Shown here: one piece after another, positions 1 through 44,168 of the stretch
How the letters are laid out: each line of letters starts with the position of its first letter
Position numbering within the stretch: the stretch's first letter is position 1
From: Xenococcaceae cyanobacterium MO_188.B32
Lineage (GTDB): Bacteria > Cyanobacteriota > Cyanobacteriia > Cyanobacteriales > Xenococcaceae
Assembly (NCBI GenBank): GCA_030065635.1
Contig: JASJDJ010000049.1
Coordinates: 1 to 44,168, forward strand
DNA: 44,168 nucleotides
Reading direction: 5' to 3'
Notes under the pieces: model-generated
What the model saw: only the letters and a program-made list of their open reading frames with translations
Databases searched by the model: none
Told to the model about the DNA's origin: nothing
Made by a program: the position numbers and the translations under genes

Positions 1-53
1 CAATTTCGTACACAGTTGTCATCATGAATGTACACAGTTAAGGTATCTGCCAT
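1..53 (-). CDS. Possible partial CDS running off the left edge
   Basis: An ATG on the minus strand at 53 opens a frame that reads 17 codons (MADTLTVYIHDDNCVRN) to the window edge without a stop. No good ribosome binding site precedes it, and nothing in the peptide is recognised. It lies inside the direct-repeat zone next to the truncated tnpB, so it could be the first codons of a gene in a neighbouring mobile element, or chance. Confidence 0.22.
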   Translation of the reverse strand, partial: MADTLTVYIHDDNCVRN

Positions 54-98
54 TACTTGAACCAACTTGATCACAAATATCTCACCTTGTACTCAGTT
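8..98. repeat. Three direct copies of GTAC(A/T)CAGTT next to the tnpB break point
   Basis: The 10-mer occurs at 8-17, 30-39 and 89-98, all in the same orientation; the third copy has T for A at one position. The third copy ends about ten bases from where the tnpB reading frame loses its family resemblance. Spaced direct repeats of this size are typical of transposase-binding sites at element ends, but only the edge of the structure is inside the window. Confidence 0.4.
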
Positions 99-836
99 GG
101 GAAAATGGACAGCTACTAGTTTAGCTATTTTTAATTGAGCTTTTTTCCAGTTATTAGAACCGATTATCTTGTTGCGGTTTAACCACTGTAATCTCGATAA
201 TCTTTTTTCATAAGACTTGTAAGCTTTTGCTCCTTCAAAAATAATCCCCGTACTCAGATAAGCTAAGGTTTTAACCCCTAAATCGACTCCTATTCTATCT
301 ACTGATTTGGGGGTATATAAGGGTTCGACTTCAATCTTATAACTGATGAACCAGCTCTCGGCTTTTCGGGAAATAGTAACGTTTTTTGGTTTATATCCCT
401 GTGGCAGTCTTTCATAAGTTCTTAGTATCCCAATTTTAGGAACTTGAATTTTAAAGTGGTCTACTACTTTAATCGTGCCATCAAGAGTAAAGCTATCATT
501 CCGTCCTTTTTTCTTGAATTTAGGAGCTTTGGATGTTTTTTTAAAGCATCTGTTCCATGCTTCTCTTAGTTGTCTTAAAGCAAACTGAGGAGCGCATTTA
601 GATGATTCGTAGTACCAAGGATTTTTTGGCTTAACTATTCCTACTAACCATTTATGCAAATCAATCCCAGAAGGGAATTTAATTTTATCTTCTGGATTTT
701 TTTGGTTATGGTCAAGTATTTGTTTAGTTAACCCCAGCCCCCAATTCCAGGCATGACGAGCAACTCCAGCGTGTTGAGCTAGTTGTGTTCGTTGCCTGTT
801 ATTTAATTTGAGTTCTGTTTTAAATCCTAGTATCAT
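93..836 (-). pseudogene. tnpB: Truncated TnpB (IS200/IS605 family), C-terminal half missing
   Basis: This is the N-terminal part of a TnpB RNA-guided nuclease, the accessory protein of IS200/IS605 and IS1341-type elements. The N-terminal helix-turn-helix/WED-type region is present. The first RuvC motif is visible as RIGVDLGVKTLA with the catalytic Asp at residue 185. The protein stops at 247 residues, against roughly 380-420 for the family. It therefore lacks the RuvC-II Glu, the zinc finger and the RuvC-III Asp, and should be nuclease-inactive. Family resemblance ends near KAQLKIAKL and the last residues (VAVHFPN) look like read-through into foreign DNA. The ATG at 836 is preferred over the upstream ATG at 866 because the extra ten residues are not family-like. 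The sequence shows no adjacent tnpA. Confidence 0.85.
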
Positions 837-880
837 GAAAACATTATACGTTATATTTCCGTACAATTAAACGGCTATAA

Positions 881-1012
881 GTAACAATTTATGATGAAGA
901 AGCATCGATTTTAGAACAATACTGTAAACAAAGTGAAAAGACTAAAACTGATGTTATTAGAGGCTATATTCGTCAACTTAAGCGAAAGATAGGTAAAGTT
1001 AGCAATAGTTAG
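881..1012 (+). pseudogene. Remnant of a CopG/RHH-like small protein
   Basis: An open frame of 43 codons begins after a stop at 878-880 and has no start codon. It reads VTIYDEEASILEQYCKQSEK and continues through TKTDVIRGYIRQLKRK to a stop at 1010-1012. The pattern (beta strand, then helix, then T-K-T-D-V-I-R helix) is that of the short ribbon-helix-helix proteins often found divergently beside tnpB in cyanobacteria. Its position 45 bp from the tnpB start fits that pairing. Lack of a start codon and of the first residues marks it as a remnant. Confidence 0.6.
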
Positions 1013-1030
1013 CATTTGGCGAACTGTTAA

Positions 1031-1155
1031 TTAACCTTTACGCTTTTTACTATCTGGTAAAAAAGTTGAGTCGATCGACATCGGCACGATAAACTCGATG
1101 TTGCCAATACCAGTAATTATTTAGGCGAATCCAGCGATCGACAGAAATTTTTTAA
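1031..1155 (-). pseudogene. Frameshifted remnant of an unrecognised gene
   Basis: One minus-strand frame reads SVDRWIRLNNYWYWQHRV then YRADVDR before running into a stop. A second frame picks up at the same place as DSTFLPDSKKRKG followed by a stop at 1031-1033. Removing four bases (one TCGA unit in the GATGTCGATCGACTC stretch) joins them into one sensible C-terminus. No start codon remains upstream, where a stop lies just before the KIS codons. The aromatic-rich composition looks protein-like, but I do not recognise the family. Confidence 0.4.
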
Positions 1156-1463
1156 ATAAGTCAACATACATATAGCTGAATACAAATAAATTTATCGGCG
1201 TTGCACAATTGAATTGATGTATGCAGTTATTTGCCTTATGACTTCTCAATTCATTGAGATACAGAGATACAAGATTCAATCTTATTTTGAAAAATTATTG
1301 TTTTAGTTTTATTCTGCTTGCTTTTTTTTAATAAACGGCATTATAAAATATCGCAACAAATTTCTGATAAAAAATCATCTAATCTTTAAATTTCGCTATC
1401 TAAATTCTCACCATAAGTAATTACACTTAAGTATAAATAACTATATCTAATGATAGATGATCT

Positions 1464-2849
1464 ATGGTTCGCATTTTAATTGCTGACGACGCTAATTTGA
1501 TTAGGCAAGCTTTAAATATTTACTTCAAGTCTGAATCAGATTTAGAGATAATTGGAACTGCTGAAAATGGAAAAATAGCCCTACAGCTAGTTGAAGAGTT
1601 AAATCCTGATATTGTCTTGATGGATATGGAAATGCCAGAAATGGACGGATTGACTGCCACCACAATCATTCGTCAGCTTTTTCCTAGAACCAAAGTATTA
1701 ATTATCAGTAGTCATAATAGTCAAGATTATATCGATAAAGCCTTAAACGCGGGAGCGAATGGCTATTTTATCAAAAATATGCCTGTAGAAGAGTTATCGG
1801 CAGCAATTAAATTGATACATAAACGAAATGTACGAATAATACCAACCTTTTCTGAGGATGAATCTTATATAGTATTGCAAGATTCTGAATCCCGTAGAAA
1901 CCAAACTGATTCAAGTTCAGAGCCAGTCTTTAATGCTAAAGAGGCAGAAAGCAACAGTCAAAAAATAGAACGAGAAAAAATTATCTCTGCGAATGCAGCC
2001 TTAAATGAGTCAACATCTTCCCGCACTAACAATTGGCAACTAGATCGGTATTGGTCAGAATTGTCATTTCTGTCATTGCTTCGTCTAAATAAAAGGTTCC
2101 TTTATATTAATTCAGCAATCGATAGAAAGGGAATTGTTTTTTTATTTATACTGGGTATGTTTGTAATGTTTGGTTTTGTTATTTTTTTAGCTAGCAAGAT
2201 CGAGTACAAAATCACAGTTAGAGCCAATGCTCAAATTTATTCTACTGGTGAAATAATTGAGGATTGGAAAAAAAAGCAAAAATCTGCCAATACGGAGACA
2301 GTTTCGCGATCGCAAATTATTACCCACACAACAGACCTCAAAGAAAAAAAAATAACTTCACAAGAGCTCAAACACGATCGACAACAATTGCAGTACCTTG
2401 ACAACAATTTACAAAATCCTCACGACCGACAATCATTAGTCCCTTCACAAGAGTTAATTACAAAGGTTTCTTCTAGTCGAGTTCCTCTTTTAATTAAAGC
2501 TTCTGTTCCTTCTCAAGATATTGCCAAGGTAGAAAAAGATCGAGAAGTTCAGTTAAAATTTTTTGCCTGTCCTTATGTTCATTATAGAACCCTTCAGGGC
2601 AAAACAATCGCGATCTATCCCAATGTCTCCCAATCTCTAAAACCAGAAGATACGCCTATCTCTAAGCAAAATGCTAATTCTGTTAGCGATACTTATGAAG
2701 TAACAATTGAACCTGCCAGTATTTCTCTCCATAAAGCTAAACACAAATGTCAATTGAAATCTGGTATGAAAGCTAAGGCAGATATTATTATTCAGGAAGA
2801 AACAATTCTAGCTTTAATTCTTCGCAAAGCTAGACTAATTCTACCTTAA
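1464..2849 (+). CDS. Response-regulator receiver fused to an HlyD-type membrane fusion protein
   Basis: Residues 1-120 are a CheY-like receiver of the NarL subtype: acidic pair D8/D9, phospho-acceptor D54 in VLMDMEMPEMDG, and conserved K104. There is no DNA-binding domain after it. A charged linker leads to one transmembrane segment at about 224-244, followed by EYKITVRANAQIYSTGEI, which resembles the start of the HlyD periplasmic part. The C-terminus (about 335-461) matches the barrel/tail of cyanobacterial HlyD adaptors for C39-peptidase-type ABC exporters, with VPLLIKASVPSQDIAKVE and a final ADIIIQEETILALILRKARL. The long alpha-helical hairpin of normal HlyD is reduced to about 60 polar residues. 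The inferred topology is receiver in the cytoplasm and barrel outside, so phosphorylation could gate or recruit an exporter. Its stop codon overlaps that of convergent ppk. Confidence 0.85.
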   Translation: MVRILIADDANLIRQALNIYFKSESDLEIIGTAENGKIALQLVEELNPDIVLMDMEMPEMDGLTATTIIRQLFPRTKVLIISSHNSQDYIDKALNAGANGYFIKNMPVEELSAAIKLIHKRNVRIIPTFSEDESYIVLQDSESRRNQTDSSSEPVFNAKEAESNSQKIEREKIISANAALNESTSSRTNNWQLDRYWSELSFLSLLRLNKRFLYINSAIDRKGIVFLFILGMFVMFGFVIFLASKIEYKITVRANAQIYSTGEIIEDWKKKQKSANTETVSRSQIITHTTDLKEKKITSQELKHDRQQLQYLDNNLQNPHDRQSLVPSQELITKVSSSRVPLLIKASVPSQDIAKVEKDREVQLKFFACPYVHYRTLQGKTIAIYPNVSQSLKPEDTPISKQNANSVSDTYEVTIEPASISLHKAKHKCQLKSGMKAKADIIIQEETILALILRKARLILP

Positions 2850-5008
2850 GCAATTCCCACTGATTGCATTGCCATTGTCATTAAAATAGAGTGAGCACTT
2901 TGTGCTTGACTATTTTCTTCAGGCTGTCTTTGAATATAGCTACCATCTGGTTGCAATTCCCAAGCCTGACGATTATCAGATAGCATAACACCTAAAATCT
3001 CTTGTAAATCTTTAGCAATTTCTGGATCGGCGATTGGCGTAACAGCTTCTACTCGTCTACTAAGATTACGTTTCATCCAATCTGCACTACCAATATATAG
3101 TTCCTCTTCACCATTGTTGTAAAAATAGAAAATGCGTGAATGTTCTAAAAAACGACCGATAATACTAATTACGCGGATATTATCGCTTACTCCTTTAATA
3201 CCAGGACGTAAACAACATATTCCCCTGACAATCAAATCGATTTGTACCCCTGCATTAGAAGCTTCATAGAGAGTAGCAATAACTTCTTGGTCTACTAATG
3301 AATTCATTTTGGCAATAATCCGTCCCGTACCCTTATGTTTGCAGTTGTCTATTTCTCTATGGATCATTGCAAGAGTGCGATCGCGTAAACTAACTGGAGC
3401 AACTAATAATTGACGATAAGATTTTTGCCGAGAATAACCAGTCAAGAAATTAAATAAATCGGTTAAATCTGCTCCTAAATCTTCTCGACAGCTTATAATT
3501 CCTAGATCGGTATAGAGTTTAGCAGTTTTAGGATTGTAATTTCCCGTACCGATATGAACATAACGGCGAATCTTGTTTTCTTCTTGCCGTACGACCAGAG
3601 ATATTTTGGTGTGAGTTTTCAATCCTACCAAACCATAAACAACATGAACTCCAGACTTTTCTAGTTTTCTTGCCCAATTAATATTATTTTCTTCATCAAA
3701 ACGGGCTTTTAACTCTACTAATACGGATACTTGCTTACCGTTTTCTGCTGCCGTAATTAAAGCTTTGAGAATTGGTGAGTCTCCCGAGGTACGGTAGAGA
3801 GTCATTTTGATTGCCAAAACGTGAGGATCGTAAGCAGCCTGAGTCAGAAAACGTTGTACTGTGCCACTAAAAGAATGATAAGGATGATGAACTAAGAGGT
3901 CTCCATCCCGAATAATGCTAAAAAAGTCGTCTCCGTCTTCCACCTCATTGGTGAGGTTAATATCTTGTAATCGATTCAGTCTGGGGGGAATTACGGGAGA
4001 CCAAGGACGGTCTTTTAATTCTGGCAAAGGCAATGCCATAAAAGACATCAAATCGCCTAAGCCTAGTAAGCCATCGATATCATAAATATCTTCTTCTGCT
4101 AAAGCTAACTCTCTTTTAATCATCGAGCGGACATCATCCGGAGTACCCGCTTGAATTTCTAGTCTTACCGCAGATCTGCCAATCCGACGTTTATACAATT
4201 CTTGTTCGATCGCCAAGAGTAAATCATCTGCTTCGTCTTCCTCTACTGCTAAATCTGCGTTACGAGTCACCCGAAAAGCATAACATTCCATGATATTCAT
4301 ACCAGGAAATAGATACTCCAAATTGTGAGCGATCGCTTGTTCTAAAGGTACGCCAGTCCAAACTGATACTTTTCCTTTTTGTCGCTGACGTAACTCTTCT
4401 GGAAAAGGAACAAAACGAGGTAAGACTTTAGGTACTTTTACTCGGGCAAATAGCTCTTCTTCTGTATCTGGGTCTTTGACTACTACGGCTAAATTAAGAC
4501 TGAGATTAGAAATATAGGGAAAAGGATGAGAAGGATCTACCGCTAGAGGAGTGAGAACGGGAAATATATGTTCTTCAAAAAATCTATCTATATAATTTTT
4601 TTGTTCTTGGTTGAGATCGACGTAATCGAGAAGATGAATACCATGATTGGTTAATTTCGCCTTTAAAACTCGTTCAAAATGTTGATGTTGTTTTTCGATT
4701 AAAGGAAGAAGACGATCGTTAATATCCTTTAGTTGTTGAGCTGGAGTACGACCATCAGCCGTTAAATTGGTTACTCCTGCTTCTAGCTGCTGCTTTAAGC
4801 CTGCTACTCGCACCATGAAAAACTCGTCTAAGTTGGCACTAAAGATTGCCATAAACTTAAGACGTTCTAATAAGGGGGTACGTTCGTCCAGTGCTTCGTG
4901 TAAAACTCTATAGTTAAACTCTAGCCAACTTAATTCACGATTAAAGTAATATTTAGGGTCATTGAGATCGATTTGCTTAGCACTAGCTTTAGTGTTAGTA
5001 GTAGTCAT
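2846..5008 (-). CDS. ppk: Polyphosphate kinase 1
   Basis: PPK1 reversibly transfers the gamma phosphate of ATP to growing polyphosphate through a phosphohistidine intermediate. The 720-residue length is normal. All four domains are evident: the N-terminal region with FNRELSWLEFNYRVL at 22-36, the head domain, and the two phospholipase-D-like catalytic domains. The autophosphorylated histidine is H466 in LKTHTKISLVV. The second active-site histidine is H485 in YVHIGTGNYNPKTA, with the same 19-residue spacing as in E. coli PPK. The nucleotide/phosphate-binding stretches HHPYHSF and IKMTLYRTSGDSPI are present. A purine-rich GGAGGG lies just upstream of the ATG. The neighbours are two membrane-linked receiver proteins and a pstB remnant, which suggests a phosphate-related locus. 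Confidence 0.97.
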   Translation of the reverse strand: MTTTNTKASAKQIDLNDPKYYFNRELSWLEFNYRVLHEALDERTPLLERLKFMAIFSANLDEFFMVRVAGLKQQLEAGVTNLTADGRTPAQQLKDINDRLLPLIEKQHQHFERVLKAKLTNHGIHLLDYVDLNQEQKNYIDRFFEEHIFPVLTPLAVDPSHPFPYISNLSLNLAVVVKDPDTEEELFARVKVPKVLPRFVPFPEELRQRQKGKVSVWTGVPLEQAIAHNLEYLFPGMNIMECYAFRVTRNADLAVEEDEADDLLLAIEQELYKRRIGRSAVRLEIQAGTPDDVRSMIKRELALAEEDIYDIDGLLGLGDLMSFMALPLPELKDRPWSPVIPPRLNRLQDINLTNEVEDGDDFFSIIRDGDLLVHHPYHSFSGTVQRFLTQAAYDPHVLAIKMTLYRTSGDSPILKALITAAENGKQVSVLVELKARFDEENNINWARKLEKSGVHVVYGLVGLKTHTKISLVVRQEENKIRRYVHIGTGNYNPKTAKLYTDLGIISCREDLGADLTDLFNFLTGYSRQKSYRQLLVAPVSLRDRTLAMIHREIDNCKHKGTGRIIAKMNSLVDQEVIATLYEASNAGVQIDLIVRGICCLRPGIKGVSDNIRVISIIGRFLEHSRIFYFYNNGEEELYIGSADWMKRNLSRRVEAVTPIADPEIAKDLQEILGVMLSDNRQAWELQPDGSYIQRQPEENSQAQSAHSILMTMAMQSVGIA

Positions 5009-5075
5009 GGCTATTTTTACCTTTTCCCTCCACTCAAACGAGGTATATAGTAATTATGCCAGAAATCTATTCTAT

Positions 5076-5813
5076 TTAGAGATTAATTAAGAGCGAAAAA
5101 GTTGCTAAAGCTAAAAGAATTAAAAAACAAATTACTTGTAATTTAGAAACACGAGCCACATTTTTTTCTAACTTTTTTAAGCGATGAGATATCCCATCTA
5201 CTTCAAACTGAATATTAGGATCGGTATTAATTAAAAAACCCTTGTGTCTATCTAGGGTTTTCTCTACTTTTTTTATAGTTTCTCGCTCTATTTCTTGTTT
5301 CACTACAACAAATTGACTATTTATTTTTTCTAAGTTTTGTGATTGGATCTCTACTTCTTGTTTTAAACGTGAAACTTCATCAATATCCGATTCTAGTTTG
5401 AGAATTTTGTAAATATATTTTTCTACTAATTCTAGTCCTAGTTGAAAATATCCTTTATGGACTTGTCGGATGGCATTAATTAGTTCTTCAGCGGGAGCCG
5501 TTTTGAGTAAATATCCTTTAGCACCATTTTGTAAGGATTGATTTAGATGTCGATCGTTGTCATGAACTGTAAGTATTAAAACTTTGGTATTAACAAATCT
5601 ATCCGTTATTATTTTGGTAGCAGCTAAACCATCCATAACGGGCATTTCTATATCCATCAAAACTACATCGGGCTGTAGACTGGATATTTGGTCAATAGCT
5701 TCTTGCCCATTAACTGCAAATCCCACTATATTTATATTAGATTCTGTTTTAAGATGAGATTCTAGAATTGTATGGATAGTCTTTTGATCGTCAACAATAA
5801 GAACATCGATCAT
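5076..5813 (-). CDS. Receiver domain, coiled coil, C-terminal membrane anchor
   Basis: Residues 1-120 form a receiver with D8/D9, phospho-acceptor D54 (VVLMDIEMPVMDG) and K104, at the same positions as the receiver of the HlyD fusion on the other side of ppk. A NarL-type helix-turn-helix is absent. Residues about 135-190 are a heptad-rich coiled coil, and a single hydrophobic segment at about 226-245 (LQVICFLILLALATFSLLIN) ends the protein. This is a tail-anchored response regulator with no recognised output domain. It is probably a membrane scaffold or partner for another protein, possibly the receiver-HlyD protein. It lies 67 bp upstream of ppk on the same strand, so the two may be co-transcribed. 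Confidence 0.8.
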   Translation of the reverse strand: MIDVLIVDDQKTIHTILESHLKTESNINIVGFAVNGQEAIDQISSLQPDVVLMDIEMPVMDGLAATKIITDRFVNTKVLILTVHDNDRHLNQSLQNGAKGYLLKTAPAEELINAIRQVHKGYFQLGLELVEKYIYKILKLESDIDEVSRLKQEVEIQSQNLEKINSQFVVVKQEIERETIKKVEKTLDRHKGFLINTDPNIQFEVDGISHRLKKLEKNVARVSKLQVICFLILLALATFSLLINL

Positions 5814-5976
5814 AAGTTATGGAGATAAATACTATATATAAAAATAAGCGTTTCCCATATTATGGTAATTAAGCATCTAAGTATTTGCACGGAAATTTAC
5901 ATATTTTTTACAATTACCCATATAAGTAAAATTACGTAGTTTTATTCTTAGAACAAACAAACTATCCGTTAATTTA

Positions 5977-6180
5977 CTAAAGTATTTTTTTGAAACCATA
6001 GGCAGCTAATCCTACTACAGCACCCGCTGCTGCTAGAGGAATTAAGCCCATACCTATAGCAATTTCTGCTACTGCTAAACCAATACCACCAACAGCAGCA
6101 GAAACACCTGCACCTGCTACTAATCCACTACCGGCGAATATTACTGCCTCTAAACGGTCTTTATTTTTATTGTTAGCCAT
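5977..6180 (-). CDS. Small glycine/alanine-rich hydrophobic protein
   Basis: A 67-residue protein beginning MANNKNKDRLE, then two long hydrophobic stretches rich in Gly and Ala (AGSGLVAGAGVSAAVGGIGL and AAAGAVVGLAAYGFKKIL). The G-x-x-x-G spacing resembles glycine-zipper membrane peptides and some bacteriocin-like peptides. No double-glycine leader is visible. The ATG at 6180 is preferred over the upstream one at 6195 because an AGAG sits just before it. It is in the same direction as the tail-anchored receiver and ppk. Function is unknown; a role as cargo or membrane partner of the HlyD-like protein is only a guess from proximity. Confidence 0.6.
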   Translation of the reverse strand: MANNKNKDRLEAVIFAGSGLVAGAGVSAAVGGIGLAVAEIAIGMGLIPLAAAGAVVGLAAYGFKKIL

Positions 6181-6443
6181 TACTCTAAAAATCAATCAAT
6201 TTGTCTGCCTGGAATTTATATTTAATAAATTATCATGAGCCAAATAATTAATTAATACATTACCAGTAGTTTCAGATGAATTTCATCTAATCTTTAATTG
6301 AGATCCCGCTCCAGTAATAGTTTAGATACAAATGCCTAAAATATCGCTCGCTTACATACAAATATGTAAATAAATTTTTCTCTTACTTACTTTTTTTGCG
6401 CTATTTGAAGTGGTCAGATAGCGCATTTCTAATTGAGTGAAAG
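6181..6443. other. Intergenic stretch with two inverted repeats
   Basis: No coding frame is supported here. There is a perfect 15-bp palindrome AGATGAATTTCATCT at 6274-6288, about 95 bp upstream of the small hydrophobic gene, which could be an operator. A hairpin GCGCTAT(13 nt)ATAGCGC at 6398-6424 lies 20 bp beyond the pstB remnant stop. Neither has a T-run in the right place to be a terminator of a visible gene. Confidence 0.4.
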
Positions 6444-6563
6444 TTAGCCAATTCTTCCGCTAATATAATCCTTAGTTTGTTTTTTGGCAGGTTGAGCAAA
6501 AACTTCTTTAGTCAGACCAAATTCTACTAACTCACCTAAATACATAAAAGCTGTATAGTCAGA
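6444..6563 (-). pseudogene. pstB: C-terminal remnant of phosphate ABC transporter ATPase PstB
   Basis: An in-frame stretch of 39 codons reads [20 protein letters not shown] and then [19 protein letters not shown] before a stop at 6444-6446. This is the typical end of PstB (phosphate import ATPase), directly after the switch-histidine region. Upstream of the Ser codon the frame continues but no longer resembles PstB. No Walker motifs or other pst genes are nearby. It is a deletion relic and should not be functional. Confidence 0.8.
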
Positions 6564-6721
6564 AAAAAAATGATTTAAATGTAAAATATATGACAATTAA
6601 AGGGAAGAGAGATCGGGGCAAACGCATCTAAATTATCTTGGTAAACTTCCGATTATATAAATCAAAAGAGCGAGGGGGAACCTGTCACCAAAAATTACGA
6701 TTGCTGACTATTTTGCGTCTT

Positions 6722-6762
6722 TTTAGATGGAATTACTTAGCATATAAAATGCTACATCTAAA
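6722..6762 (+). promoter_or_regulatory. Two-tier hairpin in the leader of the PD-(D/E)XK gene
   Basis: TTTAGATG at 6722-6729 pairs perfectly with CATCTAAA at 6755-6762. Directly inside it TAGCAT (6738-6743) pairs with ATGCTA (6749-6754) around a five-base loop, leaving an eight-base bulge. It ends 41 bp before the start codon at 6804. No T-run follows, so it is not an ordinary terminator. A role in translation or RNA stability is possible. Confidence 0.4.
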
Positions 6763-6803
6763 GAATCTATTAAAATAAAGAAACAAAGACTATTGGCTCA
6801 TCA

Positions 6804-7589
6804 ATGATTTTTAAAGATCGATCGTCTTTAATCCGTTTGTCTCAAGGACATCTAAATCTAATAGCTACCTGTCCCCCTAGATTTCAACAAATATATCTCG
6901 AACAATTACATTCTCCCCTTAATCCCGAACAACAAGAAAAACAAACTTGGGGAACTCGCTTTCATCTATTGATGCAACAGAGAGAATTAGGATTACCCCT
7001 CGAATCTCTTTTAATAGAAGAACCAGAATTACATCACTCTTTGGCTGCCTTAATTAAAGCTGCACCAGAAATTTTACTACCAGCACGAGATATTCGCGCA
7101 GCAGAACACTCTCGTACTCTTAGCTTTAATAACTATTTGTTGACTGTTATTTACGATTTGTTGATAGTAAATAAAGAAGCAGCCAAAATTTTAGACTGGA
7201 AAACCTATCTAAAACCACCAAATAAAAAGAAACTAGCAAATAATTGGCAAACTCGCCTTTATATGTACGTTTTAGCCGAAACTTCTGACTATTTACCCGA
7301 ACAAATTTCTTTTACCTATTGGTTCGTCAAACTACCGCATCAACCCCAAAGTCTTACTTTTACCTACAATAGCCAACAACATCAACAAAATAAACAAGAT
7401 TTAGCTGAATTACTAAATCAACTAGACAGATGGTTAGATGATTATCAAAACAAAGAAATTCCCTTTCCTCATCGAGTCAATTGTGAGACAAATTGCCCCT
7501 ATCATCAATTCTTTCTGAGTAGTGAAGAGAGCAAAAACCAGAGCGAGACATCAAATTTAATTACTGAAATCGAAGAAATCCCGATCTAA
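6804..7589 (+). CDS. PD-(D/E)XK nuclease superfamily protein (RecB/Cas4-like)
   Basis: A 261-residue protein with the spaced motifs of the PD-(D/E)XK fold: E101 in AAEHSRTL, D118 in VIYDLL, the core D131-W-K133-T, and the RecB-type Q149...Y153 (QTRLYMYVL). Three cysteines, C23 near the N-terminus and C227/C231 (NCETNCPYHQF) near the C-terminus, recall the iron-sulfur cluster cysteines of Cas4/AddB-type nucleases, although one of four is not obvious. No cas genes or CRISPR repeats are in the window, so a Cas4 role is not supported. It is probably a stand-alone nuclease in DNA repair. It is transcribed toward atpD, 170 bp upstream of it. Confidence 0.75.
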   Translation: MIFKDRSSLIRLSQGHLNLIATCPPRFQQIYLEQLHSPLNPEQQEKQTWGTRFHLLMQQRELGLPLESLLIEEPELHHSLAALIKAAPEILLPARDIRAAEHSRTLSFNNYLLTVIYDLLIVNKEAAKILDWKTYLKPPNKKKLANNWQTRLYMYVLAETSDYLPEQISFTYWFVKLPHQPQSLTFTYNSQQHQQNKQDLAELLNQLDRWLDDYQNKEIPFPHRVNCETNCPYHQFFLSSEESKNQSETSNLITEIEEIPI

Positions 7590-7756
7590 TTGGTATCAGT
7601 TCCGAATTTGCAGACTATAGTGATTACTACTTTCCAGAATTGATCTTAAGAAGATTCAATAAAATGATAATCTAGAGCATGGCGAATTTTTAGACTAACT
7701 TAAGGATTTCTCTGCCTTAATACTTTTATAAATAGCTAACCACCAAGTAGACGTAA

Positions 7757-9211
<1,455 letters not shown>

Positions 9212-9223
9212 TTGTCAGTTAAT

Positions 9224-9267
9224 AGTGAACGGTAAACAGTGAAAATTTAATCTGTTTACTGCTCACT
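9224..9267. repeat. Imperfect inverted repeat after atpD
   Basis: AGTGAACGGTAAACAG at 9224-9239 is nearly the reverse complement of CTGTTTACTGCTCACT at 9252-9267 (14 of 16 pairs). It would fold into a hairpin just 12 bases after the atpD stop. There is no T-run after it. It may stabilise the atpD message or trim expression of atpC. Confidence 0.5.
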
Positions 9268-9283
9268 GTTATTTCTCAAAGCT

Positions 9284-9391
9284 GATAACTGATGTACGGG
9301 CGATTCGCGAATCGGAGGGGCTGTGTGCTGAACCTGCGTCAGCCCTTCGGGCAACGCCCCGTCCCCTACTGATAACTGATAACTGATAACT
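9284..9391. repeat. GATAACT heptamers interrupted by a GC-rich palindromic insert
   Basis: One GATAACT unit stands at 9284-9290 and three more in tandem at 9371-9391. Between them lies about 77 bp of distinctly GC-richer DNA with a perfect 14-bp palindrome CGATTCGCGAATCG at 9301-9314. The layout looks like a mobile mini-element that landed in a heptameric tandem repeat, with the heptamers now flanking it. It occupies the atpD-atpC spacer. Confidence 0.55.
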
Positions 9392-9398
9392 GAATAAC

Positions 9399-9815
9399 AT
9401 GTCGTTAACTTTAAAAGTAATTACTCCAGATAAAACTGTCTGGGATGACCGAGTCGAAGAAATCGTCCTCCCTAGTACTACAGGTCAATTGGGTATTTTA
9501 TCCGGTCATGCTCCTCTTTTAAGTGCTCTTGATATTGGGGTAATGCGTATTCGCCCTGGTAAAGATTGGCAGTCGATCGCCCTGATGGGAGGATTTGTCG
9601 AAGTAGAAAATAATGAAGTAAAAGTTTTAGTTAATGGAGCAGAAATGGGCAGTTCTATCGAACAAGAAACTGCTCGTACAGAATACGAACAAGCTCAAGC
9701 TCGCTTTAACGAAGCTGACAAAGGTAGCGATCGCCTGGCAAAAATTCAGGCAACTCAATCTTTAAAAAGAGCAAGAGCTAGATTTCAGGCTGCGGGCGGA
9801 ATGGTATCTCTTTAA
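9399..9815 (+). CDS. atpC: ATP synthase F1 epsilon subunit
   Basis: This is the epsilon subunit (atpE in plastid nomenclature) of the ATP synthase central stalk, which couples rotation and inhibits ATP hydrolysis. The 138-residue length is normal. The N-terminal beta sandwich begins [17 protein letters not shown] and includes the conserved [13 protein letters not shown]. The C-terminal two-helix domain is rich in Glu, Arg and Ala. It follows atpD in the same direction with 187 bp between, and no Shine-Dalgarno sequence is evident before the ATG. That may matter, because the spacer is filled by tandem heptamers. Confidence 0.97.
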
Positions 9816-9941
9816 TTTTGAACATAAAAATAAGGGTCGGAACTTTTAAAAGCTCCACCCTACAGGTATGTACTATATACTGAAAAAACAAAGAGCGGTT
9901 TAGTTAAATTTAATTCTACTAAGCTTATTAGTTTTTGTGGA

Positions 9942-10244
9942 TTAGTTAGTTCCCGTAAACACGACTTCAGGGAATTTAGTTTGAGCCTGCATCATCGAAG
10001 TAGTTTTACCGTATTCTTGCCAAAAGTTGATTACTTCAGTGGCTTTATTGAGAATTTCAATACGGTCTGTTTCTGGAATCCAATGTTTGGCTTCTAGTTC
10101 GTCTTTTAGCTGTTGCCAAGCATCATTGCGTGGCCAGAAAAAATAAGCAGTTAAAGGACTCGTTCCTTTTCCCACTACTTGATCTACAGCGATCGCCACA
10201 TCTTTGTCTAACCAAAGAACTTTTAAAGTAAATTTTGACTCCAA
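9942..10244 (-). CDS. ycf65: PSRP-3 / Ycf65 family 30S ribosomal protein
   Basis: A 100-residue protein with the family hallmark [20 protein letters not shown] followed by [19 protein letters not shown] and, further on, [14 protein letters not shown]-3 (cS23) is a small-subunit ribosomal protein found in cyanobacteria and plastids, and formerly called Ycf65. Length and all blocks match. It is a single gene, convergent with atpC and divergent from the HAD hydrolase gene 70 bp away. Confidence 0.92.
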
Positions 10245-10314
10245 TTACGCCTCCAACTTCCATTAAGGGCTATTCTACATAATTAACCCAACTATATTAT
10301 ACCTAATTCTGCTC

Positions 10315-11109
10315 ATGATGAAAAAAAAGCTAATCGCGATTGTGGTTTTTGATATCGATGGAGTAGTTAGAGATGTAAGCAATTCTTATCGACGAGCGAT
10401 CGCCGATACAGTAGAACATTTTACCGCTCGAGCTTGGCGACCGACGATGGAAGATCTCGATCGACTCAAAGCTGAAGGTATTTGGAATAATGATTGGCAA
10501 GCTTCTCAAGAGTTAATCTATCGTTATTTTGAATCTCAAGGAAAGCAAAGAGAAAAACTAAATTTTGACTACGACAATATTGTTGCTTTTTTCCAAGACC
10601 GCTATCGGGGAGTAAATTGGGATGGTTATATTACGAGCGAACCACTGTTAATCTCATTAGCATACTTAGAACAGCTAAGTGCCAATCAAATTGGTTGGGG
10701 ATTTTTTAGTGGGGCAACCAGAGGCTCTGCGGAGTACATTCTCCAAAAAAGATTGGGACTCTACTCTCCTGTACTCGTTGCCATGGAAGATGCTCCAGGT
10801 AAGCCCGATCCTACCGGCTTATTCATGACGATCGCTGCTATAGAAACCCAAGCTTCTACTCTAATTCCCATACTTTACGTAGGAGACACTGTAGCGGATA
10901 TGCACACCATAATTCGTGCCAGAGAAGCAATGCCAGAACGTCCTTGGCTGGCGATCGGTGTTTTACCACCCCACGTTCAGACAACTCCCCAAAGACAACA
11001 GGATTATAAGCAGAAATTAATCACCGCAGGTGCCGATATAGTTATTAATAATGTACGAGAGTTAACCCCAGACAAAATTCAACAACTATTTCTAGATTCA
11101 ACAAATTGA
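10315..11109 (+). CDS. HAD-superfamily hydrolase (subfamily IA, TIGR01548-like)
   Basis: A 264-residue phosphatase-type HAD protein. Motif I is VVFDIDGVVRD with the nucleophile D13 and acid/base D15. Motif II is S132/T135 in FFSGATRG, motif III is K163 in PGKPDP, and motif IV is D191/D195 in VGDTVADM. The cap insertion after motif I fits subclass IA. The best fit by sequence character is the cyanobacterial HAD-IA hypothetical family. The substrate is unknown; sugar phosphates are common in the class. It stands alone between ycf65 and a long spacer. Confidence 0.85.
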   Translation: MMKKKLIAIVVFDIDGVVRDVSNSYRRAIADTVEHFTARAWRPTMEDLDRLKAEGIWNNDWQASQELIYRYFESQGKQREKLNFDYDNIVAFFQDRYRGVNWDGYITSEPLLISLAYLEQLSANQIGWGFFSGATRGSAEYILQKRLGLYSPVLVAMEDAPGKPDPTGLFMTIAAIETQASTLIPILYVGDTVADMHTIIRAREAMPERPWLAIGVLPPHVQTTPQRQQDYKQKLITAGADIVINNVRELTPDKIQQLFLDSTN

Positions 11110-11432
11110 TAGGTGTTGGTTGTTTGCTCCCCATAATTTCGCCCATCTCCCCTATCTTCCTAATCTTCCCCATCAATAGTATCTATACTTTTGTCCCTAG
11201 TTTGTTCCCATTCATTGTTTAGTCTAAAAAACAAGATCGAGAACATTAAACGATATTTGGGAAGTAGATAGCTAATTATTTTATCCTAGTTTATCTGCTT
11301 CCTGTTTCCTATAAATCATAACTCTATGTAAATTTTAGACAAAAAAAATATATTATGTATTTATGCATTTTCGGAGTGTTACAACCGTCTTTAAACTATA
11401 TGTAATTAGTAAAAAAAGAAGAGAGTGAGCAA

Positions 11433-11603
11433 ATGAACGAGTTGATATGTGGAGATTATATACCTAAAATTGGAAAGAAATGCCCCCCAAAAAAAATTAC
11501 TCAGAGGGCAATTCTAATTGATAATAATTCAACCAGTACAGCTAAAAGCTGCTGGAAAAACAGAGCCAGAATTTTATTTTGCCCGATAATCCAGTTCAGG
11601 TAA
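11433..11603 (+). CDS. Possible 56-residue Cys-containing small protein
   Basis: The ATG at 11433 follows the purine-rich AGAAGAGAGTGAGCAA. The frame reads MNELICGDYIPKIGKKCPPK and on to ...CPIIQFR with a stop at 11601-11603. It has four cysteines and many lysines. I do not recognise it. The ribosome-binding-like purines favour translation, but codon usage is unremarkable and the length is small. Confidence 0.22.
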   Translation: MNELICGDYIPKIGKKCPPKKITQRAILIDNNSTSTAKSCWKNRARILFCPIIQFR

Positions 11604-11706
11604 GCGCGGACACGCTCTAGGAGTGTAAAAATTTAACTCTCCTAAAACCATCAAAGCAATATGTAACGATTTACTCGTTAAGCGACCTAGCATTTTGGTA
11701 TTATCC

Positions 11707-11733
11707 CTGAGAAAAAGTTGCAGTTTTTCTCAG
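11707..11733 (+). terminator. Perfect hairpin, possible terminator or sRNA stem
   Basis: CTGAGAAAAA pairs with TTTTTCTCAG over ten bases around a seven-base loop. The stem is AT-rich in its upper half and is followed by AAGATTATTT, not a clean T-run. It is therefore a weak terminator candidate, or the 3' stem of a transcript that covers the spacer. Confidence 0.4.
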
Positions 11734-11887
11734 AAGATTATTTCCCAATTAGCTAATCACTGGCAGCTAGCTCCCTACCACCTAAATTATAACGCGAACT
11801 AGTTTTGGAACAAAAGTACTGGTCAGAGTGACTCTAGCTGGAAAAGCCAGAAATCTCACTGACTTAAGTTAATATCAACCCAATTTT

Positions 11888-13186
11888 ATGGTAAAGATGA
11901 TGAATAACAATATCTCGGAACAATCGACCGATCTCTCTCAAAAAAACAGCAATTCTCAAGATATAAGAGCCTTCGATACTCTTAAACAAAATGAGCTATT
12001 TGCCACTCTCAAGCAACTAAAGTTTAGTGGTAAATTAATTTTTACAGAACCAAAAGGAAATAAATGGGTTTTTTATCTTCATTCAGGTTTTATAGTATAT
12101 GTTACAGGAGGTGTACATCCTATAAGACAATGGATAAGACATCTAAATACCCAATTTCCTAACTTATTTACTCCCAAGTCAAAGTTTAATTGGAAGTCCG
12201 ATTTAGCAACTATTAATACTCAAAATGCCAAAATTTCTTGGCATTACGAATTGTTGTCTTTGTGGATACAGCAACAAAAAATCACTCGCGAACAAGCAAC
12301 TAAGCTCATCTGGTCTGTAATAGTTGAAGGATTATTTGACATTAACCAAACACCCCAGGTTTCTTATGAACTCAAGCAAAGTCAGTCTCCAATTCCAACC
12401 TCATCAGCCATAGTTTTGATAGACGGTAATCAAGTAGTTGCTGAAGTAGAAAGGCAATGGCGTGCTTGGCAAGAAGCCAGACTTGCTCAATTCTATCCCA
12501 ATCAAGCCCCAGTTATTAGACAACCAGAACAACTACAACAGAATACATCCACTCATGTGCTACAGATGCTGGAGCAACTACTTGAGGGGCAACCAACCTT
12601 GAGAGAATTGTCAATACGCATGAAGCGAGATGTATTAACAGTTATTCGTTCTTTATTGCCTTATTTTCAATCTGGGTTAGTGGAACTTGTCAATGTTCCC
12701 GATACACCTTCACCAGTTAACATTGATTCCAATAACAAAACCGAACAAGAGCGCAAACCTTTAATTGCTTGTGTGGATGATAGTCCTCTAGTTTGTCAAT
12801 CCATGGAAAAATTACTAGTGGCTTCAGGCTATCGTTTTGTAGGTATCAATGAGCCCCTAAGAGCTTTTGGTGCTTTACTAGCCCTTAAACCAGATCTCAT
12901 TTTTCTAGACCTGATGATGCCTAACACCAATGGCTATGAAATCTGCGACAAATTACGCCGAATACCAACTTTCCGTAATACGCCGATCATTATTTTGACG
13001 GGTAATGATGGTGTAGTCGATCGAGTTAGAGCCAAAATTGTCGGTGCTACAGATTTCTTGAGTAAGGCCAAAGTTGATGCGGAAACAGTACTAGGAGTAC
13101 TACACAAGCATCTGAGACACTGTACCTTACAAAAGTTGACTTCCTCAGATAAACTCCTCAAGCAACAGGGTCAGACTGTTGCCTAA
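11888..13186 (+). CDS. PatA-type response regulator (PATAN domain + receiver), PixG/PilG-like
   Basis: The N-terminal half is a PATAN/DUF4388-type domain (LFATLKQLKFSGKLIF at about 37-52, then YLHSGFIVYVTGGVHPIRQW). The C-terminal part (from about 291) is a receiver with D297/D298, phospho-acceptor D341 (LIFLDLMMPNTNGYE) and K393. This is the PatA/PixG/TaxP architecture that heads cyanobacterial chemotaxis-like operons controlling type IV pili motility. It is the first gene of a five-gene unit, 81 bp before the CheY gene counting from that gene's start at 13268. In such systems the PATAN protein is an output response regulator acting on pilus motors. Confidence 0.9.
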   Translation: MVKMMNNNISEQSTDLSQKNSNSQDIRAFDTLKQNELFATLKQLKFSGKLIFTEPKGNKWVFYLHSGFIVYVTGGVHPIRQWIRHLNTQFPNLFTPKSKFNWKSDLATINTQNAKISWHYELLSLWIQQQKITREQATKLIWSVIVEGLFDINQTPQVSYELKQSQSPIPTSSAIVLIDGNQVVAEVERQWRAWQEARLAQFYPNQAPVIRQPEQLQQNTSTHVLQMLEQLLEGQPTLRELSIRMKRDVLTVIRSLLPYFQSGLVELVNVPDTPSPVNIDSNNKTEQERKPLIACVDDSPLVCQSMEKLLVASGYRFVGINEPLRAFGALLALKPDLIFLDLMMPNTNGYEICDKLRRIPTFRNTPIIILTGNDGVVDRVRAKIVGATDFLSKAKVDAETVLGVLHKHLRHCTLQKLTSSDKLLKQQGQTVA

Positions 13187-13267
13187 TCGTTGTATTTAGT
13201 AAAGATCTAAATGATTTGTCCAAATAGCCTACTATCAATCGCGATTATCGAGGAAAAAGGAAAATTT

Positions 13268-13663
13268 ATGAGCACGGCTTTAGTTGTTGAAGATTGTCTT
13301 ACAGATAGGCAAACTCTGGTTTTATATTTAAAAAAATTGGGCTTTAATGTCCTGACAGCCGAAAGTGCAGCAGAAGCGAGAGCAAAACTTCAAGATAGCA
13401 AACCAGATATTATTCTTCTTGATGTAGTTTTACCAGATCGTAGTGGTTTTGAACTTTGTCGCGAGTTTAAATCAGACCCAGAAATGAATAAAATTCCGAT
13501 TATTTTTTGTTCTAGCAAAGGAACCGAGCTTGACAAATTTTGGGGGCTAAGACAAGGAGCTTCTGCTTATTTGGTTAAACCTCTAGTTCCAGAAGAACTG
13601 ATTGACATTCTAGAGCAGTTAACTAAGAGCAAAAATGAACAAAAGGAGATAGATGATGTCTGA
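13268..13663 (+). CDS. CheY-like response regulator (PixH/PilH type)
   Basis: A single receiver domain of 131 residues starting MSTALVVEDCLTDRQ. The acidic pair is E8/D9, the phospho-acceptor is in IILLDVVLPDRSGFE, and the conserved Lys is in AYLVKPL. The start at 13268 is chosen over the longer frame from 13211 because GGA purines sit just before it and the family begins here. Its end overlaps the start of the CheW gene by eight bases, showing translational coupling. It is probably the second, PilH-like regulator of the pathway. Confidence 0.93.
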   Translation: MSTALVVEDCLTDRQTLVLYLKKLGFNVLTAESAAEARAKLQDSKPDIILLDVVLPDRSGFELCREFKSDPEMNKIPIIFCSSKGTELDKFWGLRQGASAYLVKPLVPEELIDILEQLTKSKNEQKEIDDV

Positions 13664-14270
13664 ATTTTTACTGGCTACTCAAGAGCAAAATAATCCCAAA
13701 CTACTTTCTGGTGATTCAAATAAGTTAGCTACTACCTCGGCAGGAAAATTAGCCCCAAATTTTATTGGAGAGCAATTTTTGCGTTTATACCTAGATTCGG
13801 AAACAGGCGCTTTACTACCAATTACTCAATTAACCGAAGTATTAAACGTTTCTTGCTCTCAAGTAATGCCCATTCCTCATATGCATTCTTGGATGATGGG
13901 GGTATATAACTGGCGTGGTGAAATTCTCTGGTTAGTAGATTTAGCCAATTTAGTAGGTATTACGCCGTTATACCAACAGGCTTTAACTAGTTCGAGTCAT
14001 ACAGTAATTGTGCTAGAAGCTCCTTTAGAAGAAACAGATTCGACAGGCAATGACCGCAAAACCCTAGGTTTGGTAGTCAATCAAGTAGGTAATATCGAAA
14101 ATTGTAATCCCGACTTAATTAAAAATATTGCTTTTCCAGCGATTAACACCAAACTAGAAGCATTTTTGCGAGGCTATTGGTGTAAATCTGACTATGAAAT
14201 GTTAGCAATTTTTCATTTAGATTCTATTTGGGAAGCTATATCTCAAGCCGAAACTACTAGCAAGTTTTGA
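13656..14270 (+). CDS. cheW: CheW-like adaptor (PixI/PilI type)
   Basis: A 204-residue protein with one CheW domain (FLRLYLDSETGALLPITQLT and onward, with MMGVYNWRGEILWLVDL typical of CheW/PilI). It couples the MCP to the CheA kinase. The second of two adjacent ATGs (13656) is preferred because GGAG at 13645-13648 lies seven bases before it. It overlaps the CheY gene and is followed by the MCP gene after about 90 bp. Confidence 0.92.
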   Translation: MSEFLLATQEQNNPKLLSGDSNKLATTSAGKLAPNFIGEQFLRLYLDSETGALLPITQLTEVLNVSCSQVMPIPHMHSWMMGVYNWRGEILWLVDLANLVGITPLYQQALTSSSHTVIVLEAPLEETDSTGNDRKTLGLVVNQVGNIENCNPDLIKNIAFPAINTKLEAFLRGYWCKSDYEMLAIFHLDSIWEAISQAETTSKF

Positions 14271-14359
14271 GGGGTAATTACTAGTAAATACAATTTAAAT
14301 AGTTTTCATAGTTGTAAAACTTTGACTTAATATACTTTGTTCTCGTGAGGTTCATATTA

Positions 14360-17299
14360 ATGATTACGAATCTTCTTAATTCTAATTCAGATCCCCAAGA
14401 TACTAATAATAAAAATAATTCCAATAATTTAGATGATACTACTGCTCAAAATGAATCGAGTGAAACCTCTGTAGAGGAATCTGATTCTTTTTCTCTGTCG
14501 GATTCAGAAACAGACAAAAATTTTCCCAAAAATAACAATTCAGCTAACATTAAGCTAAATAAATTAGAATTGCCAGAGAAAGGGAAATACCTACGGAGAA
14601 ATATCTTAAATTGGTGGATACAGACAGGTTTACAGCGTAAAGCAACGATTATCGCTCTTGCTTTAGGTGTAATTCCTGTAGCTGCCGTTGGTGGTATTTC
14701 TTATAAAGTAGCAAGTAAGTCTTTAGCCGAACAAATTGTTACCGAACAAGAAACCCGCACCTTTGATATTCGCCAGAAAGTAACTCTTTTTTTAAATCAT
14801 ATTGTCGAAGATACCCAGACCATAGCCAAGTCTTCTATTCTGACAGATCCAGAGCTAAGAAAGACTACTAAGACACAACAAAAAATAGACTTACTAAACA
14901 GTTTTGTTGATTCTCATCCCGGGCGGTACGAAGGTATTGCCGTAATAGATACTAATGGGAATTTACTGTTTCAGTCTAAGTCATCTTATCCTCTAGACCC
15001 AGACAAAGATTATAGCGAACAAGAGCTATTTCAAAGAGCAATAAATAATAAAGATGCTGCTATCAATAATCCCAGAATATCTTCTTCATCAGGCAGACAG
15101 AATCTCGAAGTCGCTGTACCAATTAAAGCTAAGGGTACCGAAGAGATTATTGGTATTGTTACCATTCATATGCCTATCAGCAACTTAGAAAGAATTTTTC
15201 AGTATGTTAAAGCCCAAGGTTGGGAGTACAAACTGATCGATTCAGAAGGACGGATTTTTGAGGCAGATGAGATAGAACAAGTAGGTCATTTTGCTGGAGC
15301 CGATTTAGCCGATTTACCAGAGTTAATGGCTAGAGTTCAGAGTTTGGGGTCTAAAATCGACGAATATCAGTATTTTCAGCGAGGAAACCTGGGTCTAAGC
15401 GAAATCATGTTCGATCGCAACGATCGAACACAAGTTATTGTGGGTTATGCACCCATCACCAGTATTAGAGGTTTAGTTCAGCCAGGATGGGGACTCGCTA
15501 TTTCTCGCTCTTTAGAAGATGCTTTTATGCCCCTCAATAAGTTACGTTGGACGTTATTTTTAGGTACTACTGCTGCTGCCGTACTGGTAGGAGCGATCGC
15601 TGCCGTTTTAGCTAACCAAGCCACTCGTCCTATTACTGTAGCAGCAGAAGCAGTTAAAAGAATCGGTAAAGGAGACTTAGATACTCGCGTAGAGGTGGAA
15701 GGTAAAGATGAATTCGCACTCTTGGGCGATAATATCAACAAGATGGCAAAACAGTTAAAATTCCTGCTCCAGAATCAAGCGATAGAAGCCCAACGTTCTC
15801 AGCAATTAAAAGATATAACTCTTAAATTATCTAGAGCATTGGGTTATGAAGAAATTCTTCAGATTGCCGTTAGAGAAATTCTCTCAGCACTCAAAGTAGA
15901 CCGAGCCATATTTTATGACCTTAAAAATAATAATGATGAGAAAATTTTAGCTGAAGCAGTAGCTAATAATTGGCCTAGCTTAAAGAAAGCAGGTGTTACT
16001 CATCTCGACTTTATTCAAGAATATATTCAAAGCGATAAACTTGGTTATGTCTGGAAAATATCCGATATTTATCATGCTGGGTTTAAAACCAACCATCTCA
16101 GACAGTTAGATACTTTTAATGTCAAAGCTAGTTTAATTGCCCCTATTGCCTTTAGAGATGAATTTCAAAGCTTATTAATACTCCATCAGTGTGATGAAAC
16201 ACGAAAATGGAAACAAGTAGAAGTTGATTTCTTTACCCAGGTCGTCTCCCAGGTAGTGCTTGCTCTAGAGCGTGCTAATCTCCTCGAGCAGCAAAAAGCT
16301 GCCAAAGAAAGCTTACAAAAACGAGCTTTAGGGTTGTTGACAGAAGTAGAACCAATTAGTCAGGGAGATTTAACCGTTCGCGCTACCGTAACGGAAGATG
16401 AAATTGGAACTTTAGCCGATTCTTATAATTCCACAGTAGAAAGCTTACGGAAAATCGTTCTGCAAGTGCAAAAAGTGGTAACGCAAATGGCGGTAACTAC
16501 TAATAATAATGAGGCAGTAGCTCAAGAAATGTCCCAGAGAGCAGCAGAAAAATCAGAAGCAGTGGTTGCTGCTCTCGGTCAAATTCAAGCTATGGCTGAC
16601 TCAATTCAGGCTATTGCTCATAGTGCCGAAGAAGCAGAAAAAACCTTCCAAGAAACTGCCAAGACAGTAGCTTTGGGAGACTCCGCGATGAACCGAACCG
16701 TAGAAGGGATTATGGCGATTCGCTCTACTGTTGCCGAAACAGCCAAAAAAGTCAAACGGTTAGGAGAATCTTCGCAAAAGATTTCTAAAGTAGTTAATCT
16801 AATCAGTAGTTTTGCCTCTCAAACTAATCTATTGGCACTTAATGCTTCCTTAGAAGCTTCTCGTGCTGGCGAACAAGGTCATAATTTTGCCGTCGTTGCC
16901 GAAGAAGTAAGAGTTCTAGCTCAACAGTCAGCAGAAGCGACTAACGAAATCGAAAAATTAGTTGCCAGTATTCAGTTAGATACTAGAGAAGTAGTAGCAG
17001 CTATGGAAGAAGGTACAGAGCGAGTAGTCGTCGGTACTCAATTGGTAGATGAAACTCGTCAGAGTTTGAATCAGATTGCAGCCACAAGCGATCGCGTCAG
17101 CACTTTACTGGAAAACATTGCTCAGGCAACAGAAGCACAAACAGAAACTAGTCAGGCTGTTACAGACACTATGACTGAAGTAGCAGAAATGGCAACACAA
17201 ACTGCTACTGACGCAAATCAGGTATCAGACTCTACTAAAAAATTACAAGCTGTATCGGAAGAACTACAAAAAAGTGTTCGCCAATTCAAAGTTGAGTAA
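14360..17299 (+). CDS. Methyl-accepting chemotaxis protein with Cache, HAMP and GAF domains
   Basis: A 979-residue transducer from the ATG at 14360, which has GAGG nine bases upstream; a GTG at 14345 would add five residues. Numbers below count from the GTG. Residues 1-95 are a low-complexity Asn/Ser/Asp tail. TM1 is about 100-122, then a dCache-like sensor. TM2 is about 402-424, and HAMP 1 is 425-477. A GAF domain lies at about 485-645, and HAMP 2 at 650-705. The signalling domain has its hairpin tip near 819-845 ([20 protein letters not shown]). The GAF domain resembles cyanobacteriochrome GAFs (DIYHAGF, then LLILHQC), but the Cys-His that holds the bilin is Asn-His (N583-H584). It is therefore PilJ/HmpD-like rather than a PixJ photoreceptor. 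Confidence 0.92.
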
Positions 17300-17303
17300 T
17301 TAG

Positions 17304-17358
17304 GTAATAAGTAATAAGTAATAAGTAATGAGTAATAAATATATATGCTACTCATTAC
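17304..17358. repeat. GTAATAA heptamer tandem repeat (STRR-like) and inverted repeat
   Basis: Five consecutive heptamers (GTAATAA x3, GTAATGA, GTAATAA) occupy 17304-17338. GTAATGAGTA at 17325-17334 is the exact reverse complement of TACTCATTAC at 17349-17358, so a hairpin can form. This is a short tandemly repeated repetitive sequence of the kind common in cyanobacterial spacers. It separates the MCP and CheA genes inside the operon. Confidence 0.75.
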
Positions 17359-17406
17359 CGACATAACTCCCCATTCCGAACTCCGAACTCATATAAAGTT
17401 AAGACG

Positions 17407-20400
17407 ATGATCGACCCAGATATTCGCGACCAGGCATACCAATTTTTTATAGAAGAAGCTCCAGAGCTACTACTAATTATAGAAACAAATTTATTAAGTC
17501 TTAGACAAGAACGTAATCCTTCCAAAATACACGATTTAATGCGCGCTGCTCACTCGATTAAAGGGGGGGCAGCGACAGTAGGATTAGATGTTATTAAAAC
17601 TATAGCCCATCGTTTAGAAGATATTTTTAAAGCCCTCTATAGTGAGACAGTAGAATTAGACTCTGAGCTAGAAAGCTTGCTGCTCCAAGGTTATGACTGT
17701 TTACAAGAGCCTCTTAGTAAACAGATCGCAGAAGACAAGTTAGACGAAGAATGGGCTTTGGCTAATGCCGAACCTGTTTTAGCGCGTATAGAAGCGAAAT
17801 TAGGAACTGCTTTAGATGAAGCAGACAGCTATATGCCTAGCTCCACTGATTTAGGAGTGGATATGGTTTTGTCTATCTTTGAAATCGACGTATCCCAAGG
17901 TATAGATCGTATGGCTATGGTCTTAGCTAGTCCACAAGCTTATGACATAGCTATCGAACTGAGAACACAAGCAGAAGTATTTTCTGGTTTTGCCGATATT
18001 TTAGGCTTGCCAGGATTTGGAGAGATTGCACAAACTACCGTAGCTGCTCTCGATGCTTGTCCAGATAGAGCAGAGCAAATTATGCGCCTGGCTTTAGCAG
18101 ATTTCCAACAAGCTAGAGATCTAGTCTTAGCAGGCGATCGCACCCAAGGAGGTAATCCCTCGCTCGAGTTATTGGCTTTGACTAACGCGAGCACCGAACA
18201 ACCTACAGATATCCTCGATCGAGAATCAGAACAGGTTTTTGACTCAGAAAGCCCAGAAAACTATCTTCAAGAATCAGAGCCGGTTTTTGACTCAGAAAGT
18301 CCAGAAAACTATATTTTGGATATGTCTTCTCTGGATTTCTCTCAAGATAATGTAGCAGAAGAGCTGACGACAGATACTCCTTCTTTAGAAGAGCTTCTAC
18401 TTGGTGTAGAAGCAATTTCGGAACCAGATACGACCGATACTGCCACCAATGAAGAACCTTTTGTTGTAGATGCGACAGAAGCTTTATCTTTAGAGTCGTT
18501 AGTAACCAATGCCTCCACAGACTCAGATATCTTAGACACTTCTTGGCAAGAAATACCAACCCAGCCCAACCAAGAAATTATCTCCGCAGAAATAGTCGGG
18601 CAAGAAAATGATTTAGTCCCCTTCTCTCTAGATTTTTCTGCTACTTCCATCCCAGAGCAATCATCACCACCCAAACCCAAACAAAAAGCTAAAAAAGACA
18701 GTTCTCGCAATTCTAAAAAAACTAATTCTAATCGCAATTTAAAAGTGCGAGTTGACTTAGAGCGTCTAGAGCGAATGAACAACTACGTTGGAGAACTAGT
18801 TATCGATCGCAATAGTATATCTTTGCAACAAGAACAGCTACAAACTACTTTACGTAAACTCCGACAGCGACTAGAACAATTCCAATATTTAACGGGTGAG
18901 TTCCAGGATATGTCGGATAAGATGATCCTCAACCCGATTAATACTCCTCTTCCTCCTGCAAATAATGATTCATCCTCCTTAAATCAACTAGCTACTTATG
19001 ATACTTCTGCCCAATTTGACTCCTTAGAAATGGATCAATATGGACAAATGCACTCTTTATTACAGGGTGTAGTAGAAGAAATGATGCAGTTAGAAGAAGC
19101 TGTAGAAGACGTTTTTCTCTATGCCAGACAGTCTAATAAAACAATTAAACATCAACAGCAAACTCTAGGTAAATTGCGCGATGAATTGATGTGGGCGCGT
19201 ATGTTACCCTTGGGAGAAGTTCTTAACCGTTTTCCCCGTGGCATCAGAGATTTATCTCTTAAATATGACAAACCTGTTAACCTTCACTTAAAAGGAACAG
19301 AAGTACTAATTGATAAGGGAATTTTAGAAAAACTCTACGATCCTCTACTACATCTGTTACGTAATGCTTTCGATCATGGAATCGAATCTCCAGAAATAAG
19401 AAGGTCTCAGGGCAAACCAGAAGAAGGAAACATTGAAATTCATGCTTATCACCGAGGCAATCAAACTATTATTGAAGTAAGCGATGATGGTAAGGGTTTA
19501 GATATCAATAAGATTGCTCAACGAGTAATTGAAAGAGGCTTGTTAGCTCCTGATAAACTAACCGTAACTACCAAAGATGAATTATTAAACTTTATCTTTG
19601 AACCTGGATTTTCTACTGCTGAGAAAGTTAGCGAACTTTCTGGAAGAGGTGTTGGTTTAGATGTCGTTCTTTCTCAATTACAAGAAGTTAAAGGAACTGT
19701 TAAAGTAGATTCTACTCCAGGGCAAGGAACAACTTTTATCTTATCTCTACCTTTAACTCTAACTATCTCTAAGTTACTTGTTTGTGCTGTGGGAGCTACA
19801 GCAGTTGCCTTACCTTCAGAAAGTATTGTCGAAATTGTCTTTCCTCAAGGTAATCAGATCAAGCAAATGGGCAAACAAAGATACCTGTCTTGGCGAGAAG
19901 ATATGGTGCCAGTATACCGAATAGCTGATTTATTAGAGTATGGTTATCCTATCTCCGAGGAGTTAAAATGCAAAGATTTTGTCAATTCATCCACCTCAGA
20001 AAATTCGGCTTTACCAATGTTGATTTTAGAAGGAGAAAAGCAAAGTTTTGCTTTAGAGATTGAGAATTTTGGCAAAGAGCAAGAAATGGTTATTAAACCC
20101 TTTAATCGGACGATCGCACCTCCTCCATATACTTATGGTTGTACTATTTTAGGGGATGGTAGTTTAGTCCCCGTAATTGATGGTGCTTCTTTACTAACCT
20201 ATGTAAGAGAGCAAAACAAAATATCAACAAATAAAACAGGAACTGGTCATCAGCACAATTCGTTTAAAGCTAGTGTTGAGACTATTCAGGCTCCCATGGT
20301 TCTAGTCGTAGATGATTCGGCAATGATGCGGAGAACTTTAGCTATTACCCTTAGAAAAGTTGGCTATCGAGTTATACAAGCCCGAGATGGTTTAGAAGCA

Positions 20401-20685
20401 ATAGAACTACTACAACAAAATTCTCAGGTAGAGTTAATTGTAAGTGATTTGGAAATGCCTAACCTTAACGGGTTTGAGTTTCTCAATCAACTAAGACAAA
20501 ATCCCGACCTTTCTATGATTCCCGTAGTAATGCTTACTTCCCGCAGTAACGATAAACATCGTCAGTTAGCAACCCATTTAGGGGCTGCTGCTTACATGAC
20601 TAAGCCCTATATCGAGCAAGAGTTTCTCGCCGTACTTAAAGAAATTACTTCTCAAAGTACGACTCCTAAGTTATCTACTGTATAA
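17407..20685 (+). CDS. cheA: CheA hybrid kinase with C-terminal receiver (PixL/PilL/TaxAY type)
   Basis: A 1092-residue histidine kinase. The Hpt domain at 1-110 carries phospho-acceptor H49 in MRAAHSIKGGAATVG. A second helical Hpt-like region follows at about 150-270 without an equivalent His. The linker (about 265-455) is acidic and contains a 16-residue tandem duplication. The dimerisation helix starts at LKVRVDLERLERMNNYVGEL. The ATPase has LRNAFDHGIESPE, DDGKGLD and GRGVGLDVV. A CheW-like domain and a receiver (VLVVDDSAMMRRT, VSDLEMPNLNGFE, MTKPY) complete it. It is the last gene of the chemosensory operon, and a terminator follows. It would phosphorylate the two response regulators encoded upstream. 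Confidence 0.95.
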   Translation: MIDPDIRDQAYQFFIEEAPELLLIIETNLLSLRQERNPSKIHDLMRAAHSIKGGAATVGLDVIKTIAHRLEDIFKALYSETVELDSELESLLLQGYDCLQEPLSKQIAEDKLDEEWALANAEPVLARIEAKLGTALDEADSYMPSSTDLGVDMVLSIFEIDVSQGIDRMAMVLASPQAYDIAIELRTQAEVFSGFADILGLPGFGEIAQTTVAALDACPDRAEQIMRLALADFQQARDLVLAGDRTQGGNPSLELLALTNASTEQPTDILDRESEQVFDSESPENYLQESEPVFDSESPENYILDMSSLDFSQDNVAEELTTDTPSLEELLLGVEAISEPDTTDTATNEEPFVVDATEALSLESLVTNASTDSDILDTSWQEIPTQPNQEIISAEIVGQENDLVPFSLDFSATSIPEQSSPPKPKQKAKKDSSRNSKKTNSNRNLKVRVDLERLERMNNYVGELVIDRNSISLQQEQLQTTLRKLRQRLEQFQYLTGEFQDMSDKMILNPINTPLPPANNDSSSLNQLATYDTSAQFDSLEMDQYGQMHSLLQGVVEEMMQLEEAVEDVFLYARQSNKTIKHQQQTLGKLRDELMWARMLPLGEVLNRFPRGIRDLSLKYDKPVNLHLKGTEVLIDKGILEKLYDPLLHLLRNAFDHGIESPEIRRSQGKPEEGNIEIHAYHRGNQTIIEVSDDGKGLDINKIAQRVIERGLLAPDKLTVTTKDELLNFIFEPGFSTAEKVSELSGRGVGLDVVLSQLQEVKGTVKVDSTPGQGTTFILSLPLTLTISKLLVCAVGATAVALPSESIVEIVFPQGNQIKQMGKQRYLSWREDMVPVYRIADLLEYGYPISEELKCKDFVNSSTSENSALPMLILEGEKQSFALEIENFGKEQEMVIKPFNRTIAPPPYTYGCTILGDGSLVPVIDGASLLTYVREQNKISTNKTGTGHQHNSFKASVETIQAPMVLVVDDSAMMRRTLAITLRKVGYRVIQARDGLEAIELLQQNSQVELIVSDLEMPNLNGFEFLNQLRQNPDLSMIPVVMLTSRSNDKHRQLATHLGAAAYMTKPYIEQEFLAVLKEITSQSTTPKLSTV
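18223..18318 (+). repeat. Tandem 48-bp duplication in the CheA linker
   Basis: Two adjacent 48-bp units (18223-18270 and 18271-18318) encode ESEQVFDSESPENYLQ and ESEPVFDSESPENYIL. They differ at only a few bases, so the duplication looks recent. It lies in the acidic, probably disordered linker and keeps the reading frame. Confidence 0.9.
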
Positions 20686-20710
20686 ATGGTTTTAATTGGT
20701 AAAAAGATTA

Positions 20711-20740
20711 AGTCATTCGCTCATAGTGAATGGCTTTTTT
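20711..20740 (+). terminator. Rho-independent terminator after cheA
   Basis: AGTCATTC and GAATGGCT form an eight-base stem with one G-U pair around a nine-base loop, followed by TTTTTTATTTTTTT. It starts 25 bases past the cheA stop and closes the chemosensory operon. Confidence 0.8.
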
Positions 20741-20923
20741 ATTTTTTTATCATTTAATTTAATTAAGAAGCCTGCTCCTTCGCGCTGGCGATAGGAGTCA
20801 GGATTTATAATGCGATCGGCTCGTGGCTGCACATTGAATACTTAGGTAAACTTAGGCAAAACTTAGTTCATCGGATTGCTTATTATGCAAAACTTTATAT
20901 TACGTAGATTTCAGAGGACAAGA

Positions 20924-20944
20924 CTGACGGGGTTTCCCCGTCAG
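20924..20944. repeat. Perfect GC-rich hairpin, likely left-end hairpin of the TnpB-related element
   Basis: CTGACGGGG-TTT-CCCCGTCAG is a nine-base perfect stem with a three-base loop, 34 bp before the transposon-related gene. IS200/IS605-family elements carry small hairpins at their ends that the transposase recognises. A looser inverted repeat (CCTGCTCC...GGAGTCAGG) lies further upstream at about 20770-20801. Confidence 0.55.
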
Positions 20945-20978
20945 CTAGAGCAATGTCCGTTTCGTTTTAAAATAGAGT

Positions 20979-22517
20979 ATGCCTACTTATCAAACGTTAT
21001 TACCTACGAACATCTTCCCGTTTCTAGATTCAATGGCTGCACTCTATAGCCAGATAGAACGGAATATGCACTCTTGTTTGATGCGTGGCGAAAAGATTGG
21101 CGTTATTGAAAAATCACTTCAGTCCAAATACAAAGTTGATACCACTACAGTTAGAAACGTCTATCATAATCTTAAGGGGAAGCATAAAAGCATCAAAGAG
21201 TTAAGAAAAACTCGGATTAAAGATTTAAAAAGTACAATTCGTAGCATTAAAAGTTCGATTAACAAAAAGCTCAAGAAAAAGGAAATTAATCAAAAAGATA
21301 GATTCTTTATCCACCAAAAGAAGCGAAGATTGGCTATCAAACAAAATAAGCTTAAGAGATTAGAAGACGAAGAAATTAGCTTATGTTTCGGCACTAAAAA
21401 ACTATTTCTCGCTCAATACCATAAAGATGAAAATGGTTATTCATCTCATCAAGAATGGTTGGCTGACTGGAGAAAAGCGAGAGCATCTAATTTTATGATG
21501 GTGGGCGCAAAAACTTACACAAGCGGGAATCAATTATGTAGATTAACCAAAGATGGCAATCTAAAAATAACCACTCCTCCTTGCTTGTTAAAAGAATTTG
21601 GTTCTTACATTCAAGGTGATGGCGTTAAGTTCAGATACGGACAAGAATTTATCGATATTGCGTTGACCCCAACCAAGCATAAAAGAGGAAAAGAATATCG
21701 AAATGGCACAGAAAAAGCTGTAACTCATCGCTTTGTAAAGCGAAATGATAAATGGTATTTGCACACAACGGTTGAATTACCAGACATACCAACTATCTCG
21801 AACAAAAACAATGGAGCTATTGGCATCGACTTAAATGTTAAAAGTATTGCCTGGGCTTATTGTGATGGAGAAGGAAATCTCAAACAACATGGTCAAATCA
21901 ATATTGACCTAGAAAATAAATCGTCTGGTAATTCAACGCATATTTTATCTCAAGCTATTGGGCAAATAATTGATATCGCAGTAGATATGAGATGTCCGAT
22001 AGTAATAGAAAGGTTAGATTTTAGCAGCAAGAAAAGTAGATTGAGGGAGCAAGGGTTACGCACTCGCGAAATGTTGTCTCAATTTGCTTATTCTAAGTTT
22101 GCCGATTTAGTTCATTCCAAGGCTAGGTTGTCAGCTATCCAAGTGGTAGAAACCAATCCAGCTTATTCAAGTTTGATTGGGATGATTAAATTTATGGGTC
22201 TTTACGGGTTAAATAGCGGTACGTGCGCAGCATTAGTACTCGCCCGTCGCAGTTTTCGATTCTCTGAACGCTTGCCTAGATGCCTTAACGCCTTATTACA
22301 GCCAGTGGATTGTAATAAGCACGTATGGCATTATTGGGCGGTGACATCAAAGTTACTGAAGGGTTGCTATCGGCACAGTTTCTTTAATGTGAGAGTCAGG
22401 TTTGGGGTCAAGCCTAATATCCAGAGTTCTTTAGAGAAAAGGAAGATATTAGGCAAAAGTAGGCATACTCCAATAATACCTAGTGATGCAAGTGCGCTTG
22501 GCCTTACGTCTGCATAA
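20979..22517 (+). CDS. TnpB-related RuvC protein (IS200/IS605 accessory), third catalytic acid missing
   Basis: A 512-residue protein of the large TnpB-related family. A basic N-terminal coiled region (about 60-130) precedes the RuvC part. RuvC-I is AIGIDLNVKSIAWAY with D284, and RuvC-II is CPIVIERLDFSSKK with E344. The RuvC-III region is KFMGLYGLNSGTCAALVLAR. The residue that aligns with the catalytic Asp of canonical members is T415, and no acid lies between 401 and 425. No zinc-finger CxxC pairs are visible. The conserved C-terminal stretch KHVWHYWAVTSKLLKG is present. It is probably nuclease-dead or atypical. There is no CRISPR array or tnpA nearby, and the sequence does not match Cas12k. 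A flanking left hairpin and a 3' hairpin overlapping the gene end suggest a mobile element with its own guide RNA. Confidence 0.8.
   Translation: MPTYQTLLPTNIFPFLDSMAALYSQIERNMHSCLMRGEKIGVIEKSLQSKYKVDTTTVRNVYHNLKGKHKSIKELRKTRIKDLKSTIRSIKSSINKKLKKKEINQKDRFFIHQKKRRLAIKQNKLKRLEDEEISLCFGTKKLFLAQYHKDENGYSSHQEWLADWRKARASNFMMVGAKTYTSGNQLCRLTKDGNLKITTPPCLLKEFGSYIQGDGVKFRYGQEFIDIALTPTKHKRGKEYRNGTEKAVTHRFVKRNDKWYLHTTVELPDIPTISNKNNGAIGIDLNVKSIAWAYCDGEGNLKQHGQINIDLENKSSGNSTHILSQAIGQIIDIAVDMRCPIVIERLDFSSKKSRLREQGLRTREMLSQFAYSKFADLVHSKARLSAIQVVETNPAYSSLIGMIKFMGLYGLNSGTCAALVLARRSFRFSERLPRCLNALLQPVDCNKHVWHYWAVTSKLLKGCYRHSFFNVRVRFGVKPNIQSSLEKRKILGKSRHTPIIPSDASALGLTSA
22412..22454 (+). ncRNA. Candidate omega/reRNA 3' hairpin overlapping the tnpB-related gene end
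   Basis: GCCTAATATC (22412-22421) and GATATTAGGC (22445-22454) form a perfect ten-base stem, with a nested TTCT/AGAA mini-stem in the loop. It lies inside the last codons of the TnpB-related gene. TnpB guide RNAs are derived from exactly this 3' end, so the hairpin is a plausible scaffold stem, with the guide expected further 3'. The hairpin is seen; the RNA role is inferred. Confidence 0.45.
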
Positions 22518-22550
22518 GTTTACCCAACTTTAAGTAGATTTTTTATTGCG

Positions 22551-23852
22551 CTACAAACTAGTCAGAACTTCCTTAGCAATAGCTAGAGTTTGTTCGATAT
22601 CAGCTTCCGTATGAGCCAGAGAAGTAAATCCAGCCTCAAATTGGGAAGGAGCAAGATAAACACCCCTTTCTAACATACCGCGATGAAAACGGGCAAATTT
22701 CTGGAGGTCTGATTTTTTGGCATCATTGTAATTATGTACCGATTGACCAGTAAAGAACATACCGAACATAGCACTAATCTGTCCGCCCACCACTTCGTGA
22801 CCTGCTTCTTTAGCTATCTTAATTAAGCCTTGAGCTAACTTTTTAGTAATGCGGTCTAATTGCTCGTAAGTTCCTGGTTTTTGCAGTAACTCTAGAGTTT
22901 TAATTCCTGCTGTCATGGCTAAAGGATTGCCAGAAAGAGTTCCCGCTTGATACATTGGGCCTGCGGGTGCCACCATAGACATGATATCTTTACGTCCGCC
23001 ATAAGCACCTACTGGTAAACCACCACCAATAACTTTACCCAAAGTGGTAAGGTCGGGAGTTACTCCAAATTTCTCTTGCGCTCCACCATAAGCAATCCGA
23101 AAACCAGTCATGACTTCATCGAATACTAGCAAAGCACCATTTTCTTGAGTTATTTCGCGCAATCCTTCGAGAAAACCAGCATCTGGCGGAACGAAGCCTG
23201 AATTTCCTACTACTGGCTCTAAAATGACTCCCGCAATCTGGTCGGGATTTTCCGCAAATAACGCTTTTACTGCTTCTAGGTCGTTGTAGGGCGCATTTAG
23301 AGTATTGTTAGTCGCAGATTTGGGTACTCCAGGAGAATCTGGCAAGCCTAAGGTAGCTACTCCAGAACCTGCTTTGACTAGAAACATATCCGCATGACCG
23401 TGATAACAGCCTTCAAATTTGATCAGCTTATCTCTACCAGTAAAGGCTCGCATTAATCTCAGCACCGACATACAGGCTTCTGTTCCCGAATTGACAAAGC
23501 GGACTATTTCGATACTGGGAACTGCCTCTATGACCATTTCTGCCAAAATGTTTTCTTGCACGGAAGGCGCGCCGAAACTAGTACCTTTTTCTAAAGCTTT
23601 GTGTAGAGCTTCGATTACTTCTGGATGAGCATGACCACAAATAGCTGGGCCCCAAGTACCCACGTAATCGATGTATTTGTTCCCGTCTACATCCCAAATA
23701 TAAGAACCTTTAACACGGTCGAAAACAATCGGCTGTCCGCCAACAGATTTAAAGGCTCTAACTGGAGAGCTTACTCCTCCAGGCATCAACTTTTGTGCTG
23801 CGGTAAAAATTTCTTCTGATTTGCTAGTAGTTAAAGAAGTTGTACTAACCAA
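22551..23852 (-). CDS. hemL: Glutamate-1-semialdehyde 2,1-aminomutase
   Basis: HemL converts glutamate-1-semialdehyde to 5-aminolevulinate, the entry point of chlorophyll, haem and bilin synthesis by the C5 pathway. The protein has 433 residues and is full length. K273 in [18 protein letters not shown] binds pyridoxal phosphate. Other hallmarks are [12 protein letters not shown] near the N-terminus, NSGTEA at 121-126 and the cofactor-binding [12 protein letters not shown]. It is a single gene, convergent with the TnpB-related gene, whose end is only 33 bp away. Confidence 0.97.
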
Positions 23853-24230
23853 TATTTTCTCCTTCTTATCAAATTTTGCTATCGCTAATTAGAATATGAT
23901 ACCTGAACGGAATTAGACGCTAACTTCTAATTATTTTATGTTTTACCTTGTAACTTACTAGATGATTAACTATAGGACTCACGGTTCGCTCGCTCGCGAC
24001 CGAAAATCCAATGGCAAATTGTCAACAAATCTTTAGTTCTCGATCTAAGCGCAAAACAAAAGCTCCTGCTAAAGTTTTTCTCAATTCTTTGATTACTGTC
24101 AACATTTCTTGAGATGGTTTTTGCCTTCAAGACCGATAACAACAAATTACTTAATACTTTATTTACAAACAGTCTCTCAGTCAGTTTTTTATTTCGATCG
24201 TACTATCCACGCATTACGAGAGATATTAAC
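23853..24230. other. Spacer upstream of hemL
   Basis: About 380 bp without a supported gene. A minus-strand frame at 24022-24105 reads MLTVIKELRKTLAGAFVLRL and a few more residues to a stop, with plausible codons continuing upstream (KPSQE). It may be the tail of a decayed gene, but it is too short to name. The 5' leader and promoter of hemL must also lie here; no clear boxes were picked out. Confidence 0.35.
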
Positions 24231-24764
24231 TTACCGTATCATTTCCAAATCAGGACTTAGCAAGTGTTGATTTTTAAAACTATTTATACATATATCGATT
24301 TGTTTTTCGGTAAGATAACCATCTTTCATTAGATATTTACAACGCTCTTCCATCTCTGAATAATTAGATTCTTTAATTACACTTAAGTCAGATAAAAATG
24401 TTGCTTTATCTATCCATCCCGCTTCTCGAGCTTTATCTGTACTTTTAGTGAGTGCTCTTGCTAATTTCTTGGCAGATTCTTCATAATTAAGATAATTTTT
24501 AGTTACTTCTTCTGGGCGTTTATTCCATAAAAAATGGCAAGCTCGTCCTTGAATAACTTTTTCTTCTTCACTAAGCTCGAACAAATCTGTTTTAAATATT
24601 GCTTCACAAAATTGTAGTTGTGCTATTTGTTTTTCAATATAAGCCTCTGCGACAGAAAGGGTTTTTTCTTCTTGTTGTTGAGCTTTTTCTTTCGTTCTTG
24701 TGACCACACAACCCGTTAAATCAATTAAGACCAGTACAAGAACTAGCTGAAATATTCTCTTCAT
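24231..24764 (-). CDS. Putative lipoprotein of unknown function
   Basis: The product has 177 residues when started at the ATG at 24764 (MKRIFQLVLVLVLIDLTGC). This gives a typical lipoprotein signal: basic start, hydrophobic core, and lipobox LTGC with the lipidated Cys at residue 19. Two further ATGs upstream would only add a hydrophilic prefix. The mature part is helical and charged, with several cysteines. No family is recognised. It stands alone between hemL and a spacer with weak coding potential. Confidence 0.7.
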   Translation of the reverse strand: MKRIFQLVLVLVLIDLTGCVVTRTKEKAQQQEEKTLSVAEAYIEKQIAQLQFCEAIFKTDLFELSEEEKVIQGRACHFLWNKRPEEVTKNYLNYEESAKKLARALTKSTDKAREAGWIDKATFLSDLSVIKESNYSEMEERCKYLMKDGYLTEKQIDICINSFKNQHLLSPDLEMIR

Positions 24765-24785
24765 ATCTACTTCATAATTCATCAT

Positions 24786-25441
24786 CTTTAACTTTACATA
24801 TAAATTATTGATAAATAGCGATCATTGTCACCAATAATAAGTGAAAGTAATTAAAATGAATCTTCTTTCTACCAAGTAAGCACTCACCAAAGCGATCGCT
24901 TTATGTGGCTCACAGTGAGGATTGTCCTCCGATCGCAATTGAGAATTTACGAATAGTTTTTAATCTTAACCTAAAATATTTGATTTGACTGTATTCAAAA
25001 ATATATTGATTCGGGTACGACGATCGTAATTATTGGCTTCATCAAAATATTATAAATGTAACAAGAAGATAAATAAAAATTTCATAAAGCAATTACAGAC
25101 CTACTTTTCTATATAGCGAACTCGAGCTTGAGTTTTTGTAGGTGATAATAATTTTCTGGATTTTGATATTAAGAAAAAATATGAAGCAGATCGTCAATTT
25201 GTCCCTAGTATTTATTGTTGTTTATCCCATCTTTTGGCTAAGTTATAATAATGGAATCCCCCTAATAAATATAGCAGTTACAAATCAATGGATATTTAAT
25301 ATATTCCTAATGCGCCTTCTGAAAAAAGCCTAGGGAAACGATCGAGTTGTGAAGAATAATTGGCATTTGATGTATGAGAAATAGTAACAGTATTCAGTGC
25401 CAGACTTTTATTCATAGTCTTTTAGCCTAAATAAAGCTCTC
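24786..25441. other. Spacer between the lipoprotein and GST genes
   Basis: About 650 bp. It contains GCGATCGC near 24893, a small hairpin GAGGATTGTCCTC around 24918, and one short hydrophobic frame described separately. Nothing else is supported. Confidence 0.4.
25181..25333 (+). CDS. Doubtful 50-residue hydrophobic peptide
   Basis: From the ATG at 25181 the frame reads MKQIVNLSLVFIVVYPIFWL and ends LMRLLKKA, with one or two membrane-spanning stretches. A GTG at 25142 would extend it. There is no ribosome binding site and the DNA is very AT-rich, which makes hydrophobic frames likely by chance. It is listed only as a possibility. Confidence 0.18.
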   Translation: MKQIVNLSLVFIVVYPIFWLSYNNGIPLINIAVTNQWIFNIFLMRLLKKA

Positions 25442-26140
25442 TTAACTTTTAATTTGATTTTGTCGGGCAAAAGAAAGGATTTTCTGACGACGACGTTTTT
25501 GCCAAATTTTTTGCCATACTCTCAAGCGTCGCTTAAAGTCAGTAAATTCTTTATCACTAAGCCGTATTTGTTGCCAAGATTCCCGTGCTAATAATTTTTC
25601 ACCCCAGTTACTAAGTTTGGGATAGTTAGTTAGCGAAATATCAAATCTCGGTAGTTCGGGTACCAGAGTTCCTGTTACTATCTCTGCTAACGTTAATTGT
25701 TCTCCTGCAAAATAAGGATTATCTCCTAGTAAATCTTCTAACAGAGCAAGTACTCTAATTACTCGCTGTTGGGCATATTCTAACTCTGAAGGATTATTTT
25801 GATGAATAAGTAGTCCGATTGTCGCTGGAAAAAGTTCGTTAAGCCCTATCATTTGCACCATCCGCACTTTGGCTAAAGTCTCGGCATCATTAGGTAAAAA
25901 AGACGGAGAAGGATATTTTGCTTCTAGATAGTCGAGAATGGTGACAGACTCAATAATTGGCAGGTTGTTATCGACTAAAACTGGAATACGATTAAAAGGA
26001 CTAATTTGACTGAATTCTGAGCTAAATTGATCTCCATCCATCTTGAGATGAACGAGTTTGAAGGGAAGTTTTTTCTCTAGTAATGCTAGCCATACAGGAC
26101 GAGAATAACCCGAAGGACGAGCGTAATATAAAGTTAACAT
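25442..26140 (-). CDS. Glutathione S-transferase family protein
   Basis: A 232-residue GST. The thioredoxin-like N-terminal domain (1-78) has the active-site region YARPSGYSRPVW, the cis-Pro loop RIPVL (P53) and the glutathione-contacting E64-S65 (PIIESVTILDYLEAKYPSP). The all-helical C-terminal domain includes FAGEQLTLAEI. The last 40 residues are strongly basic. It is divergent from a dihydrofolate-reductase-like gene and faces a perfect 24-bp palindrome 44 bp upstream of its start. A role in detoxifying electrophiles is inferred from the family and the site. Confidence 0.9.
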   Translation of the reverse strand: MLTLYYARPSGYSRPVWLALLEKKLPFKLVHLKMDGDQFSSEFSQISPFNRIPVLVDNNLPIIESVTILDYLEAKYPSPSFLPNDAETLAKVRMVQMIGLNELFPATIGLLIHQNNPSELEYAQQRVIRVLALLEDLLGDNPYFAGEQLTLAEIVTGTLVPELPRFDISLTNYPKLSNWGEKLLARESWQQIRLSDKEFTDFKRRLRVWQKIWQKRRRQKILSFARQNQIKS

Positions 26141-26183
26141 TTTTTGCTCCTTTAAAGAAATGGTATCGGTTTTTCCTTAAGTA

Positions 26184-26207
26184 TTTTAAGACCGATCGGT
26201 CTTAAAA
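26184..26207. promoter_or_regulatory. 24-bp perfect palindrome, TetR/NemR-type operator
   Basis: TTTTAAGACCGATCGGTCTTAAAA is symmetrical over all 24 bases. The AGACCGATCGGTCT core resembles operators of TetR-family repressors such as NemR. It sits between the divergent GST and reductase-like genes, 43 bp and 89 bp from their starts, so one repressor could control both. No TetR-family gene is present in the window. Confidence 0.7.
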
Positions 26208-26296
26208 ACAATAAATTTGTTAGATTATGAAGGCGATCGCCTTTTTATAAATTAAGTACGATCGAACAAGTAATGAGAGAGCATCTAAGATAACCG

Positions 26297-26845
26297 ATGA
26301 ATCTGAGAGCATCAGTATTTATTGCAACTAGTCTAGACGGCTTTATTGCTAGAACAGGGGGAGAACTTGATTGGTTAGATGCTGCCAATAGGACTGTTCC
26401 AGAAGGTGAAGATTGTGGCTATCAAGCCTTTATGGAGTCTATTGATGTCTCGATCGTGGGGCGAAAAACTTACGAAAAAATATTGTCATTTGGTAAATGG
26501 TCATATGGAATTAAACCCGTAATCGTTTTAAGTAGTAACAAAATCGAAATTCCCGATCGATTGGCTCAAACTGTTTCCCATTCATCAGAATCTCCCAAAG
26601 AGTTATGCGATCGCTTGTCAAACGAAGGAGCTAAACGGCTATATATTGATGGTGGTATCACTATACAAAGATTCCTCTCATCAGGACTTATCGACGATAT
26701 CACTATTACAGTCATTCCTGTAATTTTAGGTCGAGGAATTCCTTTATTTGGCGAGGTAAAAAAAGATATTTCACTAAAACATATCGCGACCAAAAGCTAT
26801 GATTTTGGTTTTGTTCAGTTAACCTATGAAGTTCAAAAAAACTAG
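26297..26845 (+). CDS. Dihydrofolate-reductase-like (RibD C-terminal domain) protein
   Basis: A 182-residue protein of the DHFR/RibD-C fold. The start ASVFIATSLDGFIARTGGEL is the family signature. It continues with VSIVGRKTYEKIL and RLYIDGGITIQRFL, the glycine-rich NADPH-binding segment, and VIPVILGRGIPLF. These YwjB/YyaP-type proteins are NADPH-dependent reductases of unknown substrate and are not true folate enzymes. Its pairing with a GST around a shared operator suggests a stress or xenobiotic response. Confidence 0.85.
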   Translation: MNLRASVFIATSLDGFIARTGGELDWLDAANRTVPEGEDCGYQAFMESIDVSIVGRKTYEKILSFGKWSYGIKPVIVLSSNKIEIPDRLAQTVSHSSESPKELCDRLSNEGAKRLYIDGGITIQRFLSSGLIDDITITVIPVILGRGIPLFGEVKKDISLKHIATKSYDFGFVQLTYEVQKN

Positions 26846-26932
26846 CTAGTTGTTAATACATAATCGGGGAGGCAATTTTCTTCCAGATAAGTTCGATACT
26901 CTCTACCAGCGCGATCGATCGCCTCGACCAAA
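26842..26932 (-). pseudogene. glpD: C-terminal remnant of a second glpD
   Basis: The minus strand reads LVEAIDRAGREYRTYLEENC then LPDYVLTTS and a stop at 26842-26844. This matches the end of the intact GlpD downstream (YRIYMEENCLPDYQLT), and the DNA is alignable over roughly 60 bases. Nothing else of glpD precedes it. It is a leftover of a duplication or rearrangement, and its stop overlaps the end of the convergent reductase-like gene. Confidence 0.75.
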
Positions 26933-26971
26933 ATCCTTAACTTCCCACACCTATAATTAAGTAAGAAATTT

Positions 26972-27457
26972 ATGAATTTATTAAACGTAATTTCTCAACA
27001 ATACAAACTTAATCTTGAGAGTTGGGAACTTCTGCAAGAAACAGACGATTTAGTGTACAAAATTATCGACAATTGCCAACAGCATTACACCGTTAAAATA
27101 CACCGTAAAAAGTTAAGCAGGACAAATGATAAACTCTCAGACCTATGTAATTGGCTTGATTTCTTGTCTGGAACTGTTACCTTTAATTTGCCTCTTCCTC
27201 TGCGTAATGTCAATGACAGTTTCCAGTCCCAGATACAGGATGAAAGTGGAATTATCTACGATTTTGTGGTTTATCGATGGGTGAATGGAGAACCTATTAG
27301 CAAACACATGAACCAACAAAATAACCAGAAAATCGGCGCATTGATGGCTCAATTACATAATGTGGATGTGTGTAATAAAATCATTAGCCAAGAAATACCT
27401 CGATTAACAGAAAAAGAAGTTGAGTCATTGGTACGATCGAACAAATTAAGTAACTAA
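26972..27457 (+). pseudogene. N-terminal fragment of an APH/homoserine-kinase-type kinase
   Basis: 161 residues resembling the N-lobe of aminoglycoside/choline/homoserine kinases of the APH fold: YTVKIHRKK strand with the ATP-binding Lys, hinge FVVYRWVNGEP and helix IGALMAQLHNVD. The family is about 320 residues long. The catalytic loop (HGDxxxxN) and the DxD metal site are missing. The frame ends by running 12 bp into the convergent thioesterase gene. It is most likely a truncated gene created by the rearrangement that also left the glpD relic. Confidence 0.7.
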
Positions 27458-28192
27458 AATTTGACCAATCTTTTTTAACAATGACTGCTGTTCTGTATTA
27501 ATAAAAAAATGATTGCCAGAAAACATCTGTAGAGAAAATGACTTATTAGTATGTTTTTCCCACGCTTCTAAATCTTCCTTCGTTGTTTCTGGGTCTTGTA
27601 AGCCACCAAAGACAGTTATGGGACAATCTAAAGGTTCTAAAGCCTGGTAATGATAAGTTTCATTCATTGTTAAATCTGCCCTGATTATCGGTAGTAGCAG
27701 TTCTAACATTTCCGCATTTTCTAATATATCTTTTGGCGTACCTCCCAAACATTTTAATTCAGAGATTAAATCTGCTTCTGCTAAAGCGTGTTTAGGTGAG
27801 GGATGGGGGATAGGAGGAGCTTGACGACCAGATACAATTAAATGGACGGGTAATTTGCCATATTCTCGGCGCAGGAAACAAGCTAATTCAAAGCTGACTA
27901 TAGCACCTAAACTGTGACCAAAAAAAGCAAAGGGCAAGTCTAACCAAGATTGGATTGCTGGTGCGATCGCTCTAACTAGAGAAGTAATATCTTCAAAAGG
28001 AGTCTCTCTTAATCGGGAACCGCGTCCGGGAAGTTCGAGCGGACAAACTTGAATATTTTCGGGCAAATAGTCTTGCCAAGTCCGAAAAATCAAAGCACTA
28101 CCACCTGCATAGGGAAAACAGAAAAGACGAAGTTTAGCTTTTGGATTTGGTCTAAAGTGAGCAATCCAAGAATTTTTCTTGAGAGAATTCAT
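27446..28192 (-). CDS. Type II thioesterase (alpha/beta hydrolase)
   Basis: A 248-residue GrsT/TEII-type hydrolase. It has the N-terminal LRLFCFPYAGGSALIFRTW and LELPGRGSR signatures. The nucleophile is S94 in FFGHSLGA, the acid is D200 in VFGGLQDPET, and the base is H228 in FSGNHFF. Such enzymes clear misprimed carrier proteins in NRPS/PKS pathways, yet no NRPS or PKS gene is in the window. It starts 24 bp after glpD on the same strand and may be co-transcribed with glpD and ggpS. Confidence 0.92.
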   Translation of the reverse strand: MNSLKKNSWIAHFRPNPKAKLRLFCFPYAGGSALIFRTWQDYLPENIQVCPLELPGRGSRLRETPFEDITSLVRAIAPAIQSWLDLPFAFFGHSLGAIVSFELACFLRREYGKLPVHLIVSGRQAPPIPHPSPKHALAEADLISELKCLGGTPKDILENAEMLELLLPIIRADLTMNETYHYQALEPLDCPITVFGGLQDPETTKEDLEAWEKHTNKSFSLQMFSGNHFFINTEQQSLLKKIGQILVT

Positions 28193-28216
28193 AGGATCGT
28201 TTTAGTTTACCTATAA

Positions 28217-29881
28217 CTAAGTTAATTGATAATCGGGAAGGCAATTTTCTTCCATATAAATCCGATATTCTTGGCAAGCGCGAGCGCACTTTTCCTGACT
28301 CCAACCACAGTATTTATTTAGTGTTTCTGTCATGACTGGTAATAAATCTAAACCATAGTTGCCAGCGTGCATAGCTATAGTAGTACGGCGACGGGCAATA
28401 TCGACTAGAGTATGTGCCATTTCGGAACGAACAGCATAAACAATCTGGGCTTTAATATCTGGTAAGCTAGGACTAATCTTTTCGGCTAATTCTGGCTCAT
28501 TATTTACTAAAGTCAATACTTCTGTTGCCCTCGAACCATACATCGAAAAGAGATGATTGATGCTCTTTAAACAAACGCGATCGCTATATTTATCTATCGC
28601 TTCTTGAATACGTCGATCGCTTGGTAAAATGCCACCTGGCAAAGGCTGAGAGTCTGTCGTACAAGGGGGTGCAGTTTTTTTCATTTTGCGATAGACAGCA
28701 TCTACCATTTCTTCTCCGACATGACGATAGGTAGTCAATTTACCACCAATTAAGGAAATAAGATTAGTTACTCCTTCTTTCCTGTGGTCATAAAGAATAT
28801 GTTTACGGGTTACGCTTCCTGGTTTTTTCCCTTCTTCGTTAGGTAAAGGACGAACACCAGAGTAAGTAAATTTAATATCTTGTCTGGATAAATTAGCTGT
28901 AGGAATAATATTATTAGTTTCTTTAAGAAGATAATCTATTTCTTCGTTATCTGCTTTAATGCGATCGAGGTCGCCTTGATATCTTATATCCGTTGTACCA
29001 ATCAAATACATATCCAACCAGGGAATTATAAAGAAAGGACGACCATCAGATTTAGCTTCTACATAAAAAGTAGTCTCTGGTGCGCCAGGAAAAGGAGCAA
29101 CGATAATATGACTTCCTTTAGTCCCGCCAATTTTCCTAGTCTTACCAATAGGTGCATCGTGGTTATTGGCTACACCCAACTTACACACTCGATCGACCCA
29201 AGGGCCAGAAGTATTAATAACTACTGTCTTATTATGCCCTCTAATTGTAAATTCCTTTTCTGTCAAAACATCTCGACAAACAACAGAACTCAGACGATCG
29301 CCTTGGCGTTGTAGTCGAGTAACTTCTGTATAATTAAGAACTACTGCCCCTGCCTCTTTAGCTGAGATAATATTCTCTAAACAGAGACGTTCGGCATAGG
29401 TAGCTTGTCCATCATAGTATTGCGCTCCTCCCGATAACCCTTCAGGGTCGATCGAGCGAAATAACTGCTTGAATTTAGCTTTAGGCAGCATCCGATGGAG
29501 AGGCAGCGTTTTATCAAAACTAAAAATGTCATAGAGAATCATTCCCGCCCAAATTTTCCAATAGGGACGAGAGCGATCGCCGTAAATAGGAATAGTTAAT
29601 AATAAAGGACTCACTAAATGGGGGGCGGTGCGTAATAAAACCTCTCTTTCTTTTAAAGCCTCCCTCACCAAAGGAAACTCAAAATACTCTAAATAGCGCA
29701 ATCCACCGTGAATCAAACGACTAGACCAACTAGAAGTCCCGCTAGCAAAATCACCCTTTTCTAGTAAGATTGTTTTCAATCCTCTTAAGGCTGCATCTCT
29801 AGCTACTCCAGCCCCATTAATGCCTCCACCAATAATTATTAAGTCGTAGTCTTGATTTTCGATTGTTGTTAGATCCCGCAT
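28217..29881 (-). CDS. glpD: Glycerol-3-phosphate dehydrogenase (FAD)
   Basis: A 554-residue flavoprotein that oxidises sn-glycerol-3-phosphate to dihydroxyacetone phosphate, passing electrons to quinone at the membrane. The FAD-binding motif DLIIIGGGINGAGVARDAAL is at 13-32. The GlpD signature SSWSSRLIHGGLRYLEYFEF follows, then ADDING-free substrate-site blocks including GTTDIRYQGD and the C-terminal DAO_C domain. It lies between ggpS (upstream, same strand) and the thioesterase gene. Glycerol-3-phosphate is the acceptor used by GgpS, so GlpD competes for or balances that pool. Confidence 0.96.
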   Translation of the reverse strand: MRDLTTIENQDYDLIIIGGGINGAGVARDAALRGLKTILLEKGDFASGTSSWSSRLIHGGLRYLEYFEFPLVREALKEREVLLRTAPHLVSPLLLTIPIYGDRSRPYWKIWAGMILYDIFSFDKTLPLHRMLPKAKFKQLFRSIDPEGLSGGAQYYDGQATYAERLCLENIISAKEAGAVVLNYTEVTRLQRQGDRLSSVVCRDVLTEKEFTIRGHNKTVVINTSGPWVDRVCKLGVANNHDAPIGKTRKIGGTKGSHIIVAPFPGAPETTFYVEAKSDGRPFFIIPWLDMYLIGTTDIRYQGDLDRIKADNEEIDYLLKETNNIIPTANLSRQDIKFTYSGVRPLPNEEGKKPGSVTRKHILYDHRKEGVTNLISLIGGKLTTYRHVGEEMVDAVYRKMKKTAPPCTTDSQPLPGGILPSDRRIQEAIDKYSDRVCLKSINHLFSMYGSRATEVLTLVNNEPELAEKISPSLPDIKAQIVYAVRSEMAHTLVDIARRRTTIAMHAGNYGLDLLPVMTETLNKYCGWSQEKCARACQEYRIYMEENCLPDYQLT

Positions 29882-29907
29882 CTTTAAAATCAGTTATCAC
29901 TCATCAG

Positions 29908-29933
29908 TAGGGGCGAATGGCCATTCGCCCCTA
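29908..29933. repeat. Perfect 26-bp palindrome between ggpS and glpD
   Basis: TAGGGGCGAATGG is followed at once by its exact reverse complement, giving a 26-bp perfect palindrome. The GC content is far above that of the flanks. This is a common style of dispersed cyanobacterial intergenic palindrome. In RNA it would form a strong cruciform-like hairpin between the two cistrons and could attenuate glpD expression. Confidence 0.85.
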
Positions 29934-29969
29934 CATTAATCTTTCACAGCTTAACAACAAACAGAGAAT

Positions 29970-31478
29970 CTAGCTGCTGACAAGTTCCTTTTCTGCTACT
30001 GTTTCGTGTTTCAAATCTTTGAATAAACCAAGTAGACGGTCTGCCCAATACTTAACATCGTAAGTAGTTACAGTTTCGTACATTTTACTCATTCTCTCTG
30101 CTTGTTCCTCTGGCGACATAGCTAAAGCGCGATCGATGGCTTCATCCATACGATCGATCGAATAAGGATTAGTTAAAATTGCCTGGGGTAATTCTACTGC
30201 TGCCCCTACAAACTCAGATAAAATTAAAGCCCCATTTTTACCTTCATGGGAGACTACATATTCTTTTGCTACTAGGTTTAAACCATCTCTTAAGGGGGTA
30301 GTCCAACAAACATCGGCTGCTTTATAGTAGCAAAGGAGATCGGCAAAAGGAATTGGTTGAGTAAAAAGTCTAATTGGTGTCCAGTCGAGACGGGCAAAGC
30401 GTCCGTTAATTTTTCCAACTAATTGTTCGATTTGACTTTGAGCAGTCTTATAAACTCGCATACCTGCTGCTGCTTGCACACAAGTCATCACCAAATTAAT
30501 TTTACCCAATAATTCGGGACGACGTTCCAGCAAACGACCAAAAGCCTCTAAAACTTCCCGATTTCCTTTTACATAATCAACTCGTCCCGCAGCAATAACC
30601 AATTTACGTCCGCTTAATTCTTGCTTAATTTGTTCTAATCTAGCTTCAGTGTCTGATTTGTGTAAAATCGACAGGATATATTGAGGGTTTGTACCTACAG
30701 GAAAAGCATCGATATTAACTAATTGTCCCTTATATCTTAGCTTTGTTACCATTTCTGGCTCTGCCAAAGCTATACCGACAGGAGTAATATGTCCAGAAAC
30801 TTTCTCTTGTTTGACTACTTCTACTTCTTTTAAACTACGAGCAACATTGACAAAATTTTCTGAATAGCGAGGAATATGGAAACCAACCACATCGCAACAA
30901 AGTAAACTTTCGACAATTTCTTCTCGCCAAGGCAAGATGTTGAAGACATCTACCGAAGGAAAAGGAGTGTGATGGAAAAAAGCAATGCGGGCATTAGGTT
31001 TATGTTCCCGAATATACTTGGCTGCTAGCCAGAGATTATAATCATGAATCCAAATTAAGGCATCATCTGCTGCTTCATCGCAAGCTGCTTCCGCAAATAA
31101 ACGATTAATATTTTGGAAATTTTCCCAGTCAGAAGTTTCGGAAGTGAAATGCCAAGGAAAGGAGTGGAGAATCGGCCAAAAAGCTTCTTTGGAAGTGATG
31201 TGATAAAAATGCTTAACCTGTTCTGCTGTAAGAGGAATGCGTCGAACATTATAGTTACCTTCATCTTCAACAACTACTCGCTTCTCAAACTTGGCTTGTT
31301 GTTTGCTGTTGACTTGTTTCCAAGCAATCCAAGTACCTTGATTAACATCGGCAAAAAAGCTTTTCAGGGTAGGAACAATCCCATTAGGACTTTTTTTTGG
31401 TAAATAAAGAGTCTTGCCGTCCTTGACGACCTCATCATAGGGTTCGCGATGATAGAGAATAACTAAAGAAGATTTCAT
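29970..31478 (-). CDS. ggpS: Glucosylglycerol-phosphate synthase
   Basis: A 502-residue GT20-family (OtsA-like) glycosyltransferase. It makes glucosylglycerol-phosphate from ADP-glucose and glycerol-3-phosphate, the key step in synthesis of the compatible solute glucosylglycerol. The start SSLVILYHREPYDEV, SKEAFWPILHSFPW, WIHDYNLWLA, AFFHHTPFPSVD, AGRVDYVKG and TPLRDGLNLVAKEYVV all agree closely with cyanobacterial GgpS as I recall it, which separates it from trehalose-phosphate synthase. It is divergent from the gghA-like gene across a 491-bp regulatory spacer and is followed by glpD. Confidence 0.95.
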   Translation of the reverse strand: MKSSLVILYHREPYDEVVKDGKTLYLPKKSPNGIVPTLKSFFADVNQGTWIAWKQVNSKQQAKFEKRVVVEDEGNYNVRRIPLTAEQVKHFYHITSKEAFWPILHSFPWHFTSETSDWENFQNINRLFAEAACDEAADDALIWIHDYNLWLAAKYIREHKPNARIAFFHHTPFPSVDVFNILPWREEIVESLLCCDVVGFHIPRYSENFVNVARSLKEVEVVKQEKVSGHITPVGIALAEPEMVTKLRYKGQLVNIDAFPVGTNPQYILSILHKSDTEARLEQIKQELSGRKLVIAAGRVDYVKGNREVLEAFGRLLERRPELLGKINLVMTCVQAAAGMRVYKTAQSQIEQLVGKINGRFARLDWTPIRLFTQPIPFADLLCYYKAADVCWTTPLRDGLNLVAKEYVVSHEGKNGALILSEFVGAAVELPQAILTNPYSIDRMDEAIDRALAMSPEEQAERMSKMYETVTTYDVKYWADRLLGLFKDLKHETVAEKELVSS

Positions 31479-31969
31479 GGTTATGTTAAGTTTAAAAATC
31501 AGTAATGTTTAGCAACAGAAATAGCCCCGCAACTACGGAGCAATAAGATATTCAGGACAGAAAAATAGATTAACCCCTGGTTGTTTGAGGAAATTTAGGT
31601 TGTAATGAAATCGGGTGGAATAAATATTCCTTAAATTTAAAAACAAAGTTGCTTTGCCTGAATTCAACAATAGCCAATACATGCAACTTAACCAATTATA
31701 CATAGGTAGATAAACATATCCATAAACTTAAATCTAACCAATAGAAGATTAAGCTATGTAGCCCTACCGTTTAAGTTCTACTTAGGGAGCGTTTTCGCCC
31801 CGATTGAACAACTTAACTGGACTATTTTTTTGTAAAACTTGTTTGCCGAAACTTTACATTTAGTAACATAACGATTACTCTAACTAACAAAATAAAAATT
31901 TTTGGTTGCCTAGAATACTTTAATTCAGGCAAAAATATTAAGTAACTCAATAGACCAATTGCAAAATAA
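31479..31969. promoter_or_regulatory. Shared divergent control region of ggpS and the GH13 gene
   Basis: A 491-bp AT-rich spacer between divergent genes for making and probably breaking glucosylglycerol. A short inverted repeat GGAATA-AA-TATTCC lies near 31618-31631. No gene of 60 or more codons is present, and a ggpR-like small gene was not identified. Salt-regulated promoters are expected here from the gene functions, but specific boxes are not certain. Confidence 0.5.
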
Positions 31970-34423
31970 ATGACTGTGGCAGTTAAAACCAACAATTCCT
32001 TAAGCTTAGTAGAAGCAGAAACCCAAAAATTACTAGATTGGGTAATGGCGATCGAAGAATCTAATGATACCTATCTAGAAAAAGCCCAAGCCATTGCTAG
32101 AAGATTGGGGGCTCATTATTGTGCTGATGGGTTAACGGAAATAGGCTTTTGGACACCAAGGTTAATTGCCGAGGTTATGCATGAGAGGGATATTTATTTG
32201 GAAGTTTTAACCCCTCTTGAGGAAATTGATTGGCAAGCCAAAGAGCAAATTATCAACTTTAAGCGCGATACCTTGCACCTCAAACAACAGGGAGAATATT
32301 TTTGGGGTGTAGTAGCAGGAATGCGGGCGGGCAATAAAGAACAGGCAGGGTCTTTCTATTGGTTGCGCTTCATAGACCTAACAGATAGGCTGAGAGCTAT
32401 CCGCGATCTTATGCCCTATTCTCTTCCTTATGGCGTGTTTGCTCCTGCCGAACTCTACGATATCGATAGTTTACAAGCCCAGAGAAAAGATTTGAATTAT
32501 TTCAAGCGCACAGGCACAAAAGGACAAAAAAATATTCCTCGTATGGGCGATCCGCAGAATATTTTACAACTTCATGTAGGAACCGCTACTAAAGAGGGAA
32601 CGTTGGCAGGGTTAACTCACTTGTACCAACAAATTGCCGAAAAAATAGTCATGAGTCAACCTTTGACTCCTGCCGAACAAAATTATGTTGGCTATGATGC
32701 TATTCAGTTATTACCGACTGAGCCTACTATTGAATTTAGAGACGAATATAGTCCTGAAAGCGAATTTTTCTGTTTTGTCAACGAAGAAGACGATATCGTC
32801 GAGATTGAATTAAATAAGCCTCATACTCAAGATTGGGGTTATGATGTACCCATTTTAGGCTCTAGTGCTACTAATCCTGCTTTACTCAGCAGTTTACGCC
32901 CTGATGAAGTAGTAGATTTTCTTGCCACTCTCCATAATTTTCCCACAGGACCAATACAGGTTATCTACGATCTAGTTTATGGTCATGCTGACAATCAAAG
33001 TGAGTTACTACTTTCTCGTCAGTTTCTTAAAGGGCCGAATATGTACGGTCAAGACCTCAATCACCAACTGCCAATTATCAGAGCCATTCTCTTAGAGATG
33101 CAGCGACGGAAAATTAATACTGGTGCTGATGGTATTCGGATTGATGGAGGACAAGATTTTCGTTTTTTCAATCCCCTTTCGGGTAGGGTAGAACAAGACG
33201 ATGCTTATCTATTAGCGATGAGCGATGTGGTTCAAGAAGTTGCTGGCTATAAGCGTCTTTTATTTACTATTTTTGAAGATGGTCGTCCTTGGCCCGAAGA
33301 AGGTTGGGAAGAAAAATCTCGGTATCGGGAATTAATCGAACTAATGCCCGAATCTTATCAGTGGGGACCCTTAATTTTTGCTCATAATACTCCCGCGCTC
33401 AAAGGTTTTTGGTCGCATAAATGGCAGAGAGTAAGCGAAGTAATGTATCAAGGCGACCATTGGATTACTGGTTGTGGCAATCATGATACAGTCCGTCGGG
33501 GTAATCAAATCGAGCGCGATCGACCAATTGACTGGAATTTAGGGAAAACTTTACCCGAAGTTTTACACAATGCCTATGATAATCCTGCGGTAACTCTTTG
33601 GGTTTATGGTTTTAGTCCTGGCTTACCGATGGATTTTATCAACGCACTGATGCACGCACCTTGGATGTTTTTCCGCAATACCGACGAACGTTATGGAGTT
33701 AAAGTAGTTTCCGAGGAAATTGGCTTTTTACATTGGAATGTTACCCCAGAAATTTACAAAAGACCTTATGCTTTTCAACGGTTAAAATCTCTGGGATTTA
33801 AACAATTAAAGCAATTACAAGAATTTGGTGTAGCGTTGCAAACAGCCATGATTCAACAAGACTATAATTTGTCTGAGGTAGTCGATATTCTCAAATCTTG
33901 TGCAGATACCCACTGTATTACCGACATTCCTCCTCTTAAAGAATTAATGCGCTCGGGTATGGTGAGATTTCTCAAAAAACTAGATGAGGAACGATTGAAA
34001 ACTTTTGCTTTGATGTTTATGGAAGATTGCTTTGATATTTGTAATGTTTCTCATTACGCAGAAAACCTTAATCCAATCCAGACTCAGTTCAATCTCTCCC
34101 TAAGACATTTCCGACGTACTCATTCTTGGCTACAACAAAACCTGACAGAAACCGATCGCTTTAATAAAATTAGCGATGAAAATCAAACTGTTTTTTACGG
34201 AGTCCGTACTAATCCTAATAATAGCCAAGAACAAATAGCCATGGTATCTCATCTGGAAGGCGATCCTCTCAAAGTTACTTTAGGGGATTGGCTACAACTA
34301 GACTTAGAGGAGTGGGAAATAGCGATCGCTTCTCCTGGATTGAATCAAGATAACAATTTAGCCGATTTGAGCCATTTTCAATTGGGTCATAGTCAGGGGT
34401 TACTGTTAAAACGTTTTGTATAA
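31970..34423 (+). CDS. gghA: GH13 enzyme, probable glucosylglycerol hydrolase
   Basis: An 817-residue glycoside hydrolase of the GH13 alpha-amylase clan. The nucleophile is D392 in GADGIRIDGGQDF, the acid/base is E436 in LFTIFEDGRPWPEEGW, and the third acid is D506 in GCGNHDTVRR. An unusually long N-terminal region of about 240 residues precedes the barrel. Length and context (directly divergent from ggpS) match the cyanobacterial glucosylglycerol hydrolase family (GghA, Slr1670-type), which splits glucosylglycerol into glucose and glycerol after salt downshift. Sucrose phosphorylase-like activity is the main alternative. Confidence 0.8.
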   Translation: MTVAVKTNNSLSLVEAETQKLLDWVMAIEESNDTYLEKAQAIARRLGAHYCADGLTEIGFWTPRLIAEVMHERDIYLEVLTPLEEIDWQAKEQIINFKRDTLHLKQQGEYFWGVVAGMRAGNKEQAGSFYWLRFIDLTDRLRAIRDLMPYSLPYGVFAPAELYDIDSLQAQRKDLNYFKRTGTKGQKNIPRMGDPQNILQLHVGTATKEGTLAGLTHLYQQIAEKIVMSQPLTPAEQNYVGYDAIQLLPTEPTIEFRDEYSPESEFFCFVNEEDDIVEIELNKPHTQDWGYDVPILGSSATNPALLSSLRPDEVVDFLATLHNFPTGPIQVIYDLVYGHADNQSELLLSRQFLKGPNMYGQDLNHQLPIIRAILLEMQRRKINTGADGIRIDGGQDFRFFNPLSGRVEQDDAYLLAMSDVVQEVAGYKRLLFTIFEDGRPWPEEGWEEKSRYRELIELMPESYQWGPLIFAHNTPALKGFWSHKWQRVSEVMYQGDHWITGCGNHDTVRRGNQIERDRPIDWNLGKTLPEVLHNAYDNPAVTLWVYGFSPGLPMDFINALMHAPWMFFRNTDERYGVKVVSEEIGFLHWNVTPEIYKRPYAFQRLKSLGFKQLKQLQEFGVALQTAMIQQDYNLSEVVDILKSCADTHCITDIPPLKELMRSGMVRFLKKLDEERLKTFALMFMEDCFDICNVSHYAENLNPIQTQFNLSLRHFRRTHSWLQQNLTETDRFNKISDENQTVFYGVRTNPNNSQEQIAMVSHLEGDPLKVTLGDWLQLDLEEWEIAIASPGLNQDNNLADLSHFQLGHSQGLLLKRFV

Positions 34424-34603
34424 GAAAGCGACCGCTAGAATTCAACAGTTAAACAAGCTAGATTTTCTTTGTGAATTCTTAATTTTTCACATCCCCCTCC
34501 CCCCTATATGGATGATACGCTAAATTCAGCTACATAATAAACTTGGGAAATATCCTCCCAGAATTGCAGCGAATAAAATTCAATCCATTTGACGGAGTTG
34601 AGT

Positions 34604-35746
34604 GTGGTTACTACCCCAGAAAAAACAACAACACAAGTACAACATTCCCATTCAGAAAAAAGCGATCGCGTCGCTGTCTTGCTTATGGGATATGGCGAAG
34701 TAGAAAGCTACGAAGACTTTGCTAATTACAACGAACAAGCTTTAAATTTGCTGACAGCCAAATTTGCTCCCGTTCCTACCTGGGTTTATCCTCCTCTTGC
34801 TAAGTTACTGGCAATATTCGATCTACACGAATGGAGTCATCAACACGGTAATTTTATTTCTCCCCATAACAAAATTTTTGAGCAACAAAGGGCAGGAATA
34901 GAACACGAGTTACAGCATACTTGGGGAGATAAGGTAAAAGTCTTTAAAGCTTTCAACTTTTGCGCTCCTTTTCTTCCCGAACAAGTATTAACCCAAATTA
35001 AAGAGGAAGGATTTGACAAACTATTGATTTATCCCCTGTTAGTAGTAGATTCTATCTTTACTAGTGGTATTGCCGTAGAACAAGTTAATAATGCTTTAGC
35101 TAAATTAGCAGAAGGAGAGGAACATTGGCTGAAAGGTACTCGTTATATTCCTTCTTTCTATAACCAACCAGCTTATGTTAAGCTGCTGGCGCGGATGGTA
35201 GAAGAGAAAATAGAGGCTGAGTTAGCTCAAGCTCATTTACCTTCTCAAACTGGCATTGTGTTAATGAATCATGGTTGTCCTCATAAAGCCAAAGGATTCA
35301 CTTCTGGTATTGATGAAAGTCAGGCTTTATATGAGTTAGTGAGAGAAGAGTTAATTTATAAGTATCCTCTGATTTCGATCGGTTGGCTAAATCATGACAC
35401 ACCCTTAATTGAGTGGACACAACCCAATGTAGAATTAGCTGCCAAAAATTTAATTGAATTAGGGGCAACTTCGATTATTATGATGCCGATCGGTTTTGCC
35501 ACCGAAAACCACGAAACTTTACTCGATGTAGATCATATTATCCATCATCTACAGCATAAACATTCTCGGGTAACTTTTCTGCGTATGCCTTGTGTTAACG
35601 ATAATGCCGAATTTCTCAAAATGGTAGCAGACTGGGCAAACCCCCAAATTGAAGCTTTGTTCTCTGCTGAGGGAGTAAGCGTTAATCCCAGTTTGGCAGC
35701 AGTGCAAGCAGCCCACGCACACGAACATCATCACCATCATCATTAA
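34604..35746 (+). CDS. Ferrochelatase-superfamily protein with polyhistidine tail
   Basis: The product has 380 residues from the GTG at 34604, which has GGAG six bases upstream; a TTG at 34589 is the longer alternative. The fold signals are a first half beginning VAVLLMGYGEVESYEDFANY and a second half with the metal-site His in IVLMNHGCPHKAKGF. The Glu is in MMPIGFATENHETLLDVD, equivalent to the EHxET motif of HemH. It is clearly different from standard HemH and lacks the C-terminal CAB helix, so true protoporphyrin ferrochelation is unproven. The C-terminus ends HAHEHHHHHH, a natural metal-binding tail. It follows the gghA-like gene after 180 bp and ends at a strong terminator. Confidence 0.75.
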   Translation: MVTTPEKTTTQVQHSHSEKSDRVAVLLMGYGEVESYEDFANYNEQALNLLTAKFAPVPTWVYPPLAKLLAIFDLHEWSHQHGNFISPHNKIFEQQRAGIEHELQHTWGDKVKVFKAFNFCAPFLPEQVLTQIKEEGFDKLLIYPLLVVDSIFTSGIAVEQVNNALAKLAEGEEHWLKGTRYIPSFYNQPAYVKLLARMVEEKIEAELAQAHLPSQTGIVLMNHGCPHKAKGFTSGIDESQALYELVREELIYKYPLISIGWLNHDTPLIEWTQPNVELAAKNLIELGATSIIMMPIGFATENHETLLDVDHIIHHLQHKHSRVTFLRMPCVNDNAEFLKMVADWANPQIEALFSAEGVSVNPSLAAVQAAHAHEHHHHHH

Positions 35747-35787
35747 AAAGCTATTAGTTTTTAGCTTTTAGCTATTAGTTTTGTGTG

Positions 35788-35817
35788 CAGATACGATCGA
35801 TCGTATCTGTTTTTTTA
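35788..35817 (+). terminator. Rho-independent terminator
   Basis: CAGATACGATC and GATCGTATCTG form a perfect 22-bp palindrome followed by TTTTTTTTATAG. It lies 42 bases after the stop of the ferrochelatase-like gene and ends its transcript. Confidence 0.88.
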
Positions 35818-35983
35818 TAGGTAATCTGATAAGCTAAGACGCATTTAAACTGGGTTCTTTTAAATTTAGAACATTGATGCAATACCTTGACTGTTCCCTG
35901 TTCCCTGTTCCCTATTCGCTTTCCTCAAATATCAATTTAAAAACTTAACAGCTTACCAAACAATATATAAGATCGCATATTAA

Positions 35984-36442
35984 TTACATCTTTCCGCTTC
36001 TGGCAAACCAACCAACTACCGCAGCAATGATAATAAATGCGATTTGTCTCCAGTGTCTTGGTGCGCGTTCCCTTGCCCCCATTCGAGGGTAAACGTCTTT
36101 CGCCGACGCGGGGTCGCACCGCTTCTTCAACTCGCCAAATTTTTCGGTAATCTCAGGTATTTTCTGAACGGAAATTTCAACATTTTTTTGTCGGGCATCA
36201 ATTGCTTTAAGATCGCCTCTAACCTCTGATATTTCTTGTTTAAGTGCAGATTCAACCTTATCGATTTTTTTATCTAATTCATTAAACTTACTATCAATTT
36301 TCTTATCTAATTCATTAAACTTACTATCGATTTTCTTATCTAATTCATTAAACTTGCTATCGATTTTCTTATCTATTTCGTTAAAGCCATCTTTGATAAA
36401 CTCTTTAATTTGTTGAATGTCTGTGTTAGAGGCGGTGGTCAT
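35984..36442 (-). CDS. Coiled-coil protein with hendecad repeats and C-terminal membrane anchor
   Basis: A 152-residue protein. Residues about 18-61 are four copies of an 11-residue repeat (consensus KFNELDKKIDS), a right-handed hendecad coiled coil. More heptad-type coil follows. Residues about 110-130 (CDPASAKDVYPRMGARERAP) are Arg/Pro/Gly-rich and come from a palindromic DNA insert. A membrane segment RQIAFIIIAAVVGWFARS ends the protein. Tail-anchored coils of this kind are common cyanobacterial proteins of unknown function. It is transcribed leftward, between two plus-strand genes. Confidence 0.7.
   Translation of the reverse strand: MTTASNTDIQQIKEFIKDGFNEIDKKIDSKFNELDKKIDSKFNELDKKIDSKFNELDKKIDKVESALKQEISEVRGDLKAIDARQKNVEISVQKIPEITEKFGELKKRCDPASAKDVYPRMGARERAPRHWRQIAFIIIAAVVGWFARSGKM
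36060..36120. repeat. Palindromic mini-element inserted in frame in the coiled-coil gene
   Basis: A GC-rich block of about 61 bp bounded by GGTGCG (36060-36065) and its reverse complement CGCACC (36115-36120), with inner complementary pieces. It stands out from the AT-rich flanks. It is read through in frame and adds about 20 Arg/Pro/Ala-rich residues between the coiled coil and the membrane anchor. Precise ends are uncertain because the uninterrupted gene is not available. Confidence 0.65.
36261..36392 (-). repeat. Four tandem 33-bp repeats
   Basis: Four consecutive 33-bp units at 36261-36293, 36294-36326, 36327-36359 and 36360-36392. The middle copies differ at only one or two bases, and the last is more diverged. 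Each encodes one 11-residue hendecad of the coiled coil. Near identity at the DNA level implies recent expansion. Confidence 0.9.
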
Positions 36443-36474
36443 TGTTATAATTTCAGTAAGTATTTAATTAGTTG

Positions 36475-36515
36475 AGGAAACCTTGCTTTTTACAATTAAA
36501 AGGTTTCCTTTTTTT
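36475..36515 (+). terminator. Strong plus-strand terminator with no gene immediately upstream
   Basis: AGGAAACCTT (36475-36484) pairs perfectly with AAGGTTTCCT (36500-36509), followed by a seven-T run. In the plus direction no gene ends here: the preceding plus gene already has its own terminator at 35788. It could end an RNA antisense to the coiled-coil gene. It could also act as an attenuator in a long leader of the ABC ATPase gene, which starts 177 bp further on. Confidence 0.7.
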
Positions 36516-36691
36516 ATTTTAAAACTTAAGTTCTAGTAAAAAATACAAGCTTGGCGATCGCATCTTCTTAGGAAAAAGTCCTCTGCTCAACTTGTGACTA
36601 TTTCTTTGGAAACGCAAAATATTCTAGACATTTTCTACAATAGATGAAAGTTAACATATATTAACAATCATCTAAGAGCTTTATCACTTAA

Positions 36692-37447
36692 ATGACTTTT
36701 CCTACTCATAATTTAAAAAATAAGTCTGTAATCATTCGTCTAGAAGCAATAGATAAAATCTATGGCAGTGGTGATACTAGTGTTTATGCTCTAGATAAAG
36801 TCGATCTAGTTATTAACCAAGGTGAATATTGCTCGATTATGGGTGCATCTGGTTCGGGTAAATCTACCGCTATGAATATTATTGGTTGTTTAGATCGCCC
36901 TACGACTGGACGCTATTATTTCAATTCTGTAGATGTTTCTGGATTGACCGATGATGAATTAGCAACTATTCGCAACCGTCAAATTGGCTTTGTCTTCCAA
37001 CAGTTTCATTTATTGCCTCAAATGACAGCGTTGGAAAATGTAATGCTACCGATGGTTTATGCTAATGTAGATTACGCGGAAAGACGCGATCGCGCTGTAT
37101 ATGCTCTGGAACAAGTTGGCTTGGGTAAAAGACTTCATAATAAACCCAATCAACTTTCGGGAGGACAACAACAAAGAGTAGCAATTGCTCGTTCGATCGT
37201 CAATAATCCTTTACTGTTATTAGCTGACGAACCAACGGGTGCTTTAGATTCTCACACAACCCAAGAAGTATTGAATATTTTTGAACAACTGCATAATACT
37301 GGTATTACAGTCATAATGGTTACTCACGAACCAGAAGTAGCCCGTCAGACAAATCGCATTATTTGGTTTAAAGATGGTCGAGTAGTTTATCCTCGACTGA
37401 CTCCAGAAGAAATGTTAACAGTAGCCGTAGCTAGACCGCAAAACTAG
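36692..37447 (+). CDS. ABC transporter ATPase, MacB/LolD/DevA type
   Basis: A 251-residue ATPase. Walker A is GASGSGKST (51-59), the Q-loop is [20 protein letters not shown], the signature is LSGGQQQR (155-162), Walker B is [10 protein letters not shown] (174-183), and the switch His is H212. The Q-loop and the spacing place it in the MacB/LolD/DevA group that powers export or lipoprotein release with FtsX-type permeases. No permease or membrane fusion gene is adjacent, so its partners must be encoded elsewhere. Confidence 0.92.
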
Positions 37448-37575
37448 AAAATGGCAATGATAACATTAAAAAAATATAAACTCAGTATAAATTGTAAATT
37501 GAGCGTAAATTCACGGAGTCTTTACTTTTCTAATTTAATTTAAGGGACTATACTTAGTTTAAGTAATTTGTATTT

Positions 37576-39426
37576 TTGTATACTAAAGTTATTAATTACA
37601 TAAAAACTGTTAAGAAGCAAGAGGTAAAAAATAGAATCGTGACTCGGCATAACAAAGTGTCTTCTGACCGCGGAATGCGGTCATCCGCAAGCCCCGCCTT
37701 TTCAAGGCGGGGAACGGATGACCAAAGGCTAGAGAAACAAATAACGGATTCTGCTTCCTTAAGAAAGTACGATGCAAAAGCGATTGCTGAGTACTATCGC
37801 TCTCGTCCTTGGCTTGTTGTCTGGCGTTTACTCAAAATTATCTGGTTTTTTGGGACTTTTCTTATTCATTTACAATGGGATAATTGGATAGATAGAGCAG
37901 AACGAAATAAGCAAAAGCGTGCTAAAGAATTAGGCGAAATTCTCACCGCGCTAGGGCCTACATTTATTAAAGTAGGACAAGCTCTATCAACTCGACCAGA
38001 TTTAATCCACAAAGATTTTTTAGAAGAATTAATTAAACTACAAGACCAATTACCACCCTTTGATACCCAGAAAGCCTTTGCTATTGTCGAGTCAGAATTA
38101 GGTGCTTCTATTGAGGAAGTTTATCGCGAGATTTCTCCCCTTCCCGTCGCAGCAGCGAGTCTCGGTCAAGTTTATCGTGCAGTTTTGCATAATGGAGAAG
38201 AAGTCGCAGTTAAGGTACAACGTCCTGGCTTGCGATCGATCATAACTATAGACCTATATCTAATGCGCTGGGCTGCTAGTTGGTTCGGAGGTTTGTTACC
38301 TTTAAATCTAGGTCACGATTTAACTTTGATTGTAGATGAATTTGGTATTAAGCTTTTTGAAGAAATTGATTATCTCCACGAAGCAAGAAATGCGGAAAAA
38401 TTTGCCACTAATTTTCAAGGTAACCCAGAAGTAAAAGTCCCTCTAATTTATTGGCGGTATACGAATAGTCGTGTTCTTACTTTAGAGTGGATTAAGGGAA
38501 TTAAATTAACTGATATAGATAAAATTAAAGCAGCAGGATTAGATGTCGATCGCTTGATTAAAATTGGTGTAACTTCAGGACTACAACAGCTTCTAGAGTA
38601 CGGCTTTTTCCATGCAGATCCCCATCCTGGCAACTTATTTGCTACAGAAGATGGTCGTATGGCATATATCGACTTTGGGATGATGGATCAGTTAGAAGAA
38701 AATACTAAAGAAACCCTAGCCAGTGCGGTAGTTCAGCTAATCAATCGAGACTATCATGCTTTGGCGAAAGATTTTGTCAAATTAGGCTTTTTGACTCCAG
38801 GTATTAATATAGAGCCAATCATTCCTGCTTTAGAAAAAGTCTTAGGGAATGCCATGGGTGAAAGTGTTGCCGACTTCAACTTTAAAACCATCACTGATGA
38901 GTTTTCTGAGTTGATGTACGACTATCCCTTCCGTGTTCCCGCTAAGTTTGCCCTGATCATTCGTTCTCTCGTTACTCAGGAAGGACTAGCTTTAAGCTTA
39001 AACCCTAATTTTAGAATTGTCGAAGTCTCTTACCCCTATGTATCCCGCAGATTGTTGACAGGAGAATCTGCCGAAATGCGGAAACACTTACTAGAAGTTT
39101 TAATCAAAGATGGTAAGTTTAACTGGGACAGACTAGAAAACATGATTGCGATCGCCCAATCTGATGAAGGATTTGACATTTTACCTACTGCTCGATTGGG
39201 TTTACAATATATTCTCTCTGAAGAAGGAAAATATCTTCGTCGTCAATTGCTGCTAGCATTGACTGATGATGAAAGATTACATACAGAAGAAGTACAACGT
39301 CTCTGGAGTTTAATTAAAAATGATTTGAATCCTCAACAAATCTTTAATTTAGCTTTTAGTACTATCAGAGAGTTTTCAGCAGAAACAGTAGCAGCAGTTA
39401 TTCCCACAGCTACCCATTCAGGTTAA
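37576..39426 (+). CDS. ABC1/UbiB (AarF) family atypical kinase
   Basis: Family motifs are FIKVGQALSTRPDLI, AAASLGQVYRAVL (the Ala-rich loop replacing the usual P-loop), VAVKVQRPGL, GFFHADPHPGNLF with the catalytic Asp, and YIDFGMMD with the metal Asp. ABC1 kinases act in prenylquinone metabolism; cyanobacterial homologues are linked to plastoquinone and tocopherol metabolism and to stress. Family similarity starts around RLEKQITDSASLRKYDAKAI (about residue 51). The region before it includes an 18-codon palindromic insert. The TTG at 37576 gives the longest frame. The true start may be the GTG in IVTRHNK (about 37639) or elsewhere, because no ATG fits well. It is followed 38 bp later by a small membrane protein gene. 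Confidence 0.88.
   Translation: MYTKVINYIKTVKKQEVKNRIVTRHNKVSSDRGMRSSASPAFSRRGTDDQRLEKQITDSASLRKYDAKAIAEYYRSRPWLVVWRLLKIIWFFGTFLIHLQWDNWIDRAERNKQKRAKELGEILTALGPTFIKVGQALSTRPDLIHKDFLEELIKLQDQLPPFDTQKAFAIVESELGASIEEVYREISPLPVAAASLGQVYRAVLHNGEEVAVKVQRPGLRSIITIDLYLMRWAASWFGGLLPLNLGHDLTLIVDEFGIKLFEEIDYLHEARNAEKFATNFQGNPEVKVPLIYWRYTNSRVLTLEWIKGIKLTDIDKIKAAGLDVDRLIKIGVTSGLQQLLEYGFFHADPHPGNLFATEDGRMAYIDFGMMDQLEENTKETLASAVVQLINRDYHALAKDFVKLGFLTPGINIEPIIPALEKVLGNAMGESVADFNFKTITDEFSELMYDYPFRVPAKFALIIRSLVTQEGLALSLNPNFRIVEVSYPYVSRRLLTGESAEMRKHLLEVLIKDGKFNWDRLENMIAIAQSDEGFDILPTARLGLQYILSEEGKYLRRQLLLALTDDERLHTEEVQRLWSLIKNDLNPQQIFNLAFSTIREFSAETVAAVIPTATHSG
37670..37723. repeat. 54-bp palindromic mini-element inserted in frame in the ABC1 kinase gene
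   Basis: GGTCATCCG (37679-37687) pairs with CGGATGACC (37715-37723), and inside it CCCCGCC pairs with GGCGGGG. A third small stem GACCGC/GCGGTC sits at the left edge. The block is flanked by GACC on both sides (37666-37669 and 37720-37723), consistent with a 4-bp duplication. Removing 54 bp restores VSSDQRLEKQITD without changing frame. The stem style resembles hairpins at IS200/IS605 ends, so it may be a transposase-mobilised REP/MITE. Confidence 0.75.
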
Positions 39427-39464
39427 ATTAATTGAGGACTCGTTCTTCAGTAAATTTACCCATC

Positions 39465-39836
39465 ATGTACTATTATCCTCAGCCCCCCTTTCTAATCTGT
39501 CTAATAGGGTTATTCGTGGGAATAACCTGTGGTTTAGCATTTCAAACCATGCTAAAACAGAAATTAGCAGAATGGTCAAAAGATGGCGGTAGCCAAAACC
39601 TTGCCCGATTAGATAATCGGGCTTTGCAAATAGCTTATTTAGGTATTTGTTTGGGAGTTTGGATTTTTCTAGCTGGTGGCTTAAAAATATTTAGTGTTAA
39701 CTCTATTATTGCTATCGGTCTATCTTTACCCTTAACCATTTTTGCTACTTCTTTGATGTGGACTCAGCTAATTCAATTACTTGGGCAATTACAAGAGGGT
39801 GGTTCTAAAGCATTAGACCTAGATATTTTTAGTTAG
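39465..39836 (+). CDS. Small membrane protein of unknown function
   Basis: A 123-residue protein from the ATG at 39465 (MYYYPQPPFLICLIGLFVGI); a TTG at 39432 is a less likely longer start. Three hydrophobic helices are visible: about 8-28, 60-78 and 82-103. A short polar part with QKLAEWSKDGG lies between the first two. It follows the ABC1 kinase with a 38-bp gap and may be co-transcribed. No family is recognised; it looks like a conserved cyanobacterial membrane protein. Confidence 0.6.
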   Translation: MYYYPQPPFLICLIGLFVGITCGLAFQTMLKQKLAEWSKDGGSQNLARLDNRALQIAYLGICLGVWIFLAGGLKIFSVNSIIAIGLSLPLTIFATSLMWTQLIQLLGQLQEGGSKALDLDIFS

Positions 39837-39959
39837 AGTAAAAGTGATTGGGGATTAGGAAAACAAACTAAACTTATCATAATCACTAATCTCTAATAGA
39901 TCTGTCTCGAACATAGAAGCTCAGAAGTTTAGAATGAATCTATTTTTATCCTTGGGTTG

Positions 39960-40270
39960 TGAACGCTAGTTCATGGTATATCTTGCATAGTTCCGAAAAT
40001 TTTCGGTTGAACGAAGTAGCGAGTGGCAATTAGCAAGTAACTTATGTCAATCACCCGACTTTGATTGCCTTGGGGCAATACAAAGCGGGCTTGTTAAACC
40101 CAGTTAACAACTAAGGATTGCACTACAGCAAAAGCCTAATTCTGATACGTACTGCCAACTACTTCCCTCGGTTGGTTTACCTACAAGACTACTGGGAGTA
40201 GTCGCCTGAAGAAGGGACATTTTGGATTAGGTGCTGGAAGAGACACACAACTAATTTAGGGGTTATACCC
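39960..40270 (+). ncRNA. Omega RNA of the IsrB element
   Basis: About 310 bp directly upstream of the IsrB gene, dense in stems: TGAAC-GCTA-GTTCA at 39960-39973; CCGAAAATTTTCGG at 39993-40006; ATTGCC-TTGG-GGCAAT near 40065-40080; TTGTTAA-ACCCAG-TTAACAA near 40091-40110; and GACTACT-GGG-AGTAGTC near 40186-40202. IscB and IsrB systems encode their guide RNA in just this place, with the guide at the 5' end taken from the flanking DNA. By that rule the guide would be about 39940-39959. Scaffold edges are approximate. Confidence 0.8.
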
Positions 40271-41365
40271 ATGACGACAGAAAAGATACGAGTGCCAGTT
40301 TTGTCCCCTTCGGGTCAAGCATTAATGCCGACGACTAGCGTTCGCGCTAGGAAATGGATTGCTGCTGGTAAAGCAAAGCCAGTATGGAACGATCTAAATA
40401 TTTTTTGCGTTCAGCTACTTGTAAAGCCAAGTGGTACTGAAAATCAGAAAATCGTAGTCGGCATAGATCCAGGTAAATTGTTTTCTGGCATAGCAGCAGT
40501 TAGCCGTAAAGCTGTTTTGTTTACCACCCATGTAGTACTTCCATTCAGGCGAGTAACTGCTCGTAAACAAGCGCAGAAAATACTACGTCGGGCTAGACGT
40601 GGTAGGAGAATTAATCGCAATATACCTTTTGCTGCAAGAGCGCATCGACAAAAAAGATTTGACAATCGCAGGGGTAACAAATTGCCTCCTAGTATCAGAG
40701 CTAATCGTCAACTAGAACTCAGAATAGTCAGAGAGTTAGTTAAACTTTTTCCTGTTACTGAAATTGTCTATGAATATGTCAAAGCAAGAGGGGACAAAGG
40801 TTTTTCCCCAGTCATGGTGGGGCAATATTGGATGCTAGAGCAGTTATCAGCTATATTACCAACTCATAAGCTAGAAGGCTGGAAAACCTCGAATATCAGG
40901 AAGCATTTAGGACTAGAAAAAAACAAAGATGATAAATCAGTTCAAAATGTAACTACTCATGCCAATGATGGTATAAGTCTCGCAGCTAGCCGATTTATCG
41001 AATACAAATCTTTTCACACAGCTAATAGTCATGGTCATCATTGGGTTGGTTCGATTATGCTGACTGATGCACCATTCAAAATAATATCTCGACCACAACT
41101 TTATCGTCGCCAATTGCACTTTGAGAATCCAAGTAAAGGTAGCATTAGAAAACGTAAAGGTGGAACAGTTACCCCTTTTGGTTTTAGAAGTGGTGACTTA
41201 GTTCAAGCTGCCAAAGGAAAGCTAACAGTAAAAGGTTATATCGGAGGATATTCAGAAGTAAACAAAGTGGTTAGCATATATGACTTTAACTGGAAAAGAT
41301 TAGGTCAATTCAGAATCTCAAAAACACAATTAATAAAAAGGAGTAGTGGACTGTGTGTAACTTAG
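40271..41365 (+). CDS. isrB: IsrB RNA-guided nickase (IS200/IS605 superfamily, HNH-less IscB relative)
   Basis: A 364-residue protein. The N-terminal PLMP domain (VPVLSPSGQALMPTTSVRAR, with A17-L18-M19-P20) is diagnostic for IscB/IsrB. RuvC-I is VVGIDPGKLFSGIAAV with D66. An Arg-rich bridge helix follows at about 93-134. RuvC-II is TEIVYEYVKARGD with E168, and RuvC-III is THANDGISLAA with H230 and D233. No HNH domain is inserted between RuvC-II and III, and the length of about 360 is that of IsrB, not IscB. The catalytic set is complete, so it should be able to nick the non-target strand when guided by the omega RNA. No tnpA is nearby, so the element depends on a transposase in trans. Confidence 0.92.
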   Translation: MTTEKIRVPVLSPSGQALMPTTSVRARKWIAAGKAKPVWNDLNIFCVQLLVKPSGTENQKIVVGIDPGKLFSGIAAVSRKAVLFTTHVVLPFRRVTARKQAQKILRRARRGRRINRNIPFAARAHRQKRFDNRRGNKLPPSIRANRQLELRIVRELVKLFPVTEIVYEYVKARGDKGFSPVMVGQYWMLEQLSAILPTHKLEGWKTSNIRKHLGLEKNKDDKSVQNVTTHANDGISLAASRFIEYKSFHTANSHGHHWVGSIMLTDAPFKIISRPQLYRRQLHFENPSKGSIRKRKGGTVTPFGFRSGDLVQAAKGKLTVKGYIGGYSEVNKVVSIYDFNWKRLGQFRISKTQLIKRSSGLCVT

Positions 41366-41382
41366 ACCCTGCTCAGAATTCC

Positions 41383-41433
41383 TCCCGACTCTCACCCTAT
41401 CGGGTAGAGAGCGGGACTCCTTCTGAAAGAAGG
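41383..41433. mobile_element. Right-end hairpins of the IsrB element
   Basis: A strong stem from TCCCGACTCTC to GAGAGCGGGA (41383-41416) encloses an inner ACCC/GGGT stem. It is followed directly by CCTTCT-GAA-AGAAGG at 41419-41433 and an AT-rich tail. Paired hairpins just past the gene are typical of IS200/IS605 right ends. The element would then run from about 39960 to about 41445, roughly 1.5 kb. Confidence 0.65.
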
Positions 41434-41504
41434 TTGAATTTTTAATTTAATTTTGCGCTGAAAGATTATGATTTCGTACGCTCTTCGACCAATACCGAAG
41501 AGCT

Positions 41505-41795
41505 CTACGAATTCCGTACCCGAAGCGTGACTACCGAAGGTTTCTCCGAACTCACATTCAGGTAAGGTAACTTTTCCCAAGCCTGAGTAACTAGATCGCT
41601 TAATTTTTTACGCTGCAATGCATCTAAAACGAAGTCATCATTTAAAACTTGCGTGGTTAAATCTTCTAAAGATTGACCTTGATGACGAGCAATCTGAATT
41701 ACTCCAGCGATCGCTGTAGCGATAATTTCTTCGTTTATCGGGCGATCGCGTAAAGCTAAAATTTCCTCTGTGTTGGCTGGAATGGGATAATTCAT
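41505..41795 (-). CDS. Small conserved protein of unknown function
   Basis: A 96-residue acidic helical protein starting MNYPIPANTEEILALRDRPI, with a helical core (IIATAIAGVIQIARHQGQSL) and DDFVLDALQRKKLSDLVTQA. It looks like a conserved cyanobacterial small protein. The last 18 residues (SSEKPSVVTLRVRNS) are poorly conserved in character and lie next to the IsrB right end, so the C-terminus may have been altered by the insertion. It is divergent from cruA with a 160-bp spacer. Confidence 0.65.
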   Translation of the reverse strand: MNYPIPANTEEILALRDRPINEEIIATAIAGVIQIARHQGQSLEDLTTQVLNDDFVLDALQRKKLSDLVTQAWEKLPYLNVSSEKPSVVTLRVRNS

Positions 41796-41958
41796 AGTTA
41801 AGTCATATCTATTGGAAAATAAATGAAAATTGAATAGTTTTATCTTTAGTTTTTAATTTGACGAATTGCCTAATTTAGCCATTTGGCAAGTCTAACGTAT
41901 TTCCCAATCATTCAAATCAGTCTTTTTGTTTAATTTAAGATTTAGTTAAAATTAGTCA

Positions 41959-43968
41959 ATGAAAGAAATACTTTATATCGAAGTCCCTACTCCAGATACT
42001 GCTGCCGTTCGCCATTGGTTACAACAAAAATGGCAACCAAATTGGGGAGAAAAAATAATTACTCCTGATGGTATTCGCTTGCACTGTCCTCAACAGCAAA
42101 CAACCAAAGATACTTACAGTGAACTCTCACTTTTTGTTTGGTCAGTACAGCGTACAACCTATCTGAAAATTTTTCAATGGGGAGAACACCCCATAAAAGG
42201 CGTTACTTCTCTCCAACAAAAATTTCTCCAAGATATTCGTCAACAATTTCCGCCTCAATATCCCGTCCCCCCAGACATAGATTTAACTCAACAATCTATC
42301 TTTAAAGCCCTAGCCAAATACTATCCTCAGACAGTTCATTTTTTCCAAAAGATGCCTAACGGGGAATACGATCTCAATCGCGTCTACTGGTGGGAAAAAA
42401 GGTGGCGGGAAAGCGTTAATAATCCTCAACAGCCCAAGCAAGTTATTTTTGAGGGAGAAGCGAGAAAACACGGAGATGAGAAAATTTATGATTTGATTTA
42501 TATTGGTGGTGCTTTGGGAGTAATTCATGCTGCTGTTATGGCACAAAAAGGTTATCGAGTCTTAGTGGTAGAAAGATTACCTTTTGGCAGGATGAATCGA
42601 GAATGGAATATTTCTCGCGATGAGTTTCAGAGTTTGATTAATTTGGGTTTATTTACCCCTAAAGAATTTGAATACGTAATTGCTAGAGAATATGTAGATG
42701 GTTTTAGCAAATTTTTCGATGCTAATAATCCTCCTCATCTTAAAGCACCAGTTTTACATACTCCTAAAGTTTTAAATGTGGCGATCGATACCAATAAACT
42801 TTTAGGTTTGTGTGGGGAAAAATTACGGCAAGCTGGAGGAGAAATTTGGGACGAAACCGAATTTATTCGGGCTGATATTTCTCAAACAAAAGTTACTGTC
42901 GACTTAATTCATCTAGCCACTCAAGCAACCAAACAAGCTAACGGCAGATTATTAATGGATGCCATGGGTACTGCTTCTCCCATTGCTTGGCAATTAAACG
43001 GAAAACATACTTTTGATAGTGTTTGCCCGACAGTAGGGGCAGTAGTCGAAAAAGGTTTCGCACCAGCAGTTTGGGATTCTCAATATGGTGATGTTCTCAA
43101 CTCCCATGGAGATATATCTAGAGGCAGACAACTAATCTGGGAATTATTCCCTGGTGCAGGGGAAGAATTAACTATTTATCTGTTTCACTACCACCAAGTC
43201 CATCCCGATAATCCCGGTTCTTTGCTAGAGATGTACGAAGACTTCTTTACTATTTTGCCAGAGTATCGCCGTTGCGACCTGGAAAAATTACAATGGGGGA
43301 AAGCTACCTTTGGTTATATCCCAGGACATTATAGTACCAGTAGTCGCGATCGCACCGTGGCATTCGATCGTTTATTGGCTATTGGCGATGCTGCTTCTTT
43401 ACAATCTCCCTTAATCTTTACGGGTTTTGGTTCATTAGTACGGAATTTAGAACGTCTGACTACTTTACTCGATACTGCTCTCAAACACGATTTACTTACC
43501 AAAGAACATTTAAACCAAATTAGAGCTTATCAAAGCAATATTTCGGTTACTTGGCTATTTTCTAAAGGCATGATGGTGCCTACTCACCAAATCTTACTGC
43601 CTCAACGTATTAACTCCATGTTAAATACTTTCTTTGGTCTTTTGGAGGCTGAACCGCCCGAAGTAGCCGATACTTTTATTAAAGACCGTACTAACTGGTT
43701 TACTTTTACCAGATTGGCTTTAGTAGCGGCAAGAAAAAACCCTGCTTTACTACTCTGGATTTGGGAAATGGCAGGAACTGAATCTTTATTACGTTGGTTA
43801 GGTTCCTATTGGGCTTTTAGTTGGGATGCAGGCAAAAAATTGCTACTACAAGGATGGTTTCCTAGTTGGCTGAAACAATCTCAACCATGGTTAGAAAAAC
43901 AATATCCTGGTTTGTGGTTAAAGTTACTTAGTTTGAGTTATCAGTTGCGGTTTTCTGCTGGTAAGTAG
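41959..43968 (+). CDS. cruA: Lycopene cyclase CruA/CruP family flavoprotein
   Basis: A 669-residue FAD-dependent oxidoreductase-like protein. The N-terminal 150 residues are a cyanobacterial-specific region (PTPDTAAVRHWLQQKW, LFVWSVQRTTYLKIFQWGE). The dinucleotide fold has YDLIYIGGALGVIHAAVMAQ (about 177-196), ending in the ribose-binding Glu of VVERLPFG. MDAMGTASPIAWQL, LIWELFPGAGEELT and LLAIGDAASLQSPLIFTGFG follow. CruA/CruP proteins act in carotenoid metabolism. CruA cyclises lycopene, and CruP is a paralogue linked to photoprotection. Length and the N-terminal region favour CruA, but CruP cannot be excluded from sequence reading alone. Confidence 0.8.
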   Translation: MKEILYIEVPTPDTAAVRHWLQQKWQPNWGEKIITPDGIRLHCPQQQTTKDTYSELSLFVWSVQRTTYLKIFQWGEHPIKGVTSLQQKFLQDIRQQFPPQYPVPPDIDLTQQSIFKALAKYYPQTVHFFQKMPNGEYDLNRVYWWEKRWRESVNNPQQPKQVIFEGEARKHGDEKIYDLIYIGGALGVIHAAVMAQKGYRVLVVERLPFGRMNREWNISRDEFQSLINLGLFTPKEFEYVIAREYVDGFSKFFDANNPPHLKAPVLHTPKVLNVAIDTNKLLGLCGEKLRQAGGEIWDETEFIRADISQTKVTVDLIHLATQATKQANGRLLMDAMGTASPIAWQLNGKHTFDSVCPTVGAVVEKGFAPAVWDSQYGDVLNSHGDISRGRQLIWELFPGAGEELTIYLFHYHQVHPDNPGSLLEMYEDFFTILPEYRRCDLEKLQWGKATFGYIPGHYSTSSRDRTVAFDRLLAIGDAASLQSPLIFTGFGSLVRNLERLTTLLDTALKHDLLTKEHLNQIRAYQSNISVTWLFSKGMMVPTHQILLPQRINSMLNTFFGLLEAEPPEVADTFIKDRTNWFTFTRLALVAARKNPALLLWIWEMAGTESLLRWLGSYWAFSWDAGKKLLLQGWFPSWLKQSQPWLEKQYPGLWLKLLSLSYQLRFSAGK

Positions 43969-44168
43969 TTAAAGTTTGTGAGTGAGCAAAGAAGTCAAGA
44001 AGTTTGTTGTGACAAAAATTGCTACTTGCTACTTGCAGCAATTCTCATTTTGAAAAGAGAAGAAGAGAAAATTCTCTTTTTTAACAAGAGAAGAAAGATG
44101 ATAAGCCCCAGAAATGTTGAAAGAGTGCGATCGTCAATTAGGTTGATAGAAACTGTTCGGAAAAAATT
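43969..44168. other. Spacer at the right edge with a terminator-like hairpin
   Basis: AAGAGAA...TTCTCTT with a T-run sits at 44063-44082, about 95 bases after cruA. The preceding ATTGCT...AGCAAT forms another small stem. They may end the cruA transcript. No gene start is visible before the window ends. Confidence 0.4.

Follow-up and report, generated by a model that had tools for sequence, protein, structure and literature searches.

The window analysed here is the whole of contig C269 (44,168 nucleotides) of the host genome G000 (281 contigs; completeness 97.18%, contamination 1.47%). At 1464-2849 of its plus strand lies a single open frame, running from ATG to stop without internal stops, that encodes a protein of 461 amino acids in which a receiver, a linker, a membrane helix, an eroded lipoyl/hairpin stretch, a β-barrel and a C-tail follow one another. 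The receiver domain takes up residues 1-125 (1464-1838) and is supported by Pfam family PF00072, active-site residues, PDB fold and omega. It is followed by a low-complexity cytoplasmic linker that is predicted to be disordered (residues 126-222, 1839-2129; pLDDT and omega) and by a single membrane helix (residues 223-245, 2130-2198; Kyte-Doolittle hydropathy and modelled helix). Residues 246-324 (2199-2435) hold the first barrel strand and then a stretch in which alignment with relatives shows the two lipoyl halves to be missing, along with most of the hairpin. The MFP/HlyD β-barrel and C-tail make up residues 325-461 (2436-2846), as judged from identity to sister copies, modelling, PDB matches and omega. 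Convergent to this gene, and sharing its last 4 bases, is a polyphosphate kinase gene, ppk (2846-5008, minus strand; PP_kinase domains). Beyond it, a frame at 5076-5813 (minus strand) encodes a protein of the same receiver group that consists of a receiver, a coiled coil and a membrane helix, without a barrel (PF00072 only). On the other side, an IS605 OrfB-type transposase frame (93-866, minus strand) lies upstream of the fusion gene near the contig end.

We analysed the two halves of the protein separately. The receiver matches PF00072 over residues 4-116 with an E value of 1.6e-28 (99.5 bits against a curated cut-off of 30.2), and its pocket is complete, with D8, D9, the phospho-acceptor D54 (codon 1623-1625), S82 and K104 (codon 1773-1775). 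D8, D9, D54 and K104 are invariant across seven aligned receiver-HlyD proteins, position 82 being S or T. The original prediction of an intact phospho-acceptor receiver, made from D54 and K104, is thus borne out. NCBIfam gave receiver-containing families only among the 25 matches listed, none of them above cut-off. The closest PDB folds were VraR (Z 22.7), LiaR (21.9) and DesR (21.3), over 128-132 residues; these share the receiver fold and active site with the window protein, but their output is a DNA-binding domain, whereas here a membrane helix and a periplasmic barrel follow. The predicted transmembrane helix was recovered as well: the sole hydrophobic segment begins near residue 224 (Kyte-Doolittle 3.02), and the full-length model places a helix at 220-245. 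That model, built from a seven-row alignment, had a mean pLDDT of 60.4, with a confident receiver, a fair barrel and pLDDT below 50 at residues 141-228, consistent with a disordered linker.

A fold search with the whole-protein model returned receivers only among the matches listed, and the barrel was therefore modelled and searched alone (residues 229-461, 60-row alignment). Mean pLDDT rose to 76.5, with the barrel blocks at 83-96 and values below 50 at residues 52-68, 90-97, 101-107 and 174-177 of the piece. Forty-four PDB chains reached Z 8 with this model (top Z 12.6 over 98 residues), and the titles of all 24 listed entries with Z of at least 8 name MFPs or MFP complexes, including MacA, EmrA, BesA, ZneB, AcrA, MexA, CusB and HlyD. 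Foldseek likewise placed MFPs first, with TM-scores of at most 0.35, which are low because the barrel is the only shared part. The profile of the 60-row alignment, built mostly from intact relatives, also found MFP chains first (8dck, E 8e-35; 7sgr, 5e-22). In addition, residues from about 290 to 459 are 60% and 56% identical to two longer receiver-HlyD proteins of a sister species (G217, Xenococcaceae cyanobacterium MO_188.B29, same genus). The HlyD barrel and C-tail proposed to follow the membrane helix are thus present, and structure prediction, which could have spoken against them, yielded a barrel of the MFP type. Domain searching gave a mixed answer: the receiver exceeded its Pfam threshold, but the HlyD matches did not (HlyD_3, 19.1 bits against 22.2, E 0.0023; HlyD_D23, 13.3 against 30), although the longer receiver-HlyD relatives do exceed the HlyD_3 cut-off. 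Like HlyD (7sgr), MacA (4dk1 and 9qgy) and EmrA (8zal), with Z of 12.6, 12.4, 12.4 and 8.3 over 98-130 residues, the window protein has an inner-membrane anchor followed by a barrel; those proteins differ from it in carrying lipoyl and hairpin domains and lacking a receiver.

An assembly or frame artefact, two genes joined by error, can be rejected as the origin of this architecture, because the identical domain order recurs in many separate assemblies. In the loci examined, 48 distinct frames combine a receiver with an MFP part; some are cut by contig ends (e.g. L183 and L182). We classed 10 of the 48 as type A, 30 as type B and 8 as type C. The homologues with the same fusion that the original prediction called for therefore exist, and the fusion is real and recurrent. 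MFP matches were weak in L183, L214, L231, L238 and L253, the last four being confirmed by Pfam. A hydrophobic segment above 1.6 (Kyte-Doolittle) follows the receiver in 44 of the 48 frames, and intact relatives keep one order of receiver, linker, membrane helix, lipoyl, hairpin and barrel. The DDD[S/T]K active site is present in all 10 rows of type A, 31 of 32 of type B and all nine of type C, counts that include some repeats of one gene; the odd type-B row begins inside the domain. Pfam confirmed three extra fusions on other MFP subtypes, in Hydrococcus rivularis NIES-593 (L230), a Chamaesiphon (L242) and a Synechococcales MAG (L243). Two candidates chosen by length, L240 and L248, were dismissed, as Pfam matched the receiver alone. 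The long HlyD frames L059, L062, L064, L065, L070 and L072 were also rejected as fusions, their N-terminal domains being other or of no known kind. Two of these adaptors have a large N-terminal part (L064, 821-3634, minus strand; L065, 1736-4516, plus strand), with a Pfam NB-ARC match in L064 and a similar sequence in L065; the beginning of this N-terminal part is common to the HlyDs of L059, L062, L070 and L072. Cytoplasmic additions to HlyD are, therefore, not limited to receivers.

The host's family is represented by 27 genomes. Type A, to which the window gene belongs, was found in at least seven of them (G000, G217, G162, G149, G263, G135 and G198), and type B in all 27 (25 full length, two cut near a contig end). 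A type-B match at 1e-60 was obtained in 77 of the 292 phylum genomes. In the two that belong to the host's family the match begins at residue 1-3; in every listed row from elsewhere its first residue is 166 or higher, and the fuller of these rows lie in frames of about 500-632 amino acids. Because the outside matches begin so late, the type-B receiver was added, or kept, in the host's family. Across a sample of 291 genomes of the order, at E of at most 1e-95, the type-A rows with both parts or with frames above 600 amino acids all came from the host's family. Fusions nevertheless have a wider spread, as Calothrix (L241) and the Hydrococcus, Chamaesiphon and Synechococcales records show.

Quick trees of both halves cluster the window gene with intact receiver-HlyD proteins of type A. 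The receiver tree was built from 126 of 132 rows, repeats and receivers below 105 residues having been dropped; it has few columns, and 53 of its 123 branches are open. Here L010 (the same gene as L050), L049 and L068 are the companions of the window row (SH-aLRT 96), type B forms a separate set (97) and type C two sets. In the MFP tree the window row, which fills 37% of the columns, groups with L010 and L049 (SH-aLRT 99). A single origin of the type-A fusion was rejected. The receiver label needs five changes on the type-A MFP tree, and one receiver-bearing clade was rejected with a p-AU of 2.3e-5 in a tree without L238 and with 64 of the 86 receiver-less rows (4.6e-13 with the long row L238 included; both trees quick, the group named before the trees). 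Fusion or loss has, therefore, occurred more than once.

We then compared the genes next to the fusions, where three kinds of pump were seen. The C39 kind comprises 12 receiver-HlyD genes (the 10 of type A plus L231 and L253), half of which start 11-97 bp past the stop of a same-strand C39-peptidase ABC gene, taking the first in-frame ATG as the start: 20 bp in G263, 26 in G135, 11 in Calothrix MO_167.B12, 64 in Hyella patelloides, 62 in Hyellaceae CSU_1_1 and 97 in Hydrococcus Prado102. The pairing of a C39-peptidase ABC gene with HlyD was found at L225, L308, L241, L231, L238 and L253. Hyella patelloides, Hyellaceae CSU_1_1 and Hydrococcus Prado102 have a long C39 transporter with a cyclic-nucleotide domain; downstream, Hyella and Hydrococcus carry a PpiC-type rotamase, and Hydrococcus also a Nif11-domain frame. 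In two more of the 12 the C39-ABC gene is about 2 kb away (Waterburya, G149, about 1.8 kb on the same strand; G162, about 2.3 kb on the other strand). The G162 transporter is cut by the contig end, and a 91-amino-acid frame adjoining it, which had no Pfam match, resembles the double-glycine leader consensus quoted in PMC3140520. The stretches read around the remaining four (the window, L049, L050 and L090) contain no C39-ABC gene. Among the eight type-C (DevB-like) genes, five are followed by a DevC-like FtsX permease (G000, G272, G019, G227 C152 and G249), four of these loci having an ABC ATPase downstream too. The type-C gene of G120 (L315, 3087-8162, minus strand) lies directly upstream of an AcrB-type RND pump, the third kind; after those of G227 C273 and G244 there is neither a DevC-like permease nor an RND pump. 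Beside the type-B gene no pump was seen in G000, G103, G207 and G217, as judged by eye except for a methyltransferase.

The exporter neighbours that the original prediction proposed to look for are often found beside the relatives but not in the window: its 61 frames of at least 60 amino acids include no C39-ABC, DevC-like or RND match, and hence no bacteriocin export cluster of C39-ABC with HlyD of the kind known from cyanobacteria (PMC3140520). The contig begins 1463 bp upstream of the gene, so that on this side the search covers that short stretch; the one ABC ATPase in the window is 34 kb from the gene. The intact type-A copies of the sister species likewise have no pump gene in the stretches read.

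Alignment with receiver-HlyD relatives revealed what the window copy has lost. Lipoyl halves 1 and 2 are gone, together with most of the hairpin; the first barrel strand, the remaining barrel and the C-tail are retained, and two short, low-confidence helices in the model are what is left of the hairpin. The hairpin had been described as nearly lost, and most of it is indeed gone, but the loss is larger, taking both lipoyl (barrel-sandwich) half-motifs as well. The two longer copies of the sister species differ in this respect: L049 (638 amino acids) is complete, and L050 (552 amino acids) has the lipoyl halves and a shorter hairpin. The neighbour of L050 was not found in the host genome, which makes L050 a candidate rather than an established positional orthologue of the window gene; the sister contig ends just past ppk. 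A further receiver-HlyD copy on host contig C231 (L051, 201-1359, minus strand; receiver 61% identical) looks broken: its receiver frame ends shortly past residue 122, and what follows lies in another frame and matches only weakly (E 4e-4 and 0.018). Because the lipoyl halves and most of the hairpin are absent and the window has no pump gene, the window protein, judged by the known build of MFPs, should not itself form a channel-docking adaptor or reach an outer-membrane channel. The proposal of a phosphorylatable cytoplasmic domain on an export adaptor is supported for the intact relatives, with their conserved active site and frequent pump neighbours, but not for the window protein as a member of an export complex on its own. 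As a natural deletion, the window copy shows which parts selection retains once the conduit is lost.

Selection on the window copy was estimated as omega (Nei-Gojobori) against the sister copy L050, with 95% intervals in brackets. Omega was 0.13 (0.06-0.24) for the receiver, 0.62 (0.28-1.10) for the linker, 0.55 (0.24-1.02, thus reaching 1) for residues 246-324 and 0.37 (0.21-0.63) for the barrel; for the receiver and for the barrel none of 1000 bootstraps gave a value of 1 or more. The dS between the copies (0.60-0.97) is similar to that of orthologues of the two species (0.64-0.71; ppk 0.64, type B 0.65-0.71, receiver-membrane protein 0.68). With L049 as the outgroup, the window copy has 8 changes of its own in the receiver (L050 has 9), 6 in the linker and helix (L050, 16), 20 in the eroded stretch (L050, 9) and 15 in the barrel (L050, 13). 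The eroded stretch has, therefore, evolved fast, and the receiver and barrel have not. Both are still constrained in the window copy. The barrel omega exceeds that between L050 and L049 (0.215) and that of the type-B MFP (0.109); L050 may itself be relaxed. In neutral runs the frame stayed open in 3, 0 and 0 of 1000 at 0.1, 0.2 and 0.35 random draws per site, where draws may repeat a base, so that true divergence is below these values.

These numbers bear on a serious rival, which we nevertheless consider unlikely: that the window gene is dispensable and slowly decaying, its adaptor part dead and its open frame an unbroken remnant. Such decay would account for the missing lipoyl halves and hairpin in a window without a pump gene, for the transposase frame and contig end just upstream, for the broken C231 copy in the same genome and for the raised omega of the barrel and the eroded stretch; the constraint could predate a recent loss of function. 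It sits poorly with the low omega of the receiver and barrel at an orthologue-like dS, and with a frame that has stayed open, through net in-frame deletions, over a time in which neutral runs lose theirs. It is also rather unlikely, in our judgement, that the protein is just a membrane-anchored receiver, its periplasmic rest being an anchor or small sensor. Like the many proteins of receiver and membrane helix in these genomes, it would then serve as a phosphate sink or as a dock for another cytoplasmic protein, unconnected with export. The receiver is indeed the most constrained part, and barrel-less proteins of receiver, coiled coil and membrane helix lie close in the receiver tree, one of them encoded next door at 5076-5813. 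The barrel, however, is constrained beyond an anchor's needs, with about as many changes as in the lipoyl-bearing sister copy (15 and 13).

We find it most plausible, at a little short of an even chance, that the window copy is a reduced but still selected regulatory derivative, a shortened member of a group of receiver-MFP proteins. For the intact relatives we favour receiver-controlled export, although type B, the best conserved of the fusions, has no recognised pump next to it within the stretches covered. MFPs form hexameric rings, and HlyD has its N-terminus on the cytoplasmic side near the transporter. A NarL/CheY-like receiver fused through a linker and membrane helix to an exporter MFP would be present in the cytoplasm in six or so copies, beside the pump ATPase or porter. 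A histidine kinase would phosphorylate the conserved Asp and so alter how the receivers pair; this may in turn promote or prevent the assembly or the opening of the export complex, making the control post-translational. The window copy has kept the receiver, anchor and barrel but lost the conduit-building lipoyl and hairpin parts. It would then most likely be a membrane-anchored regulatory piece, whose barrel may join a ring of intact MFPs and make it responsive or non-productive; alternatively, it may merely present its receiver at the membrane.

An improbable variant, which overlaps with the other readings, is that the receivers on MFPs work independently of phosphorylation and serve assembly or localisation instead. 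Among the listed neighbours of the fusions we recognised no kinase gene (a neighbour listing rather than a kinase scan), and in the same family some HlyDs have a large cytoplasmic N-terminal part of another kind, such as NB-ARC. Yet the acidic pocket, phospho-acceptor, S/T and Lys are all kept in the rows examined, and cyanobacterial kinases are often unlinked to the genes of their regulators. Most known response regulators act as transcription factors, enzymes or protein-binding switches. Returning to receiver-controlled export, we offer tentatively, and with some doubt, a broader proposal from the comparison of these loci: the host's family and some other cyanobacteria may repeatedly have made three kinds of exporter (C39-peptidase type 1, DevBCA-like ABC and an RND pump) direct outputs of two-component systems by attaching a receiver to the adaptor; a kinase would then gate export without transcription, and stripped copies such as that in the window would be separable regulatory subunits that enter or poison rings. 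Should a receiver in this position gate a pump, export of peptides, glycolipids or toxic compounds could be switched within seconds, with exporters as direct two-component outputs.

In the type-C relatives the receiver is on a DevB-like MFP, and downstream come a DevC-like FtsX permease and, in many cases, an ABC ATPase; these relatives resemble the DevBCA-type exporters of cyanobacteria. The window gene differs from them in being of type A, and DevB is not known to carry a receiver. The original prediction knew of no such regulatory route from the literature, and our searches of one open-licence library are consistent with this, as they found no description of a receiver-HlyD fusion. Wang et al. 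2011 (PMC3140520), in the available part, describe the HlyD of cyanobacterial bacteriocin clusters as having one domain, and their main text nowhere uses the words regulator, receiver or two-component; the available parts of PMC8277102 and PMC4971617 likewise hold no description of the fusion. The type-A relatives share the adaptor of the clusters of Wang et al. and adjoin C39-peptidase ABC genes, the Hyella and Hydrococcus loci resembling the groups of that paper with a CAP_ED transporter, HlyD and SurA. The difference is the receiver fused in front and, for the window copy, the missing lipoyl halves, most of the hairpin and the cluster.

Elsewhere in the window, positions 13211-20685 of the plus strand carry chemotaxis-like genes: a receiver frame, an MCP with Cache, HAMP and GAF domains, a CheA-type kinase with Hpt, CheW and a receiver. 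In the sister species (locus L217), a frame related to that at 5076-5813 lies between ppk and a phosphate-type ABC operon of four genes, for a binding protein, a pair of permeases and an ATPase, which suggests that 5076-5813 encodes a membrane-anchored receiver linked to phosphate metabolism.
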